Assembly: GCA_000955795.1 (NCBI GenBank)
Contig: JYOB01000008.1
Span: 244,561-308,560 of the forward strand
DNA from: Burkholderiaceae bacterium 26
GTDB taxonomy: Bacteria > Pseudomonadota > Gammaproteobacteria > Burkholderiales > Burkholderiaceae
DNA: 64,000 bases
Direction: 5' to 3'
Within the stretch, counting starts at the first letter, position 1; each line of letters begins with the position of its first letter. Shown one piece after another: positions 1 through 64,000 of this stretch. The position numbers were made by a program, and so were the translations under genes. A model generated the notes under the pieces. The model had not been told where the DNA came from, did not search any database, and saw nothing but the letters and a program-made list of their open reading frames with translations.

Positions 1-60
1 GACAACGCGGCCGTCCACCCGGACAGCCGCTTCAGATACACGCTGGATCAGTCCAATCAC
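1..60 (-). CDS. dtd: D-aminoacyl-tRNA deacylase, N-terminal fragment (partial)
   Basis: Only the first 20 codons lie in the window; the gene runs off the left edge. The reading begins [15 protein letters not shown], the characteristic N-terminus of Dtd, which hydrolyses D-aminoacyl-tRNAs formed by mistake. The GTG start shares bases with the tyrS stop (GTGA), so the two genes are probably translationally coupled. A deacylase placed directly after a tyrosyl-tRNA synthetase makes functional sense, since D-Tyr-tRNA is the classic substrate. Confidence 0.85.
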
Positions 61-1322
61 TTCAGCACCACGCGCGCGAAGCGACGCTTGCCGACCTGCA
101 TCACGAAGGTGCCGGCATCCACCTTCAGGCCCTTATCGCTGACGACGGTGCCGTCGATCTTCACGCCGCCCTGCTCGATGTTGCGGTTGGCGTCCGACGT
201 GGACGGGCAGAGGCCAGCCTGCTTGAGCAGCTGCGCAATGCCCAGCGGCGCGCCGGCCAGTTCGATCTGCGGAATATCGTCCGGCACACCGCCGCGTGCG
301 CGGTGGTTGAAGTCTTCCAGCGCGCGTTCAGCGTCGGCCTGACTGTGGAAGCGCGCGACGATCTCCTGCGCCAGCAGCACCTTGCAGTCGCGCGGGTTGC
401 GGCCCAGCGCGATCTCCGCCTTCATCATGTCGATCTCGGCCAGCGGGCGGAACGACAGCAGCGTGTAATACGTCCACATCAGGTCGTCGGAGATGCTCAT
501 CAGCTTGCCGAACATCTCGTTCGGCGCCTCGCTGATACCGACGTAGTTGCCCTTGGACTTGGACATCTTCTCCACGCCGTCCAGGCCCACCAGCAACGGC
601 ATGGTCAAGATGCACTGCGGCTCCTGGCCGTATTCCTTCTGCAGTTCGCGACCGACCAGCAGGTTGAATTTCTGATCGGTGCCGCCGAGTTCCAGGTCGG
701 ACTTGAGCGCGACCGAGTCGTAGCCCTGCATCAGCGGGTAGAGGAATTCGTGCACCGAAATCGGCACGCCGGCCTTGTAGCGCTTGGTGAAATCGTCGCG
801 CTCCATCATGCGGGCGACGGTGTACTTGGCGGCAAGCTGGATGATGCCGCGCGCGCCCAGCGGGTCGCACCATTCGCTGTTGTAGCGAATTTCAGTCTTG
901 CTCGGGTCCAGCACCATGCTGGCTTGGCGGTAGTAAGTCTGCGCGTTGGCCTCGATCTGCTCGCGCGTGAGCGGCGGGCGCGTGGCATTGCGACCAGACG
1001 GGTCACCGATCGTCGACGTGAAATCGCCAATCAGGAAAATCACCTGGTGCCCCAGGTCCTGCAACTGGCGCATCTTGTTGAGCACCACGGTGTGGCCGAT
1101 GTGAATGTCAGGCGCCGTCGGGTCCAGGCCCAGCTTGATGCGCAGAGGCACGCCGGTCGCGGCGCTCTTGGCCAGCTTCTGCTCCCATTCGGCAGCAATC
1201 AACAGTTCGTCGCAGCCGCGCAGCGACACTTCCATTGCGTGCGCCACCTCCGGGGTAATCGGATACCTGGGTTTGGCCGGCGTGGCGTTATCGGAGGCGG
1301 CGGAAGTGTCAGGTGCAGTCAT
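57..1322 (-). CDS. tyrS: Tyrosyl-tRNA synthetase
   Basis: Class I aminoacyl-tRNA synthetase that charges tRNA-Tyr in the cytoplasm. With the start chosen at 1322 (M-T-A-P-D-T-S) the protein has 421 residues, normal for the family. The HIGH signature is at residues 74-77, KMSKS is at 252-256, and a C-terminal S4-like RNA-binding domain covers about residues 355-421. The open frame extends upstream to 1532, but that stretch is not TyrS-like and runs into the divergent anmK start, so I reject the longer form. The stop overlaps the GTG start of dtd. Confidence 0.96.
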
Positions 1323-1497
1323 GGCAAAAAGAAAGGTCACCGCGCCGCACATGGAAAACGGCGCGAACGAATCAACAATCGGGGAAACGGTGCGTGCACG
1401 ATGGCCGACATCGATTGAAACGTGCCGGCCGCGCAATCCCGGGATTTTACCGTGATGTGTCCGTTTGGCCCGCCATTGCGCTGGTAAGCTGTCGCGC

Positions 1498-2652
1498 ATG
1501 AGCCATCCCAACCGCACCGCACTCCCCAGCAACCGCTACATCGGCTTGATGTCGGGCACCAGCCTGGACGGCGTCGATGGCGTGCTGGCGGACTTTTCCG
1601 GCGAACACCCGGCCGTCCTCGCCGACGCCTACGTGCCTTTCTCGCCCGAACTGCGCCAGCGCTTTCTTGACCTGCAACACGCCGGCCCCGACGAGATCCA
1701 TCGCGAGGCCCTGGCCGCCAATGCACTGGCCATGGTCTACGCCGACTGCGTTGCCCAACTGCTTGCTTCCGCCGGTCTGGCCGCCCGCGACGTACAAGCC
1801 ATCGGCGCCCATGGGCAGACGATTCGCCATCAGCCCGGCACGCACGATGGCCTCGGCTACACGCGCCAAACCCAGCACCCGGCGGTGTTGGCTGAGCGTA
1901 CCGGCATCGACGTCATTGCCGATTTCCGCAGCCGCGACATCGCCGCCGGCGGCCAAGGCGCGCCCCTGGTACCGGCACTGCACCGCGCGCTGTTCGGCCT
2001 GCCCGACGCATGGCGCGTGGTCTGCAACATCGGAGGCATCGCCAACCTCACCGTCTTGCCCCCGCAGGCTTCAGACGCGCGCGACGCCGTACTCGGCTTC
2101 GACTGCGGCCCCGGCAATGCGCTGATGGATTACTGGGTTCACACGCACCGCGATACCCGCTATGACGCCGACGGCGCCTGGGCCCGCACCGGGCGCATCG
2201 ATGAAACGCTCCTCGCGCGTCTGAAGGCCGAGCCGTTCTTTGCAGCGCCGCCGCCCAAGAGCACCGGCCGCGACCTGTTCAACCCAGCGTGGCTGCAACA
2301 AACTCTCGGCGATGCGTTGAACACCGCCCGCCCCGAAGATGTTCAAGCGACGCTGCTCGCCCTCACCGCCGACACCATCACCGATGCCATGCGTGCCCAT
2401 GCGCCGCAGGCGGCGTCACTGTTGGTCTGCGGTGGCGGCGCCCGCAATGGTGCGCTGATGGCACGTATCGCGCAGCAATTGCCGGGCGTGCGAGTCGCTC
2501 CGACAGATGAGTTTGGCGTGCCCGCGCATCAGGTGGAGGCGCTCGCTTTCGCATGGCTCGCACGCCAGTGCGTGCTCCGCGCCCACGGCAATCTGCACAC
2601 CGCGACCGGCGCATCGGGCGGTCGCATCCTTGGCGCGATCTACCCCGCTTGA
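1498..2652 (+). CDS. anmK: Anhydro-N-acetylmuramic acid kinase
   Basis: Phosphorylates and opens 1,6-anhydro-MurNAc released from the cell wall, giving MurNAc-6-phosphate for peptidoglycan recycling. The N-terminal ATP-binding motif [12 protein letters not shown] is present, as are GAHGQT, a GGIANLT phosphate-binding region and a C-terminal VCGGGARN motif. The start at 1498 (M-S-H-P-N) gives 384 residues, close to family length. It is divergent from tyrS, and their starts are about 175 bp apart. A bidirectional terminator follows. Confidence 0.95.
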
Positions 2653-2672
2653 GCACACAATCTGCAGGCAAC

Positions 2673-2699
2673 AAAAAAGCGCACCGAAGTGCGCTTTTT
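2673..2699. terminator. Bidirectional Rho-independent terminator, anmK/erpA
   Basis: A 6-bp stem GCGCAC/GTGCGC with a CGAA loop (2679-2694) is flanked by A6 on the left and T5 on the right. It serves anmK on the plus strand and erpA on the minus strand, which converge here. Confidence 0.9.
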
Positions 2700-2718
2700 C
2701 TTTTACAGCGATGCGGCG

Positions 2719-3093
2719 TCAGACCGAGAACGACGAGCCGCAACCACACGTGGTCGAAGCATTCGGGTTCTTGATGACGAACTGCGCGCCGTTGATGTCT
2801 TCCTTGTAGTCGATCTCGGCGCCCACCAGGTACTGGTAGCTCATCGAGTCGATCAAGAGCGAGACGCCATTCTTGGTCATGGTCGTATCGTCTTCGTTGG
2901 TCTCTTCGTCAAAGGTGAAGCCGTACTGGAAGCCCGAGCACCCGCCGCCTTGCACGAATACGCGCAGCTTCAACTCCGGGTTGCCTTCTTCTTCAATCAG
3001 TTGCTTGACCTTGTCCGCAGCGCTGTCGGTAAAGACCAGCGGAGCCGGAACCTCGTTCACATCGGGCGTGGCTGCCTGGGCGACTGCGTTCAT
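2719..3093 (-). CDS. erpA: Iron-sulfur cluster insertion protein ErpA
   Basis: A-type Fe-S carrier that hands [4Fe-4S] or [2Fe-2S] clusters to apoproteins, notably isoprenoid-synthesis and respiratory enzymes. The 124-residue protein has the HesB/IscA fold signature with the three cluster ligands Cys52 ([10 protein letters not shown]), Cys116 and Cys118 (TCGCGSSFS). The N-terminal extension of about 15 residues rich in Ala, Val and Pro is typical of betaproteobacterial ErpA. It sits alone downstream of the bactofilin gene, away from any isc or suf operon. Confidence 0.93.
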
Positions 3094-3219
3094 GAAAATC
3101 TCCTGTGGGAACGTCTGAAACCTGCCTGTATTTTAAGCGCAAGCTGCAAATCGTGCCGAAGCCCCGCGTTTCAAGTGGGCATTGTGCGGTGCGCCAGCAA
3201 CGGCTAGCGCGCGATGTGA

Positions 3220-3624
3220 TCAATCCTGATTGGACGCCAGCTTCAGATTGGGCAGCAACTTCACGTCGCCAGGCGCCGCGTGCATCAACGTGCCCATGAC
3301 GACGGCGCCTTGGTGCATTTCCAACGCCGCATATTGCACGTTGCCCTCAATACGCGCCTTCGGCTGCAACTCAAGCAGCTCCGCCACATGCACGGGGCCA
3401 ACCACGGTGCCATTTAGGATCAGATGCCCGACGTGCACCTCGCCCTCGACGCGTGCGCTATCGGTAATCACCAGCATGCTGGGCTTGTCCGGATCGCCGT
3501 AGATGTTGCCGCTGATCTCGCCGTCGATCCGCAGACCGCCCGAGAAGCGCAGATTCCCTTCCAGTTTGGTGTGAGCCCCCAGCAGCGTTTCAATCGCCAG
3601 CCCTTTCTTTTTGCCAAACAGCAT
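3220..3624 (-). CDS. Bactofilin-family polymer-forming cytoskeletal protein
   Basis: A 134-residue protein. A right-handed beta-helix bactofilin core spans about residues 18-110, with short repeating strands of alternating hydrophobic and Gly/Asp residues (L-E-G-N-L, I-D-G-E-I, V-E-G-E-V, I-E-G-N-V). Bactofilins polymerise without nucleotide and act as scaffolds for cell-wall enzymes or polar structures. The short basic N-terminus (M-L-F-G-K-K-K-G-L) is typical of a membrane-binding tail. It lies 43 bp downstream of a membrane coiled-coil gene on the same strand, a likely co-transcribed partner. Confidence 0.88.
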   Translation of the reverse strand: MLFGKKKGLAIETLLGAHTKLEGNLRFSGGLRIDGEISGNIYGDPDKPSMLVITDSARVEGEVHVGHLILNGTVVGPVHVAELLELQPKARIEGNVQYAALEMHQGAVVMGTLMHAAPGDVKLLPNLKLASNQD

Positions 3625-3667
3625 CGTCGACTCCTCTGTGTACGGATCCTCGACAGGACAATGCCCG

Positions 3668-4423
3668 TCAGATGGAAAAACTCTGGCTCGCTTTGATCTT
3701 GCCGTTCTGCAGCACTTTCACCATCACCGATTGCACCGTGGTGCCGGGGGGCACGTCTACCCAGCCCTCAAGGCGCTGGTAGTGCGTGAGCTTGACGCGG
3801 GCGCTGGTAACGGGTGATCCGCTGGCCGCCGTTCCCGGGAAATCGATCGTAGCAGCTTTGCCCCCCTGCACCACGTTCAGCGTGAGCGCCAGTTGTCCCT
3901 CGAATTCAGAGACCGGTGCAAACGCCTTTCCGCCGCCTTGCATCAGCAGAACGCGGAACCGCATGCGCGTCGGCTGCGCCTCGTCCGGCGCGATGCGGAA
4001 GCTGCGCACATAAATACCGGCGGAATTGGTAGGTGCGGGCAACAGGCTGTCAAAGAAGGCTAGGTCCTCTTTCAACTGCGCGTTTTCGGTTTCCAGCGCC
4101 TTGAGTTGCTCAGCCATCTGCGCTTGCGCGCCTTCGGCAATACCCAGCCGGGCATCCACGGTGCCGGCGGATGCAGACAACTTGTCTCGCTCGGCCTGCA
4201 CGGCGGCCAACTTGGCGGTCAGCTCGCGGTTCATAGCGCGCAAATCGGCGTCGTGCGGCCCCGTCAGGCGGCGCCCTTCTTCGAAGGCCCACAGCGCCGC
4301 AGCCGCCGCAAGCCCAAATACCACGGCAATCAACAAAATCGTTACCGGCCAAGGCAGACGCGAACGCACCGTGACGTTCGGGGCGAGCACGGAAGCGCGA
4401 CGCAACAAGCGACGCGCCTTCAT
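3668..4423 (-). CDS. DUF6776-like membrane-anchored coiled-coil protein
   Basis: A 251-residue protein of unknown function. A basic N-terminus is followed by one transmembrane helix at about residues 23-46. A coiled-coil stretch rich in Ala, Glu, Leu and Gln covers about 60-125 and leads to a C-terminal domain of predicted beta content (about 130-251). The topology suggests a single-pass inner-membrane protein with the coiled coil and C-terminal domain in the periplasm. It precedes the bactofilin gene in the same direction, so it could anchor or recruit the filament; that is inference from position only. Confidence 0.7.
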   Translation of the reverse strand: MKARRLLRRASVLAPNVTVRSRLPWPVTILLIAVVFGLAAAAALWAFEEGRRLTGPHDADLRAMNRELTAKLAAVQAERDKLSASAGTVDARLGIAEGAQAQMAEQLKALETENAQLKEDLAFFDSLLPAPTNSAGIYVRSFRIAPDEAQPTRMRFRVLLMQGGGKAFAPVSEFEGQLALTLNVVQGGKAATIDFPGTAASGSPVTSARVKLTHYQRLEGWVDVPPGTTVQSVMVKVLQNGKIKASQSFSI

Positions 4424-4603
4424 GCGCGCGCCTCCCGACCCGCCTTGCGGATCAGAATCGGATTAGGAGAAACAGCGGATTGCATCATACGGGCCGAACG
4501 CTAACGAAATGTGAATTGTAGTCTCGCGGACATGTCGGAGCTGTTGCAAAGGGTAAGCGAGGGGACGAAAAGATCACCCTGTTTAGTTCGAACGCTCAAA
4601 AAC

Positions 4604-4629
4604 AAAAAACCACACCCGAGGGTGTGGTT
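4604..4629 (-). terminator. Terminator of rplM-rpsI
   Basis: A 9-bp stem AACCACACC/GGTGTGGTT (4608-4629) with a CGAG loop is followed on the minus strand by a run of T, read as A at 4604-4609. It lies just past the rpsI stop. Confidence 0.9.
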
Positions 4630-4654
4630 CTTTGCTGAAGCAGCAGGAAGCGGA

Positions 4655-5047
4655 TTAACGCTTCGAGAACTGCTTGGCGCGGCGGGCCTTGCGCAGACCG
4701 ACCTTCTTACGCTCGACTTCACGTGCATCGCGCGTCACCAGACCGGCCTTCGACAGGGCGGGCTTGAGCGTTGCATCGTAATCGATCAGGGCGCGAGTGA
4801 TGCCGTGACGCACGGCACCGGCTTGGCCGGTTTCACCGCCGCCGACCACGTTCACCTTGATGTCGAACGTAGCTGCGTGGTTGGTCAGTTCCAGCGGCTG
4901 ACGCACGATCATCAGCGAGGTTTCACGAGCGAAGTACTCGTTGATGGCCTTGCCGTTGACGATGATGTCGCCCTTGCCGGACTTGATGAAGACACGTGCC
5001 ACAGCGCTCTTGCGGCGGCCGGTGCCATAGTTCCAGTTTCCGATCAT
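4655..5047 (-). CDS. rpsI: 30S ribosomal protein S9
   Basis: Component of the small ribosomal subunit; its C-terminal tail contacts P-site tRNA. The 130-residue protein begins [14 protein letters not shown] and ends with the canonical basic tail K-R-A-K-Q-F-S-K-R seen in S9. It follows rplM by 12 bp in the conserved L13-S9 operon and is followed by a strong terminator. Confidence 0.98.
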
Positions 5048-5059
5048 GGATTAGGCCCC

Positions 5060-5488
5060 TTAGATTTCCAGCGCTTTCGGCTGCTGAGCTTCGTGCGGAT
5101 GCGAGCCTTCGGCGTAAACCTTCAGCTTCTTGATCATCGCGTAGCCCAGCGGACCCTTCGGCAGCATGCCCTTCACAGCCTTCTCCAGGGCGCGGCCCGG
5201 GAAACGCTGCTGCATCTTGCCAAACGTCGTTTCGTAGATACCGCCCGGGTAACCCGAGTGGCGATAGTACTTCTTGTCGGTCGTCTTGGCGCCCGTCACA
5301 CGCAGCTTGGCTGCGTTGATGACGATGATGAAATCGCCGGTATCGACGTGCGGAGTGAATTCGGGCTTGTGCTTGCCGCGCAGTCGGTGTGCCACTTCGC
5401 TGGCGACACGCCCGAGGACCTTGTCCGTCGCGTCAATCACGTACCAATCGCGCTTCACCTCATGGGGCTTTGCGGAAAAGGTCTTCAT
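5060..5488 (-). CDS. rplM: 50S ribosomal protein L13
   Basis: Early-assembly protein of the large ribosomal subunit. The 142-residue protein starts M-K-T-F-S-A-K and contains the family motif around [13 protein letters not shown] and the H-S-G-Y-P-G-G block. It is the first gene of the rplM-rpsI operon. The leader of about 190 nt with a structured 5' end (see the separate entries) leaves room for autogenous control, which has been reported for rplM in enterobacteria. Confidence 0.98.
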
Positions 5489-5678
5489 GATTTTTCCAAA
5501 TATTGAGTCAGTGCCCGAGTGGACCCGTATCGCGCTGAGAACTTGCGTTCAAACTGCTCACGAACGGATCGTCTTGCGGACGCCTGCGCAACCCCATGCG
5601 AGGTCATCGCCGGCCCGCCTTCCCGCTTGTTGGTGCGGGCTCTCTAAATTTCTCTTTTCCGCGGGCAATCCGGAAAAG
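5489..5678 (-). promoter_or_regulatory. Long structured 5' leader of rplM-rpsI
   Basis: About 190 nt separate the predicted transcription start (near 5678) from the rplM ATG. The leader begins with an inverted repeat (5654-5678). It also holds a GC-rich hairpin around 5604-5641, with GCCCGC/GCGGGC and nested CCCGC/GCGGG arms on the minus strand. No ORF of its own is convincing. The length and structure fit a ribosomal-protein leader, but I recognise no known L13-binding motif. Confidence 0.45.
5654..5678 (-). repeat. Inverted-repeat element, copy 1 (rplM 5' end)
   Basis: On the minus strand the arms CTTTTCCG and CGGAAAAG enclose 9 nt. The left 12 nt, CTTTTCCGGATT, recur exactly with the same right arm at 14553-14574 upstream of gltI. 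The element falls at the predicted start of the rplM transcript, so it could act as an operator or as a 5'-end RNA hairpin. Confidence 0.6.
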
Positions 5679-5684
5679 ATTTCG

Positions 5685-5714
5685 ATTGTACCCCGCACAG
5701 ACTCCTTGACACAA
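5685..5714 (-). promoter_or_regulatory. Predicted sigma-70 promoter of rplM-rpsI
   Basis: On the minus strand a TACAAT -10 box (5685-5690, 5 of 6 matches to consensus) stands 18 nt after a weak TTGTGT -35 (5709-5714). The predicted start is about 5678. Confidence 0.5.
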
Positions 5715-5744
5715 GGAAAAAGGTGCGCATGGGTCCTGCAGGCG

Positions 5745-5774
5745 AAAAAAAACCCAAGCCATCAAGCTTGGGTT
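5745..5774 (-). terminator. Terminator of the small RNA
   Basis: On the minus strand, arms AACCCAAGC and GCTTGGGTT (5751-5774) enclose a 6-nt loop and end in T8 (A8 at 5745-5752 on the plus strand). No protein gene upstream needs it, which supports an RNA gene. Confidence 0.88.
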
Positions 5775-5857
5775 TGAATCCACCAAAGGAGGAGGGTGGA
5801 GGAGACACCTGCTGATCGCTGACTTGGTGGGTTGCACCGCATCAGCCGATCCAATGG
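5745..5857 (-). ncRNA. Candidate small RNA exposing an anti-Shine-Dalgarno loop
   Basis: A stand-alone transcription unit of about 113 nt lies between osmC and rplM: a good promoter (5863-5890), no plausible ORF and a strong intrinsic terminator. The RNA can fold a 5' stem (TGCACC/GGTGCA). It also has a 5-bp hairpin, CCACC/GGUGG (5780-5799), whose 10-nt loop is CUCCUCCUUU. A further CUCCUCC precedes it. CCUCCUUU copies the 3' end of 16S rRNA that pairs with Shine-Dalgarno sites. I recall a family called betaproteobacterial toxic small RNA with this property; membership is not verified. Confidence 0.7.
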
Positions 5858-5862
5858 TGCAA

Positions 5863-5890
5863 ATTATACCCATTTCTGGGGCACGCGCAA
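5863..5890 (-). promoter_or_regulatory. Sigma-70 promoter of the small RNA
   Basis: On the minus strand a perfect TATAAT (5863-5868) is preceded at 16 nt by TTGCGC (5885-5890). The predicted start lies at about 5855-5858. It is one of the best promoter matches in the window. Confidence 0.75.
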
Positions 5891-5898
5891 GGAAATTT

Positions 5899-5925
5899 GC
5901 ACTACGAAATCGCATTTCGTAATGC
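5899..5925. promoter_or_regulatory. Palindrome 1 upstream of the small RNA promoter
   Basis: Arms TACGAAAT and ATTTCGTA flank a CGC centre (5903-5921). The symmetry extends to GCA/TGC outside, with one mismatched pair, giving a 27-bp element. It lies about 45-65 bp upstream of the predicted small RNA start, where an activator or repressor site would be expected. The cognate regulator is unknown. Confidence 0.55.
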
Positions 5926-5945
5926 GGAAAGAAAATCACGGGGCA

Positions 5946-5967
5946 ATAAATGGCGATATCCATTTAT
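5946..5967. promoter_or_regulatory. Palindrome 2 in the sRNA-osmC interval
   Basis: Perfect 8-bp arms ATAAATGG and CCATTTAT surround CGATAT. It sits in an AT-rich island about 20 bp from palindrome 1, between the divergent small RNA and osmC. Its sequence differs from palindrome 1, so a different protein is likely if it is an operator. Confidence 0.5.
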
Positions 5968-6190
5968 AAATCAGCCACTTACACTCCTTCCGCACTCAGC
6001 CATCTGCTGTTCAGTAGAGACATTCCTCGAATTTCGGCGCACTTTCGGTGCAAAAAGAATGGGTTGCACCTTTTCGCCCAGGTATCACTGTCAAGCCGCG
6101 TTCACCCTAGGGCGCCAACGCGCGCGAGGGCTGGTGGCTACAATGTGGCTTTTCGTCGGCGATGGTCGACCCTCTGCACAAGGATTGGAC
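5968..6190 (+). promoter_or_regulatory. Upstream region of the osmC-family gene
   Basis: The reading frame of the OsmC gene is open through this stretch, but the translation does not look like the family. A TACAAT box at 6139-6144 would start a transcript at about 6151, 40 nt before the ATG. No clear -35 was found. Nothing else was recognised here. Confidence 0.35.
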
Positions 6191-6637
6191 ATGGATTGCA
6201 CAGTGAGCTGGACTGGCCCGGATGGCATGGCCTTTTTGGCGGAAACCGGCAGCGGCCATCTCGTCACGATGGATGGCGCGCCCGACGGCGGCGGCCGCAA
6301 CCTTGCACCGCGCCCGATGGAAATGGTCTTGCTGGGCACCGGTGGCTGCACCGCTTATGACGTGGTGCTGATCCTCAAGCGAGGCCGCCAGGACGTGCAA
6401 GGCTGCAGCGTCAAGCTGCATGCCGACCGCGCCGAGACCGACCCGAAGGTTTTCACGCGCATCCACTTCACCTTCACGGTGACGGGGCGCAACCTGAAGC
6501 GGGAAACGGTGGAACGGGCTGTGCAGCTTTCGCACGAGAAGTACTGCTCGGCGTCGATCATGTTGGCCAAGACGGCCGAGATCACGCACTCGCTGGAACT
6601 GGTGGACTTGGCCACGCAGCCGGCGGCATCGGAATAA
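6191..6637 (+). CDS. OsmC family protein (peroxiredoxin-like)
   Basis: A 148-residue protein of the OsmC/Ohr superfamily, thiol peroxidases that reduce organic or fatty-acid hydroperoxides. The two redox cysteines are visible: Cys53 in GTGGCTAYDV and Cys119 in H-E-K-Y-C-S-A-S. The start at 6191 (M-D-C-T-V-S-W-T) removes an unrelated N-terminal extension and matches family length. It most resembles the YhfA-type OsmC branch rather than Ohr itself, so the substrate is uncertain. It converges on rnpB with only 3 bp between them. Confidence 0.85.
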   Translation: MDCTVSWTGPDGMAFLAETGSGHLVTMDGAPDGGGRNLAPRPMEMVLLGTGGCTAYDVVLILKRGRQDVQGCSVKLHADRAETDPKVFTRIHFTFTVTGRNLKRETVERAVQLSHEKYCSASIMLAKTAEITHSLELVDLATQPAASE

Positions 6638-6640
6638 GAC

Positions 6641-6982
6641 GCGAAGCGGACCGATAAGCCGGATTCTGTGCGCCGCATGGCCGAAGCCAGCGGCGTGACA
6701 ACCATTCCTCTAGACCGGCTGTTGCCAGCCGGCTCAAGCTCCCTACCCGCAGACTCAGCGAGCCGCTTCATCGCCTGCTTACTTGGGATTGCTCCGGGTG
6801 GAGGTTACCGCGTTTCACCCTTCGCCCTGACCGAAGCCGGGGCGAAGACTCGTCTCTGTGGCCCTATTCCGCACGTCACCGTGGATGGTCATTAGCCATC
6901 ACCCTGCTCTATGGAGTCCGGACTTTCCTCCCCTTCCACTCGCACGAGGCGGCGGAAGCAGCGGTTGTCTGATCTGCTTCGC
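6641..6982 (-). ncRNA. rnpB: RNase P RNA, bacterial class A
   Basis: Catalytic RNA that trims 5' leaders from pre-tRNAs. Read on the minus strand, it begins GCGAAGCAGATCAGACAACC. It has the universal P4 block GAGGAAAGTCCGGACTCCAT near the 5' end, AGAGCAGGGTG after it, and ends ACAGAATCCGGCTTATCGG with a closing strand that pairs with the 5' end (GCGAAGC/GCTTCGC, helix P1). The length of about 342 nt is normal. The ends were set from the P1 pairing and may be off by a few bases. Confidence 0.96.
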
Positions 6983-6993
6983 GAGGCGCGAGT

Positions 6994-7797
6994 CTAGCAC
7001 TGTTCGGGTATAAATCGCCGCCGACCCGGGCGAAAGACGGTCGTATCCAGATAGAAGCCGGCGTCCTCATTGGCATCGCACCAACCGGGGATGCCCATGA
7101 CGGGCAACGGACGGAAATTGCTGGGCGCCAGATCGACGTGCAAAAGCATCTCTGCCAACGCGGCATCGAGCGAGGGACGATCCGCTGGTAACGCAGCCAC
7201 GTGCAGCGACCAGGCATGCGCGGTGATCGACTTGTACGGTGCAACCAGCTTTTCCAGCAGCGCATGGCCGAACGGCAGAACGGCGCAGGTTGCGCCCCAC
7301 GCTGCCCTGCCCTCGACGAACAAGCCGTGCCAATCGAACCCGGTCAGGCTTCGCTCCGGCGCCTCTTCGGTGTGCAGGAAGATCAGGGCGTTTTCGTCGA
7401 ACAGCGTGGCGGCATCGCGGACGGTGCCGCGTGCCGCGCCAATTCCGTCCCGCGTAATCGCCCGCGCCTGGCGCGCATTGAGCGCCGCCTTGGCAAGCGG
7501 CCAATGCAGCCAGATCAGTGCGTTGAAGAAATCGTGGAGATTGTCCCGCGTCGGCACCCCGCCGGTGGCGGCGACGTGCGCTTCGTAAGCGGTACCGGCT
7601 GGCAGGGCATCTTGCGGGATGAAGCGCAGAGCATGATCGCCGGAGGTGCGGATTGCTTGCGCGGCCGGATGCGCGTTCAGTGCGTCTCGAAGATCGGCGC
7701 CGTCCTCAATCGCGCGCGCAATTGCGGCGCCGACCGCTGCCAGCGGTGCGAACGCCGGATGGCTCCAGTCGATCGCACGCAAACATTCAATCGCCAA
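6994..7797 (-). CDS. DUF3025 family protein
   Basis: A 267-residue cytoplasmic protein of unknown function, typical of Burkholderiales. I recognise the DUF3025 signatures around residues 95-110 (T-R-D-N-L-H-D-F-F-N-A-L-I-W-L-H-W-P) and the C-terminal F-R-P-L-P-V-M-G-I-P-G-W. The open frame extends into pyrC, but similarity begins at L-A-I-E-C-L-R. A TTG codon at 7797 directly follows the pyrC stop, so I chose it; no strong ribosome site precedes it, and expression by coupling to pyrC is likely. The true start remains uncertain. Confidence 0.75.
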   Translation of the reverse strand: MAIECLRAIDWSHPAFAPLAAVGAAIARAIEDGADLRDALNAHPAAQAIRTSGDHALRFIPQDALPAGTAYEAHVAATGGVPTRDNLHDFFNALIWLHWPLAKAALNARQARAITRDGIGAARGTVRDAATLFDENALIFLHTEEAPERSLTGFDWHGLFVEGRAAWGATCAVLPFGHALLEKLVAPYKSITAHAWSLHVAALPADRPSLDAALAEMLLHVDLAPSNFRPLPVMGIPGWCDANEDAGFYLDTTVFRPGRRRFIPEQC

Positions 7798-7798
7798 G

Positions 7799-8833
7799 TC
7801 AGACGGATTTCCAGCGCAGCATCTCGCCGCCGCGCAGTGGCACCAGCGTCTGCTCACCGAACGGGACTTCGGCGGGAAGCTGCCATTGCGAGCGCGTGAG
7901 CGTGAGCGTGCCGGCGTTGCGTGGCAGACCGTAGAAGTCCGGCCCGTGCAGGCTCGCGAAGCCTTCGAGCTTGTCGAGCGCGTTGGCGTCTTCAAAGGCC
8001 TCGGCGTACAGCTCCATGGCGTGCAGCGCGGTGTAGCAGCCGGCGCACCCGCAGGCGTGTTCCTTCACACCCTTGGCGTGCGGCGCACTGTCAGTACCAA
8101 GGAAGAACCGCGGGTGGCCCGAGGTCGCCGCGGCCACCAGCGCCAGGCGGTGCGTTTCACGCTTGAGCACCGGCAGGCAGTAGTAATGCGGGCGGATGCC
8201 GCCGACAAACAGTGCGTTGCGGTTGTACAGCAGGTGGTGCGCGGTGATGGTCGCTCCAACCGGGCCCTCCGCATCGCGCACGTATTCGGCAGCGTGCTTG
8301 GTCGTGATGTGCTCGAACACGACCTTCAGCGCCGGGAAGTCGCGGCGCAGCGGCAGCATCACCGTGTCGATGAAGACGGCCTCGCGGTCGAAGATGTCGA
8401 CGGTCGGGTCAGTCACCTCGCCGTGCACGAGCAGCGGCATGCCGACTTCCTGCATGGCTTCGAGCGTCTTGGCGCAGCGGCGCAGGTCGGTGACGCCGGC
8501 ATCGCTGTTGGTGGTGGCGCCGGCCGGGTACAGCTTCACGCCGTGGATGAAACCGCTGGCGCGGGCCTCACGAATGACGTCGGGCGAGGTGTTATCGGTC
8601 AGGTACAGCGTCATCAGCGGCTCGAACTGCGTGCCGGCTGGCAACGCGGCGAGAATACGCTCGCGGTAGGCGCGCGCCTGCGCAGTCGTGGTCACCGGTG
8701 GCTTGAGGTTGGGCATGATGATCGCCCGGCCGAACTGGCGTGCGGTATCGCCCACCACATCGGCGAGGGCATCGCCATCGCGCAGGTGCAGGTGCCAGTC
8801 ATCGGGGCGGACGATCGTAAGAGTGTCGGTCAT
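7799..8833 (-). CDS. pyrC: Dihydroorotase
   Basis: Third step of pyrimidine synthesis, the reversible cyclisation of carbamoyl-aspartate to dihydroorotate. The 344-residue protein is the PyrC (class II) form. It has the zinc-binding H-L-H-L-R-D motif at residues 14-19, the carboxylated-lysine region [12 protein letters not shown], the L-L-V-H-G-E-V-T-D histidine motif and a C-terminal G-T-D-S-A-P-H aspartate. The start at 8833 (M-T-D-T-L-T) fits the family; the frame is open a little further upstream. DUF3025 follows with no gap. Confidence 0.96.
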
Positions 8834-8866
8834 GGTGCGTGCAGAAACGGTCAGCAAAAACGTGAA

Positions 8867-10165
8867 TCAGAGAATCAGGATGACGCGGTAGTCATTGACG
8901 TTGGTGCGCGTCGGGCCGGTAACGATCAGGTCATCGGCAGCGGCAAAGAAACCGTAGGCGTCGTGTGCGTCGAGCGCGGCGCGGGCGGCGATGCCCTTGG
9001 CGGCGGCGCGGGCGATGGAGTCGGGGTCAAGCAGCGCACCCGCATTGTCCTCCGATCCGTCGATGCCGTCTGTATCGGCAGCGAGCGCATACACATCGCC
9101 CATGTCCTCGAACGAGATGCCGAGCGAGAGCAGGAACTCCGCGCAGCGCCCGCCGCGGCCGCCGGTCAGGCCCGGTGGAATCGTCACCGTGCATTCGCCG
9201 CCGGAGATCAGTGCCACCGGCGCCACAAACGGCGTGCCGTGCTGTCGCACTTGGCGCGCCAGCGCCCCATATACCTGGGCGACCTCGCGCGCCTCGCCGG
9301 TCACCGTGTCGCCGAGGATGGCCGTGCGGATACCGCGCGCCGCAAAGACCTGCGCACCGGCCTGGAGGCTCTGTTGCGCGGTGGCAATGACGTGATTGGT
9401 CACGCGTGCAAAGCAGGCGTCGCCGGGCTTGGGCGTTTCGGCAATCTCGCCGCGTGCTCCACATTCCAGGTGTGCGCGCACGGTATCTGGCATCTGGGCG
9501 CCCCAGCGTTTCAGGATGCCAAGCGCATCGGCGTAGGTGCTTGTATCTGGCACGGTCGGGCCGCTCGCGATGGCGCTCGGGTCGTCGCCAGCCACGTCGG
9601 AAACAATCAGCGTTGTGACCGGCGCGTGCGATGCGGCGGCAAGGCGCCCGCCTTGAATGCGCGACAGATGCTTGCGCACGATGTTCATGTCGGTAATGGG
9701 CGCACCGCAGCGCAGCAGCTCGCGCGTCACGGCTTTCAGATCGGACATCGGGATGCCCTCGGCAGGCAGCGACAGCAGGCTGGAGCCTCCGCCGGAGACA
9801 AGGACAATCAGGCGGTCGTTCTCGGTGAGCGCGCAGACGCGATCCAGGATTTCCTGCGCGGCTTGTTCGCCAGCCTCGTCCGGCACCGGGTGCCCTGCTT
9901 CAATGACGCGGATGTGCTCGGTCGGCAACCCATGCGCATAGCGCGTGACGACCAGTCCTTCGACCTGCGCGCGGCCGGCATAGGCCTGCTCGACAGCCAG
10001 CGCCATCGATGCAGCTGCCTTGCCGGCGCCGACCACCAGCGTCTTGCCGCCGGCATGCGGCGGCGGGAGGAAGTTTGCGACGATCTTGAGCGGGTCGGCC
10101 GCGCCCACGGCGGCGGCGTAGCTCTCCAGCAGGAGGGCGCGGGCGGCGGTGCGGTCGAGCTTCAT
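8867..10165 (-). CDS. Glycerate 2-kinase (GckA/TtuD type, MOFRL family)
   Basis: A 432-residue cytoplasmic enzyme that phosphorylates glycerate to 2-phosphoglycerate; older annotations call the family hydroxypyruvate reductase TtuD. The N-terminal DUF4147 domain carries V-V-G-A-G-K-A-A and L-V-S-G-G-G-S-S-L-L. The C-terminal MOFRL domain carries L-I-S-G-G-E-C-T-V-T and A-A-D-T-D-G-I-D-G. It lies 33 bp upstream of pyrC on the same strand, and I see no pathway link between them. The divergent neighbour is the amidotransferase gene. Confidence 0.88.
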   Translation of the reverse strand: MKLDRTAARALLLESYAAAVGAADPLKIVANFLPPPHAGGKTLVVGAGKAAASMALAVEQAYAGRAQVEGLVVTRYAHGLPTEHIRVIEAGHPVPDEAGEQAAQEILDRVCALTENDRLIVLVSGGGSSLLSLPAEGIPMSDLKAVTRELLRCGAPITDMNIVRKHLSRIQGGRLAAASHAPVTTLIVSDVAGDDPSAIASGPTVPDTSTYADALGILKRWGAQMPDTVRAHLECGARGEIAETPKPGDACFARVTNHVIATAQQSLQAGAQVFAARGIRTAILGDTVTGEAREVAQVYGALARQVRQHGTPFVAPVALISGGECTVTIPPGLTGGRGGRCAEFLLSLGISFEDMGDVYALAADTDGIDGSEDNAGALLDPDSIARAAAKGIAARAALDAHDAYGFFAAADDLIVTGPTRTNVNDYRVILIL

Positions 10166-10261
10166 GGGAATGGCTTCCGGTTAAGGCAATCTGGAGGCGG
10201 TGGCGCGCGGCATGTGCGCAACGCCCGGCCCCCAGGCGCGGCGCCGTGAAGACGAAGGCGC

Positions 10262-10303
10262 TTGGCACCCCCGGCGGCCGGCAGGATAATGATCATTTTA
10301 TTG
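10262..10303 (+). promoter_or_regulatory. Promoter of the class II amidotransferase gene with a Fur-like site
   Basis: TTGGCA (10262-10267) and GATAAT (10285-10290) are spaced 17 bp apart, and each matches consensus at 5 of 6 positions. The start would lie near 10297, 27 nt before the ATG. The 19 bp from the -10 box (10285-10303) match a canonical Fur box at 13 positions by my hand count, the first nine consecutively. Fur control is therefore possible but unproven. Confidence 0.55.
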
Positions 10304-10323
10304 CATCCGACTTTTCCCCCACC

Positions 10324-11154
10324 ATGTGCCAGCTGCTGGGCATGAACTGCGCTGAACCGACCGATGTGACGTTCTCGTTCACGGGGTTCGCTGCGCGCGG
10401 TGGCGTGACCGACCACCATGCCGACGGCTTCGGCGTCGCCTTCTTCGAAGACAAGGCGTGCCGCCTGTTCATCGACAACCAGTCTGCCGGCACCTCGCCG
10501 GTGGCGGATCTGGTCAAGCGTTACCCGATCAAGTCCAAGAACGTCATCTCGCACATCCGCAAGGCGACGCAGGGCACGGTGCGACTGGAAAACTGCCACC
10601 CCTTCATGCGTGAGCTGTGGGGCAGGCACTGGATCTTCGCCCACAACGGCGACCTGAAGAACTTCTCGCCGTTCCTCTCGGGCGTCTATCAGCCCGTGGG
10701 CGATACCGACAGCGAGCTCGCCTTCTGTTTCATCATGCAGGCGCTGCGCAAGCGCTTTCCGGGTTCGCAGCCGCCGCTCAACGAGCTGTTCTACGCGCTT
10801 TCCGACATCACCAAGGAAATCACCCGCTACGGCGTGTTCAATTTCTTGCTGTGCAACGGGCAGGCCCAGTTCGCGCATTGCTCGACGCGGCTGTATTACA
10901 TCGTGCGGCAGTGGCCGTTCTCGACGGCGCATTTGATCGACGCCGACATGACAATCGACTTCGCCAAATACACGACGCCTGCCGACCGCGTGGCTGTCAT
11001 CGCCACCGCGCCGCTCACCGACAACGAAGTCTGGACGCAATTCGTGCCGGGCGAGCTGCTGATGTTCGAATCGGGCCAGGCCACGATGGCCACCAAGGTG
11101 CCGATTCCGGAAGCCGTGCAGATCGCCAACGCAGCCAACACCGCCTGCACCTGA
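10324..11154 (+). CDS. Class II glutamine amidotransferase (YafJ-like)
   Basis: A 276-residue protein with an N-terminal nucleophile glutamine amidotransferase fold. The start at 10324 places Cys at position 2 (M-C-Q-L-L-G-M-N), exposed as catalytic nucleophile after Met removal. A histidine and asparagine cluster (N-C-H-P-F, A-H-N-G-D-L) and a G-D-T-D-S-E motif follow. The family includes YafJ and EgtC. With no synthase domain or pathway neighbours, the substrate is unknown. It has its own promoter and a strong terminator. Confidence 0.85.
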   Translation: MCQLLGMNCAEPTDVTFSFTGFAARGGVTDHHADGFGVAFFEDKACRLFIDNQSAGTSPVADLVKRYPIKSKNVISHIRKATQGTVRLENCHPFMRELWGRHWIFAHNGDLKNFSPFLSGVYQPVGDTDSELAFCFIMQALRKRFPGSQPPLNELFYALSDITKEITRYGVFNFLLCNGQAQFAHCSTRLYYIVRQWPFSTAHLIDADMTIDFAKYTTPADRVAVIATAPLTDNEVWTQFVPGELLMFESGQATMATKVPIPEAVQIANAANTACT

Positions 11155-11170
11155 CGCCGCATCGCCCATA

Positions 11171-11201
11171 AAAAAAGCCGCTCTCGAAAGAGCGGCTTTT
11201 T
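11171..11201. terminator. Bidirectional terminator, amidotransferase gene/gltL
   Basis: An 8-bp stem GCCGCTCT/AGAGCGGC with a CGAA loop (11177-11196), A-rich on the left and T5 on the right. It ends both the amidotransferase gene and the gltIJKL operon. Confidence 0.92.
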
Positions 11202-11219
11202 GTTGCCGGGAACCGTCGA

Positions 11220-11954
11220 TCAATGCGACAGGATCTTCGACAGGAACTGCTTGGCACGGTCGGAACGAGCGTCGATGTTGCCGAAGAACTCTTCCTTCTC
11301 GCAGTCTTCAACGATGCAGCCCTGGTCCATGAAGATCACGCGGTTGGCAACCTTGCGAGCGAAGCCCATTTCGTGGGTCACGCACATCATGGTCATACCT
11401 TCCTTGGCCAGTTCCACCATCACGTCGAGCACTTCGTTGACCATTTCCGGGTCCAGCGCGGAGGTCGGCTCGTCGAACAGCATGCAGATCGGGTCCATCG
11501 ACAGCGCGCGTGCGATTGCCACGCGCTGCTGCTGACCGCCCGACAGTTGGCCCGGGTACTTGGCAGCGTGCGCCTTCAGGCCCACGCGATCCAGATACTT
11601 CAGGCCCTTGGCCATGGCTTCCTCTTTTGAGCGGCCCAGCACCTTTTGCTGCGCGATCGTCAGATTCTCGGTAATCGACAGGTGTGGAAACAGCTCGAAG
11701 TTCTGGAACACCATGCCCACGCGCGAGCGCAGCTTCGGCAGGTTCGTGCCCTTGGCGCCCACCGAGGTGCCGTCGACGAAGATCTCGCCCTTCTGGAACG
11801 GCTCCAGCGCATTGACGGTCTTGATGAGCGTGGACTTGCCCGAACCCGACGGGCCGCACACCACCACCACTTCACTCTTCTTCACGCTGGTGGTGCAATC
11901 GGTCAGCACCTGGAAGCTGCCGTACCACTTGGAAACGTTCTTGATCTCGATCAT
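11220..11954 (-). CDS. gltL: Glutamate/aspartate ABC transporter, ATP-binding protein
   Basis: Cytoplasmic ATPase of the polar amino-acid importer. The 244-residue protein has Walker [10 protein letters not shown], signature [13 protein letters not shown] and Walker [15 protein letters not shown], with the MetN/GlnQ-type H-loop V-T-H-E-M-G-F-A. The start at 11954 (M-I-E-I-K-N-V-S) overlaps the gltK stop as ATGA, so the genes are coupled. It is the last gene of gltIJKL. Specificity is assigned from similarity to GltL and the order of the operon. Confidence 0.93.
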
Positions 11955-12634
11955 TGGGTCACCTTCTTCTGAAGTCGCTTCACCAGCACGGAGGCGCCGA
12001 AGCAGATCACGAAATAGCACAAGCCGGCAAACAGCAGCAGCTCGACGATACGGCCGTCGCGCTCACCGATGTTGTATGCCTGCGTAAAGAAGTCCGACAG
12101 CGCGCTCACATACACCAGCGACGTATCCTGGAACAAGACGATGGCCTGGGTGAGCAGCAGCGGAATCATGTTGCGGAATGCCTGCGGCAGGACCACCAAG
12201 CGCATGGCCTGGCCATATGTCATGCCCATCGCATAGGCCGCGAACATCTGCCCGCGCGACACGCTCTGAATACCGGCGCGGATGATCTCCGAGTAATACG
12301 CCGCTTCAAACAGCGCGAAAGCGACCAGCGCAGACATCATGCGCATGTCGGTCGCCGGCGACAGATCGAAGAGCTTCTGCAGCAACTGCGGCACGATCAG
12401 GAAAAACCACAACAGCACCATCACCAGCGGGATGGACCGGAAGAGGTTCACGTACGCCTGCCCGAACCACTGCAGCGGTTTGATGCCGGAGAGGCGCATC
12501 ATCGCGAGCAGCGTGCCCCACACGATGCCGACCAGGATGGCCGTGCCCGTGATCTGGAGCGAGAGGACCATCCCCTCGCCGAGCACGCGCATGTTGTCGA
12601 CGTTGATGGACGAGAAATCGAATTGATAAGCCAT
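11951..12634 (-). CDS. gltK: Glutamate/aspartate ABC transporter permease GltK
   Basis: Inner-membrane permease subunit of 227 residues with about five transmembrane helices. It has the binding-protein-dependent EAA loop near residues 110-135 ([16 protein letters not shown]), typical of the HisM/GlnP family. It begins 17 bp after gltJ and overlaps gltL. It forms the translocation channel together with GltJ. Confidence 0.92.
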
Positions 12635-12651
12635 GAAGAGTCCTCGCCCGA

Positions 12652-13380
12652 TTACTTGCCACCGATGAAGCCAGGCAGCCGGGAACGTGCTTCCACCCAG
12701 CGCATCAGGCCCATTACGGTCAGGTTGATCAGCATGTACATCAGCGTCACGGCGATGAACGATTCGTACGGCTGCGCGGTGTAGTCAACCAGCTGGCGAC
12801 CCTGTGCGGCAAGCTCCAGCAAACCGATGGTCGACGCCACGGCCGAGTTCTTGAAGATATTCAGAAACTCAGACGTGAGCGGCGGCACGATGATACGGAA
12901 CGACATCGGCAGCATCACGTAGCGATACGTCTGCGCCAGCGTGAAGCCCATGGCCAGGCCGGCGTTGCGTTGACCGCGCGGAAGCGAATTGATACCTGAG
13001 CGCACCTGCTCGCAGACACGCGCGGCGGTAAACGTGCCAAGACACAGCATCGCAGACAGGAACATCGCCGTATTGGGGTTCATCTGCTTGATGTAATCGC
13101 CACCCGGCACGAGTTCGGGCATGACGAAGTACCAGATGAAGAGCTGCACAATCAGCGGAATGTTGCGGAACAGCTCAACGTACGCTGCGGCCAGGCCCGA
13201 CAGCCACTTGTTCGGCACCGTACGCAGCACGCCCAGCACGGAGCCGATGACGAGCGCAATGATCCAGGAAGACAAGCCAAGCACGACGGTGGTCTTCAAC
13301 CCCGCCAGCAGCCAGTCCAGATAGGTCTGATTCTGGGCGGCCTCCGTAAAGAAGACGCCCCAGTTCCAGTGGTAATTCAT
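12652..13380 (-). CDS. gltJ: Glutamate/aspartate ABC transporter permease GltJ
   Basis: Second permease subunit, 242 residues with about five transmembrane helices and the amino-acid permease EAA region ([17 protein letters not shown]). The N-terminus [10 protein letters not shown] is characteristic of GltJ. It is separated from gltI by a 98-bp gap that holds a stable hairpin, which probably lowers expression of the membrane genes relative to the binding protein. Confidence 0.92.
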
Positions 13381-13390
13381 GATGGTTCCC

Positions 13391-13443
13391 TCAAAAAGAA
13401 ACGGAAGGGAGAAGACCTGTTAACCGGCCTTTGCCTTCCGTTT
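13391..13443 (-). terminator. Intra-operon hairpin/attenuator between gltI and gltJ
   Basis: Perfect 10-bp arms AAACGGAAGG (13399-13408) and CCTTCCGTTT (13434-13443) enclose a 25-nt loop. On the minus strand they are followed by CTTTTTGAGG. This looks like a leaky terminator or mRNA-stabilising hairpin that favours the periplasmic binding protein over the membrane components. Confidence 0.7.
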
Positions 13444-13478
13444 CATGACGCTTGTATCAGGCCCGTTGAGGGAGCCGA

Positions 13479-14387
13479 TCAGTCAAGAGCCTTGTCGTTC
13501 GGGTTCTTGATCAGCGCCTTCATGTCGTCCGACAGCGGGAACTCCATGTTCACGCCCTTGGGCGGAACCGGCTGTTCGAACCATTTCTTGTACTCGGCTG
13601 CGATCGAGCCGTCCTTCATCATGCCGGCGATGGTCTTGTCAGCCAGTGCCTTGAACGGCTTGTCGTCCTTGCGAACCATGCAGCCGTAGGCTTCGCGCGA
13701 TTGCGGCTTGGCCACGACCACCCAGTCAGTCGGGCTCTTGGCCTTGGCGCGCTCGCCGTACAGCAGGGCGTCATCCATCATGAACGCAACAGCGCGACCC
13801 GATTCCAGCGTCAGGAACGACTGGCCGTGGTCCTTCGTGCTGATGATGTTCATGCCCATCTGCTTTTCATCGTTCATCTTGCGCAGCAGGCGTTCCGACG
13901 TCGTGCCGGCGGTGGTCACGACGTTCTTGCCCTTGAGCTGTGCCCAGTCGGTGATGCCCGAATCCTTCTTCACCATGATGCGCGTGCCGATGATGAAGAT
14001 GGTGTTCGTGAACGATGCTTGCTTCTGGCGCTCGAGGTTGTTCGTGGTCGAGCCGCACTCCAGATCGATGGTGCCGTTCTGCAGCAGCGTGATGCGGTTT
14101 TGCGAAGTGACCGGGATCTCGTTGATCTTCAGATCCTTCAGGCCGAGCTGCTTCTTCACGTCCTCGGCAATCTTGGTGGCGACGTCGTACGAATAGCCGA
14201 TCGTGCGGACACCGCCGACGTTGTAGCTGAACGGAATCGACGAATCGCGCACGCCCAGCGTGATGGTGCCGGTGTCTTTGATCTTCTTGAGCGTACCAGT
14301 CAGCTCTTCTGCGTGGGCAGCGCTGCCGAATGTACCAACGGCGACACCAACGGCTGCAACCACGGTTGCCAGCTTGGCGAGGTTCAT
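13479..14387 (-). CDS. gltI: Glutamate/aspartate ABC transporter, periplasmic binding protein
   Basis: Solute-binding protein of family 3. The start at 14387 gives 302 residues with a Sec signal peptide (residues 1-26, cleavage after A-H-A). The family blocks are I-T-L-G-V-R-D-S-S-I-P-F-S-Y, R-I-T-L-L-Q-N-G-T-I-D-L-E-C-G and the mature C-terminal lobe. A good ribosome site (AAAAGGAGA) precedes the ATG, so the longer frame to 14516 is not used. It lies downstream of gdhA: glutamate uptake beside glutamate catabolism. Confidence 0.94.
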   Translation of the reverse strand: MNLAKLATVVAAVGVAVGTFGSAAHAEELTGTLKKIKDTGTITLGVRDSSIPFSYNVGGVRTIGYSYDVATKIAEDVKKQLGLKDLKINEIPVTSQNRITLLQNGTIDLECGSTTNNLERQKQASFTNTIFIIGTRIMVKKDSGITDWAQLKGKNVVTTAGTTSERLLRKMNDEKQMGMNIISTKDHGQSFLTLESGRAVAFMMDDALLYGERAKAKSPTDWVVVAKPQSREAYGCMVRKDDKPFKALADKTIAGMMKDGSIAAEYKKWFEQPVPPKGVNMEFPLSDDMKALIKNPNDKALD

Positions 14388-14908
14388 GAAAGTCTCCTTT
14401 TGACCATGAAAGAGAAAGACGGGACTGTACCAAAAAACGTTTGGCGACAGTATTGGTGTTGCCACTAAATCGTTGAATCCAACGGAGTTTTTCCTCTGGC
14501 GCGGACCCTGCCGCAACCGCGCTTTCCAGGCAACCGGATACCTTACGTTGTGCTTTTCCGAAAATCCGGAAAAGACGTGCAGCGCCAGACACGGCAGCGC
14601 CCTGCAACATCGGCACGCATGCCAGATTGCTTGAGCGAATCACCGCCAATTGCCAAGGAAAACAAGGGGAAATAAAGCCCGCCCGATGTGCGCTCTCTGT
14701 CGCTTAACGAACCCGACTTGAGGATGGGAAGGACGACGATGATGCCATCGCCCCTCTCATGGTGCGGTGCTCCGGAACGTTATGGTTCGTCCCATGAGCA
14801 CCGGCTTTCTTCAACCGTCGCGCATGGCCGCCTGATCGGCAGCAACGCGATAGACCAGTGCAGCGCCCTGGTGGGGCACCGCGCCGGTATTGACCAGCGC
14901 GTTGCCGA
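14388..14908 (-). other. gdhA-gltI intergenic region (521 bp)
   Basis: No gene is convincing here. It should hold the gdhA transcript end and the gltI promoter. I see a 7-bp stem (GGTGCTC/GAGCACC around 14767-14803) without a U tract, and the shared inverted repeat at 14553-14574. A weak promoter candidate on the minus strand is TTCAAC, 17 nt, AATACT, about 14450-14478. The first ~90 bp past the gdhA stop read open in another frame with strong third-position GC, but resemble no protein I know. Confidence 0.4.
14553..14574 (-). repeat. Inverted-repeat element, copy 2 (gltI upstream)
   Basis: On the minus strand it reads CTTTTCCGGATT, then TT, then CGGAAAAG. It shares the first 12 nt and the right arm with the element at the rplM start (5654-5678), in the same orientation. 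It lies about 165 bp upstream of the gltI ATG. No U run follows, so it is not a simple terminator. Confidence 0.6.
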
Positions 14909-16210
14909 TCAGGGGTACAGACCGCGCTCTTGGCGGGCCTGCAGAATCCGCGTACAGGCGATGATGAACGCCGCCGTACGCAGAGTAACCTTGTTGTCCT
15001 GCGCCACTTGCCAGACGCCACGGAAGGCGTCTTGCATGATCCGTACCAGGCGCTGGTTGATCTCGTCTTCGGTCCAGAAGAAGCTCGAGAAATCCTGCAC
15101 CCACTCGAAATAGCTGACCGTCACGCCGCCGGCGTTGGCAATCACGTCCGGGCAGACCAGGATGCCGCGATCGCGCAGGATGTCGTCCGCCTCAGGCGTT
15201 GTGGGGCCGTTTGCACCTTCCACGACAATCTTTGCCTTGATATGGGGCGCGTTCTTCGCAGTGATCTGGCCTTCCAGCGCGGCCGGAATCAGGAATTCGC
15301 AGTCCAGCGCCCAGAAGTCGTCTTGCGAGAGGGTCTCTGCAACAAAGCCGGCCACGCTGCCATTGTGGTCAACGTGCTTGATGAGCGCGTCGACATCCAG
15401 GCCGTTGCCGTTGAACACGATGCCCTTGTGGTCTTGCACGGCAATGACCTTGGCACCAGCGTCATGGAACAGCTTGGCGGCCACGCTGCCCACATTGCCG
15501 AAGCCCTGCACCACCACACGCGCGCCCTTGACATCGATGCCGAGGTTGCGTGCGGCTTCGCTGCCGACCACGAACACGCCGCGGCCAGTGGCTTCACGAC
15601 GGCCCAGGCTGCCGCCCAGTGCGATCGGCTTACCGGTCACCACGCCGGTGGCGGTGGAGCCTTCGTTCATGGAGTACGTGTCCATCATCCACGCCATGAT
15701 CTGCGCGTTGGTGTTCACGTCCGGAGCCGGAATGTCCTTGTTCGGGCCGATGATGATGCCGATCTCGCTGGTGTAGCGGCGGGTCAGGCGTTCGAGTTCA
15801 CCGGAAGACAGCTTGCGCGGGTCGACGCGGATACCGCCCTTGGCACCGCCGTACGGCACGTTCACGGCCGCGTTCTTCACCGACATCCACGCAGACAGCG
15901 CCATCACTTCCGACAGCGTCACGTCCTGGTGGAAACGCACGCCGCCCTTGCCCGGGCCGCGCGACGTGTTGTGTTGCACGCGGTAGCCTTCGAAGTGGGC
16001 GATTCGGCCATCGTCCATCTGGATCGGCACGTCGACGATCAGCGCGCGCTTGGGGCGCTTGAGCGTTTCAACCCAACGTGCGAGCGAGCCGAGATAGGGG
16101 GTGACCCGATCGACCTGCTGCAGATAGATGCCCCATGGGCCAAGATTGTCGGCCGGCAGATAGGACGGGATGGAGTGCTGGAGTGTCGACGGAGATGCGA
16201 CATTGGACAT
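14909..16210 (-). CDS. gdhA: Glutamate dehydrogenase (Glu/Leu/Phe/Val family)
   Basis: Interconverts glutamate with 2-oxoglutarate and ammonia. The 433-residue protein has the dimerisation/catalytic domain with Lys in [11 protein letters not shown] and the substrate motif P-A-P-D-V-N-T-N. The Rossmann domain carries G-F-G-N-V-G-S at about residue 235. Its length and motifs fit the hexameric 48-kDa class. The start at 16210 follows a clear AAGGAAGA ribosome site. Cofactor preference cannot be read with confidence. A perfect 25-bp palindrome lies about 100 bp upstream. Confidence 0.95.
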
Positions 16211-16313
16211 GGCTGTCTTCCTTTTTTGGACCTTGGTAAGGCCCTTCAAGTCCCACAAAATGCCCGCCAGCTTAGGGACCGCCCAGAACGAAATCCAATG
16301 CCGTTTTTACATC

Positions 16314-16338
16314 GGGTTATGCATTGGGCGCATAACCC
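16314..16338. promoter_or_regulatory. Perfect inverted repeat in the gdhA promoter region
   Basis: Arms GGGTTATGC and GCATAACCC surround 7 bp. Both arms are perfect over 9 bp. It lies between the LysR gene stop and the gdhA start and is not followed by a U run on either strand, so an operator is more likely than a terminator. The T-A spacing suits a LysR-type protein. Confidence 0.6.
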
Positions 16339-16361
16339 TACAATTGAACCCGACAGCCGGT

Positions 16362-17306
16362 TCAGCCCGCCAGCGCGCTCCATAACGTGTCGATCAGCTC
16401 GCGTTTGCGCTTGGACTGGGGGTGCCGGCGGTCGTGTGCGCCGCTTTGCGGGTGCTCGCGATAGAGCCGGATTTCCATCTCGATCGACAACGTACCGCCG
16501 CCCTTGCCTTCCGCACGCACCAGGCGTCCCGCTGCCACATCCTCCCGCACCGCACTCTCGGGCAGAAACGCCACGCCATGGCCAGCCAGCGCCATCACCT
16601 TGAGCGCTTCGGCCATGTCGGTTTCGTAGCACTTGTCGAGCAGCGGTGCCACGGGCGAGTTTTCCAGCAGCACATCCACCATGCGGCCCAGAAAGGCATT
16701 GGGCGTGTAGCTGAGGTAAGCGATCGGCTTGCGTGCGGTGGGAACAAGCCGATAAATCGGCCGCCCGCTTGCATCGGGCTTGGAGAACGGCGAAAGCCGC
16801 TCGGTGCCCAACACCAGCATGTCGTAGCGCGTAGGGTCGAGCTGGATCATCTGCCGCGCGTGGTGATAGACCATCACGAGATCGCAACCGCCCTCCACCA
16901 GCGTCATCACCGCATCGTGCACATTGAGCGCGCGCAGCCTGCATTGCAGCTTGCCGATCTTCTCTTCCACCTGCGCAAGCCAGCCGGGGAAGAACGTCAG
17001 CGATAGCGTATGCGGCACGGCAAAGTCGATCGTCGACGCACTGGCCGGACGCTGGCCGCGCATCAGGGCGCGCGTCTCACTCACCTGGGCGAGCATCGCC
17101 AACGCCTGTTCGTAGAAGACCTCTCCGGCGGGAGTCAGGCGGGTTGGGTAGCTTGATCGGTCGATCAGCTCATTGCCGAGCCACGCCTCGAGGGATTGAA
17201 TGCGCCGCGAAAACGCCGGCTGTGTCACGTGCCGCAATTCGGCCGAGCGCGAAAAGCTGCGCGTCTCCGCCAGGCTGATGAAGTCTTCCAGCCATTTGAG
17301 TTCCAT
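16362..17306 (-). CDS. LysR-family regulator, HypT-like
   Basis: A 314-residue transcriptional regulator. The winged helix-turn-helix is at residues 1-60 (S-F-S-R-S-A-E-L-R-H-V-T-Q-P-A-F-S-R-R-I) and the effector-binding domain at about 90-290. The N-terminus M-E-L-K-W-L-E-D-F-I-S-L and the overall sequence resemble HypT (YjiE), a hypochlorite-responsive LysR protein, but the response cannot be inferred from sequence alone. It is oriented toward gdhA and followed by the palindrome at 16314-16338, which makes gdhA a candidate target. The ABC gene upstream ends 15 bp away. Confidence 0.85.
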   Translation of the reverse strand: MELKWLEDFISLAETRSFSRSAELRHVTQPAFSRRIQSLEAWLGNELIDRSSYPTRLTPAGEVFYEQALAMLAQVSETRALMRGQRPASASTIDFAVPHTLSLTFFPGWLAQVEEKIGKLQCRLRALNVHDAVMTLVEGGCDLVMVYHHARQMIQLDPTRYDMLVLGTERLSPFSKPDASGRPIYRLVPTARKPIAYLSYTPNAFLGRMVDVLLENSPVAPLLDKCYETDMAEALKVMALAGHGVAFLPESAVREDVAAGRLVRAEGKGGGTLSIEMEIRLYREHPQSGAHDRRHPQSKRKRELIDTLWSALAG

Positions 17307-17321
17307 CGCGTTGTCTCTCCC

Positions 17322-19160
17322 TCAACCTGCTCGGGTGTCTTCTGTTTCTTCGGCCACGCGTTCGGGCTCGCGTGCCTGCATGCGCCACATCTGCGCGTAA
17401 CGGCCTTCCGCACGCAACAACGATTCATGCGTTCCGCGCTCGATGATGCGGCCGTGTTCCATCACCAGAATCTGGTGCGCACGCACGATGGTCGACAACC
17501 GGTGCGCAACGACCAGCGTGGTGTGGTTCTGCGCCAGCCGCATCAGCTCTTCTTGAATGGCGTGCTCGGTACGCGAGTCGAGTGCGGACGTTGCTTCATC
17601 AAACACGAGAATCGGCGGGCGCTTGAGCAAGGTACGTGCAATCGCCACACGCTGCTTCTCGCCTCCAGAGAGCTTCAGGCCGCGCTCGCCGACTTGCGTC
17701 TCGTAGCCATCAGGCAGCGATTCGACAAAGTGGTGGATCTGCGCCGCGCGGGCGGCTTCGATCACCTCGTCGCGCGTGGCTTCGGGGCGGCCGTAGGCGA
17801 TGTTGTAGTAGATGCTGTCGTTGAAGAGCACCGTGTCTTGCGGAACGATGCCGATGGCGGCGCGCACGCTGGATTGCGTGACGTCACGCAGGTCCTGACC
17901 GTCGATCGCAATGGCACCGGACTTCACGTCATAGAAGCGGAACAGCAAGCGTGCCAGCGTTGACTTGCCCGAGCCGCTTTGCCCCACGACCGCCGTGGTC
18001 GTGCCGGCGGGAATGGTGAAGTCCACATCGAACAGGATCTGGCGCTTGGCCTCGTAGCTGAAGTCGACATGTGCGAAGTGGACTTCGCCCGCGCGCACCG
18101 CCAGCGGTTTGGCATCGGGCTTATCGGCCACTTCGCGGTTCGTCTGCAGCAGGTTGAACATGCGGTCCATGTCGGTCACAGCCTGCTTCAGCTCTCGATA
18201 GATCACGCCCAGGAAGTTGAGCGGAATGTAGATCTGCAGCATCAACGTGTTGACGAGCACCAAGTCGCCCAGCGTCATGTGCCCCGCCGCTACCCCTTGA
18301 GTGGCGCGATACAGAATCAGGATGAGCGCGGTGGCCACGATGACCTGCTGACCGAAGTTCAGCACCGACAACGAGTTCTGTGAGCGGATCGCAGCCGCGC
18401 GGTAGTGCTTCAGGTTCTCGTCGTAGCGACGTGCTTCGTAATCTTCGTTGCCGAAGTATTTGACCGTCTCGAAGTTGAGCAGCGAATCGATCGCCTTCTG
18501 GTTGGCGCGCGAATCCAGCTCGTTCATCTTGCGGCGAAAGTGCGTGCGCCAATTCGTCACCGTCACCGTAAAGACGATGTAGCTCACGAGCGCGCAGAAC
18601 GTGATGAGCGCGAACCACACGTCGTATTTCACGAAGAAATACGTGATGACGAGGCCGACTTCCACTAGCGTCGGCAGGATGCTGTACAGCGAATACGAAA
18701 TGAGCGACTGGATGCCACGCGTGCCGCGCTCGATATCGCGGCTCATACCGCCCGTCTGGCGCTCAAGGTGAAAGCGCAGTGACAGCGCATGCAGATGCCG
18801 GAACACCTGCAGCGCGAGCGTGCGCACCGAACTCTCCGTCACCTTCGCGAACAAGATTTCGCGCAGCTCCGAGAACAGCGACGTCGACAACCGCAGCAGC
18901 CCGTAGCCAATGATGACGCCCACCGGCACAACCAGCAGCGCGCGGGGGTCGGACGGCGACACGTTCATCGAATCGATCAGCCGCTTCATGACCACCGGTA
19001 CACCAAGGTTTGCCACCTTGGCCGCGATCAAGAACGACAGCGCCAGCGCCACGCGCCATTTGTAGGCCAGCAGATATGGCAGGAGGCTCTTGATGGTGCG
19101 CCAGTCGCCGCGGGCAGCCCCCGGCGGAGGTGGTTCGGAAGAGGCGGGAAAGCGGCGCAT
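17322..19160 (-). CDS. ATM1/MsbA-type ABC exporter, fused permease and ATPase
   Basis: A 612-residue half-transporter. Six transmembrane helices fill residues 30-320. The ATPase domain follows, with Walker A V-G-Q-S-G-S-G-K-S-T, signature L-S-G-G-E-K-Q-R-V-A-I-A-R and Walker [13 protein letters not shown]. The sequence (notably the loop F-E-T-V-K-Y-F-G-N-E) is of the ATM1/heavy-metal-tolerance type, linked to glutathione or Fe-S precursor export and metal resistance. The start at 19160 (M-R-R-F-P-A-S) is chosen over 19199. It is divergent from the thioesterase gene. Confidence 0.88.
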   Translation of the reverse strand: MRRFPASSEPPPPGAARGDWRTIKSLLPYLLAYKWRVALALSFLIAAKVANLGVPVVMKRLIDSMNVSPSDPRALLVVPVGVIIGYGLLRLSTSLFSELREILFAKVTESSVRTLALQVFRHLHALSLRFHLERQTGGMSRDIERGTRGIQSLISYSLYSILPTLVEVGLVITYFFVKYDVWFALITFCALVSYIVFTVTVTNWRTHFRRKMNELDSRANQKAIDSLLNFETVKYFGNEDYEARRYDENLKHYRAAAIRSQNSLSVLNFGQQVIVATALILILYRATQGVAAGHMTLGDLVLVNTLMLQIYIPLNFLGVIYRELKQAVTDMDRMFNLLQTNREVADKPDAKPLAVRAGEVHFAHVDFSYEAKRQILFDVDFTIPAGTTTAVVGQSGSGKSTLARLLFRFYDVKSGAIAIDGQDLRDVTQSSVRAAIGIVPQDTVLFNDSIYYNIAYGRPEATRDEVIEAARAAQIHHFVESLPDGYETQVGERGLKLSGGEKQRVAIARTLLKRPPILVFDEATSALDSRTEHAIQEELMRLAQNHTTLVVAHRLSTIVRAHQILVMEHGRIIERGTHESLLRAEGRYAQMWRMQAREPERVAEETEDTRAG

Positions 19161-19270
19161 GTGCGGTGCAATAAAATGGCGGATTGTGTATTCTCCCACC
19201 GATCACCTGCGCGCGCGCCCTGGGCCCGCTGGTGGGCCCTCCCTCCGCTTCAATGCTGCCCTGCATCATC

Positions 19271-19690
19271 ATGTCCGATACCCAAGCCGCCACTGAAACC
19301 GTCACGCTGCCCGCCGACAAGCAGCCCGCCGTGCGCGTGATGCCCATGCCCTCCGACGCCAACGTCCACGGCGATGTTTTTGGGGGCTGGATCATGTCGC
19401 AGGTGGACATCGCCGGGTCGATCCCTGCCGTGGTGCGCGCCAACGGCCGTGTCGCCACGATCGCGGTCAACTCCTTCGTCTTCAAGCAGCCCGTGTACGT
19501 GGGCGATCTTGTGAGCTTCTACGCCAACGTGGTCAAGACAGGGCGCACGTCGATTACTGTGGACGTGGAGGTCTATGCGCAGCGCATGCACGCCAGCGGC
19601 CGCCACGCCACCGTCAAGGTCACGGAAGCCACTCTTACCTACGTGGCCACCGACGAGACACGCAAGCCGCGCGTGCTACCGCCGCTCTGA
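19271..19690 (+). CDS. Acyl-CoA thioesterase, YciA-like
   Basis: A 139-residue single hot-dog domain. The catalytic region N-V-H-G-D-V-F-G-G-W-I-M-S-Q-V-D-I-A-G is near residues 33-51, as in YciA/acyl-CoA thioester hydrolases, which release CoA from short and medium acyl-CoAs. The start at 19271 (M-S-D-T-Q-A-A) is preferred, because the frame upstream lacks similarity. It is transcribed away from the ABC exporter and ends in a strong bidirectional terminator. Confidence 0.88.
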   Translation: MSDTQAATETVTLPADKQPAVRVMPMPSDANVHGDVFGGWIMSQVDIAGSIPAVVRANGRVATIAVNSFVFKQPVYVGDLVSFYANVVKTGRTSITVDVEVYAQRMHASGRHATVKVTEATLTYVATDETRKPRVLPPL

Positions 19691-19704
19691 ACCGGCAGCG
19701 CTCA

Positions 19705-19735
19705 ACAAAAAACCCGGCCTCGCGCCGGGTTTTCT
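19705..19735. terminator. Bidirectional terminator, thioesterase/enoyl-CoA hydratase
   Basis: Stem AACCCGGC/GCCGGGTT (19711-19731) with a CTCGC loop, flanked by A6 and T4. The two genes converge on it. Confidence 0.9.
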
Positions 19736-19755
19736 TTTGCGTATGAACGCTTCGC

Positions 19756-20520
19756 TCAGTTGAACTTGGAGAAATCCGGGCGGCGCTTTTCGAAGAACGC
19801 CGTGAACGCCTCGCGCGCTTCCGGCGCGCGCAGCATCTCGCCAAACTGCTTGCCCTCCACCGACATGCGCTCCGCGATCTGCGGCGTGGCGCCCTCCTTC
19901 ATCAGCCGCTTGGTAGCGCGCAGCGATGCGGGCGGCAGCAGCGTCAGCTTGCGCGCCTGCGTACGCACGAAGGCATCCAGCTCGCCGGCCGGCAGCACGC
20001 GATTGACCAAGCCCAGCTCGCGTGCTTCGTTCGCGTCAAAAGGCTCGCCGAAGAGCAGCTTGTCCGCCGCGCGGTGATAACCGGCCAGTTGCGGCAGCAG
20101 CAAGCTTGATGCGGCTTCCGGGCAAAGGCCCAACTGCGCGAACGGCATCGACAACTTGGCTGTCTCGGATGCGTAGACGAGGTCGCAATGCAGCAGCATC
20201 GTCGTGCCCACGCCGACAGCCGCACCGCTCACAGAGGCAATCAGCGGCTTGGTCGCCCTGCTGATCGCCTTCAGAAACTGGTGCACGGGAGCGCTCTCGT
20301 CCTTGGGCGGGTTCTTCATGAAGTCTTCGAGATCGTTGCCCGCCGTGAACACGCTCTCGTGGCCGGCCAGCACGATCACGCGGATGGCAGGATCGGTCTC
20401 GGCGGCCACCAGTGCATCGGCCAGCGTTTGATACATCGCGGCCGTGATGGCGTTCTTGCGATCCAGGCGGTCAAAGGTGAGCGTCAGGACGCCGTCTGCG
20501 GTCTCGGTACGAATCGACAT
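19756..20520 (-). CDS. Enoyl-CoA hydratase/isomerase family protein
   Basis: A 254-residue crotonase-fold enzyme. The CoA-binding and oxyanion region A-G-N-D-L-E-D-F is near residue 60, and G-A-A-V-G-V-G-T-T-M-L-L-H-C-D is near residues 99-113. The glutamate of classical hydratase Glu144 sits in the L-G-L-C-P-E-A-A-S region; only one of the two hydratase glutamates is clear, so isomerase activity (PaaG or enoyl-CoA isomerase type) is possible. It is 26 bp downstream of DegV on the same strand, and both are probably involved in fatty-acid metabolism. Confidence 0.87.
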   Translation of the reverse strand: MSIRTETADGVLTLTFDRLDRKNAITAAMYQTLADALVAAETDPAIRVIVLAGHESVFTAGNDLEDFMKNPPKDESAPVHQFLKAISRATKPLIASVSGAAVGVGTTMLLHCDLVYASETAKLSMPFAQLGLCPEAASSLLLPQLAGYHRAADKLLFGEPFDANEARELGLVNRVLPAGELDAFVRTQARKLTLLPPASLRATKRLMKEGATPQIAERMSVEGKQFGEMLRAPEAREAFTAFFEKRRPDFSKFN

Positions 20521-20546
20521 GAAAACTCCAGGTGAAACCTGCGCGG

Positions 20547-21512
20547 CTAGATCGGCACAGGAGATTCAGATAAATAACCGACGGAGAACGCGTTGGCCCC
20601 CACGTTCAACGCCACGGTCAGGCTCATCGGCGCGAGCAGCACTTCCACGCCGTGATCCTGTGCGGTTCGCATCAACGCTTGCACCGGCTCCATGCGGCGC
20701 ACGGTGTCGAGCGAACCGGAATACGTGATCGCCACCACGGGCGTGGCCAGACGCTCCTCGGCGATCATGGTTTCGGTATGCGCCATCAGACGGCGGATGC
20801 CTTCATCGGAACCGCGCACCTTGGCGATGGCTTCCGTCTCGCCCCGGTGCATATGGATGAGCGGGCGCACGTTGAACGCCGTGCCCATCATGTAGCGGCT
20901 CCAGGTGATGCTCTTCTCGCCCTTCTGCTTGGCGCGCGTGTACATGTACAGCAGCTCATCGGGCACGAGATAGACGTGCGAGGCATCGCGCAGGCGGTTC
21001 TCGACCACGTGCACGACGTCACGCACCTCCGCGCCCTCACGCAGCATGCGCGCGGCTTCGTGCACCATCAGCGCCTGGCCGGGGCCAATGGCACCGGTAT
21101 CCACCACCGTCAACTCGAACAGCCCCGAGCGACCGGCATCCTTGCGTGGCTTGAAGCTCTTGGCGGTGGTGCCCACCACCGCGCCAGTTGCATGGCTGTA
21201 GAAATGGCTACGCGAGCTGGCAATCGTCAGCAGCAAGGCACGGTCGTACTGCGTGACCACGTGCTTGAGCAGGTAGTCTTCGATCTCGCGCTCAAGCAGC
21301 GGAATCGATTCGGCGTAGTGATCCTGTTTGTCGACGAGGTACTTGCGATAAAGCTGCGGCAGCGCCGCCTCGTCGCGACGGTCTTCTACGAACAATTCGC
21401 CCGCACGAATGCGGAACGGCACCACACCCAAACCCAGTTGATCGATCATCGAGCGCGGCATATCGCATGCCGCATCGGTCAATACGATTGTGTCGCCGAC
21501 AGTGTTGCCCAT
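20547..21512 (-). CDS. DegV family fatty-acid-binding protein
   Basis: A 321-residue protein. DegV/FakB-type proteins bind a fatty acid between two lobes and present it to a fatty-acid kinase. Visible signatures are the N-terminal I-V-L-T-D-A-A-C-D and the ligand-loop region near V-V-D-T-G-A-I-G-P-G-Q-A. No FakA kinase gene is present nearby. The neighbouring hydratase and beta-oxidation genes agree with a lipid role. It is preceded by about 225 bp without a gene. Confidence 0.82.
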   Translation of the reverse strand: MGNTVGDTIVLTDAACDMPRSMIDQLGLGVVPFRIRAGELFVEDRRDEAALPQLYRKYLVDKQDHYAESIPLLEREIEDYLLKHVVTQYDRALLLTIASSRSHFYSHATGAVVGTTAKSFKPRKDAGRSGLFELTVVDTGAIGPGQALMVHEAARMLREGAEVRDVVHVVENRLRDASHVYLVPDELLYMYTRAKQKGEKSITWSRYMMGTAFNVRPLIHMHRGETEAIAKVRGSDEGIRRLMAHTETMIAEERLATPVVAITYSGSLDTVRRMEPVQALMRTAQDHGVEVLLAPMSLTVALNVGANAFSVGYLSESPVPI

Positions 21513-21738
21513 CGCGCGCCCTCCTCTTGGTGCACCGCCGGTGACCCGGTGGTGTGTCTCCTCTGTTGCGGAGTCGTGGCTCCGCTTCTATTGCGATACC
21601 GGCTTGGTGCCGGCCGCATTCTTCGGCGCGCTTGTTCTGGACGACTGCGCGCCTGCGCAACTATGCGTGGTGAGACGGGCGATTAGCAAGCAGGGGAAGG
21701 CCCTAAAAAGCTACCTGAGCCTTCCCCCTTGCGTGGGG

Positions 21739-22938
21739 TCACATGCGTTCGAAAATGCCCGCGGCACCCATGCCGGTGCCGACGCACATCGTCACCATGC
21801 CGTACTTCTGGTTGCGACGGCGCAGGCCGTGCACAACCGTGGCCGCACGGATGGCACCGGTCGCGCCCAGCGGGTGGCCCAGCGCAATCGCGCCGCCCAG
21901 CGGGTTGATCTTGCTGGTGTCCAGGCCCAGGTCCTGAATCACGGCCAGCGATTGCGCGGCAAACGCTTCGTTCAGCTCGATCCAGTCAATCTGATCCTGC
22001 GTCAGGCCGCCAGCCTTCAGCGCGGCAGGAATCGCTTCCTTCGGGCCGATACCCATGATTTCCGGCGGGACGCCGCGCACCGCAAACGATACGAAGCGCG
22101 CCAGCGGCACCAGGTTGAATTGCTTCAGGATCTTTTCCGACACCAAGATCAGCGCGCCCGAACCATCCGACGTCTGCGAGCTGTTGCCGGCGGTCACGCT
22201 GCCCTTGTTGGCGAATACGGCGCGCAGCTTGCCCAAGCCTTCGACCGACGTATCGGCACGCGGGCCTTCATCCAGCGACATCGTGCGCGTCTTGATGTCG
22301 ATGGCGCCCGTGCCCAGGTTCGGGAACTTCTCGACAATCTCGATCGGGGTGATCTCGTCCTTGAACTCGCCGGCTTGCTGCGCAGCCAGTGCCTTCTGGT
22401 GCGAAGCCAGCGAGAAGGCATCCTGCGCCTCGCGCGAAATCTTCCACTGCTGGGCAACCTTCTCGGCCGTCAGGCCCATGCCGTAGGCGATGCCGACGTT
22501 CTCGTCGCGCGTGAAAATTTCGGGCGACATCGACGGCGAGTTGCCCATCATCGGCACCATGCTCATCGATTCGACACCGGCGGCGATCATCACGTCGGAT
22601 TCACCCACGCGGATGCGGTCGGCAGCCATCGCCACGGCGGTCAGGCCCGAGGCGCAGAAACGGTTGACGGTCACGCCGCCCACGGTGTTGGGCAGGCCGG
22701 CGAGCAGCGCGCCGATACGCGCCACGTTCAGGCCCTGCTGCGCTTCCGGAATCGCGCAGCCAACGATGGCGTCTTCGATTAGCGCCGGGTCCAGGTTCGG
22801 CACCTGGGCAACGGCGCTCTTGAGGATGGTCGCCAGCAGATCGTCGGGGCGCAGATTCTTGAGCGTGCCCTTGGGTGCCTTGCCGATCGGGGAACGCGTC
22901 GCGGCGACGATGTAGGCGTCTTGCAGTTGCTTGGTCAT
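21739..22938 (-). CDS. Acetyl-CoA acyltransferase (3-ketoacyl-CoA thiolase)
   Basis: Last step of beta-oxidation, thiolytic release of acetyl-CoA. The 399-residue protein has the acyl-accepting Cys95 in N-R-F-C-A-S-G-L, the G-G-A-I-A-L-G-H-P-L-G-A-T-G motif with catalytic His and the C-terminal Cys in C-V-G-T-G-M-G. It follows the multifunctional dehydrogenase/hydratase by 42 bp in the operon TetR - acyl-CoA dehydrogenase - HAD/ECH - thiolase. FadA-like; whether it prefers long or short chains is not determinable. Confidence 0.93.
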   Translation of the reverse strand: MTKQLQDAYIVAATRSPIGKAPKGTLKNLRPDDLLATILKSAVAQVPNLDPALIEDAIVGCAIPEAQQGLNVARIGALLAGLPNTVGGVTVNRFCASGLTAVAMAADRIRVGESDVMIAAGVESMSMVPMMGNSPSMSPEIFTRDENVGIAYGMGLTAEKVAQQWKISREAQDAFSLASHQKALAAQQAGEFKDEITPIEIVEKFPNLGTGAIDIKTRTMSLDEGPRADTSVEGLGKLRAVFANKGSVTAGNSSQTSDGSGALILVSEKILKQFNLVPLARFVSFAVRGVPPEIMGIGPKEAIPAALKAGGLTQDQIDWIELNEAFAAQSLAVIQDLGLDTSKINPLGGAIALGHPLGATGAIRAATVVHGLRRRNQKYGMVTMCVGTGMGAAGIFERM

Positions 22939-22980
22939 GATGAAATTCCTGTTCTCGTTTTCGTCTACAGGTCGCGCGAG

Positions 22981-25461
22981 TCAGTTACGAACGGGCTTGC
23001 CGGTCTGCAGCATGCCCATGATGCGTTCCTGGGTCTTGGAGCTGCCGAGCAGATCCACGAAAGCCTTGCGCTCCAGCGCCAGCAGCCATTCTTCGTCCAC
23101 CAGCGCGCCGGCTTCGACGTCACCGCCGCACACGGCTTCAGCGATGCGCGAGGCGATCGTGAAGTCGTGCTGCGAGATGAAGCCGCCATCACGCATGTTC
23201 ACCAGCGAAGCCTTGATCGTGGCGATACCCGAACGTCCCGCCACCGGAATGCCCACCGGACGCAGCGGCGCGCGGTAGCCCGAATCGGACAGCGCACGCA
23301 CTTCGTTGCGCGCAACGTGCAGCAATTCGTGCACGTTGAACACGATGGTGTCGGTCGGCTGCAGGTAGCCGATCTTCTGCGCGTCCAGCGCAGAGCTCGA
23401 CACCTTGGCCATGGCCGCCGCCTGGAAGCGGTTGGTCAGGAACTGCAGGATGTTCGTGCTGCCTGCCGCCTGTGCAGCCTTTGCAGCGGCCAGCGCCGCT
23501 TCCTTCAGGCCACCGCCCGCCGGAACCAGGCCCACGCCCACCTCCACCAGACCGATATACGTTTCCAGCGCTGCCACACGCTTGGCCGAGTGCAGCAGCA
23601 GCTCGCAGCCGCCGCCCAGTGCGATGCCCGATGCGGCCGACACAACCGGCACGCCGGCGTACTTCACGCGCATCATGCCGTCCTGGAATTTCTTGACGAA
23701 CGGCTCGATGCCCTTGGCGCCGCCCATCATGAAGGCCGGCATGGCTTCTTCCAGGTTGGCGCCGGCCGAGAACGGACCGCCCGGCGCACCCAGCTTGAGC
23801 GACGTCGGCTGCCACACCACCAGGCCCTTGTAGCCAGCTTCGGCCAGATCAACTGCACGCGTCAGACCGTCGATGACGCTCGGCCCGATCGTGTTCATCT
23901 TGCTCTTGAACGAAACGATCAGCACGTCGTCCTGCCCTGCCGCGTCGTCCACCCAGATGCGCACGGCGTCGGTCTCTTCAATGGTCTTGCCATACGTGAG
24001 CGGGTTGACCGTCGTCGCACCCTTGATCGGTGCACGGAACACCTGGCGGCCGTACACCGGCAGCGTGCTGCGCGACAGGAACGTGCCTTGGTTGGCGGAC
24101 CACGAACCCTGTGCCGAATGCACACCGCCGTTGTCCGCCACTGGGCCGGCGAACACCCACTGCGGCAGCGCTGCGTTCGACAGCGCCTTGCCGGCTTCGA
24201 TGTCTTCCTTCACCCACTCGGCGACTTGCTTCCAGCCGGCCTCTTGCCAGTCTTCAAACGGGCCGCTATTCCAGCCGAAGCCCCAGCGGATCGCCAGATC
24301 GACTTCCGCAGCCGAATCCGCAATCTGCTCTAGGTACACGGCGATATAGTGGAACACGTCGCGGAATACCGCCCACAGGAACTGCGCCTGCGGGTTGGTC
24401 GATTCGCGCAGCAGCTTCAGACGTTCGGCAGGCTCCTTCTTCAGGATGCGCACGACGATGTCGTCCGCCTTCTTGCCGCTCGGGCCGTACTGGCCGCTTT
24501 GCGGGTCCAGCACCTTGATTTCCTTGCCTTCCTTCTTGTAGAAACCGGCGCCAGCCTTCTGGCCCAGGGCACCCGCTTCCACCAGCTTGGCCAGCACCGG
24601 CGGCGTGGCGTAGACCGGGGCGAACGGATCGTCCTTCAGGTTGTCCTGCATCGTCTTGATGACGTGCGCCATGGTGTCCAGACCCACCACGTCGGCCGTG
24701 CGGAACGTCGCCGACTTGGCGCGGCCCAGCTTCGAGCCCGTCAGGTCATCCACCACGTCGAACGGAATGCCGTACTTGGCCGATTCTGCAAACACCGCCA
24801 GGATCGAGAAGATGCCGACGCGGTTGGCGATGAAGTTGGGCGTGTCCTTCGCGCGCACCACGCCCTTGCCGAGCGCGGAGGTAAGGAACGTTTCCAGCTT
24901 GTCGAGGATGTCGCCGCGCGTATGTGCGGTCGGGATCAACTCGACCAGATGCATGTAGCGCGGCGGGTTGAAGAAGTGCACGCCGCAGAAGCGCGACTTC
25001 AGCTCGGCATCAAAGCCGTCCGACAGTTCGGTAATCGACAGGCCCGACGTGTTCGACGCAAAGATCGCATGCGGAGCAATGTGCGGCGCGACCTTCTTGT
25101 ACAGATCGTGCTTCCAGTCCATGCGCTCGGCAATGGCCTCAATGACGAGGTCGCAGTCGCGCAGCTTTTCGATGTCGTCTTCGTAGTTGGCAGCCTGAAT
25201 CAGGTTGGCGTCGTCCTTGATGCCAAGCGGCGCCGGCGACAGCTTCTTCAGGTTTTCAATGGCTTTAAGCACGATGCCGTTCTTCGGGCCTTCCTTGGCC
25301 GGAAGATCGAACAGCGTGACGGGAACCTTGGCGTTGACCAGGTGCGCGGCAATCTGCGCGCCCATCACGCCGGCGCCCAGCACAGCAACACGCCGGACGA
25401 GGAAGTTGGAGCGCTGGCCGGCCTGCGGCTGCGCGCTGGTGGAGAGTTCAGTGCGGGTCAT
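22981..25461 (-). CDS. Bifunctional 3-hydroxyacyl-CoA dehydrogenase/enoyl-CoA hydratase
   Basis: An 826-residue enzyme for the two middle steps of beta-oxidation. The N-terminal NAD-binding domain (V-A-V-L-G-A-G-V-M-G at about residues 25-34) is followed by the 3HCDH C-terminal domain to about residue 450. A crotonase-like hydratase domain fills about 480-740, with S-A-G-A-N-L-E-E and G-G-G-C-E-L-L-L-H. This order is the reverse of E. coli FadB. The start at 25461 (M-T-R-T-E-L-S-T) is chosen over a longer frame. It lies between the dehydrogenase and thiolase genes. Confidence 0.92.
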   Translation of the reverse strand: MTRTELSTSAQPQAGQRSNFLVRRVAVLGAGVMGAQIAAHLVNAKVPVTLFDLPAKEGPKNGIVLKAIENLKKLSPAPLGIKDDANLIQAANYEDDIEKLRDCDLVIEAIAERMDWKHDLYKKVAPHIAPHAIFASNTSGLSITELSDGFDAELKSRFCGVHFFNPPRYMHLVELIPTAHTRGDILDKLETFLTSALGKGVVRAKDTPNFIANRVGIFSILAVFAESAKYGIPFDVVDDLTGSKLGRAKSATFRTADVVGLDTMAHVIKTMQDNLKDDPFAPVYATPPVLAKLVEAGALGQKAGAGFYKKEGKEIKVLDPQSGQYGPSGKKADDIVVRILKKEPAERLKLLRESTNPQAQFLWAVFRDVFHYIAVYLEQIADSAAEVDLAIRWGFGWNSGPFEDWQEAGWKQVAEWVKEDIEAGKALSNAALPQWVFAGPVADNGGVHSAQGSWSANQGTFLSRSTLPVYGRQVFRAPIKGATTVNPLTYGKTIEETDAVRIWVDDAAGQDDVLIVSFKSKMNTIGPSVIDGLTRAVDLAEAGYKGLVVWQPTSLKLGAPGGPFSAGANLEEAMPAFMMGGAKGIEPFVKKFQDGMMRVKYAGVPVVSAASGIALGGGCELLLHSAKRVAALETYIGLVEVGVGLVPAGGGLKEAALAAAKAAQAAGSTNILQFLTNRFQAAAMAKVSSSALDAQKIGYLQPTDTIVFNVHELLHVARNEVRALSDSGYRAPLRPVGIPVAGRSGIATIKASLVNMRDGGFISQHDFTIASRIAEAVCGGDVEAGALVDEEWLLALERKAFVDLLGSSKTQERIMGMLQTGKPVRN

Positions 25462-25535
25462 GGTGTCCTCGCGGGGAGAGAGGAAGAGACGAGGGGGCGA
25501 CGTTTGCATACGTCGCCCCAAGAGAATGCGGCTGT

Positions 25536-27323
25536 TTAGAACAGATCCGCTTCGAGCGCCATCAGCGTCGCGCCGCCGGCACGTGCCATGCGGATCTGCG
25601 AAGCCGTTTCGGGCAGCAGCTTGGCGAAGTAGAAGCGCGCCGTTGCCAGCTTGACCTTGTAGAAGGTGTCGCCGCTGTTTTGCTTTTCCAGAGCGATCTT
25701 GGCCATGCGGGCCCAGAAGTACGAGAACACCAAGTGGCCGACCACACGCAGGTACGGCACCGCCGCCGCGCCCACTTCGTCCGGGTTGGCCATGGCCTTC
25801 ATGCCGATTTCCATGGTCAGCTTCTGGACCTTGTCACCAATGTCGGCCAGCGGATTGATGAACTCCTGCATGGCTTCGTTGGTGCCTTCGGCTTCCACAA
25901 AGTCCTGGACCAGCTTGCCGAACTTCTTCATCTTGGCGCCCATGTCGCCGAGGATCTTGCGGCCCAGCAGGTCCAGCGACTGCACGGTGTTCGTGCCTTC
26001 GTAGATCATGTTGATGCGGGCATCACGCACGTATTGCTCCATGCCCCACTCGGCGATGTAGCCATGGCCACCGAACACCTGCATGCCTTCGTTGGTGGAG
26101 ATGAATGCGTTGTCGCTCAGGAAGGCCTTGGCGATCGGCGTCAGCAGCGCGACCAGATCAGCCGCGTCCTTGCGCGCGGATTCATCTTCGTGCGACAGCT
26201 CGCGGTCAATCTGCAGTGCGATCCAGTAGCTGAATGCGCGGCCGCCTTCTGCAAAGGCGCGCTGCGTCAGCAACATGCGGCGCACATCCGGGTGCACGAT
26301 GATCGGGTCAGCCGGCTTGTCCGGTGCCTTCGGGCCCGACAGGCTGCGCATTTGCAGGCGTTCCTTGGCGTAAGCGGCCGAGTTTTGATATGCAACTTCG
26401 GTCAGGCCCAGGCTCTGCATGCCGACGCCCAGACGGGCGGCGTTCATCATCACGAACATGGCGTTCAGGCCCTTGTTCGGCTCGCCGACCATCCAACCGC
26501 GTGCGCCGTCCAGATTGATCACACAGGTGGCATTGCCGTGGATGCCCATCTTGTGTTCGATGGAGCCGCACTTCACGGTGTTGCGCTCGCCGGGGTTGCC
26601 GTTGGCATCGGGGATGAACTTCGGCACCACGAACAGCGAGATGCCCTTCGTGCCGCCCGGCGCGTCCGGCAGGCGTGCCAGCACCAGGTGGATGATGTTT
26701 TCGGCCAGGTCGTGCTCGCCCGCCGAGATGAAAATCTTCGTGCCGGTGATGGCATATGAGCCATCGGCCAGCGGCTCAGCCTTGGTGCGCAGGATGCCCA
26801 GGTCGGTGCCGCAATGCGGCTCGGTCAGACACATCGTGCCGGTCCACACGCCCGACACCAGCTTCGGCAGGTAGCGCTGCTTGAGCTCGTCGGTGCCGTG
26901 TGCGTGCAGGGCTTCGTATGCGCCGTGCGACAGGCCCGGATACATCGTCCAGGCCTGGTTGGCCGAATTCAGCATCTCGTACAGCGCGTTGTTGATCAGG
27001 ATGGGCAGACCCTGGCCACCGTACTCCGGATCGCATCCCAGTGAGGGCCAGCCAGCCTCAACGTACTGTTGATACGCTTCCTTGAAACCCTTGGGAGCCG
27101 TCACCACGCCGTCGCCGTGGTAGGTGCAGCCTTCGCGATCGCCTGACTGATTAAGCGGGAAGATGACTTCGGAGCAGAACTTGCCGGCTTCCTCGATCAC
27201 CTGATTGATGGTGTCTGCATCGATCTCCGCGTGCTGCGGCATTTGCTTCAGGTGGTCCTCCACGCCGAGAAGCTCGTGGAGAACAAACTGCATGTCACGC
27301 AGCGGTGCGGTGTATTGACCCAT
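25536..27323 (-). CDS. Acyl-CoA dehydrogenase
   Basis: FAD enzyme for the first step of beta-oxidation, 595 residues, of the long DmdC/FadE-like class. The substrate and FAD region C-L-T-E-P-H-C-G-T-D is near residue 166, F-G-G-H-G-Y is near residue 430, and the catalytic Glu is in M-I-Y-E-G-T-N near residue 450. The C-terminal extension after residue 470 is typical of this class. It has a good ribosome site (AAGGAG) and lies 51 bp after the TetR gene, so the regulator and enzymes probably share one transcript. Confidence 0.93.
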   Translation of the reverse strand: MGQYTAPLRDMQFVLHELLGVEDHLKQMPQHAEIDADTINQVIEEAGKFCSEVIFPLNQSGDREGCTYHGDGVVTAPKGFKEAYQQYVEAGWPSLGCDPEYGGQGLPILINNALYEMLNSANQAWTMYPGLSHGAYEALHAHGTDELKQRYLPKLVSGVWTGTMCLTEPHCGTDLGILRTKAEPLADGSYAITGTKIFISAGEHDLAENIIHLVLARLPDAPGGTKGISLFVVPKFIPDANGNPGERNTVKCGSIEHKMGIHGNATCVINLDGARGWMVGEPNKGLNAMFVMMNAARLGVGMQSLGLTEVAYQNSAAYAKERLQMRSLSGPKAPDKPADPIIVHPDVRRMLLTQRAFAEGGRAFSYWIALQIDRELSHEDESARKDAADLVALLTPIAKAFLSDNAFISTNEGMQVFGGHGYIAEWGMEQYVRDARINMIYEGTNTVQSLDLLGRKILGDMGAKMKKFGKLVQDFVEAEGTNEAMQEFINPLADIGDKVQKLTMEIGMKAMANPDEVGAAAVPYLRVVGHLVFSYFWARMAKIALEKQNSGDTFYKVKLATARFYFAKLLPETASQIRMARAGGATLMALEADLF

Positions 27324-27374
27324 CTTGCAACTCCTTGGTGTGTACTGCGCGACCGCTAGGTGTGCGATGCCGCG

Positions 27375-28016
27375 TCAGGTTCGGTAAGACTGAATGAGTT
27401 TGTTAAGCGCCACCATGGCCAGCTCGGCGCTGTTCGGCAACCGCAGGAAACGCGCATCGTGATGCAGCCCCAGCTCCAGGCTGTACATCTCGAAGAGCAT
27501 CAATTGCGGGTCCGCTTCTGCACGCAGGTGGCCTTCTTCCTTTGCCTGTGCGATCGCGCGAGCCAATGCTGCACGCCAGATCGTCACGCTCTTGACGAGT
27601 TCGTCGCGCACCGGGCTTTCGGCACGATCGTCGTACTCCACCGCGCCGCTGATGTAGATGCAGCCCGTGGTCACTTCCTGAATGCGACGCTCCATCCAGC
27701 GTCGCACCATGCTCCACAGGCGCGGCAGACCGCGCGGTTCCGTCAAGCTCGGGTAGAAGACTTCCTGCTCGAACCGTTTGTGATACTCGCGAACCACTTC
27801 CACCTGCAGATCCTCACGCGAGCCGAAGTGCGCGAACACCCCGCTCTTACTCATCTGCATGCGCTCCGCGAGCACACCGATCGTCAATCCTTCCAGTCCG
27901 TCGCGCGAAGCCAATTCCAGCGCGGCATCGAGAATCGCTGCACGCGTCAGTTCGCCCTTGCGCATCGGGGTGGCTGCTGCGTGATTTGATTCGAGACGAG
28001 CGGTCGGGTGACGCAT
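27375..28016 (-). CDS. TetR-family repressor of the beta-oxidation operon
   Basis: A 213-residue regulator. The helix-turn-helix is at about residues 25-70 (R-A-A-I-L-D-A-A-L-E-L-A-S-R-D-G, then M-S-K-S-G-V-F-A-H-F-G-S). The C-terminal domain is likely to bind an acyl-CoA, given its neighbours; this is inference. The start at 28016 (M-R-H-P-T) follows a GGAGAG ribosome site, and an internal Met at residue 18 (M-R-K-G-E-L-T-R) is an alternative. It is the first gene of the operon and has a palindromic operator over its own promoter. Confidence 0.87.
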   Translation of the reverse strand: MRHPTARLESNHAAATPMRKGELTRAAILDAALELASRDGLEGLTIGVLAERMQMSKSGVFAHFGSREDLQVEVVREYHKRFEQEVFYPSLTEPRGLPRLWSMVRRWMERRIQEVTTGCIYISGAVEYDDRAESPVRDELVKSVTIWRAALARAIAQAKEEGHLRAEADPQLMLFEMYSLELGLHHDARFLRLPNSAELAMVALNKLIQSYRT

Positions 28017-28122
28017 GATGATTTCTCTCCGTTCTTTTCTGGGGCGTGACACGCGAGAAAATTGGCTTCCTGCAGGGCGCCTTTCGCGTGCCGGGCAGGA
28101 CTGTAAACCAGCCTGCGCGAAC

Positions 28123-28154
28123 ACTCTAGCCCAAAATCGAACGGTCGTTCAATT
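28123..28154 (-). promoter_or_regulatory. Promoter and TetR operator of the beta-oxidation operon
   Basis: On the minus strand TTGAAC (28147-28152), 18 nt and TAGAGT (28123-28128) form a promoter. A palindrome at 28135-28154, with arms AAT-n-GAACG and CGTTC-n-ATT around GT, covers the -35 and spacer. The size and symmetry are as expected for a TetR dimer, which supports autoregulation of the whole operon. Confidence 0.65.
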
Positions 28155-28369
28155 ATTTACAGGGGCTCTTGGAGCGGCAAGTGTTTTATTAGAAAGCGGC
28201 ATCTAAATGGCGACTCTGAATCGCCACCTTCCGCGGTGCAGCGCAAATCCCGCAAACCCTTTAGATGAAAAGCTTTGCAGGGTGTGCGCCGCACCCATAA
28301 AACGCGTGCGGCGCAGCATATCTGACGGGTTTTCTAGTGCTACCCATCAGTAAATAAACAGCCCGAAAA
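28155..28369 (-). other. Intergenic region with hairpins, after the CoA-transferase gene
   Basis: No gene seen. A perfect 10-bp stem TGCGCCGCAC/GTGCGGCGCA (28285-28315, 11-nt loop) lies 55 bp past the CoA-transferase stop, and a 6-bp stem (TGGCGA/TCGCCA near 28208-28226) lies further on. Neither has a long U tract, but together they probably end the CoA-transferase transcript before the TetR operon promoter. Confidence 0.4.
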
Positions 28370-30034
28370 TCAGACCGGCGTGATGCTCGTGCACATGGCG
28401 CCACGGCGGAAGATGCGGGCGTCCATTTCGCGCAGCTCGGCTGCCACGGCAACCTCTGCCGCACACTGGTCTAACACGTCACGCTGCAGATCGATGCCGG
28501 GAGCGATTTCGGTCAGCGTGAGGCGCCGGCCGCCGTGGCCATCGTCACGCATTTCGAAGACGGCGCGTTCGGTCACGTAGCGCACGCGAATGCCCGATCG
28601 CGCGGCATATTCACCGTTGAAGGTCAGGTGCGACACGGCCGGCACGATCTTCTTGAGCCGTCCTTCCCGCACGATGCGCAGCTTGCCGTCCTCGGCTTCG
28701 ACCTGCAGGCCGCCAGCGGTGAGCGTGCCCATGAACACGACCGAGCGTGCGCTCTGCGTGATGTTGATGAAACCGCCGACGCCCGCGACGACGGTGTCGC
28801 CGCCCTCGCCAAACAGGCTGACGTTGACGTTGCCGGCGCCGTCCAGTTCTGCCAGGCCGAGGATGGCGAGATCGATGCCGCCACCTTCGTAGAAGTCGAA
28901 CTGCGCTGGCTGATCCACCACGGCTTCGGGATAGGCCGAGGCGCCGAAGCTGAGGCCATCTGCCGGCGTGCCACCGATTGGGCCGGCCTCCACGGTGAGC
29001 GTAAAGCCACGCGCGCCTTCCTGTTCTGCCAGGGCTCCGACCGCTGCAGGCATGCCCACGCCCAGATTCACGACGCGCGGTTGCTGCGCCATCAGTTCCA
29101 GCACGGCGCGGCGTTGCACCAGCGTACGGGCATCAAGCGCGCCGTGCTGGCTGGTCTCCAGCGCCTCGCTCGCTTCGATGGCGTCTTCCTTGAGCTGGAT
29201 CGCCTCCCCTTGCCAGGGGCGGATATAGGTCGGGTTGAACGCCTCACCGAAGGTCATCTGGTGTTCGGCTTCATCGTCAGCAACGACCACGTAATCGACG
29301 AGGATGCCCGGCACGTGGATCGCCTGCAGGTTGTCGTGCCGATCGACGAGCCGACGCACCTGCGCGATGACGATGCCACCCGAGTTGCGTGCCGCCTGCG
29401 CCATGGCCAGCAGTTCGTGGTGAAAGGCTTCTTCATGCGTGCTGATGTTGCCGCGCGGGTCGGCGGCCGTGCCGCGTAGAAAGACACAGTGCAGCGGAAA
29501 GCTGGGGTAGAAGAGATAGTCTTCGCCGCGAAAGCGTTCGTACTCGACCCACGAGGCCGTGCCTGCTGCGCGCGCCGCCTTGGCGCGGGCGTTGATGGCG
29601 CCGCCGTGGTAACGCGCGTCAAGCTCCGTGCGCGGGTCGACGAACGTGTGCAAGCCCATCTTGGTCAGCACGCCTGGCTTGCCACCCGCGATGGCTCGGT
29701 ACAGATGCGTGAGCACGCCCTGCGGCAGGTTGAAAGCATCGCACTGCTCGGCAAGCGCCAGGTCCGCCAGCCGTGTGGCGGAGCGCCAATGCCCGCCGAC
29801 CACACAGCGCGTCATCCCGGGATTGCCGAAGTGGTTGACGCCGCGCGTGGCACGATCGCCCTGCCCGGCGGAGTAGACCAGCGTGAGATCGCGCGGCTCG
29901 CCGGTGGCCAGAAAGCGGCGTTCGAGCGCATGCGTGACGGCCTCTGCATGGCCCGCGCCGACAAACCCCGCGCACGCAACCGTCCACTCCGGCTGTACCA
30001 ACCGCGCCGCCTCATCGGCTGTGATGACTTGCAT
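28370..30034 (-). CDS. Acyl-CoA:acetate/3-ketoacid CoA-transferase (YdiF-like)
   Basis: A 554-residue fused alpha-beta CoA-transferase. The N-terminal half (alpha-like) has C-A-G-F-V-G-A-G-H-A-E, and the C-terminal half (beta-like) has N-L-G-V-G-M-P. The catalytic glutamate lies in T-V-E-A-G-P-I-G-G near residue 345, as in YdiF. It moves CoA between short acyl groups, plausibly using acetoacetyl-CoA or acetyl-CoA from the neighbouring beta-oxidation genes. It is a separate unit upstream of the TetR promoter. Confidence 0.88.
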   Translation of the reverse strand: MQVITADEAARLVQPEWTVACAGFVGAGHAEAVTHALERRFLATGEPRDLTLVYSAGQGDRATRGVNHFGNPGMTRCVVGGHWRSATRLADLALAEQCDAFNLPQGVLTHLYRAIAGGKPGVLTKMGLHTFVDPRTELDARYHGGAINARAKAARAAGTASWVEYERFRGEDYLFYPSFPLHCVFLRGTAADPRGNISTHEEAFHHELLAMAQAARNSGGIVIAQVRRLVDRHDNLQAIHVPGILVDYVVVADDEAEHQMTFGEAFNPTYIRPWQGEAIQLKEDAIEASEALETSQHGALDARTLVQRRAVLELMAQQPRVVNLGVGMPAAVGALAEQEGARGFTLTVEAGPIGGTPADGLSFGASAYPEAVVDQPAQFDFYEGGGIDLAILGLAELDGAGNVNVSLFGEGGDTVVAGVGGFINITQSARSVVFMGTLTAGGLQVEAEDGKLRIVREGRLKKIVPAVSHLTFNGEYAARSGIRVRYVTERAVFEMRDDGHGGRRLTLTEIAPGIDLQRDVLDQCAAEVAVAAELREMDARIFRRGAMCTSITPV

Positions 30035-30075
30035 GTCTCCTCCGTCTTGTTATGTTTTTGCAGATGTCTGCACCG

Positions 30076-31344
30076 CTAATACTGCGCTGCGCGCCCGCTG
30101 ATGACGACGCCAAGGCGCACGAGCCGGTAGGCGCACCAGTCTGCCAGGCGCCACCACCAACGGCGCGCGGCGTGCTCATCAGCCAGGACGCGGCGTGCGT
30201 GATGACTGATCGCGTCTTCAAGCGCGCCGCGCAATTCGTTGGCCACGGTTGCATCCCACGCGACGACGTTGGCTTCGCGTGCCAGCAACAGGCTGAAAGG
30301 GTCGATGTTGCTGGAGCCGACGGTGGCCCAGCGGTCGTCCACCACGGCCACCTTGGCGTGCAGGAAGCTGGCCGTGTATTCGTGGATCTCGACGTTGTCC
30401 CGCAGCAGCATGTGATACAGCGAACGCGTCGCGTAGTGCTGCAACCGGTATTCGACCTGTCCTTGCAGCAACAGGCGAACGCGCACACCGCGCTGGCGGC
30501 AGGCCGCCAGCGCGCGCATGAAACGCACGCCCGGCAAGAAGTACGCGTTGGCGATGATCACCTCGTGCCGCGCCACACCCAGCGCGCGCAGATATTCGCG
30601 TTCGATCGCGCGCCGGTTGCGGACGTTGTCACGCAGCACCAGCGAAGCCAACACGGTGCCCGGTGCGCGCGCACTTTCTCGCCCGGACGCGCCGCGATGC
30701 CGTGGTCGCGGCGTATCGGTCATCACCGGAAAGTCGGCGGCGACGCCCGAGACGCCCACCTCCCGCATGCCAGCGCGTACGCCCATCTGCCACCAGAGCC
30801 GGTCGACGGTCAGCGCAATCTGCGCGACCAGTGGCCCGCGCACCCGCACGGCAAAGTCGTAACGCGGTCCCAGCGCAGCGTCGTGAAATGGCGCGTGATT
30901 CAGGTCGTCGATGATATTGATGCCGCCCACGAACGCCACGTGGTCATCGATGACTGCGATCTTCCGATGCAGCCGGCGCAAGTAGCGGCGTTGCAGGCGG
31001 AAACCGCGCACCGGACGATAGATGCGCAAGATCACGCCCGCCCCTTCGAGCATCGCGGCGATGCTGGGGGGCAGCGGGCTGGTGCCGAAGCCGTCGATGG
31101 TCAGGTGGACATCCACGCCACGGCGTGCCGCGCGGGCGAGCGCTTCGGTCACGCTGTGGGCGGCGGCGTCATCGGTGTAGATGTAGGTTTCAAGCGCGAC
31201 ACGGCGTTGGGCGGCATCGATGGCCTCGATCAAGGCTGGGAAGAACTCGGCACCGCCGCACAGCAGGTCGACGTCGTTCCCCGGCAGGGGCTTACCCCGC
31301 CGCCACTCCGAGCGTAGCGGACCCGCATCGCGCACGACCCTCAT
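30076..31344 (-). CDS. clsB: Cardiolipin synthase B (phospholipase D family)
   Basis: A 422-residue enzyme that makes cardiolipin from phosphatidylglycerol at the inner membrane. Two HKD catalytic motifs are present: H-R-K-I-A-V-I-D-D near residue 120 and H-A-K-V-A-V-V-D-D near residue 330. The long upstream frame is not used; the start at 31344 (M-R-V-V-R-D) overlaps the stop of the EEP gene as ATGA. The chain EEP - clsB with that coupling matches the ybhP-clsB pairing known in enterobacteria. Confidence 0.9.
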   Translation of the reverse strand: MRVVRDAGPLRSEWRRGKPLPGNDVDLLCGGAEFFPALIEAIDAAQRRVALETYIYTDDAAAHSVTEALARAARRGVDVHLTIDGFGTSPLPPSIAAMLEGAGVILRIYRPVRGFRLQRRYLRRLHRKIAVIDDHVAFVGGINIIDDLNHAPFHDAALGPRYDFAVRVRGPLVAQIALTVDRLWWQMGVRAGMREVGVSGVAADFPVMTDTPRPRHRGASGRESARAPGTVLASLVLRDNVRNRRAIEREYLRALGVARHEVIIANAYFLPGVRFMRALAACRQRGVRVRLLLQGQVEYRLQHYATRSLYHMLLRDNVEIHEYTASFLHAKVAVVDDRWATVGSSNIDPFSLLLAREANVVAWDATVANELRGALEDAISHHARRVLADEHAARRWWWRLADWCAYRLVRLGVVISGRAAQY

Positions 31345-32087
31345 GGATGCGCCAGTTCCGCCAGCAGGGGCACGTGATCGGAGCGCTGCGCCCATTCGCG
31401 GCCGGTCAGCGCATGCGCGCGTTCGATCTCGAACCCGCGCACGTAAATGCGGTCCAGCCGCAGCCAGGGCATGTGGCTCGGGAAAGTGCGCACCGGGCGC
31501 GTATCGGCGGCCTTGTCGGCTACTTCGGTCGCACCCAGAGCCTGGCAGATCATGCGATCGAGCCGGTTGTTCCAATCGTTGAAATCGCCCGCCACCACGA
31601 GCGGCGCATCTGGCGGCACGACCGAACGCACGCGATCAACGAGCGCTTCCGCCTGCCGCTGCCGGCTGCGTGCAAACAGGCCGAAGTGCGCGCACAGCAG
31701 ATGCACCTCGCCAAAGCCAAGATCCGTCACGGCGTGCAGCAGGCCGCGCTGCTCAAAGCGGTGGTCAGAGATATCGAGGTTTTCCGACAGCAGGATCGGA
31801 TACCGCGACAGGATGGCGTTGCCGTGGTGCCCGTGCTCGTAAACGGCGTTGCGGCCATAGACCGTGTGCGGATAGACGTCGGTCGCGAGGTAGCGCAGTT
31901 GCGTGTAGTTCGGGTCGAACAACTCGGCGGCGACGAGGCGATCGTTGCGATCCTGCACTTCCTGCAGGAAGACGATGTCCGCGTCCATGGTATGCAGGCC
32001 CTGCCGCACGTCATGCACGCGCACGCGCCGCGCAATGCCCGTCACGCCCTTGTGGATGTTGTAGGTGGCGACGCGCAAACGCAGCAT
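31341..32087 (-). CDS. Endonuclease/exonuclease/phosphatase family protein (YbhP-like)
   Basis: A 248-residue EEP-fold hydrolase. The motifs are A-T-Y-N-I-H-K-G at residues 7-14, F-L-Q-E-V near residue 40, G-D-F-N-D-W near residue 168 and the C-terminal S-D-H-V-P-L. No signal peptide is seen. Its tight coupling to clsB suggests a lipid phosphatase-type role, as for YbhP, though nuclease activity cannot be excluded. It starts 1 bp after the Nudix stop. Confidence 0.86.
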   Translation of the reverse strand: MLRLRVATYNIHKGVTGIARRVRVHDVRQGLHTMDADIVFLQEVQDRNDRLVAAELFDPNYTQLRYLATDVYPHTVYGRNAVYEHGHHGNAILSRYPILLSENLDISDHRFEQRGLLHAVTDLGFGEVHLLCAHFGLFARSRQRQAEALVDRVRSVVPPDAPLVVAGDFNDWNNRLDRMICQALGATEVADKAADTRPVRTFPSHMPWLRLDRIYVRGFEIERAHALTGREWAQRSDHVPLLAELAHP

Positions 32088-32088
32088 G

Positions 32089-32574
32089 TCAGGCTTGGTC
32101 CTTTGTCAGCGCAGCCTGACGCGCGTGATAGGCAGCAAGCCGTTCGGGCAACTGCAGAATGGCCTCGGCGTTGCTGCGCGAGAAGCACCGCGCGGCAGCC
32201 TCTTGGTAGGGCAGCCATTCGGCCTGCACATGCTCACGCGGTGACATCCGCACCGACACCTTGCCGCTCACCAGCAGGCCAAACCAATGCTCGGTGTTGC
32301 GCGTAACGCCCGGCGCGTAGCGGTGCCGCCAGCGGGGGTAGATCTCGTATTCGATGTGGTGGCCCCAGTCGATCAGATGATGCTGGGCCGCGTCGATGCC
32401 GGTTTCCTCGAGCACCTCGCGGCGGGCGGTATCTGCCAGGGGCTCGTCGAGCGTATCGCAACTGCCGGTCACGGATTGCCAGAAGCCCTGATGATCTGCC
32501 CGCTCCATCACCAACACATGCAAATCGGGCGTGTGAATGACGACGAGAACGGAGACGGGAATCTTGTGCGACAT
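32089..32574 (-). CDS. nudB: Dihydroneopterin triphosphate diphosphatase (Nudix)
   Basis: Removes pyrophosphate from dihydroneopterin triphosphate in folate synthesis. The 161-residue Nudix protein begins M-S-H-K-I-P-V-S-V-L-V-V-I. The Nudix box G-x5-D-x7-R-E-V-L-E-E-T-G-I spans about residues 37-59; the first acidic residue is Asp instead of Glu. The W-G-H-H-I-E-Y-E-I-Y and E-H-W-F blocks fit NudB. It is coupled to the EEP gene. Confidence 0.87.
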   Translation of the reverse strand: MSHKIPVSVLVVIHTPDLHVLVMERADHQGFWQSVTGSCDTLDEPLADTARREVLEETGIDAAQHHLIDWGHHIEYEIYPRWRHRYAPGVTRNTEHWFGLLVSGKVSVRMSPREHVQAEWLPYQEAAARCFSRSNAEAILQLPERLAAYHARQAALTKDQA

Positions 32575-32690
32575 GGGTGCGGTTGCTGCGTGCTTCGATG
32601 GGCGGCGCGATCGCGCTGGAAGGCAATAGCTTACCGCAGCCAGAAGCGTGCCACCGTGACGCTCAGCGTGCTGCCATGCCGTGGCAACAA

Positions 32691-33551
32691 TCAGGCAGCG
32701 CGCAGCGGCCCTTGACCGGTGCGTGTGCGGGCGAGCCACAGCGCCGTCTCATCCGTCGCCGTTTCGTGACCAAGCTCGCGGCGAGCCACAGCAAGCAGCG
32801 GATCGAGCATCGCTGCATAGTCATCGGCCGCGCGCTGCGATTGCGCCCACAACGCTTCTGTACGCTCGCCGATTTGTTGGCGCAGCGCAGCGAGCTGTGC
32901 GGTCAATTCGCGTTCGCGATTGCCTAGCGTGTTGAATTTCTGGATGAGGAAGCGCTGTACATCGGTCTGCTCCGATTGCGCGTTGGCCTGGTCGAAGCGT
33001 TCAACGATGGCTGAGGTCTCGCGCTCGATGCGATGCAGCTCGCTGGTGCCCTCACGCTCAGCGGTCTCCAGCGCTTGCAAGGCGCGGCGTTCGGCCTGCA
33101 AAACACGTGCGTGGTCGGCAAAGCGAAGTTCTGCCGCCAAATGCGCTTCGGCCAACGGGCGCGGTGTGTCATATACGAGCGGATGCACAGGCATGCCCGG
33201 TGCGGCCGGCGGCAACGCCGTGTCGGGCAAACGCAGGTTGGCGACCGCGTGCAGCCAACGCATCCGCTCCGCCGCAAGGTGACCCAGCGCGCGCATCGCC
33301 TCGACCAAACCCGGAGACGCCGCCGATGCGGGTACCGACAGATGTGCGCTCTGCGCCGCTGCCGCAATTTCGGGCACGCAAGCCGCAACCGTGGTGGCCA
33401 CTGCTTCGGTCATGGCCATGGCGGCACGCCGCGTGGCACGGCGAATTTCGATCCACGCCAGCGTCATCACCATCAGCGCGGCGATCAACCAAGTCAACAA
33501 GAACTCGGCATGTGCGGCGATCCATGTGCGCGCAAAGTCGATGTAGTCCAT
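32691..33551 (-). CDS. Hypothetical membrane-anchored coiled-coil protein
   Basis: A 286-residue protein that I do not recognise. One N-terminal transmembrane helix (about residues 17-35, F-L-L-T-W-L-I-A-A-L-M-V) is followed by a long Ala-rich helical region. Two coiled-coil segments lie at about 135-190 and 200-255. There is no enzyme motif. A strong ribosome site (AAGGAGGAG) precedes the start, and codon use is like the neighbours, so it is a real gene. It lies between aspS (terminator between) and nudB. A scaffold or partition role is possible but unsupported. Confidence 0.7.
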   Translation of the reverse strand: MDYIDFARTWIAAHAEFLLTWLIAALMVMTLAWIEIRRATRRAAMAMTEAVATTVAACVPEIAAAAQSAHLSVPASAASPGLVEAMRALGHLAAERMRWLHAVANLRLPDTALPPAAPGMPVHPLVYDTPRPLAEAHLAAELRFADHARVLQAERRALQALETAEREGTSELHRIERETSAIVERFDQANAQSEQTDVQRFLIQKFNTLGNRERELTAQLAALRQQIGERTEALWAQSQRAADDYAAMLDPLLAVARRELGHETATDETALWLARTRTGQGPLRAA

Positions 33552-33660
33552 CTAAACACTCCTCCTTCGTCGTCACCCAACGTGACAGAAACGAAAGATT
33601 CGGTTTAGCACGCAATGTTCCCGATTGCTGCGCGTTGCCTGGCAGGCGCCCAAGAACAAA

Positions 33661-33687
33661 CCGCGCCGCCCTTGTCAGGCGGCGCGG
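33661..33687 (-). terminator. Terminator of the FmdB-DUF502-aspS operon
   Basis: A 10-bp GC stem CCGCGCCGCC/GGCGGCGCGG (33661-33687) with a 7-nt loop, followed on the minus strand by TTTGTTCTTGG. It lies 26 bp past the aspS stop. Confidence 0.8.
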
Positions 33688-33713
33688 TCTTTGTGAAGCG
33701 TCAGCGCGGGCGC

Positions 33714-35540
33714 CTAGGCAGTCGTTGCAGCCGTCGGTGCAGCCACCTTGGCCTCGGCGGCGCGCAGGCGGATGTGCAGTTCGCGCAATTGCTTTTCGTC
33801 GACCGGGCTCGGTGCCTGGGTGAGCAGATCCTGCGCACGCTGCGTCTTCGGGAAGGCGATCACGTCGCGGATCGAGTCCGCACCGGCCATCATCGTGACG
33901 ACGCGGTCCAGACCGAACGCGATACCGCCGTGCGGAGGCGCACCGTACTGCAGTGCGTCGAGCAGGAAGCCGAACTTGGCACGCGCTTCCTCATCGTTGA
34001 TCTTCAGCGCGCGGAACACCTTGCTCTGCACTTCTTCGCGGTAGATCCGCACCGAGCCGCCGCCGATTTCCCAGCCGTTGAGCACCATGTCGTAAGCCTT
34101 GGCGATGCACTTGCCCGGATCGGTTTCCAGGTATTCCAGGTGTTCGTCCTTCGGGCTCGTGAACGGGTGGTGCATGGCCACCCAGCGCGCGTCTTCCTCG
34201 TCGTACTCGAACATCGGGAAGTCGATCACCCACAGCGGCTTCCAGGCATCTTCGAACAGCCCGTTGCTCTTGGCAAAGTCCGAATGGCCAACCTTCAGGC
34301 GCAGCGCACCCATCGCGTCGTTGACGACCTTCGCGCGGTCGGCACCGAAGAACAGGATGTCGCCATCTTGTGCGCCGCTACGCTTGAGGATCTCGGCGAT
34401 GGCCGCGTCGTGCAGGTTCTTCACGATCGGCGATTGCAGGCCGTCACGGCCCTTGGCCACTTCGTTGACCTTGATCCAGGCCAGGCCCTTGGCGCCGTAG
34501 ATTTCGACGAACTTGGTGTATGCGTCGATATCGCCACGCGACAGGGAAGCACCACCCGGCACGCGCAGCGCCACAACGCGGCCGCCTTCAGCGTTGGCCG
34601 GGCTCGAGAACACCTTGAAGTCCACGTCCTTCATGGCGTCGGTCAGCTCGGTAAATTCCAGCTTGACGCGCAGGTCCGGCTTGTCGGAACCGAAGCGGGC
34701 CATCGCCTCGCGGAATTCCATCACCGGGAACTTGGCATCCAGCTCAACCGACATGGTGTTCTTGAACACCATGCGGATCATCTCTTCAAACAGGTCGCGG
34801 ATTTCCTGCTCGCTCAGGAACGACGTTTCGCAGTCGATCTGGGTGAATTCGGGCTGGCGGTCAGCACGCAGGTCTTCATCGCGGAAGCACTTGGTGATCT
34901 GGTAGTAGCGGTCAAAGCCCGACACCATCAGCATCTGCTTGAAGAGCTGCGGCGATTGCGGCAGCGCGAAGAACTGGCCGGCGTTCACGCGCGACGGCAC
35001 CAGGTAGTCGCGCGCGCCTTCCGGCGTGCTCTTGGTCAGCATCGGCGTTTCGATGTCGATGAAGCCCTTGTCGTCCAGGTACTTACGCACTTCCATCGCG
35101 ACCTTGTAGCGCAGACGCAGGTTGTACTGCATTTGCGGGCGGCGCAGGTCCAGCACGCGATGCGTCAGGCGCGTGGTTTCCGAGAGGTTGTCGTCGTCCA
35201 GCTGGAACGGCGGCGTGACGGAGGCGTTGAGCACCGTCAGCTCGTGGCACAGCACTTCGACCTTGCCGCTGGTCAGGTTGGCGTTGGTGGTGCCTTCCGG
35301 GCGGGCGCGCACGACGCCCTTCACCTGCAGGCAGAACTCGTTACGCACACCTTCGGCCACCTTGAACATCTCCGGGCGGTCCGGGTCGCACACGACCTGC
35401 ACCAGGCCTTCACGGTCGCGCAGGTCGATGAAGATCACGCCACCGTGGTCACGACGACGATGGGCCCAGCCCGACAGCGTGACGCTCTGGCCGAGCAGTT
35501 GTTCGGTGACCTGACCGCAGTATTGAGTACGCATTTGCAT
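33714..35540 (-). CDS. aspS: Aspartyl-tRNA synthetase
   Basis: Class IIb synthetase, 608 residues from the ATG at 35540 ([10 protein letters not shown]). An alternative ATG two codons later at 35534 is just as plausible. The N-terminal OB-fold (residues 1-110) contains [15 protein letters not shown]. The catalytic core has the motif 2 region [18 protein letters not shown] and motif 3 G-I-A-F-G-L-D-R-V. The bacterial GAD insertion is present. In betaproteobacteria such an enzyme may be non-discriminating and also charge tRNA-Asn; that is known of the group, not seen here. Confidence 0.95.
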
Positions 35541-35635
35541 GTTGTGGTTTTCCGCGAAGCGCGCCGCCAAGAAAACGTCGCGCATGAAAGTTGATTGGGG
35601 GCCGGGGTCGATTCGACTTCGTTCGTATCGTCGGC

Positions 35636-36373
35636 TCAGGGTGCCGCGATGGCGCCGCCCTCTGCAGGCAGCGCGGTCGGATTCGAAGGGTCGCGCGGCC
35701 CTTGAGCCGGCGACCGGTCCTCCGTCTGTGGCGAGGCATCGGGCGGGTCCATGCGGCGCGGCAGCGCTTCGGGCGCCACCACCCCCATCGACACGATGTA
35801 CTTGAGTGCCGCATCCACCGTCATGTCCAGCTCGATGGTGTCGGCCTTGGGCATCATCAGGAAGAAGCCCGACGTCGGGTTGGGCGTGGTCGGCACGTAC
35901 ACGCTGACGTACTCGCCCTGCAGATGGTTCTCGACATCACCGCCGGGGCGGCCGGTCAGGAAGGCGATCGTCCACGAGCCTTCGCGCGGGTATTGCACCA
36001 GCAGCGCCTTGCGGAACGCATTGCCGTTGGACGACAGCAGTGTGTCCGACACCTGCTTCACGCTCGAATAGATCGGGCCGACCACAGGAATGCGGCCCAC
36101 GAGCGCCTCCCACCACAGCACCAGCTTCTGGCCGATGAAGTTGTGCGCCAGCACGCCCACGATCAGGATGAACGCCAGCGTGAGAATCGCACCCACGCCG
36201 GGAATGCGCCGGCCAAACAGCTGATCCGGCTGCCATGCCGACGGCAGCAGCGCCAGGCTCTGGTCCATCGTGCCGATGATGAGCGACAGCACCCACAGCG
36301 TGATCGCAAGCGGGACAAGCACCAGAAGACCGGTCAGGAACCATGTCTTGAGTGCGCTGGTTTTCTGTTTCAT
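35636..36373 (-). CDS. DUF502 family membrane protein
   Basis: A 245-residue integral membrane protein with two N-terminal transmembrane helices (about residues 12-32 and 60-85). The DUF502 core has [13 protein letters not shown] near residue 105 and [12 protein letters not shown] near residue 165. The start at 36373 (M-K-Q-K-T-S-A-L) is used, since the upstream frame lies in the FmdB gene. The conserved FmdB - DUF502 - aspS order suggests one transcript. Function unknown. Confidence 0.88.
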
Positions 36374-36404
36374 GGGGCGATGGACCGAAAGGTGAGCGAT
36401 GCGA

Positions 36405-36746
36405 TCAGTGGCAAGCGCACGACGTGCCACAGCCACCGGACGCGGCCGGCGTACTGGCACTGGACGACGCGCTGTCCGACGAGGCGGCAGCTGCCGCAGG
36501 CGCAGCAGCGTCCGTCTTGGCCGCCGGACCGGCTGCAGGTGCCGCAGCCGAGGCACCGCCCGAACCGCCGCGGAAGTCCGTCACGTACCAGCCCGAACCC
36601 TTGAGCTGGAAGCCGGCAGCGGTTAGCTGCTTCTTGAACGCCGGCGCGCCGCATGCGGGGCAATCCGTCAGCGGAGCGTCGCTCATCTTCTGCAGCACAT
36701 CTTTGGCGTGGCCGCAGGCGTCGCATCGATAAGCATAGATCGGCAT
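36405..36746 (-). CDS. FmdB-family zinc ribbon protein
   Basis: A 113-residue protein. The N-terminal 45 residues are the FmdB zinc ribbon (M-P-I-Y-A-Y-R-C-D-A-C-G-H, then C-P-A-C-G) with two CxxC pairs. An unusual low-complexity Ala/Ser/Pro linker covers about 70-105, followed by a C-terminal tail G-G-C-G-T-S-C-A-C-H with three Cys and a His, a possible second metal site. The family is regulatory or of unknown function. It is the first gene of the aspS operon. Confidence 0.86.
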   Translation of the reverse strand: MPIYAYRCDACGHAKDVLQKMSDAPLTDCPACGAPAFKKQLTAAGFQLKGSGWYVTDFRGGSGGASAAAPAAGPAAKTDAAAPAAAAASSDSASSSASTPAASGGCGTSCACH

Positions 36747-36994
36747 GGTGTCCTCACCCTGAAACAAACAAATGACAAGAAAGCGATTGGATTGCCCGCG
36801 CTTCCCGCAAACACGGTGCGGGAAATAATGCACACGGGCTCACGCAAGATCGGGGCAGCTGCGCGCCATACAAGTGCTGGCGCGCAAAGCCTTGAATTAT
36901 AAACCCTTTTAGGGGAATTCCCGACCGCAGATTCGGCACGGGCGATGGCGATGTGCGACAAAGTGGCACGCCGCGCACGCCTGCAGCGAGACGC

Positions 36995-38434
36995 TCAGGC
37001 TTGCGTGGCCGCCTTGGTGGTCGGCGCGCGGTTTGCGATCCACTGCGGCCCGAGCGAGCCCAAGACCATCGCGCCGAAGCTGGCCAGGAGGCCAACCAAT
37101 TGTGGCGGAAGCATCGCATCGGGCAGGAACACTTCGCACCAGATCCATGCCGCGAGGCCCAGGATGATGGCCAGCAGACCACCCTGCTTCGTCGCGCGCT
37201 TCCAGAACAGGCCGAAGGCCAGCGGCACGAACGCGGCCACCAGCGTTACCTTGTAAGCACTTTCGACCATGTGGAAGATCGACAGGTGCGAGTTCAGCGC
37301 GAACAGCGTCACCAGCACCGTGAACGTCAGCACCACTGCCTGCATCACGCGCAGGAAGCGCTTGTCGTCCATATTCGGCAACAGCGGGCGCAGCACGTTT
37401 TCGGCAAACGTCACGGACGGCGCCAGCAGCGTCGCGCTCGCGCAGCTCTTGATGGCCGACAGCAGCGCGCCGAAGAACATCACTTGAGCGAAGATCGGCG
37501 CATGCTGCAGCACCAGGTTCGGCAAAATCATCTGCGAATCGGTATCGATGTACTTCGCGACCATCTCCGGGTCAATGAGCGTGGCGGAATACGCCAGGAA
37601 CATCGGCACGAACGCAAACATGAAGTACAGCACGCCGCCCAGCACCGAGGCCGTACCGGCGATGCGCTCGGTGCGCGATGACGTTACCCGCTGGAACACG
37701 TCCTGTTGCGGGATCGAGCCGAGCATCATGGTGATCCACGCCGTCACAAAGCCGACGACCTCGATCGGGTTGAACGCCGGCCAGAACGAGAACTTGCCCG
37801 AAGCCGCCGCGTGCGCCACCACCGTCCCCACGCCACCGGCCTGGCCCGACACCTCCCAGCCGATGTACAGCATGCCGATCACGATGATGATCATCTGGAT
37901 GAAATCCGTCACCGCCACCGACCACATGCCGCCGAACAGCGTGTAGACGAGCACGCTGCCCGCACCGATCATCATCCCGAGGTCTTGCGAAACAGCGCCG
38001 TCAGACACGGTATAGAACACCAGGCCCAGTGCCTTGATCTGCGCCGCCACCCAGCCCAGGTACGACACGACGATGCACAGGGTGGTCAGCGTTTCGGCTG
38101 CGCGGCCAAAACGGTTGCGATAGAAGTCACCAATGGTGAGCAGGTTCATCCGGTACAGCGGCTTGGCGAAGAACAGACCCACCAAGATCAGGCACAGCGA
38201 CGAGCCGAACGGATCGGCCACCACACCGTGCAAGCCATCCTTGAGAAATTCTGCGGGAATCCCAAGCACCGCCTCGGAGCCGAACCAGGTGGCGAACACC
38301 GTGGCGGTCACGACATAGAACGGCAGGCTGCGGCCAGCCACGGCGAAATCGGCGGTACTGCGCACCCGCAGTGCCGCCCACAGGCCGATCCCGACCGAAA
38401 TCACCCAGTAAACAATGACAAACCAGATCAGCAT
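36995..38434 (-). CDS. Sodium:solute symporter family protein
   Basis: A 479-residue transporter of the SSS (PutP/PanF) family with about 13 transmembrane helices. The early conserved regions are present: A-G-R-S-L-P-F-Y near residue 37, F-A-T-W-F-G-S-E near 49 and G-D-F-Y-R-N-R-F-G near 110. The start at 38434 (M-L-I-W-F-V-I-V-Y) is chosen because the upstream frame is not hydrophobic. The substrate cannot be told from sequence; no catabolic genes are adjacent. Confidence 0.87.
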   Translation of the reverse strand: MLIWFVIVYWVISVGIGLWAALRVRSTADFAVAGRSLPFYVVTATVFATWFGSEAVLGIPAEFLKDGLHGVVADPFGSSLCLILVGLFFAKPLYRMNLLTIGDFYRNRFGRAAETLTTLCIVVSYLGWVAAQIKALGLVFYTVSDGAVSQDLGMMIGAGSVLVYTLFGGMWSVAVTDFIQMIIIVIGMLYIGWEVSGQAGGVGTVVAHAAASGKFSFWPAFNPIEVVGFVTAWITMMLGSIPQQDVFQRVTSSRTERIAGTASVLGGVLYFMFAFVPMFLAYSATLIDPEMVAKYIDTDSQMILPNLVLQHAPIFAQVMFFGALLSAIKSCASATLLAPSVTFAENVLRPLLPNMDDKRFLRVMQAVVLTFTVLVTLFALNSHLSIFHMVESAYKVTLVAAFVPLAFGLFWKRATKQGGLLAIILGLAAWIWCEVFLPDAMLPPQLVGLLASFGAMVLGSLGPQWIANRAPTTKAATQA

Positions 38435-38665
38435 GGCAGCGCAGAAAGAAGCTGAAAAACCCCATGGCAGCCCGGTTTTGGGCCCAGGGGCGCCGGGCAA
38501 AGTGGCCGGATTATAGCGATGGGACCGCGCGCCGGGGCATCGGTGCGACCACGAAGGCGGCCCCGTTTGCCAGAATTTTGAGCGACGGCCCGCAACGGGC
38601 GCCGGCAGGCTTTTTGTTGACCACGACCCATGTTGCTTCGCACCAACACTGGCCGGGCAAACGCA

Positions 38666-39295
38666 TCAATCGGCGCGGCGGCGCCAGACTTGCCAGCGCT
38701 CGCGCCCGGCGAACACCGGAATCGAATCGGCCTCGGCGATGGGCATATCGCTGATGCGCTCGAACGCGGGCGATAGCAGCCCATCCAACTCAGGTTGCGT
38801 GGTCTCGAACGGCGGCCCCTTGGGCGCTGCCTCCCGGCCTTCCACCACGGCAAAGAAGCCGGCCAGCAAGCCGCCTGGCGGCAGCAGTTTTGCCACCTGC
38901 GCAGCGTAATCGGGCCACAGACGACGCGGCATGGCGCACAGGAAAGCGCGTTCGTAGATCCATTGCACCGGACGCGGCGGCGAAAAGCGGAAGAAATCCG
39001 CCAACTCCACCACGCCGGCATGCGGGCCCAGCAGGGTCTTGGCCGATGCCACGGCACTTGGCGCAAAGTCGATGGCCGTAACCGGCCAACCGCGGTCCGC
39101 CAGCCAGCCGGCCTCATAGGCGTTGCCGCAACCGGGAATCAGCGTGGAAAGCGGCGCAGGCTGCGCTTCACAGAATTGCCGGAACGCCGCGGGCACACCG
39201 GCGGCATCCCAGGGCGTGTGCTCGCGGCTGAACCGCTCGTCCCAGAAGGCGGGATCGGCGGCATCACGGGATTGGAAGACGGGCGGTTGGGCCAT
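38666..39295 (-). CDS. Thiopurine S-methyltransferase-like SAM-dependent methyltransferase
   Basis: A 209-residue class I methyltransferase. The TPMT-type N-terminus W-D-E-R-F-S-R-E-H-T-P-W-D is followed by the SAM-binding motif I-P-G-C-G-N-A-Y-E near residue 53 and V-T-A-I-D-F-A-P-S. The family methylates thiols, and in some bacteria selenium or tellurium oxyanions. The start at 39295 (M-A-Q-P-P-V-F) is used. It follows ubiB by 23 bp on the same strand, so a role linked to ubiquinone is possible but not suggested by the family. Confidence 0.85.
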   Translation of the reverse strand: MAQPPVFQSRDAADPAFWDERFSREHTPWDAAGVPAAFRQFCEAQPAPLSTLIPGCGNAYEAGWLADRGWPVTAIDFAPSAVASAKTLLGPHAGVVELADFFRFSPPRPVQWIYERAFLCAMPRRLWPDYAAQVAKLLPPGGLLAGFFAVVEGREAAPKGPPFETTQPELDGLLSPAFERISDMPIAEADSIPVFAGRERWQVWRRRAD

Positions 39296-39318
39296 GGCAC
39301 TCAGAAGGTGAGGACAGA

Positions 39319-40896
39319 TCAGTAGCGGGCCATCCAGGCCAGCACATGCGTGGCGACGATGCCGACCGCGAAACCACCGACGAACAACAGCGCGGCAGAC
39401 AACAGCCGGTTCGTGCGCTTTTGCTCGGCAAGCAGTGCGGTCAGCGCCGCGGTCTGCGCATTGCCGTCCTCCCGGGAGCGGCGATCCAGAATCTGGTACA
39501 CCAGGCGCGGGAAGTCGGGCAGCTTGTTGGCCCACTGCGGCACCTCGACCTTCAGGCGCTCGACAAAACCGCGCCAGCCGATCTGCTCGTGCATCCAGCG
39601 TTCGAGGAATGGCTTGGCCGTCTTCCACAGGTCCAGATCCGGATCGAGCTGGCGGCCAAGGCCCTCGACGTTAAGCAGGGTCTTCTGCAGTAGGACGAGC
39701 TGCGGCTGCACTTCCACGTTGAAGCGGCGCGAAGTCTGGAACAGCCGCATCAGCACCAGACCCAGCGAAATTTCACCCAGCGGCCGATCGAAATACGGCT
39801 CGCAGCATGCGCGGATGGCGCCTTCCAGCTCTTCCACGCGCGTCGCTTCCGGCGCCCAGCCGGACTCGATGTGCAGCACCGCCACGCGGTGGTAGTCGCG
39901 CTGGAAGAACGCCAGGAAGTTCTGCGCGAGGTAGTTCTTGTCGAACTCCGACAGCGCCCCGACGATGCCGAAATCCAGCGCGATATAGCGGCCCAGCGTC
40001 TCGGGTGCCACGCTCACAAGGATGTTGCCGGGGTGCATGTCGGCATGGAAAAACCCGTCGCGGAAGACCTGTGTGAAGAAAATCTCCACGCCGTCGCGCG
40101 CGAGCTTGTGCATGTCGACGCCGGCGGCGCGCAGCTCTTCGGTGTGCGAGATCCGCATGCCGTGCATGCGCTCCATCACGAACACCTCAGACGTGCACCA
40201 ATCCCAGAAAACCTCGGGCACCAGCAGCAGGTCGGACTTGGCAAAATTGCGGCGCAACTGGCTGGCGTTGGCCGCCTCGCGCATCAGATCAAGCTCGTCG
40301 TGCAGGTACTTGTCAAACTCGGCGACCACCTCGCGCGGCTTCAGGCGCTTAGCATCGGCCCACAGCTTTTCCATCCAGGTAGCGAGGTCCCGCATGAGCG
40401 CGAGGTCGCTGTCGATCACGGGCAGCATGCCCGGGCGCAGCACCTTGACCGCCACCTCGCGGCCGTCGTCCGGGCCGCCGCGCAACGTGGCGAAATGCAC
40501 CTGCGCGATCGACGCGCTCGCCACCGGATGATGATCGAAACGATGGAACAGCGCAGACAGCGGCTTGCCGAGCGATTTCTCCACGATGGCCGCCGCCACC
40601 TTCGGGTCAAACGGCGGTACGCGATCCTGCAGCTTGGCCAGTTCGTCAGCCACGTCGGGGGGCAGCAGATCGCGCCGTGTTGATAGCACCTGCCCGAACT
40701 TCACGAAGATGGGGCCGAGCTGCTCCAGCGCCAGTCGCAGGCGCTCACCGCGCGGGAGCTTGGGTTTGCGGCCCAGCGTCAGCAGCCAGACCAGCGCGCG
40801 AATGCGGCGGCTCTTGAAGCCCGACAACGCGAGCTGATCCAGCCCGTAATACAGGATGACGAAAACGATCTTGCCCAGCCGGAATAAGCGCGTCAT
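39319..40896 (-). CDS. ubiB: Ubiquinone biosynthesis ATPase/kinase-like protein UbiB
   Basis: A 525-residue ABC1/ADCK-family atypical kinase needed for ubiquinone synthesis, probably extracting lipid intermediates from the membrane. The diagnostic K-F-G-Q motif is near residue 66, the ATP-site lysine is in E-V-A-V-K-V, and [12 protein letters not shown] is near residue 280 with D-F-G-I-V-G after it. Two C-terminal transmembrane helices end at W-M-A-R-Y. The start overlaps the ubiJ stop by ATGA. Confidence 0.95.
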
Positions 40897-41549
40897 GCCG
40901 ATTCACCCTGACGGATGGTCCGGATGGCCGGTCGTGGGGATTTTTCGAGCCGCTCCAGCCGCTTGGCCAGACGCGCTTCGGCATCACGCAGTGCCGCCAC
41001 ATCGGCGGCGAACTGCGCGAGGCGCGCATGGCGCACGAGCGTCGGTTGCTCATCGGTCAGGTACGACGCCACCGATTCCGCCAGCGAACGACTGACGCGC
41101 GTGGCCTCGGTGCGGGCGGCCTGCGCGCCGCTGACCATACGCTGCGCGATCACATCGCCAAACACGCGCGAGAGATCTTCCGCCGCATCCCAGCGCAGAT
41201 TGCGCAGCAGCGTGGACAGCACGTTGGCGAACTCGGCCTCGCCCTCGATACGCACGTGCTTGAGCACAGCGGCCTGGCCGCCCGTGGCGTAATCGCCTGC
41301 AGCGGCCGCCAGCGGCACGACAACAGTCACAGCCGGTTCAACATCAGGGTCGGGAGCGGTCACCAAGCCGGTGGCATCCACCTGCAACGTCATCGACATG
41401 GGCGCCAAGTCAAAGTGTGCGACGCGACCCGCGAACGGCCGCAGTGTCTCCTGCGCCCAGGGCTCCTGGCGTAGCAGATGGTTGAGCGCGAGCAGCAGCG
41501 GCTGCATCAGCACAAGCGGAAACGGAGACGAAGTGGCTGTCGAGGACAT
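40893..41549 (-). CDS. ubiJ: Ubiquinone biosynthesis accessory factor UbiJ (SCP2 domain)
   Basis: A 218-residue lipid-binding protein that holds ubiquinone intermediates in the soluble Ubi complex. An SCP2-like domain fills about residues 20-110 and a helical C-terminal half (110-210) with coiled-coil character follows. It directly precedes and overlaps ubiB. In enterobacteria the order is ubiE-ubiJ-ubiB; here ubiE lies two genes upstream, with a Tim44-like gene and terminator between. Confidence 0.88.
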
Positions 41550-41609
41550 GCGGTGATGGTGCGCAAAAACAGCAAGAAAACAGCAAGAAGCGGGCTGGCG
41601 GCGGGCGAC

Positions 41610-41641
41610 AAAAAAGGGCCCGAACCAAACGGTCGGGCCCT
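41610..41641 (-). terminator. Terminator of the Tim44-like gene
   Basis: A 9-bp stem AGGGCCCGA/TCGGGCCCT (41615-41641) with a 9-nt loop, followed on the minus strand by T5. It separates the Tim44-like gene from ubiJ. Confidence 0.88.
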
Positions 41642-41696
41642 ATTTTACGGGGAATGTTGAAACGGCCGTTTTGCGGCGCTTCAAGTTGTTACAGCA

Positions 41697-42725
41697 TCAC
41701 TGCAGCTGTTGGATACCCGCCAACACCCAGCCACCCGCACCCTGCGTCGGCTTGGTCAAGTTCCATACCTCGGCAAACGGCTGTGCGGGCGCGTTGGCTT
41801 CTTCGCGGATCATGCCCGAGAAGCGCACGCTCGCGAGGTACTCGGCGGCTTGCGTTTCGATGCCCAGCATTTCGGCTTCGACCGAAACCACGTCGGTCTT
41901 GTTGGGCGACGTGCCGCGGTCAGCCAGATCCATTTTGATCTCGGCAAACATCTCCGGCGTGGTGAACTCGCGGATGTCGTTGAGATTGCCGGCATCCCAA
42001 GCAGCCTGCAGGCGGATGAAGTAGACCTTGGCGTTGCGCAGGAAAGCTTGCGTGTCGAAATCCGCTGGCACGCCCCACGGCTGCTGCGGTGCGGCCGCAG
42101 CAGGCTGCGCGTTGATGGCCTGCGCGCCGGAAGCCGCCGGACCACCCAGGTTCCACGACTGTGCAGCGGTTGCCGCGCCAGCGCCCAGGCCCGACGTGTT
42201 GCCGGTGTTCAGCGATGCGGCGGCCGGTGCGGCAGGTTGCGGCACGTACGGCTCACGGTCGCCGCCCAGCGACGGGCCACCCGTGGCATAGGCCGGACCT
42301 TGCGGACGGCTGCCGCGCACCTTACGGATGATCCACATCACCACGAAGGCGACGAGCGCGATCAGGATCAGGTTCGACAGCAGCGAGGCGAGGCCCGCGC
42401 CCAGACCGAACTTCGACAGCAGATAACCGATACCCAGACCGGCTGCCAGGCCACCCAGCATGCCGCCCCAGTTACGTCCAGGCTTTGCCGCCGGCGCGGC
42501 CGGAGTCGGCGCAGCTGGCGAGGGTTGCGCAGCCGGTGCGGCCTGCTGTGTCGGCGACGGCGTTGTGGCCGGCGGCGTCTGTTGGCGTTGCGTCACGGTA
42601 GACGATTGCTTGCCGATGCTGCGGCTGCCACCCATGCGCTTGGCGTTGGCGTCAATTGCCGTGCCCAGTGCGAGCGTCGCGACCAGCGCGCCCGCCATCA
42701 ATTTTCCACCCCAATGCAAACTCAT
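41697..42725 (-). CDS. Tim44-like domain membrane protein
   Basis: A 342-residue protein. An N-terminal hydrophobic segment or signal (about residues 8-28, G-A-L-V-A-T-L-A-L-G-T-A-I-D-A-N-A) is followed by a Pro/Ala/Gln-rich linker. Two further hydrophobic stretches (Gly-rich, about 75-95, and L-I-L-I-A-L-V-A-F-V-V-M-W near 105-120) and another low-complexity linker follow. A C-terminal Tim44-like domain spans about 220-342. The start at 42725 (M-S-L-H-W-G-G-K-L) is used. In bacteria the domain's function is not settled; a role in membrane stress or cardiolipin binding has been suggested for the family. Confidence 0.83.
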   Translation of the reverse strand: MSLHWGGKLMAGALVATLALGTAIDANAKRMGGSRSIGKQSSTVTQRQQTPPATTPSPTQQAAPAAQPSPAAPTPAAPAAKPGRNWGGMLGGLAAGLGIGYLLSKFGLGAGLASLLSNLILIALVAFVVMWIIRKVRGSRPQGPAYATGGPSLGGDREPYVPQPAAPAAASLNTGNTSGLGAGAATAAQSWNLGGPAASGAQAINAQPAAAAPQQPWGVPADFDTQAFLRNAKVYFIRLQAAWDAGNLNDIREFTTPEMFAEIKMDLADRGTSPNKTDVVSVEAEMLGIETQAAEYLASVRFSGMIREEANAPAQPFAEVWNLTKPTQGAGGWVLAGIQQLQ

Positions 42726-42852
42726 CGCTGTCTTCTCTCCAATGGCAGTGACGCCATTAGATGAAGACGTCAATGCGGAAATTCAATGTGAAGGATCGTG
42801 GCATATCGCCGCAGCGCGCTACATCGCCCATCTGGTGGAACGACGGAAACAC

Positions 42853-43584
42853 TTAGAGGCGACGGCCAACGTGCAGAGCCACGACACCCGCTGTCAGATT
42901 GAAGTATTCGACCGAGTCCAATCCGGCCTGTTCCATCATCTGCTTGAGCGTTTCCTGATCCGGGTGCATGCGGATGGACTCGGCCAGGTAGCGGTAGCTC
43001 TCTGGGTCGCCCGCCACTTTGCTACCCAGCCACGGCAGCACCTTGAACGAGTACACGTCGTAGGCCTTCTCCAACGGCTGCCACACCTTGGAGAACTCCA
43101 GCACCATGACCTTGCCCCCCGGCTTCACTACGCGGCGCATTTCTGCGAGCGCGCGATCCTTGTGCGTCATGTTGCGCAAGCCGAATGCCACTGTCACCAC
43201 ATCGAAGTAAGCATTCGGAAAGGGAATGTGCTCGGCGTCGCACAGCGCGGTTGGGGTGAGCACACCGGCATCGAGCAGGCGGTCACGGCCGACGCGCAGC
43301 ATCGACTCGTTGATGTCCGTCAGCCACACCTCCCCGGTGGGGCCGGCTTGGCGCGCAAAGGCCTTGGCAAGATCACCTGTGCCGCCGGCAATATCGAGCA
43401 CCTTATAGCCCGGGCGCACCGCTGCCTGGGCGATAGTGAACATCTTCCACACGCGATGTAGGCCACCGGACATCAGGTCGTTCATCACGTCGTACTTGCT
43501 AGCGACGGAATGGAACACGCCGGCAACCTTGCCGGCCTTCTCCTGCTCATCGACCTGCTGGAATCCGAAGTGGGTTTGGCTCAT
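42853..43584 (-). CDS. ubiE: Ubiquinone/menaquinone biosynthesis C-methyltransferase
   Basis: A 243-residue SAM-dependent C-methyltransferase acting on 2-octaprenyl-6-methoxy-benzoquinol. The UbiE blocks are present: [17 protein letters not shown] near residue 30, D-I-A-G-G-T-G-D near residue 70, F-G-L-R-N near residue 145 and [12 protein letters not shown] near residue 165. The start at 43584 gives the normal length. Neighbours DUF971 and Tim44-like genes flank it on the same strand. Confidence 0.95.
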
Positions 43585-43636
43585 GACAGAAAGGGATACG
43601 GATGCAGCGCGCAGGCGCTGCGAAGTGAATCGGGGA

Positions 43637-44053
43637 TCAGTGGCTGTGGCCGCAGGCGTGGCCAGCGTTCTCTGCCATCGGGGCGTCACGGTCGAGGCCG
43701 GCTGCGGCCAGGCGATCGAGATACGCCTGCCACAGCGCGTCGCGCTCAATGCCGAGGCGGTACAGGTAGGCCCAATCGAAGATGCCGGAATTGTGGCCGT
43801 CGGAGAACAGCGGCCGGATCGCGTAATTGCCAACCGGCTCGACGCCGACGATGCCCACATCGCGCTTGCCCGTCTGCAGAACTTCCTGACCAGGGCCATG
43901 CCCCTGCACTTCGGCCGACGGCGACAGCACGCGCAAGTATTCGAACGGCAGGCTGAACTGCTTGCCATCGGCAAAGGCGATCTCCAGCACGCGCGATTGC
44001 GTATGCACGGTGATGCCGGTCGGGTGCGGGGTGTCGGCGGAAAGTCCGGCCAT
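43637..44053 (-). CDS. DUF971 family protein
   Basis: A 138-residue protein equal to a lone N-terminal domain of gamma-butyrobetaine hydroxylase, a domain known to bind zinc in the eukaryotic enzyme. Typical strands are [24 protein letters not shown] and [13 protein letters not shown]. The C-terminus is His/Cys-rich (A-C-G-H-S-H). It lies 52 bp upstream of ubiE on the same strand; that pairing recurs in betaproteobacteria to my knowledge, but the function is unknown. Confidence 0.85.
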
Positions 44054-44087
44054 GGAAAGCGTCTCGTCGAGTCAAAAAAACTGTGTT

Positions 44088-45932
44088 TCAGGAAGCTGCC
44101 AGCGCCATGTGCGCAGGCTCTTCCACCACCCGATAGCTTACCGCAGTCAACGGATCGCCCTCGGGGATGTACCGCAGGCGGCGATGGTGGAATCGTGCAA
44201 CGGTGCTGCGGTGTGCCACGCTGACGATGGTCACATCAGGCATCGATTCGAGCATCAGGCTGTACATGAACGCCTCGGTATCTTCGTCGAGTGCGCTGGT
44301 GGCCTCGTCGAGGAAGAGGTAATCGGGGCGCTGCAGCAACGCCCGCGCAAAAGCCAGGCGCTGCTGCTCACCGGGGGACAGGCGCAGGCTCCAGTTGCTC
44401 ACCTCATCCAACAGGTCGGTCAGTGCCGGCAACCGGCACGCGTTCAGCACCTGGGTCAGACGCTCAGCGGTGTACTGGGTGGCCAAATCCGGATACGAAA
44501 GCGCATCGGCCAGCGTGCCAGACGGCAAATAGCTACGCTGCGGCAGAAACAGCACGCGGGCATCGTCGGGCACCTCGATGCGGCCGCTGCCATACGGCCA
44601 GATGCCGGCCACCGCGCGCACCAGCGTGCTTTTGCCGCAGCCCGACGGACCGTTGACGAGTACGCGCTCACCGCGTGCGAGCGTCATGTCGAAGGGCTCG
44701 ACCAGCAGATCTTCGGGCTTGCGGTTTGGGAGGTTCAGCGCAAGGGCGCGGGCTTCGATAGCGGGTACGGCTGCGATTTCGACCTCGACATCGCGCACGC
44801 CGGCGCGGTGCTCTTCTTCACGCTCGGCGGCGCGGATGGCGCGCTGGAATTCGATCAACCGATTGGTGGAAGCTTTCCAGGTGACCAGCGTGCCATAGTT
44901 GTCAACGAACCACGACATCGCGCCCTGCACCTGACCGTACGCGGTAGCAATCTCCATCATGCCGCCCAGCGTGAGCGTACCGCCAAAGTAACGCGGCGCG
45001 GAGACCAGGAACGGGAAGATGATGGCGAACTGCCCATAGCCTGAGCTGGCAAAGTTCAGGCGTCGGGTGTAGTCCATCAGCTGGTTCCAGTTTGCACGAA
45101 TACGCTCGAAGCGACCACGCAGAATAGCCTTCTCGGTCGGCTCGCCTCGGTAGAGCGCAATGCTCTCGCTGTTCTCGCGCACACGCACAAGCAGGAAACG
45201 GAAATACGCCTCATAGCGTTCCTGCTGGAACGACAGACCGATCAACGGTCGACCCACAAAATGGATGGCCACTGAGCAGACTAGCGAATACAGCAAGGCA
45301 AACCACACCATATAGCCGGGGATGACGAAGTCGTGCCCGCCCAACGCGAACGCCAGCGGCCCCGAGACCGTCCACAGGAGACCGAAGAACGTCACCAGCG
45401 TGACGGCGGAGTTGAAGAAACCCAACGCCAGTGCCACGGTGGCATCTGTGAAGTTGCGCAGGTCGTCGGCGATCCGCTGATCGGGGTTGTCGGCAGTATG
45501 GGTCTGCTCCAGCCGGTAGAAGGCCTGCTTACCGAGCCAGTTGTCGAGGAAGTTGCCGGTGATCCACGTCCGCCAGCGCATGCGCAGCATCATCGTGTAG
45601 TACTGACGCAGCACGGAGGCGATGATGATCAGCGCGGCGATCCACGAGAAGCGACCGAGCTGGTGCCAGAACTCCGCCTTATCCTTCTGCTGCAGCGTGT
45701 TGTAGAAGAGCCGGTTCCAGTCGGTGAACAACACGTTCATGTAGACCGTGAACAGGCTGAGCGCGACCACCACTGCAAGCAGACCCCAGGCCTTGTAGCG
45801 ATCTTCGGAAAACCAGTAGGGCTTGATGAGTTGCCAAGTCTCCGAGAGATTCAGCCGCCCATGGTGGACGGTCAATTCGGAGATGGAATCCTTGTGGGAA
45901 TCGGGCGTGGCGGCGGTGCGCGGTGTCGTCAT
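44088..45932 (-). CDS. SbmA/BacA-like ABC transporter, fused permease and ATPase (ABCD type)
   Basis: A 614-residue half-transporter. An SbmA/BacA-type transmembrane domain with about six helices covers residues 35-330 ([15 protein letters not shown], then N-P-D-Q-R-I-A-D-D). The ATPase domain follows with [23 protein letters not shown] and [12 protein letters not shown]. Bacterial relatives such as YddA and Rv1819c move peptides, vitamin B12 or very-long-chain lipids; the substrate here is unknown. It heads the DUF971-ubiE run. Confidence 0.87.
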
Positions 45933-46047
45933 GGCGAGGGCGTTGGCGCAACAGAAAGAGAGTCAGACGTCCTGCGCGCCATAGGGGTTCCGCGCACGAC
46001 GTGGCGATGCGTTACCAGGCGTCACCCGACGCTATCGCCCACGGGGC

Positions 46048-46491
46048 TCAAGCGTCGGCGAGCGCCGCTTGGAGCGCGTACGACAACGCCGGCAACTTAG
46101 CCGTGATCTCGGCCATGCGAGCGGTATCGGGCGCGCGCTGGTCGGGGCCCCACACGGCTTCTGGAAAATGTGTGTCCCACCGATAGCGCGGGATGACGTG
46201 CCAATGCAGATGCGGCACGAAATTGCCGAAGCTGGCGAGATTGATCTTGTCCGGGGCCAGTTCGGCGCGCAGCACACGCTCAACACGGGTGACGACTTCC
46301 ATCAGCCAGTGGCGGTCGGCATCAGACAAGTCGGTCTGCTCGGCCACGTGGTCGTTCCAGATGACACGGCAGAAGCCGGGGAAGCGCGCATGCTCGACCA
46401 GCACCACGCGCGCCTTGGCATTACGCCAGACAGGCTCGCCGCCATCCGCCTCGCACAGCGCGCAGCCTGGCGTCCGTTCGGTCGTCGTCAC
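46048..46491 (-). CDS. HIT-family protein
   Basis: A 147-residue nucleotide hydrolase or transferase of the histidine triad family. The triad H-L-H-W-H lies at residues 94-98, and C-A-L-C near residue 10 starts the protein. The start is a GTG at 46491 that overlaps the TGA stop of the large FAD/Fe-S gene (GTGA), so translation is probably coupled. The longer frame upstream lies inside that gene and is rejected. Confidence 0.87.
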
Positions 46492-49400
46492 ACCAGCACG
46501 CGCTCGATGCCGCCGGCGTTGGCCTGCGCAACGTAGTCCTGCAGCCAGGTCTCTCCGAGCACATGGCGCGCCATCTCGACCACGATGTAGTCGGCCTGCA
46601 CCGAGACATCTTCGGTGTAGCGCGACAGGCCCTGCAAACACGCCGGGCAGCTCGTGAGGATCTTCACGTCGCCGTTGAACGCCTCGCCCTGGCCGTTGGT
46701 CTGCCCAAGGCTGCGCAGCTTGTCGGCGCCCTTCTGCATCTCCTCTTCCTTGCGGAAGCGGACCTGCGTGGAGATGTCCGGTCGTGAGATCGCCAGCGTG
46801 CCCGACTCCCCGCAGCAGCGATCGTTCTTCTCGATCGCACGGGTCTGACCGTCGGCGCCGATGTTGCCGCCCATCAGCTGGTTGACCAGCTTGGTCGGGT
46901 CCATGGTCTTGATCGGGGTGTGGCAGGGGTCGTGATACATGTACCGCGTGCCCTGCACACCGTCGATCTTCACGCCCTTCTCCAGCAGGTATTCGTGAAT
47001 GTCGATGATCCGGCAACCCGGGAAGATCTTGTCGAATTCATATCCGGCAAGCTGGTCGTAGCAGGTGCCGCAGCTCACCACCACCGTCTTGATGTCGAGG
47101 TAGTTGAGCGTGTTGGCCACGCGGTGGAACAGCACGCGGTTGTCGGTGACGATCTTCTCGGCCTTGTCGAACTGGCCGGTGCCGCGCTGCGGATAACCGC
47201 AGCACAGGTAGCCCGGCGGCAGCACCGTTTGCACGCCGGCGTGCCACAGCATTGCCTGCGTGGCCAGGCCCACCTGCGAGAACAGGCGCTCCGAACCGCA
47301 ACCCGGGAAGTAGAAGACCGCCTCGCTGTCCGGCGTGGTCGCCTTCGGGTTGCGGATGATCGGGACGATCTCGTTGTCCTCGATGTCCAGCAACGCGCGC
47401 GCGGTCTTCTTGGGCAGGTTGCCCGGCATCTTCTTGTTGATGAAGTGAATCACCTGCTCGCGCACCGGCGGCTTGCCCACCGTGGCAGGCGGACGAGCGG
47501 TCTGCTTCTTGGCGAACTTCTTCAGGATATCGTTGCCCAGACGCTGCGCCTTGTAGCCCCAGTCGAACATCACCTTGCGCGTGAGGTTGATCGTCTCGGG
47601 GTTGGTCGCGTTCAGGTAGAACATCGCCGCTGCGGTGCCGGGGTTGAACTTCTTCTGCCCCATCTTGCGCAGCAGGTTGCGCATGTTCATCGACACATCG
47701 CCGAAGTCGATCTTGACCGGGCACGGCGTCACGCACTTGTGGCAGACCGTGCAGTGGTCGCCCACATCGGCAAATTCTTCCCAGTGCTTGACCGACACGC
47801 CGCGGCGCGTCTGCTCTTCGTACAGGAAGGCCTCGATGAGCAGCGAGGTGGCAAGAATCTTGTTGCGCGGGCTGTAGAGCAGGTTGGCGCGCGGCACGTG
47901 CGTGGCGCACACCGGCTTGCATTTGCCGCAGCGCAGGCAGTCCTTGATCGACTCCGAGATGGCGCCGATGTCGCTCTGCTGCATGATGATCGACTCGTGC
48001 CCCATCAGGCCGAACGACGGCGTATAGGCGTTGCGCAGATCAGCAGCCAGACCTTGCGGGTCGTTGATGTCGCGCAGCAGCTTGCCCTTGTTGAATCGGC
48101 CGTTCGGGTCGACACGGCGCTTGTAGGCAGCAAAGTCGGCGATTTCTTCGTCGGTGAGGAATTCCAGCTTGGTGATGCCGATGCCGTGCTCGCCCGAAAT
48201 CACACCGTCCAGCGAACGCGCGAGCGTCATGATGCGGGCCACCGCCTTGTGGGCGTCCTGCAGCATGTCGTAGTCATCCGAGTTCACGGGGATGTTGGTG
48301 TGCACGTTGCCGTCGCCGGCGTGCATGTGCAGCGCCACGAACACGCGGCCGCGCAGCACCTTCTTGTGGATCGCCTGGGCCTCGTCGAGGATCGGCTTGA
48401 ACTCGCCACCGTTGAAGATCTTGCGCAGCTCGGCGCGAATCTCCGCCTTCCACGACACGCGAATCGTACGATCCTGCAGCAGGTGGAACAGGTTCGCCTC
48501 GGGCTGATTCACCAGACGGTCGTCGATGGTCTGCGCCAGATAGCCCAGGCCGAGGCCAATGAGGCTAGCGCGCGCAGCCGTAACGGGCGTGTCGAGATGG
48601 TCCAGCAGGTATTGCCAACGTGCACGCGTGGCACGCAGCAGCTGCTGCGCCTGTTGCACGCGGTCTTCCAGCAATTCGGCGCTGGGGATCTCGTTGGCGT
48701 CGTCGGTGCGGCCGAGCGGCAGGTTGCTGCCGGCGAAGAAATCGAGCAGCGCGTCGGTCAGCTTGAGCTTGCTCTTGATCGACAGCTCGATGTTGATGCG
48801 CTCGATGCCGTCGGTGTACTCGCCCATGCGATTGAGCGGAATCACCACGTCTTCGTTGATCTTGAAGGCGTTGGTGTGCTTCGCAATCGCCGCTGTGCGC
48901 GAGCGGTCCAGCCAGAACTTCTTGCGTGCCTCGGGGCTCACGGCCACGAAACCTTCGCCGCTCTTGCCGTTGGCCAGGCGGATCACCTCCGACGTGGCGC
49001 GCGCCACGGCATCATCGTCGTCGCCGACGATGTCACCGATCAGCACCATCTTCGGAAACGCGTTGCGCTTGCTCTTGGTGGCGTAGCCGACCGCGCGCAG
49101 GTAGCGCTCGTCCAGGTGCTCCAGACCGGCGAGGATCGCGCCGCCGGGCTTCTTGGTCTCGGCGTCGAGGTAATCCTTGATCTCGACGATGCTCGGGATC
49201 GCGTCGCGCGCCTGGCCGAAGAACTCCAGGCACACCGTGCGGATCGACTTGGGCATGCGGTGCAGAATCCAGCGCGCGCTCGTGATGATGCCGTCGCAGC
49301 CTTCCTTCTGCACGCCGGGCAGGCCGGCCAGGAACTTGTCGGTGACGTCCTTGCCGAGCCCTTCCTTGCGGAACTTGCGGCCTTCGATGGTGAGCGTTTC

Positions 49401-50522
49401 GGTGCGCAGCAGCTTGGCGCCGACCGGCGCATTGCCATCGAACCACTTCAGCTCGAACGTGACGACCGGCGCGTCGTGAATCTTGCCGAGGTTGTGATTG
49501 AGGCGCTGGACTTCGAGCCAGTTGCCATCCGGATCCACCATGCGCCACCAGGCGAGGTTATCCAGCGCGGTACCCCACAGCACAGCCTTCTTGCCGCCCG
49601 CGTTCATGGCGACGTTGCCGCCAATGCACGACGCGTCGATCGAGGTCGGGTCCACGGCGAAGACGAGACCGGCCTTGTCTGCCGCATCGGCCACACGGCG
49701 CGTCACCACGCCGGCGCCCGAGTAGATGGTCGCCACGGGATGGTCAACGCCAGGCAGGTCGGTCATCTCGACCGCGTCCAGACGCTCCAGCTTTTCCGTA
49801 TTGATGACGGCCGAGAACGGCGTGAGCGGCACGGCGCCGCCGGTGTAGCCAGTGCCGCCTCCGCGCGGGATGATGGTCAGACCCAGTTCGAAGCAGCCCT
49901 TGACGATCCCGGCGATCTCTTCTTCCGTATCGGGCGTGAGCACAACGAACGGATATTCGACGCGCCAGTCGGTGGCGTCGGTCACGTGCGACACGCGCGA
50001 CAGGCCGTCGAACTTGATGTTGTCCTTCGCGGTGACGCGGCCGAGCACCTTCTGGGCGCGACGGCGCAGGTCGTACACCTGGGCGAATTCTTCCTGGAAC
50101 GCCTTGACGGCACGGCGGGCATGCACGACCAGTTGCTCGACCTTGCTGGCACGCTCGTCGCCCACCGGATCGTGGTGCGAATCGTGGTCGGCCACACGGC
50201 GCTTCTCGATCTCTGCCAGGCGGTGATTGAGTGCGTCGATCAGCATCTGCCGGCGCTTCGGGTTATCGAGCAGGTCGTCCTGCAGATAGGGGTTGCGGCG
50301 CACCACCCAGACGTCGCCCAACACTTCGTACAGCATGCGTGCCGATCGGCCGGTGCGGCGTTCGGCGCGCAGTTCGTCCAGAATCTGCCACGCGGACTCG
50401 CCCAGCAAACGGATGACGATTTCCCGATCCGAGAACGAGGTGTAGTTGTAGGGAATCTCGCGCAGCCGGGGCGCAGCGTCCTGCGCCGTGAGTTTGGCGT
50501 CGATCAGAAGTGGGGCATTCAT
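46488..50522 (-). CDS. FAD-linked oxidase/Fe-S oxidoreductase fusion with DUF3683
   Basis: A 1344-residue D-lactate- or glycolate-oxidase-like dehydrogenase. A DUF3683 domain at the N-terminus (about 1-185) is followed by the FAD-binding domain (188-400; [11 protein letters not shown] near 219) and a FAD-oxidase C-terminal domain to about residue 830. Two 4Fe-4S motifs are [11 protein letters not shown] near 860 and [12 protein letters not shown] near 922. Two CCG domains follow (F-P-G-C-G near 1070, C-C-G-Y-P near 1105 and C-C-G-E-S-G near 1233). It joins the roles of GlcD and GlcF in one chain. The substrate is unproven. Confidence 0.9.
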
Positions 50523-50723
50523 GGCGTGCCGCTGGGGAGGGAGGGCGCGGCAAAGAGGGCCCAAGCCGCGCGGTCTTTAAAGGGCGATTGTACTGCAACG
50601 CGCGTCGTTGATGCGTCGCAGCAACGGTATCCCTGCCAGTGATATGGGCGGCAAAACCGTCGCGTTTTCAATGGCTTGCGAAAAGTTTACGGCCGCTAAA
50701 GTGCCGCATGCGCCACGCAAAGG

Positions 50724-51305
50724 TCACATCATCACAGCTTTGATCCAGCCCAGGATGCCGTGCCAGAAGCCGTCCGGCAGGGTCATCAGGGCCGCAGTCA
50801 TGGCCAGATAGCGTAGAAATTTGCCGATGGCCATGTACATGGCGCTGGGCCAGAACTTCAGGCGCAGCCAGCCGGCCAGCGTGCAGAGCGGGTCGCCAAT
50901 GCCGGGCAGCCAAGACACCAGCAGGGACGCTGGCCCGATGCGGCGCATCCAGCGGAAGTATTTCTTGTCGAGCGGGGGCTCGCGGTGGCGCTTGGGGTGC
51001 TGCACATGCTGGGCGTGCTCGGTGTTGTGCTGACGGCGGCGGCGCGCAAGGTGGTAGCGCACCAGCGCCAGCTTGGCCGCGTAGCCCATCCACCAATCGA
51101 CCACGCCGCCCAGTGTGTTGCCGAGCGTGGCCACTACGATGGCCGGCCAGAACATGTCCGGATTGAGCTTGATGTAAGCAAAAACCGCCGGCTCTGAGCC
51201 CAGCGGCAGGAGGGTCGCCGAGATGAAACTGACGACGAAGATGGCAGGCAGCCCGACCTTGGGCAGGGCGAGCGTGGCAAAAAGCGTGTCAATCCACTGT
51301 TCCAT
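50724..51305 (-). CDS. YqaA-type DedA-like membrane protein
   Basis: A 193-residue SNARE-associated/VTT-domain protein. Hydrophobic segments lie at about 15-40 and 55-75, and a reentrant-like region G-P-A-S-L-L-V-S-W-L-P-G-I-G-D-P-L is near residue 130, with further helices at the C-terminus. A basic loop rich in His, Arg and Gln (residues 85-115) is unusual in composition but present in relatives. Members of this family are thought to act in lipid scrambling or transport. Separated from its neighbours by about 60 and 200 bp. Confidence 0.85.
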   Translation of the reverse strand: MEQWIDTLFATLALPKVGLPAIFVVSFISATLLPLGSEPAVFAYIKLNPDMFWPAIVVATLGNTLGGVVDWWMGYAAKLALVRYHLARRRRQHNTEHAQHVQHPKRHREPPLDKKYFRWMRRIGPASLLVSWLPGIGDPLCTLAGWLRLKFWPSAMYMAIGKFLRYLAMTAALMTLPDGFWHGILGWIKAVMM

Positions 51306-51362
51306 GCGGTCGATTGTAGAGGGCGGGCGGTCGCGGCGTCGCTTGGGGGCCTCCCTAGCCGC

Positions 51363-52610
51363 TCAGGCGAAGAACAGGTAGGCGACAAGCACGGCGCCGA
51401 TCAGCCCGATCAGGTCGGCCCACAGCCCGCAGACCAGTGCGTAACGCGTGTCCTTGATGCCAACGCTGCCGAAGTACACGGCCAGCACGTAAAACGTCGT
51501 CTCGGTCGATCCCTGGATGATGGCGGCCAGCTTGCCCTGGAAGGAATCCACGCCGTAAGTCGTCATCACGTCGACCATCAGGCCGCGTGCACCGGCACCG
51601 GACAGCGTCTTCATCAGCCCCACGGGCAGCGCGGGCACAAAACGCGTGTCGATGCCCAGGTGCGCAAACAGCGCGGAAAGCCCCTGCATCAGGAAATCCA
51701 TGCACCCCGCCGCGCGAAACACGGCGATGCCCACGAGCACCGCAACCAGATACGGAACGATGCCGATCGCCACCTGGAAGCCGTCCTTGGCGCCATCGAC
51801 AAAGGTCTCGTACACGTTGATGCGGCGAATTGCCCCGCATACCAGGAACGCCACGACGATGGTGAGGATGGCGCCCGCGCCGATCAGGCCGATCCAGGCG
51901 GCCATCTGCTGCGGCGGAAACTGGCGCAACCACGCAAACAGCAGCCCCATCAGCGCGACGAAGCCGCCGAAATACGCCAGCAGCGCTGGCTTGAACAGAT
52001 TGATGCGCTGATACCACGCCACCGCCGCAATGCCCGCGCAGAAGCCGATGAACGTGGACAGCAAGGTCGGCAGAAAGATGTCTGCCGCGTTGAAGCCGAC
52101 CAGGCCCTGCTTGACTGCCATGGCCTGGCGGATGGCGATGACGGACGTCGGCACCAGCGTCACGCCAGCCGTGTTGAGCACCACAAACATCAACTGCGCA
52201 TCGCTGGCGCGCTGCGGCTGCGGGTTGATCTGCTGCAGCTCCCGCATGGCCTGCAGGCCGAGCGGCGTGGCGGCGTTGTCCAGGCCGAGCACGTTGGCCG
52301 AGACGTTCATCATCATCGCGCCGTTGGCGGGGTGGCCGGCGGGCACCGAAGGAAACAGGTGCCGCATCAGCGGGTTCACGAGACGCGCGAACAGATCGAC
52401 CACGCCGGCGCGCTCGCCCACGCGCATGATGCCCAGCCACAGCGCCATCATGCCGGTCAGGCCGATCGCGATTTCGAAGCCGGTGCGCGCGGCATCGAAC
52501 ATGCCGGTCAGCATGCGGGAAAAGACTTCCATGTCGCCCTGCACCACCTGCACGCATGCGGTAACGAAGGCAACGAGAAAGAAGGCGAGCCAGACGAGGT
52601 TCAGGGCCAC
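51363..52610 (-). CDS. Nucleoside-recognition (SpmA-SpmB-like) fused membrane protein
   Basis: A 415-residue polytopic membrane protein with two Gate/nucleoside-recognition domains. The first covers about residues 40-160 (G-L-T-G-M-M-A-L-W-L-G-I-M-R, then N-V-S-A-N-V-L-G-L-D-N-A-A-T-P) and the second about 270-400 (P-Y-L-V-A-V-L-V-G-I-A-V-F-R, then S-T-E-T-T-F-Y-V-L-A-V-Y-F-G). The order equals SpmA followed by SpmB of spore formers, here in a non-sporulator. The substrate is unknown. Confidence 0.87.
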   Translation of the reverse strand: MALNLVWLAFFLVAFVTACVQVVQGDMEVFSRMLTGMFDAARTGFEIAIGLTGMMALWLGIMRVGERAGVVDLFARLVNPLMRHLFPSVPAGHPANGAMMMNVSANVLGLDNAATPLGLQAMRELQQINPQPQRASDAQLMFVVLNTAGVTLVPTSVIAIRQAMAVKQGLVGFNAADIFLPTLLSTFIGFCAGIAAVAWYQRINLFKPALLAYFGGFVALMGLLFAWLRQFPPQQMAAWIGLIGAGAILTIVVAFLVCGAIRRINVYETFVDGAKDGFQVAIGIVPYLVAVLVGIAVFRAAGCMDFLMQGLSALFAHLGIDTRFVPALPVGLMKTLSGAGARGLMVDVMTTYGVDSFQGKLAAIIQGSTETTFYVLAVYFGSVGIKDTRYALVCGLWADLIGLIGAVLVAYLFFA

Positions 52611-52641
52611 GGGGGTTGCGCGTTGGAATCGGACAAGCCGG

Positions 52642-53559
52642 TCATTGTGCCTGCGGCGGCGTCTCGATCGGATGGATCAAGTGGAAGTTATCGTAGTCGA
52701 CCGACGTGACGCCGCCCTCGTCACGGATGAGGTCGGCATAGCGGTGGTTCCAGCGGATCTCGTCGTGTCGCCAGGAATAGCGCGCCTGCACGGTTTGCGC
52801 CGCGGTCTCGTCGGCGCCCTCGATCGTGAGCAGCAGCAAGGCATCACCCGCCGCGAGCGATTCTGCGGTGGCGCCATGCAGCGGGCTGGTTTCGTCGATG
52901 ACGTGCATCATCACCCAGCCCAGCAGGAAGATCGGATGCTCGCTGCGCTCAAGCTTCAGATCGTGGATCTTGTAGATCGAGTAGCCCTCGGGCGAGACCT
53001 CGTCCTGCATCAGGCGCAGCCGGGCGGTGGCCTCTGCGATGACGTTCTGGCGCGCATTGGCCGCCCGCAGCATCAGCGTGGATCTGCCGTTGAGCGGCCG
53101 CACGACAACATTGCGCGCAAACATGATCTTGGCGCGCGGGCGCGAGAACCGCGCAAATACCAGCCCCGTCGCCATGGCAATGCCCGACATGCCGATGAAG
53201 ATCTCCAGCGTGGCGATGACGTGGGCATAGAGCGTTTGCGGGTGCATGTCGCCGTAACCGACGGTGGCCAGGGTCTCGACACTGAAGAAGAATGCCCCCA
53301 CGAAGCCCGGCGGCGACTGGTTCGCGATCGCGCCGTCGCCCAACGAATACAGCCCCGCGAATACCGCATTGAGCGACAGGAACAGCGTCGCCAGCAGCGC
53401 GAAGAAGGTCGGCCAGTTGACCTCAAGCGCGTGGTGATAAAGGTCACGCCAGCCCAGCGGCGGCATGCCGTAGGCAATGACGTGCTGCGTGCCGGACCAG
53501 ACTTTTCGGCCCCGACGCGCGCGTCCGGCACGCTCGGAGGAAGACGACGGGGTGTTCAT
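52642..53559 (-). CDS. KirBac-type inward-rectifier potassium channel
   Basis: A 305-residue channel. A slide-helix region lies at about 35-48, the first membrane helix at about 50-72, and the pore helix and selectivity filter T-V-G-Y-G-D at 99-104. The second membrane helix lies at about 115-140, and a C-terminal immunoglobulin-like cytoplasmic domain (about 150-290) contains the Kir signatures R-P-L-N-G-R-S-T-L-M-L-R and H-P-I-F. It is close to the structurally studied Burkholderia KirBac1.1. The start at 53559 is set by family length and the ATG context. Confidence 0.92.
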   Translation of the reverse strand: MNTPSSSSERAGRARRGRKVWSGTQHVIAYGMPPLGWRDLYHHALEVNWPTFFALLATLFLSLNAVFAGLYSLGDGAIANQSPPGFVGAFFFSVETLATVGYGDMHPQTLYAHVIATLEIFIGMSGIAMATGLVFARFSRPRAKIMFARNVVVRPLNGRSTLMLRAANARQNVIAEATARLRLMQDEVSPEGYSIYKIHDLKLERSEHPIFLLGWVMMHVIDETSPLHGATAESLAAGDALLLLTIEGADETAAQTVQARYSWRHDEIRWNHRYADLIRDEGGVTSVDYDNFHLIHPIETPPQAQ

Positions 53560-53701
53560 GGAGGCCTCTCGCCGATGATGCGCTGCGCCCGCCCGGGCAC
53601 GGCCGGGGCAGTGTACCGACCGGCACGCGGGTCCGGCAAGGCGGCCCAGGCGCCGCGTGATAGGCTTACGGGCTCTGTTCACGTCCAACCCGGTCCGCAC
53701 C

Positions 53702-55222
53702 ATGGCCATCGATTACCTCAAGAAAATCCTGACTGCGAAGGTCTATGACGTCGCGGTGGAAACCGAGCTGAAGTTCGCGCCAAACCTGTCGGCGCGCACG
53801 GGCAACCGCGTCTACCTCAAGCGCGAGGATGACCAGCCGGTGTTCTCGTTCAAGCTGCGCGGCGCCTACAACAAGATGGCCTCGCTCACGCCGGCCGAGC
53901 GCAAGCGCGGGGTGATTACGGCATCGGCGGGCAACCACGCGCAAGGCGTGGCTTTCAGCGCGGCCCGGATGGAATGCAAGGCCGTGATCTGCATGCCGGT
54001 GACGACGCCGCAGCTCAAGATCGACGGCGTGCGCTCCCGCGGCGGCGAATGGGTCGATGTCGTGCTGCACGGCGAGAGCTATTCCGACGCGTACAACCAC
54101 GCCGCCAAGCTGCAGGAAAAGCACGGCTACACCTTCGTGCACCCGTTCGACGATCCCGACGTGATTGCCGGCCAGGGCACCATCGCCATGGAAATCCTGC
54201 GCCAGCATCCGCAGCCCCTGCATGCCATCTTCTGCTCGATCGGCGGCGGCGGGCTTATCTCGGGCGTTGCGGCCTACGTGAAGGCCGTGCGGCCGGACGT
54301 CAAGGTCATCGGCGTGCAGAGCGTGGATTCCGACGCGATGGCGCGTTCGGTAGCCGCTGGCAAGCGCGTCGAACTGAAGGAAGTGGGCCTGTTTGCCGAC
54401 GGCACCGCGGTGAAGCTGGTGGGCAAGGAAACCTTCCGCATCACGCGCGAGCTGGTCGACGAAATCATCACCGTGGATACGGATGCCATCTGCGCGGCGC
54501 TGAAAGACGTGTTCCAGGACACCCGCAGCCTGCTGGAGCCGTCGGGCGCGCTGGCGCTGGCTGGCCTCAAGCAGTATGCCGAGACGCACAAGCTGAAGAA
54601 CGAATCGCTGGTGGCCGTGGCCAGTGGCGCGAACATGAACTTCGACCGCCTGCGCTTCGTGGCCGAACGCGCCGAAGTGGGCGAGGCGCGTGAAGCCGTG
54701 TTTGCCGTGACGATTCCGGAAGAGCGCGGCAGCTTCAAGCGCTTCTGCGAGCTGGTCGGCTGGTCGCGCAACGTGACGGAGTTCAACTACCGCATTGCCA
54801 GCAAGGACGCAGCGCATATCTTCGTGGGTGTGCAAATCGCGTCGCGCGCAGAGGGCGACAAGATTGCAGAGAACTTCCGCAAGCACGGTTTTCCGACGCT
54901 GGACCTGTCCAACGACGAACTTGCCAAGCAGCACATCCGCTACATGGTGGGCGGGCGTTCGCCGCTGGCGGAGAACGAGCATCTCTATCGTTTCGAGTTT
55001 CCCGAGCGGCCCGGCGCGCTGATGAAGTTCCTATCGAGCATGAGCCCGAACTGGAACATCAGCCTGTTCCACTACCGCAATCAAGGCGCGGATTCGAGCA
55101 ACATCCTCGTCGGCATCCAGGTACCGAAGAACGAGAAGCGCGAGTTCAAGGCGTTCCTAGCCACGCTGGGCTATACCTATTGGGACGAAAGCGAGAACCC
55201 CGTCTACAGCCTGTTTTTGTAA
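53702..55222 (+). CDS. ilvA: Threonine ammonia-lyase, biosynthetic
   Basis: Converts threonine to 2-oxobutanoate, the first committed step to isoleucine. The 506-residue protein has the PLP lysine Lys51 in [10 protein letters not shown], the glycine-rich phosphate loop [10 protein letters not shown] and two C-terminal ACT-like regulatory domains (about 330-506) for isoleucine/valine control. The start at 53702 matches the family. Its TAA stop shares a base with the queF ATG (TAATG), so queF is probably translated from the same mRNA. Confidence 0.95.
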
Positions 55223-56058
55223 TGAGCAACCAACCCGAACACTCGCCGCTGGGCAAGACCTCCGCGTACAAGACGGAGTACGACCCGAGCCTGCTGTTTC
55301 CGATTCCGCGCCAGGGCAAGCGCGACGAGATCGGCCTCGCCGCCGGCACGCCCCTGCCCTTCTTCGGCGTCGACCTCTGGAACCTGTACGAATTGTCGTG
55401 GCTGAACCTGCGCGGCAAGCCGCAGGTGGCGCTCGGCACCGTGATCGTGCCGGCGGATTCGCCCAACATCGTTGAATCGAAGTCGTTCAAGCTGTATCTG
55501 AATTCGTTCAACCAGACGAAGGTGGCGTCGCACGAAGCGCTGCAGCAGTTGATCCACCACGATCTGTCGGAAGCCTGCGGCGCGCCAGTGCAGGTGCGTA
55601 TCGTCCCCCCGGAGGAATTTTCCCGGCAGAAAATGGGCGAACTCGATGGCCTGCTGCTCGATCGCCTTGACATCGAAACCGACGTCTACCAGCCCACGCC
55701 CGAGCTGCTGCATGCCGATGAGGAAGAAAGCCCGGTGGAAGAAACGCTGGTGTCGCACCTGCTGAAGTCCAATTGCCTTGTAACGGGCCAGCCGGACTGG
55801 GGCAGCGTGCAAATCCGCTATGTGGGTGCGCCGATCAATCAGGAAGGGCTGCTCAAGTACCTGATCTCGTTCCGCGAGCACAACGAGTTTCACGAGCAAT
55901 GCGTGGAGCGAATCTTTACCGACATCCTGCGCCAGTGCCGGCCGGTCAAGCTAGCCGTGTATGCGCGCTACACGCGGCGCGGCGGGCTCGACATCAATCC
56001 GTTCCGCACAAACTACAACACACCGTGGCCGGATAACCTGCGGAATGCGCGTCAGTAA
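55222..56058 (+). CDS. queF: NADPH-dependent 7-cyano-7-deazaguanine reductase
   Basis: Reduces preQ0 to preQ1 in queuosine synthesis for tRNA. The 278-residue protein is the long, tandem T-fold (YqcD) class. The catalytic cysteine is in [14 protein letters not shown], the nearby Glu/His motif E-H-N-E-F-H-E-Q-C is present, and the C-terminal [14 protein letters not shown] is characteristic. It begins in the ilvA stop codon and ends before a strong terminator. Confidence 0.95.
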
Positions 56059-56084
56059 GCGCTGACACTGCACAAGCCACGCAC

Positions 56085-56106
56085 GGCGCCTTCGGGCGCC
56101 TTTTTT
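56085..56106 (+). terminator. Terminator of ilvA-queF
   Basis: A GGCGCC/GGCGCC stem with a TTCG tetraloop (56085-56100), followed by T6. Confidence 0.93.
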
Positions 56107-56282
56107 CTTGCCTGAGCGATCCACCAAACGGGCATTTCGGCCTCGTCCGTTTTGTGGACGCCTGCGCCCTGTCGTTTCACGCGCGCTCGCCTATAGTGGT
56201 ATCCGCAGTACGCCACCCGGGGGAATCGTGAAGCGTCCGTCCGCTGTTTGCGGGCCGGACACTCTCGACGGGGGACATTGCC

Positions 56283-57605
56283 ATGACGAAAACGCCATGG
56301 AAGCCGCAACGTGGGTCAACCCACGCGGTTACGTGCGCATGCCTGCTGCTCTGCGGCGGGCCGGTTCTCGCGCAGACCAACGAGCCGGTGGACGACAAGC
56401 CACCCAGCCTGGAAGTGCTGCAGCGCGAGCTTGCCGATACGCAGGCGCGCCTGCAGGAACTCAAGCGCTCGATCCAGCAACAGGAAACGCACTTGCGGCG
56501 CATGCGGCGCGCGCTCGGCATGAGCGAGGGCAAACTCGACACCGTGCGCGGTGCCGGTGCTCCTGGCGCTGCAGGCGACGCATCGCAAATTGCACAGAAC
56601 GACCAGCCAGGCACCATGCCTGTGGGCAAACCGCCGGAGCCGCCTGACCGGCCGCCACGCATCGCGCAGATCTTCGACGAGCCCAGCGCGCTCACACCGC
56701 CGGGCAAGGTGGTCGTCGAGCCGTCATTGCAGATGGCGTATTCGTCGTCCGACCGCGTGGCGCTGGTGGGCTACACCATCATCCCCGCGCTGCTGATCGG
56801 GCTGATCGACGTACGGCAGGTCAAAACGACCACGCTCACCGGCACGGTTGCGTTGCGTTACGGCCTGGCGCGGCGCTGGGAACTGGAAGCGCGCGTGCCC
56901 TATGTCTACAGCGCCAGCGACACCGTCAGCCGCGAACTGTTCACCGGCACGGCGACAGACAACGCATTCAGCTCGCACGGGCGCGGCATTGGCGATGTGG
57001 AACTGACCGCGCGCTACCAGATCAATGCGGGCGGCGTCGACAAGCCGTTCTACATCGGCTGGCTGCGCTTCAAGACGCGCACCGGCAAGGATCCGTTTGA
57101 CGTCACCACCGATTGCGTGACGCGCTGCGTAAGCAATACCACGGGTACCGGCCTGCCTCTGCAGCAGCCCACGGGCTCGGGCTTCTTCGCCGTTCAGCCG
57201 GGGCTGACGTGGCTGTTCCCGACAGACCCGGCCGTGTTCTTCGGCAGCATCAGCTACCTGCACAACTTCGAGCGCAAGGACGTGAGCCTGAACCTGGTGG
57301 ACGGTTCGAAACAGTTCCTGGGCAACGTGAAGGCCGGCGACATCATCGGCCTGAACTTCGGCATGGGGCTGGCGCTGAACGAGAAGGCATCGTTCTCGAT
57401 TGGCTACGACCAGAGCATCATCGCGCCCACCAAGCAGAACGGCCAGCGCGTGCCGGGCTCGGTGCGGACGATTCTGGGGACGTTGCTGGTCGGCTATTCG
57501 TACCGCCTCTCGCCCAAGATGTCGCTGAACCTGTCGGTGGGGGCAGGCTTGACGCGCGACACGCCGGACCTGACCGTCACGCTTCGCCTGCCGATCCAGT
57601 TCTAG
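56283..57605 (+). CDS. FapF-like outer-membrane channel with N-terminal coiled coil
   Basis: A 440-residue secreted protein. The signal peptide covers residues 1-30 (cleavage after L-A). A coiled coil at about 42-80 (L-E-V-L-Q-R-E-L-A-D-T-Q-A-R-L-Q-E-L-K-R) leads through a Pro-rich linker to a beta-barrel at about 135-440, starting P-P-G-K-V-V-V-E-P-S and ending in R-L-P-I-Q-F, with the terminal Phe of outer-membrane proteins. Family resemblance is to FapF, the amyloid exporter of Pseudomonas. It converges on the minus-strand operon of secreted proteins; the stops are 1 bp apart. TATAGT at 56192-56197 is a weak promoter candidate. Confidence 0.8.
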   Translation: MTKTPWKPQRGSTHAVTCACLLLCGGPVLAQTNEPVDDKPPSLEVLQRELADTQARLQELKRSIQQQETHLRRMRRALGMSEGKLDTVRGAGAPGAAGDASQIAQNDQPGTMPVGKPPEPPDRPPRIAQIFDEPSALTPPGKVVVEPSLQMAYSSSDRVALVGYTIIPALLIGLIDVRQVKTTTLTGTVALRYGLARRWELEARVPYVYSASDTVSRELFTGTATDNAFSSHGRGIGDVELTARYQINAGGVDKPFYIGWLRFKTRTGKDPFDVTTDCVTRCVSNTTGTGLPLQQPTGSGFFAVQPGLTWLFPTDPAVFFGSISYLHNFERKDVSLNLVDGSKQFLGNVKAGDIIGLNFGMGLALNEKASFSIGYDQSIIAPTKQNGQRVPGSVRTILGTLLVGYSYRLSPKMSLNLSVGAGLTRDTPDLTVTLRLPIQF

Positions 57606-57606
57606 C

Positions 57607-58140
57607 TCAGTGCAGCATGGTGACGACGTTGGCCAACGCGCCTTGTAGCACGTTGGCCAGATTCATCTGACGGAATTGCGGCAGGCTGTTGACCGCCGCA
57701 TTGATGGTCGTCACCGCCTGCAGCGTCTGGTTGTTCAGGCTGTTCTGGATGACCGTGGCCGCCGTTGCCGCGCCCGCGGTCACATCGGGCGGTGCGACAT
57801 TGTTGGGGCCGTTCTGCACGAGGTTGACCGTGTTGACCACCGAGGCCAATTGCTGCGCCTGGGTGGCCGTCATGCGTGCCACATCCGGAATGTTGACCGA
57901 TGCGCTTGCCACCAGATCGCCGTTGACGTAGACCGCCCGGTCGATGCCGAACGAGATGTGCAGCCCTGCGAGCGAGGGCACATCAAACCCGCCGCGCATG
58001 TCGTCGAGCTTGTCTTCGGACACGGCGCGCCACGCATGGACGGGATTGTTATCCATGCCATCCATGCCGGCAGCAAACGCATGCCCGGCCGCAGCCAGCG
58101 CGAACCACCCGGCCCACGCCATCTTGCCAAACCGCTTCAT
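57607..58140 (-). CDS. Secreted protein with double-glycine motif, C39-linked (small subunit 2)
   Basis: A 177-residue protein with no recognised name. The signal peptide is residues 1-24 (cleavage after F-A-A). After it comes V-S-E-D-K-L-D-D-M-R-G-G (residues 40-51), which fits the double-glycine leader consensus cut by C39 peptidases. The rest is Asn, Val and Ala-rich with a T-V-I-Q-N-S-L-N-N-Q-T-L repeat-like segment near 129-140, similar in style to the other secreted proteins of the operon. Good ribosome site (GGAGG). Last gene of the operon; it converges on the FapF-like gene. Confidence 0.72.
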   Translation of the reverse strand: MKRFGKMAWAGWFALAAAGHAFAAGMDGMDNNPVHAWRAVSEDKLDDMRGGFDVPSLAGLHISFGIDRAVYVNGDLVASASVNIPDVARMTATQAQQLASVVNTVNLVQNGPNNVAPPDVTAGAATAATVIQNSLNNQTLQAVTTINAAVNSLPQFRQMNLANVLQGALANVVTMLH

Positions 58141-58183
58141 GATGCCCTCCTGCCGGACTACCGGACTGCCATGCAGACGATGC

Positions 58184-58867
58184 TCAGAAATCGGACGGAC
58201 CGTGCTTGGGAACGACGATGTTTCCCAAGCCACTGCGGTCCATGCCCTCCTCCAGCGGCGCACGCGGTGCCACGCGCCAATCCGATGCGGCGTTGAACGT
58301 CGCCCCCGCCTCGCGGTTGTGGACGACGAACAGCAAATGGTTGTCCCACATGCTCTCGAAACTCGCACGCGGGATCGCACGCGTGCCCATGGCCGGATCG
58401 CCCACCAGCACACGCCCCTCCTGCACGCCCTTGACCACCACGAAGTGGTGATAGCCGTTTTCGGTCAACAGCACGATGGCCGGCAAGTGGGCGTCCTTCA
58501 ACGCATCCAGCGGCTGCTCGAAACCATCGGCCTCAAAGCCTACAGACGCCAGATAGCGTTTGATGTCGAGCAGCGAAAACCCTTCTCGCCGGATCTTCTC
58601 CTGGTTGCCATGCTCGTACATGGCCTGGAACACGGTCTGCTCGCTCACCGGATAGCCGTACTGATACGTAAGCAGCGTCGCCACCGCGGCCGACCCGCAA
58701 CTGAAGTCGAAACGCTGATGCACGGTACGCAGATAGCGCGCGGCCTTCATGCTCGTCACGGGCACGGCATACGTGCCGCCGCCCGTGCCGAGCATGTCGA
58801 TCGCGCCCGCCAACGCGGGCCCGCACATCAGTGCCATCAGCATTGCACCGCACGTCTTGCGCATCAT
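58184..58867 (-). CDS. Secreted C39-family cysteine peptidase (FapD-like)
   Basis: A 227-residue peptidase. The signal peptide is about residues 1-21. The C39 fold carries the oxyanion Gln51 and catalytic Cys57 in H-Q-R-F-D-F-S-C-G-S-A-A, His141 in G-Y-H-H-F-V-V-V-K-G and Asp157 in V-G-D-P-A-M-G. No ABC transporter domain is attached, unlike bacteriocin exporters. A lone periplasmic C39 peptidase beside a FapF-like pore is the arrangement of FapD in Fap systems. The start at 58867 follows a GAAGGA site; an in-frame GTG at 58879 is an alternative. The operon places it between its two likely substrates. Confidence 0.83.
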   Translation of the reverse strand: MMRKTCGAMLMALMCGPALAGAIDMLGTGGGTYAVPVTSMKAARYLRTVHQRFDFSCGSAAVATLLTYQYGYPVSEQTVFQAMYEHGNQEKIRREGFSLLDIKRYLASVGFEADGFEQPLDALKDAHLPAIVLLTENGYHHFVVVKGVQEGRVLVGDPAMGTRAIPRASFESMWDNHLLFVVHNREAGATFNAASDWRVAPRAPLEEGMDRSGLGNIVVPKHGPSDF

Positions 58868-58883
58868 TCCGTCCTTCACAAGC

Positions 58884-59318
58884 TCAAGGCCGGAACTGCA
58901 CGTTGACGATGGTGGCGTTCTGGATCAGCACGTTCGCTCCGCTGTTCTGGATGACCGTGGGGATCCCGCTGGCGTTGGCAAACGAGCCGTCGCGCACGAT
59001 GTTCGACCCCGTCGCCACATTCACGGCGGCGTTGTCGCTCACGGTGCCGGACAGGCGCGCGTCATTGACGGTCTGGTAGAGATCCTGCGTGCCGCCGCGA
59101 TAGCTGTCGAGCCGATCTGCACCTACCGCATGACCGAACCCAGGCACCGACACGGCCGCGGCGACCGGGGGACGCACCGCTTCCGTATTGGCTGTCTGAG
59201 CACCGTCTGCGATTGACGCATCGTCCGCCGCCATCGCCGCTGCCGCTGGCCACACTGCCAGGCCGCATGCCAACCACCATGCCGCCCATCCTGCTGTGGT
59301 TCTTCTGTCGGATCGCAT
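58884..59318 (-). CDS. Secreted protein with double-glycine motif, C39-linked (small subunit 1)
   Basis: A 144-residue protein. The signal peptide is about residues 1-31 (A-A-A-A-M-A-A). The motif V-G-A-D-R-L-D-S-Y-R-G-G (65-76) matches the double-glycine leader pattern with Leu at -7 and a hydrophobic residue at -4. The mature part ends in S-G-I-P-T-V-I-Q-N-S-G-A-N-V-L-I-Q-N-A (117-135), an Asn/Gln repeat-like strand pattern seen in amyloid subunits. It has a good ribosome site (AGGAGA). No known name; possibly a minor subunit or nucleator. Confidence 0.7.
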   Translation of the reverse strand: MRSDRRTTAGWAAWWLACGLAVWPAAAAMAADDASIADGAQTANTEAVRPPVAAAVSVPGFGHAVGADRLDSYRGGTQDLYQTVNDARLSGTVSDNAAVNVATGSNIVRDGSFANASGIPTVIQNSGANVLIQNATIVNVQFRP

Positions 59319-59442
59319 CGAATGTCTCCTATACGCTCCAACTGCGGGCCGGACCACGGATGCGGTCCGGCCCAGTCCACCGCCATGCGCGCAACGTCAC
59401 CGCACGCGCAGCGGCACTTCCCCGCTCACACCCGATGTCGGC

Positions 59443-60732
59443 TCAATGGCCGACATTCAGGTTGGCCTGCACGTTGACGCTTTGTTGGACGAGAGATGCG
59501 AAGCCGCTATTCTGGTTCGCAATCATCACCCCGGCAGCGGACTGGCCGACACTGGTCATGGCGTTGGACATGTTGAACGTGCCTGCGTCCACCATGACCG
59601 TACCGCCTGCACCGCCGGTGCCACCCACCGCACCGTTGCCGACACCGCCATTGCCCACGCCGCCTGCACCGCCGGCCGCACCGACTGCACCCACAGCGCC
59701 ATTGCCCGCCGTGGACGATGCTGCGCCGTTGGTCGCGCTGCCGTTGGTCGCGCTGCCGCCTGCGCCGCCATTGCCTGCCACGTTGGTAGCTGCACCGCCA
59801 GCGCCTGCCCCGCCACCCGTGCTGGTGCCGGTGGCACTGCTCGAGCCCGTGCCCGCACCAGCGGACGCCGTTGACGTACCGCTGGTGGTGGAGCCGCCAG
59901 CGCCGCCTGCACCGCCTGCCGAGGCACTGCCGCCACCCGTGGCTGCGCCGCTGCCGTGATGGCGGTTCGCATCGCCACCGCTGGCGCTGGACGTGCCGCC
60001 TGCCCCGCCGCCACCGCCGCCAGCTGCGCTCGTGCTGCCCGCTGCGCCGCCAAGGCCCGCGCCCAGACTGGCCGAGAGCGTGCCGGAGCTGCCGCCGTTA
60101 CCGCCGCTGCCAGCACTGCCGCCCGCATCTCCGCCATTGCCGCCGTTGCCGGCCACTGCGCCGCCGTTGGTCGCGCTGCCATGCGTGACGCTGCCCGAGC
60201 TGCCGCCCGCGCCACCACTGCCACCTGCGCCGCCAGCGCCACCGTTGCCGCCAGCGCCTGTGCCGCCATAGCCGTATCCGCCACGCCCGCCCGCGCCGCC
60301 ATTGGCCGAGCCGCCATTGTTGGTGGCGATATTGCCAATGCCTGACACGCTGATGTTGGTGACGGTGCCGTCCAGCTTCGAGACTGCAATTGCCTTGCTT
60401 GTGTTGAAGGAGTTGGTGAATGTTGCTGTTGCCATACCGCCGTTGTTGGCGGCGGCGGTGCCATAGCCGTCTGCGTTGGCCCAGCCGCTGTTGTCGCGGT
60501 TGCTGCCCTGGCTTTGGTTGTTGTGTTGATTCGAGTTATCGGTTGCCGTCGTGGTTGTGGTGGTTGCGGTGTTCGTCGTCGTGTCTGTGCTGGTGTTGGT
60601 TCTGTTGATAGTCGACGTATTGGTTTGGGTCTTGTCACCCGCACCGGACGCCGTGTTCCCGATGTCGGCCAATGCAACGCCAGAGACCCCCAATCCCATG
60701 GCGATCGCGGTGGCCAGTAAGGTCTTCTTCAT
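59443..60732 (-). CDS. Gly/Ala/Asn-rich secreted protein, candidate surface fibre subunit
   Basis: A 429-residue protein. The signal peptide is residues 1-22 (M-K-K-T-L-L-A-T-A-I). A Thr/Asn-rich region covers about 35-75 and a more normal stretch 80-135. A low-complexity Gly-Gly-Ala/Ser/Asn region of about 235 residues (140-375) resembles PE-PGRS or silk. The C-terminal 54 residues carry A-G-V-M-I-A-N-Q-N-S-G-F-A-S-L-V-Q-Q-S. I see no Cys. It is the first gene after the sigma-54 promoter and the likely major product, by analogy with FapC/FapB; the sequence itself is not clearly homologous. Confidence 0.75.
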   Translation of the reverse strand: MKKTLLATAIAMGLGVSGVALADIGNTASGAGDKTQTNTSTINRTNTSTDTTTNTATTTTTTATDNSNQHNNQSQGSNRDNSGWANADGYGTAAANNGGMATATFTNSFNTSKAIAVSKLDGTVTNISVSGIGNIATNNGGSANGGAGGRGGYGYGGTGAGGNGGAGGAGGSGGAGGSSGSVTHGSATNGGAVAGNGGNGGDAGGSAGSGGNGGSSGTLSASLGAGLGGAAGSTSAAGGGGGGAGGTSSASGGDANRHHGSGAATGGGSASAGGAGGAGGSTTSGTSTASAGAGTGSSSATGTSTGGGAGAGGAATNVAGNGGAGGSATNGSATNGAASSTAGNGAVGAVGAAGGAGGVGNGGVGNGAVGGTGGAGGTVMVDAGTFNMSNAMTSVGQSAAGVMIANQNSGFASLVQQSVNVQANLNVGH

Positions 60733-60834
60733 AACGCACTCCATAAAGGTGAGAGGGACGGCTGGAAACGCAGCCAGTAAGGCCGGCGCGCTCTGCCTGT
60801 GGGAAAAACATGACCCACCCCGGGGCGGCTCGTT

Positions 60835-60850
60835 TGCATAATCGGTGCCA
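60835..60850 (-). promoter_or_regulatory. Sigma-54 promoter of the secreted-protein operon
   Basis: On the minus strand TGGCACCGATTATGCA has GG and GC separated by exactly 10 nt, with a full TGGCAC at -24 and ATGCA at -12 (consensus TTGCA/T). The start is expected near 60825, about 93 nt before the ATG of the Gly-rich gene. Such promoters need an enhancer-binding activator, whose sites would lie in the 585 bp upstream. Confidence 0.7.
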
Positions 60851-61436
60851 ACTTCCCGGCCCGCCCTACACAGGTGTTCTAAGCGTTTGAAAACGCGCAA
60901 GTTTCACAGCCACGCGCGTACATGGGCGCGCGCCGTGCCACGCAATCGTGTCGATACGTGCGACTTTTGGCGGCTGTTTGCGCCTTTTCGGTTGCGGCGC
61001 CGATACACCGTCGTGTCACGCATGGCGGCCATGGCGCGCATGACCTTCGCGCGAAGACGCAAACCACACGCATGCATGCGCGCAGCCACGATGTTTGAGA
61101 CGAGCGATTGGCTGGGTGTTTCAGGCGTGATACATCGCCGCCTCGTCGTTCACATTGCGTGAGAGGTTGGTCGCCGACGGGTGAGCGTGCCGTGGCGCAC
61201 GTCGCGTCGTATTGCGCACCTCGATGGCATGCACCTCGCAGGCACCCGGCCTTGCATGGCCGTTTGACTGCGAGTGCCCCCTATCAGCAAGACGCACGCG
61301 GGAAACGTGTCTCGGTTTTTACCTCGGGCGTTGCCCAGGCAGGCGTACAAAGCTGCGCGCGGCAAGCATCGTCATGGCAACGAAAAGCCGCGCGCAACCG
61401 GTTGGCATTTCAGCGGCGAAACTGCAAGCTCCGGTT
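60851..61436 (-). promoter_or_regulatory. Non-coding region upstream of the sigma-54 promoter (586 bp)
   Basis: Several short frames are open but none looks like a protein. It contains perfect palindromes: GCGTTT-GA-AAACGC at 60883-60896 (33 bp upstream of the -24 box), CTTCGCGCGAAG at 61045-61056 and CGCATGCATGCG at 61069-61080. These are candidate sites for an activator or bending protein. The far end also receives the acyl-CoA ligase transcript; no clear terminator was found. Confidence 0.4.
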
Positions 61437-63152
61437 TTAGGCCGTGGCGGCCACCGTCAACTTGAGTTCTTCGATCATGCGGTCGCGCATGACGAACTTC
61501 TGCACCTTGCCCGTCACCGTCATCGGCATCTCGGTGACGAAGCGGATGTAGCGCGGGATCTTGTAGTGCGCGATCTGGCCCTGGCAGAACGTACGGATCT
61601 CATCCTCCGTGGCTTGCTGCCCCGGCTTGAGCACGATCCACGCGCAGACCTCTTCGCCGTACTTCGGGTCGGGCACGCCAAACACGTTGACGGCCTGCAC
61701 CTTCGGATGCCGGAAGAGGAACTCTTCGATCTCGCGCGGGTAGACATTCTCGCCGCCGCGAATGAGCATGTCCTTCACGCGGCCGACGATGTTGCAGTAG
61801 CCCTCGGCATCGAACGTTGCCAGATCGCCCGTGCGCATCCAGCCATCGTGGATGGATTCGGCGGTCTTGGCCTCGTCGTCCCAGTAGCCGAGCATGACCG
61901 AATAGCCCTTCGTGCACAGCTCGCCCTTCTCGCCCACGGGCACGACCTCTCCCGCGCCATCCACCAGCTTGACTTGCAGATGGGGCTGGATACGGCCGAC
62001 GGTGGTCACACGCTTGTCGAGCGGGTCCGTTACGGCGCTCTGGAATGACACGGGGCTCGTCTCCGTCATGCCGTACGCGATGGTGACTTCGCGCAGGTTC
62101 AGCTCCGACACGACGCGCTTCATCACCTCGATGGGACACGGCGATCCGGCCATGATGCCGCCGCGCAGCGTCGATACATCAAAGCTCTTGAAGTCCGGAT
62201 GATCGAGCTGCGCGATGAACATCGTCGGCACGCCGTGCAGTTGCGTGCAGCGTTCTTCCGCCACCGTGCGCAGCGTGGCCAGCGGGTCGAACGCCTCGCC
62301 CGGGAACACCATGCACGCGCCGGTGGCCGTGCAGGTGAGCACCGACATGACCATGCCGAAGCAGTGATACAGCGGCACGGGAATGCACAGCCGATCGCCC
62401 TCTTGCAGGTTCATCGCCATGGCAACGAAGCGCGCGTTGTTGACGACGTTGACGTGCGTGAGCGTGGCACCCTTGGGCGCCCCGGTCGTGCCGCTAGTGA
62501 ACTGAATGTTGATGGCGTCGTCGGGCGACAGCGTGGCCGTGATGGCATCCAGCGCATCAATGGGTACGCTTTTTCCACGCGCAATGACGTCGGCAAAGTT
62601 GAGCATGCCAGGCGTTTCGGCCTCGCCCATGCGAATGACCCAGCGCAGCGCCGGCAGCTTGGCGGCGTTCAATGCGCCGGGCTGCGCAGTCGCCAGTTCG
62701 GGCGCAAGCGTCTGCAGCATTTCCAGATAGCGCGAGGTCTTGAAGGCCTCGGCCGCCACGATGGCCTTGCACCCCACCTTGTTGAGCGCGTATTCCAGCT
62801 CCGACAGCCGATACGCCGGATTGATGTTGACGAGGATGAGCCCCAGGCGCGCTGTCGCGAACTGCGTGAGCACCCATTCGACGCGGTTGGGCGACCAGAT
62901 GCCGATGCGGTCGCCTCGCTCCAGCCCCAGCGCGTGCAGGCCGGCGGCCAGCGCATCGACCTGTTCGGCAAAGGCGCGCCACGTCCAGCGCACGTTCTGT
63001 TCGCGGAACACGACCGCCTCGTCGTCGGGACAGCGGCGTACTGTTTCCGCCAGCAATGCCGAGACCGTCACGTGTGCCAGCGGCACCGCCGTATCGCCCA
63101 CCACATACGACGCACCGTTGCGCGGTCGCGCGTCGAAAACCTCACCAGCCAT
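61437..63152 (-). CDS. Fatty-acyl-CoA ligase (AMP-binding)
   Basis: A 571-residue adenylate-forming enzyme that joins CoA to a carboxylic acid, using ATP. The phosphate loop is [11 protein letters not shown] near residue 207, and A-Y-G-M-T-E-T-S-P lies near residue 350. The hinge/C-terminal region has G-W-M-R-T-G-D-L and [13 protein letters not shown], with the active lysine in T-V-T-G-K-V-Q-K near residue 550. The start at 63152 (M-A-G-E-V-F) follows a GGAGGAG site. It is of the FadD/AtuH-like acyl-CoA synthetase group; chain-length preference is not known. It is divergent from gntK. Confidence 0.9.
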
Positions 63153-63378
63153 GGATGTCTCCTCCAATCAACGTTGGCCTTTTTGGGGCCTTGTTCTGAA
63201 TGATTTGTAACCGCTGCTTCCACCGCAATTTGACGCAGCTTGACGTATTTGGCAATCCGTTGCCGGACGAACAATGACGCGGAACAATTGCTGCGCTGCA
63301 GCAGCAAAAATCGGTAGACGCCGTCCTCAACGCGCTAACATGCCGGCCTGATGTTTTGCGCTTTCTTGCACGTAGGGA

Positions 63379-63894
63379 ATGACGATGATCGTAGTAGTGA
63401 TGGGTGTTTCGGGTTGCGGCAAATCCACGGTGGGACAGAAGATTGCCGAGCGGCTGGGCTGCGCTTTCCGTGATGGCGACGAGTTCCACTCCGAGGCCAA
63501 CCGCGCCAAGATGCACGCCGGCATTCCCCTGAACGACGACGACCGCAAACCCTGGCTCGAATCCATCCGCGCCTACATGGACGAGAAGACGAGCACCGGA
63601 CAATCGCTGGTGGTTGCCTGCTCCGCTCTCAAGCAGCGCTACCGCGACGTGCTGCGCGGCCCCGCCGGCAACGCCGAGTTCGTCTATCTGAAGGGCGACT
63701 TCGATCTGCTGCAAAGCCGTCTCGCCGCTCGGACAGACCACTTCTTCAACCCGAACCTGCTGCGCAGCCAGTTCGAGGCGCTGGAAGAGCCCACCGACGC
63801 CGTCATCGTCGACATCGCGCTGCCGCCCGAAGCCATCGTCGACCAGGCTGTCACGCAACTGCAGGCACGCGCCGCGCACCGCCCGGCCGCCTGA
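63379..63894 (+). CDS. gntK: Gluconokinase
   Basis: Phosphorylates gluconate to 6-phosphogluconate for the Entner-Doudoroff or pentose phosphate pathways. The 171-residue protein has the P-loop G-V-S-G-C-G-K-S-T at residues 9-17, D-G-D-E-F-H near residue 32 and the L-V-V-A-C-S-A-L-K-Q-R-Y-R motif of GntK. An ATG two codons later is an alternative start. The upstream interval contains an imperfect palindrome (TTGCTG/CAGCAA near 63287-63306) but no known GntR site. No gluconate transporter is visible in the window. Confidence 0.93.
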   Translation: MTMIVVVMGVSGCGKSTVGQKIAERLGCAFRDGDEFHSEANRAKMHAGIPLNDDDRKPWLESIRAYMDEKTSTGQSLVVACSALKQRYRDVLRGPAGNAEFVYLKGDFDLLQSRLAARTDHFFNPNLLRSQFEALEEPTDAVIVDIALPPEAIVDQAVTQLQARAAHRPAA

Positions 63895-63913
63895 ACTTGC
63901 ACGTGTTCGCGCG

Positions 63914-64000
63914 CTAGCTGCGCGTGAGTTGTTGCAATACGGCCTGCACCTCGCCGTTGCACACGCGACTCATGCGCTCCTGCTCACGCGGCGTATCGAT
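63914..64000 (-). CDS. C-terminal end of an unidentified protein (partial)
   Basis: The last 28 codons of a minus-strand gene enter from the right edge and stop at TAG (63914-63916). The reading ends V-L-Q-Q-L-T-R-S. Codon use fits the genome and the gene is convergent with gntK, but 28 residues are too few to name it. Confidence 0.5.
   Translation of the reverse strand: MDTPREQERMSRVCNGEVQAVLQQLTRS

Follow-up and report, generated by a model that had tools for sequence, protein, structure and literature searches.

A Fap-related five-gene locus with a stand-alone C39 peptidase and double-glycine-leader-like blocks in its candidate substrates

The Fap system (fapABCDEF) of Pseudomonas and its relatives exports functional amyloid for the biofilm and combines FapF, a barrel exporter with a coiled coil, and a secreted C39 peptidase, FapD, the substrate of which was described in 2017 and 2018 as unclear or undetermined (accessible parts of PMC5557850 and PMC6173800); beyond these two papers our literature search found no answer to this question. 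In the accessible part of the former (Rouse 2017; PMC5557850) the FapD cysteine was required for FapC secretion, the N-terminus of FapE was not detected by mass spectrometry, the FapF linker was possibly processed and peptides were recovered along all of FapA. Absence of fapA is, in the accessible part of PMC3792158, one of the most frequent ways in which fap operons deviate. A C39 peptidase beside a FapF-related barrel is also present in Fil, a putative pilus system (NCBIfam FilB and FilC). C39 domains are in addition fused to transporters in ABC exporters such as PCAT1, ComA and their kin; double-glycine leaders of C39 transporters have a hydrophobic residue at -12, Leu at -7 and Gly-Gly at -2/-1.

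We report that a five-gene locus in a 64,000-nucleotide stretch of DNA from a member of the Burkholderiaceae (the whole stretch is referred to as the window) is, as judged from its sequences, a sister lineage of Fap, i.e. neither a one-off nor a canonical or drifted fap operon. Specifically, it shares with Fap a FapF-fold exporter with coiled coil (F), a secreted C39 peptidase (D), a FapE-like protein (S2) in D-E-F order, secreted Asn/Gln-rich subunits and, in many genomes, a single co-directional operon. It differs from Fap in having no FapA match and no FapB/FapC pair with clear repeats but a Gly-rich protein (G) and a small protein (S1) instead, in that D is on a separate branch and F is on the opposite strand in this genus, and in that the block in the FapE-like protein reads Gly-Gly whereas that of FapE reads Gly-Lys/Arg. 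The initial annotation had described a divergent Fap-type system, which holds for the FapF-type exporter and the FapD-like peptidase, but the locus represents a sister lineage that co-resides with the FapD class in 16 of 150 genomes.

Locus layout and co-occurrence

The five open reading frames placed at 56283-60732 of the window were all verified. The minus strand carries an operon composed of G (59443-60732, 429 aa), a Gly-rich secreted protein and the candidate main fibre subunit, the small secreted protein S1 (58884-59318, 144 aa), the secreted FapD-like C39 cysteine peptidase D (58184-58864, with an ATG start) and the secreted FapE-like protein S2 (57607-58140, 177 aa), and it is faced by F (56283-57605, plus strand, 440 aa), a predicted FapF-type outer-membrane exporter. 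Signal peptides were called using a home-made score and visual inspection, without SignalP. Flanking genes in the window are queF and an acyl-CoA ligase gene; a promoter scan of the locus found none, and terminators were not in excess (5 vs 4.5 in shuffles).

The synteny survey suggested by the initial annotation finds the five genes together in Burkholderiaceae and beyond, and the set exceeds chance co-occurrence. Out of 150 Burkholderiaceae genomes, 35 have this C39 class, always with the other four genes adjoining, and the order is G, S1, D, S2, F in 35/35 loci (with G clipped by the contig end in several). S1 is distributed over exactly these 35 genomes; the S2 and F belonging to the class are present there and additionally in G069 and G131, where the match is at the contig start; the FapD class was detected in 47/150 genomes. 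The phylum search gave, at 126-175 bits outside the family, 13 further places, of which 12 were fetched (G492 was left out). Among 80 named loci, S1, D, S2 and F are together in 75, the fetched stretch having ended first in the remaining five, and G is present in 76. The system was seen in Ralstonia, Cupriavidus, Burkholderia, Paraburkholderia, Pseudoxanthomonas, Lysobacter, Rhodanobacter, Luteibacter and others. F is co-directional in 50 and convergent in 24 of the 80 loci; hence the split layout, earlier regarded as distinguishing, does apply here, with F opposite the operon, but is one of two common layouts.

The exporter and the peptidase

The AlphaFold2 model of F (pLDDT 67) has an N-terminal helix (residues 43-77) and a beta barrel, and the predicted parts of the protein are the coiled coil formed by this helix, a block, LDTVRGA (85-91), at its end, a disordered linker and the barrel (approximately 143-440). 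The top 18 PDB matches of this model using Foldseek are all FapF chains (TMt 0.77-0.85), and the next fold is the COG4313 channel 4rl8 (E-value 1e-12 vs 1e-21 for FapF). FapF was the sole significant match also in a PDB profile search (E-value 6e-39). Scores against family models were 155 bits for NCBIfam FapF, under the cut-off of 700 that is also missed by 18 of the 25 phylum-search matches scoring above F, and 28 bits for Pfam Phenol_MetA_deg. By predicted fold, coiled coil and barrel F is thus a FapF-type exporter, and the profile search and Foldseek bear out the earlier reading in this respect.

D matches Pfam Peptidase_C39 (84 bits, cut-off 22) and scores 135.6 bits against NCBIfam FapD, under the cut-off of 330, in agreement with its previous assignment as a C39 peptidase of FapD type; the FapD class of Burkholderiaceae is likewise below the curated cut-off (190-213 bits, with 0/150 genomes above). 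Cys56, His139/140 and Asp156 are invariant in an alignment of 21 rows, and the closest solved structures are double-glycine peptidase domains. In a tree of 90 rows, which includes all 20 Burkholderiaceae FapD and excludes two other C39 rows and two ABC rows, D does not group with FapD: the D class is placed with Fil and is separated from all 27 FapD rows (support 98/99), and the FapD rows do not form one clade. The D class as one side of a branch had a support of 88/91 in a tree with 2 of the 20 Burkholderiaceae FapD and of 51/11 with all 20, with Fil adjoining, and the latter value leaves the branching order of the D class and Fil unsettled. At the curated cut-offs the locus does not belong to Fil (FilB 126.8 of 475 bits, FilC 56.2 of 630 bits), and the four Fil-type loci inspected hold two extra large secreted proteins and gave no matches to S1, S2 or G. 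Compared with the ABC exporters, the catalytic domain of D and the leader register are similar, but D is stand-alone with a signal peptide and unfused to a transporter, and the candidate substrates have Sec signal peptides preceding the leader. D is the only C39 match in this genome, i.e. no C39-type ABC exporter was found.

Secreted proteins and the leader-like block

No Pfam or NCBIfam family was matched by S1, S2 or G (21/21 members each), which supports the new subunit set proposed in the initial annotation. Its statement that there is no obvious FapA/B/C similarity holds in part: hhalign gave no FapA match (S1 1.3%, S2 2.2%, G 0.3%) and clear FapB/FapC subunits with Fap repeats were not found in the system, but S2 aligns to FapE (92.8%, E-value 3.9e-7, 49 columns), of which it is on this basis a distant relative, and the full profiles of S1 and FapB gave 78%, such that S1 may be weakly related to FapB. 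S1 and S2 look homologous (96.8%), and the C-termini of S1 and G gave 78.6%. A G-FapC kinship (59.6%; G sequences at contig ends, with no more than 300 aa, were omitted from the profile) was discounted, the alignment spanning columns 2-25, which is the signal peptide. The Fap repeat was not detected by hhalign in the C-terminus of G (4.0%), and that of S1 gave 25%; with a repeat HMM nothing was detected in S2 and G, one G excepted, and the signal in S1 was weak (median 3.0 bits; shuffled: median -1.8, maximum 5.4). G has 29% Gly overall and 42% in residues 141-385, no Cys, and a conserved C-terminus, QNSGFASLVQQSVNVQANL, in the alignment. The AlphaFold2 model of S2 (pLDDT 45) was set aside.

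Overlooked earlier, and new here, is a double-glycine-leader-like block in S1, S2 and F, which is positioned between the signal peptide and the core in S1 and S2 and is often present in F. S1 consists of 76 residues through the end of VGADRLDSYRGG followed by 68, and S2 of 51 residues through the end of VSEDKLDDMRGG followed by 126. The block is present in 107/107 S1 (102 Gly-Gly/Ala and 5 Gly-Arg), and [LM]x3RGG in 105/105 S2. A strict pattern, hydrophobic-x4-L-x3-[RSTC]-G-[GA], was matched by 97/107 S1, 103/105 S2 and 64/109 F, and elsewhere by 0/95 D, 3/105 G and 51/1752 background ORFs; G of this system has no block. The S1 proteins without RGG (20/107) retain both glycines, reading SGG, TGG or CGG (14 sequences inspected), while in F the block is missing in 13/109 and shifted or in an RAG form in 16/109. 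By sequence, S1 and S2 have the double-glycine leader register, i.e. hydrophobic at -12, Leu at -7 and Gly-Gly/Ala at -2/-1. The length of S1 is constant after the block (63-76 aa) and variable before it (38-135). The X proteins were picked by RGG, which makes their strict-pattern count (10/10) circular; L076 was dropped as a false pick.

When FapE was chosen solely by its position, the block, with K/R at -1, was present in 24 of 28 loci (among the other four picks, L069 reads TGKH and L071, L084 and L123 are the wrong frame or gene), and the value of 26/26 for FapE comes from a sample partly selected by the block itself. None of 21 FapE matched the strict pattern, which requires Gly/Ala at -1, and the Gly-Arg S1, also with K/R at -1, are five distant proteins (L127, L129, L133, L134 and L135). 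To our knowledge, a K or R in this position is not expected to be tolerated by known C39 peptidases. With these variants the scissile bond is not fixed; the residue following the block (Phe, Tyr) is also conserved in S2 and FapE. FapA was considered as a shared substrate, with L122 FapA reading LGDADFARVSGG by eye, yet 1/20 FapA has the strict pattern; given this, and the peptides found along the whole of FapA in the accessible part of PMC5557850, we do not claim it.

Proposed export route and rival readings

The block suggests which proteins the C39 peptidase may cut, and the clean candidate site in two proteins together with the FapE variant makes the FapD-substrate question testable for the whole family. 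With moderate confidence we interpret the locus as an export system related to Fap, for a set of surface proteins that probably form fibres, in which D would cut S1 and S2 at the block before their export through F. All five proteins would reach the periplasm via Sec, as indicated by their signal peptides, and F would form the channel in the outer membrane, with its coiled coil in the periplasm, as its fold and sequence suggest. Periplasmic D would cut S1 and S2 after the block, thereby removing the leader and freeing their short Asn/Gln-rich C-terminal cores, and in many genomes including this one it may also cut F, between the coiled coil and the linker. S1 and S2 being apparently homologous, their common block may reflect ancestry instead of a site. 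The cores and G would then pass F and assemble outside, with G as the main and S1/S2 as minor, starter or capping subunits. This would contribute a widely distributed candidate for a matrix or fibre, the Gly-rich subunit of which belongs to no known family.

We find it unlikely that the block serves in docking or folding (with D as a chaperone, or with F) and that the D peptidase acts elsewhere, even though the K/R at -1 in FapE (24/28 by position) and five S1, and the conserved Phe/Tyr after the block in S2 and FapE, would fit such a role. Docking is at odds with the variable length of S1 before the block compared with its constant length thereafter, and with a block register that is that of C39-transporter double-glycine leaders. 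It is also at odds with the lost FapE N-terminus and the need for the FapD cysteine, as given in the accessible part of Rouse 2017 (PMC5557850). If the locus were an ordinary divergent member of canonical fap, the matches of F and D to the FapF and FapD models and the FapE-like S2 would follow, and even the FapD class of the family is under the curated cut-off; this we judge distinctly improbable, considering that D is apart from all 27 FapD rows, that both classes are present in 16/150 genomes, that there is no FapA match and that the G C-terminus has no Fap repeat.

Double-glycine leaders are typical for bacteriocins and pheromones and the S1 core is merely 63-76 aa, which would suit S1 and S2 cores that are diffusible bacteriocin- or signal-like peptides, with G as an unrelated surface protein. 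This is improbable in view of D being the only C39 match in the genome, the neighbours being queF and an acyl-CoA ligase gene, the likeness of the S1 C-terminus to that of G and of S1 to FapB, and the presence of G in 76/80 named loci. Finally, the 28 bits against Phenol_MetA_deg and the position of 4rl8 next behind FapF could be taken to mean that F is a COG4313/Phenol_MetA_deg-type uptake porin with neighbours unrelated to export, but FapF is above 4rl8 by fold and the only significant PDB sequence match, and F is strictly linked to D, S1 and S2, and so we regard a porin as extremely improbable.

Returning to cleavage at the block, a wider generalisation is put forward tentatively, as a possibility that we hold at somewhat short of evenly balanced: Fap, the present system and Fil might share a general periplasmic double-glycine maturation, in which stand-alone C39 peptidases read a common leader element (hydrophobic-x4-Leu-x4-Gly-x) of proteins exported via Sec. 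They would cut leaders that restrain amyloid-prone cores (S1, S2/FapE) and, in many genomes, would also set the gate of the exporter by cutting it between coiled coil and barrel. The present system would then be the most canonical form (Gly-Gly), and its Gly-rich main subunit would have no relation to FapC. In the Fil loci L227, L228 and L230 a secreted protein directly upstream of D has, by eye, Thr-Gly-Gln in a similar register.

The FapF-type exporter and the facing genes

The barrel gene (F; 56283-57605, plus strand) lies downstream of queF and runs into a minus-strand set encoding a small secreted protein (S2, 57607-58140, its end one base from that of F), a C39 peptidase (D, 58184-58864), a second small secreted protein (S1, 58884-59318) and a Gly-rich secreted protein (G, 59443-60732). 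The initial annotation took the barrel to be of the FapF type, and this was borne out: a PDB search with a profile of 21 F relatives gave significant matches to FapF crystal structures only (E 6e-39 to 3e-37; the first match thereafter has E 0.36), and with an AF2 model (helix 43-77, then a disordered linker and the barrel; pLDDT 67, pTM 0.58) the best 18 Foldseek chains were all FapF (TMt 0.77-0.85, identity 26-28%), the next match being the COG4313 channel. The NCBIfam FapF score, 155 bits across positions 23-420, is below the strict cut-off of 700. Fold and sequence together predict that F is a FapF-type exporter.

The nearest named loci are those of R. pickettii SSH4 and other Ralstonia (F identity 97-98%). 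A family search of the window's genome (5.68 Mb) detected a single C39 gene and a single FapF-type gene, and therefore no canonical fap was found there.

Peptidase class, gene set and layout

In D the Cys, His and Asp are invariant (21/21 aligned sequences) and double-glycine peptidase domains are the closest solved relatives; D is predicted to be a secreted C39 peptidase. The FapD profile, run on 150 genomes of the GTDB family, cleanly split stand-alone peptidases into two score groups, 190-213 bits (taken as FapD; 47/150 genomes) and 130-148 bits (the class of D; 35/150), with both in 16/150; weaker matches were mostly in long transporter frames, and the curated FapD cut-off of 330 bits was reached in 0/150. 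Within the window's genus, the class of D is present in 14/14 genomes and the FapD class in 7/14. In a 90-row peptidase tree, 56 rows of the class of D and four Fil-type rows beside them, nested or not, are separate from all 27 FapD rows (98/99). The C39 assignment made earlier stands; D falls outside the FapD rows.

G, S1, D, S2 and F form a unit, and the co-occurrence proposed initially holds: by phmmer they stand in that order at every one of the 35 loci in this class, that of the window among them (G truncated by the contig end in several), S1 occurs in exactly the same 35/150 genomes, and S2 and the F of this class in 37/150, both extra matches sitting at contig starts. Among 80 named loci, the best of 352 found, 50 are entirely co-directional, 24 have F convergent as in the window, one lacks G alone, and for five the fetched stretch was too short to see all genes (three at contig starts; two divergent, with neither D nor S2 within 6 kb). 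Across the phylum, 42/398 genomes have a FapF-type match; 12 loci were fetched from among the matches scoring 126-175 bits, and 11 of them have D, S1 and S2 near F, 7 convergent, 3 co-directional and 1 divergent (S1 was identified by eye at L129 and L134, as was G at several loci). The split layout noted earlier, with F opposite the operon, is thus real and an ordinary arrangement among such systems.

Locus L133 has a tandem pair of S2-D-S1-G operons facing a single F gene (1110-6493 relative to F), and tandem G pairs occur at L041, L047, L049, L065 and L066. L131 has a FapF-type barrel of the window's class scoring 457 bits; S1, S2 and D were undetected within its fetched 17 kb.

Subunits and their relation to Fap

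The subunits had been described as bearing no obvious FapA/B/C similarity. Pfam and NCBIfam gave no match for S1, S2 or G (0/21 members each); profile-profile comparison gave a weak S1-FapB match (78%), which qualifies that description. The same approach gave S1-S2 96.8%, S1-FapE 75% and S2-FapE 92.8% (E 3.9e-7; 49 columns spanning the block described below and the following strand), and the C-terminus of G resembles that of S1 (78.6%). An HMM of the Fap repeat built from FapB/FapC (FapE as positive control, 6.2) gave S1 scores with their median at 3.0 bits and their maximum at 10.6 (shuffled median -1.8, best 5.4), a weak indication that S1 may hold a single distant Fap repeat. It found nothing in S2, nor in G except in one member (L127, 8.6 bits).

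Parts of the system are already known in kind. The 2013 survey counts R. pickettii and some Burkholderia among the organisms with fap and reports that the FapD and FapF models also pick up much broader families, false positives making up 96% and 69% (PMC3792158); the 2018 review reports fapD-fapF pairs in five further phyla, its evolution section giving no subunits for them (PMC6173800). In searches of the open literature, subscription papers and preprints excepted, the G/S1/S2 set and the cross-family leader register did not turn up. The locus appears to be a sister system of Fap.

A double-glycine-like block

In the stretch that follows the signal peptide and precedes the core, S1 and S2 have in common a hydrophobic residue (-12), Leu (-7) and Gly (-2, -1), counted back from a putative cut. 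Among 107 distinct S1 the block ends in RGG (81), SGG (14), TGG (5), CGG (1), RGA (1) or Gly-Arg (5), and hence the glycines rather than Arg are its constant part; in S2 it is RGG in 105/105. F has L-x3-R-G-[GATSM] at the coiled-coil end in 80/109, L-x3-RAG in 8, a shifted block in 8 and none in 13, which include coiled-coil-less forms belonging to other families. The strict pattern (hydrophobic-x4-L-x3-[RSTC]-G-[GA]) matched D in 0/95, G in 3/105, FapC in 0/28, FapB in 3/27, FapA in 1/20, FapE in 0/21 and background in 51/1752. S1 has 38-135 residues up to the block end (signal peptide counted) and 63-76 after it, as expected for a removable leader; S2 varies on both sides (40-471 before, 117-335 after).

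D would mature S1 and S2, perhaps also F, and the export of G, S1 and S2 would follow. We infer Sec export, cutting, transport direction and fibres, the observations being the genes, their co-occurrence, the AF2 fold of F, the branch of D and the block. Passages on Pseudomonas sp. UK4 place FapD in the periplasm, with FapC secretion requiring its Cys, N-terminal peptides of FapE missing and the FapF linker possibly processed, and term the FapD target unclear (PMC5557850); a passage of the 2018 review has the substrate still to be determined (PMC6173800).

The distant loci L126, L127, L129, L131 and L133-L135 have a short F (331-371 aa) in which the N-terminal coiled coil is seemingly missing and the block is not present.

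From the 47 FapD-class loci, 20 were fetched, with FapE and FapA chosen by simple patterns and FapB and FapC by position; D and F were found in 20/20, FapE in 19/20 and FapA in 14/20. When canonical FapE is chosen by position alone, the block is present at 24/28 loci, its -1 residue being Lys/Arg and the +1 residue Tyr/Phe; the other four are L069 (TGKH) and three wrong frames or genes. Ten of the 20 fetched fap operons of Burkholderiaceae carry, upstream of fapA, an extra small secreted protein (123-172 aa; L069, L071-L075, L077-L079, L083) with LxRQRGG, sought by RGG itself, which the described fapABCDEF set lacks. In the Fil-type loci L227, L228 and L230, the secreted protein encoded ahead of the C39 peptidase shows, by eye, Leu/Met-x3-Thr-Gly-Gln past the signal peptide, a register resembling the double-glycine block.
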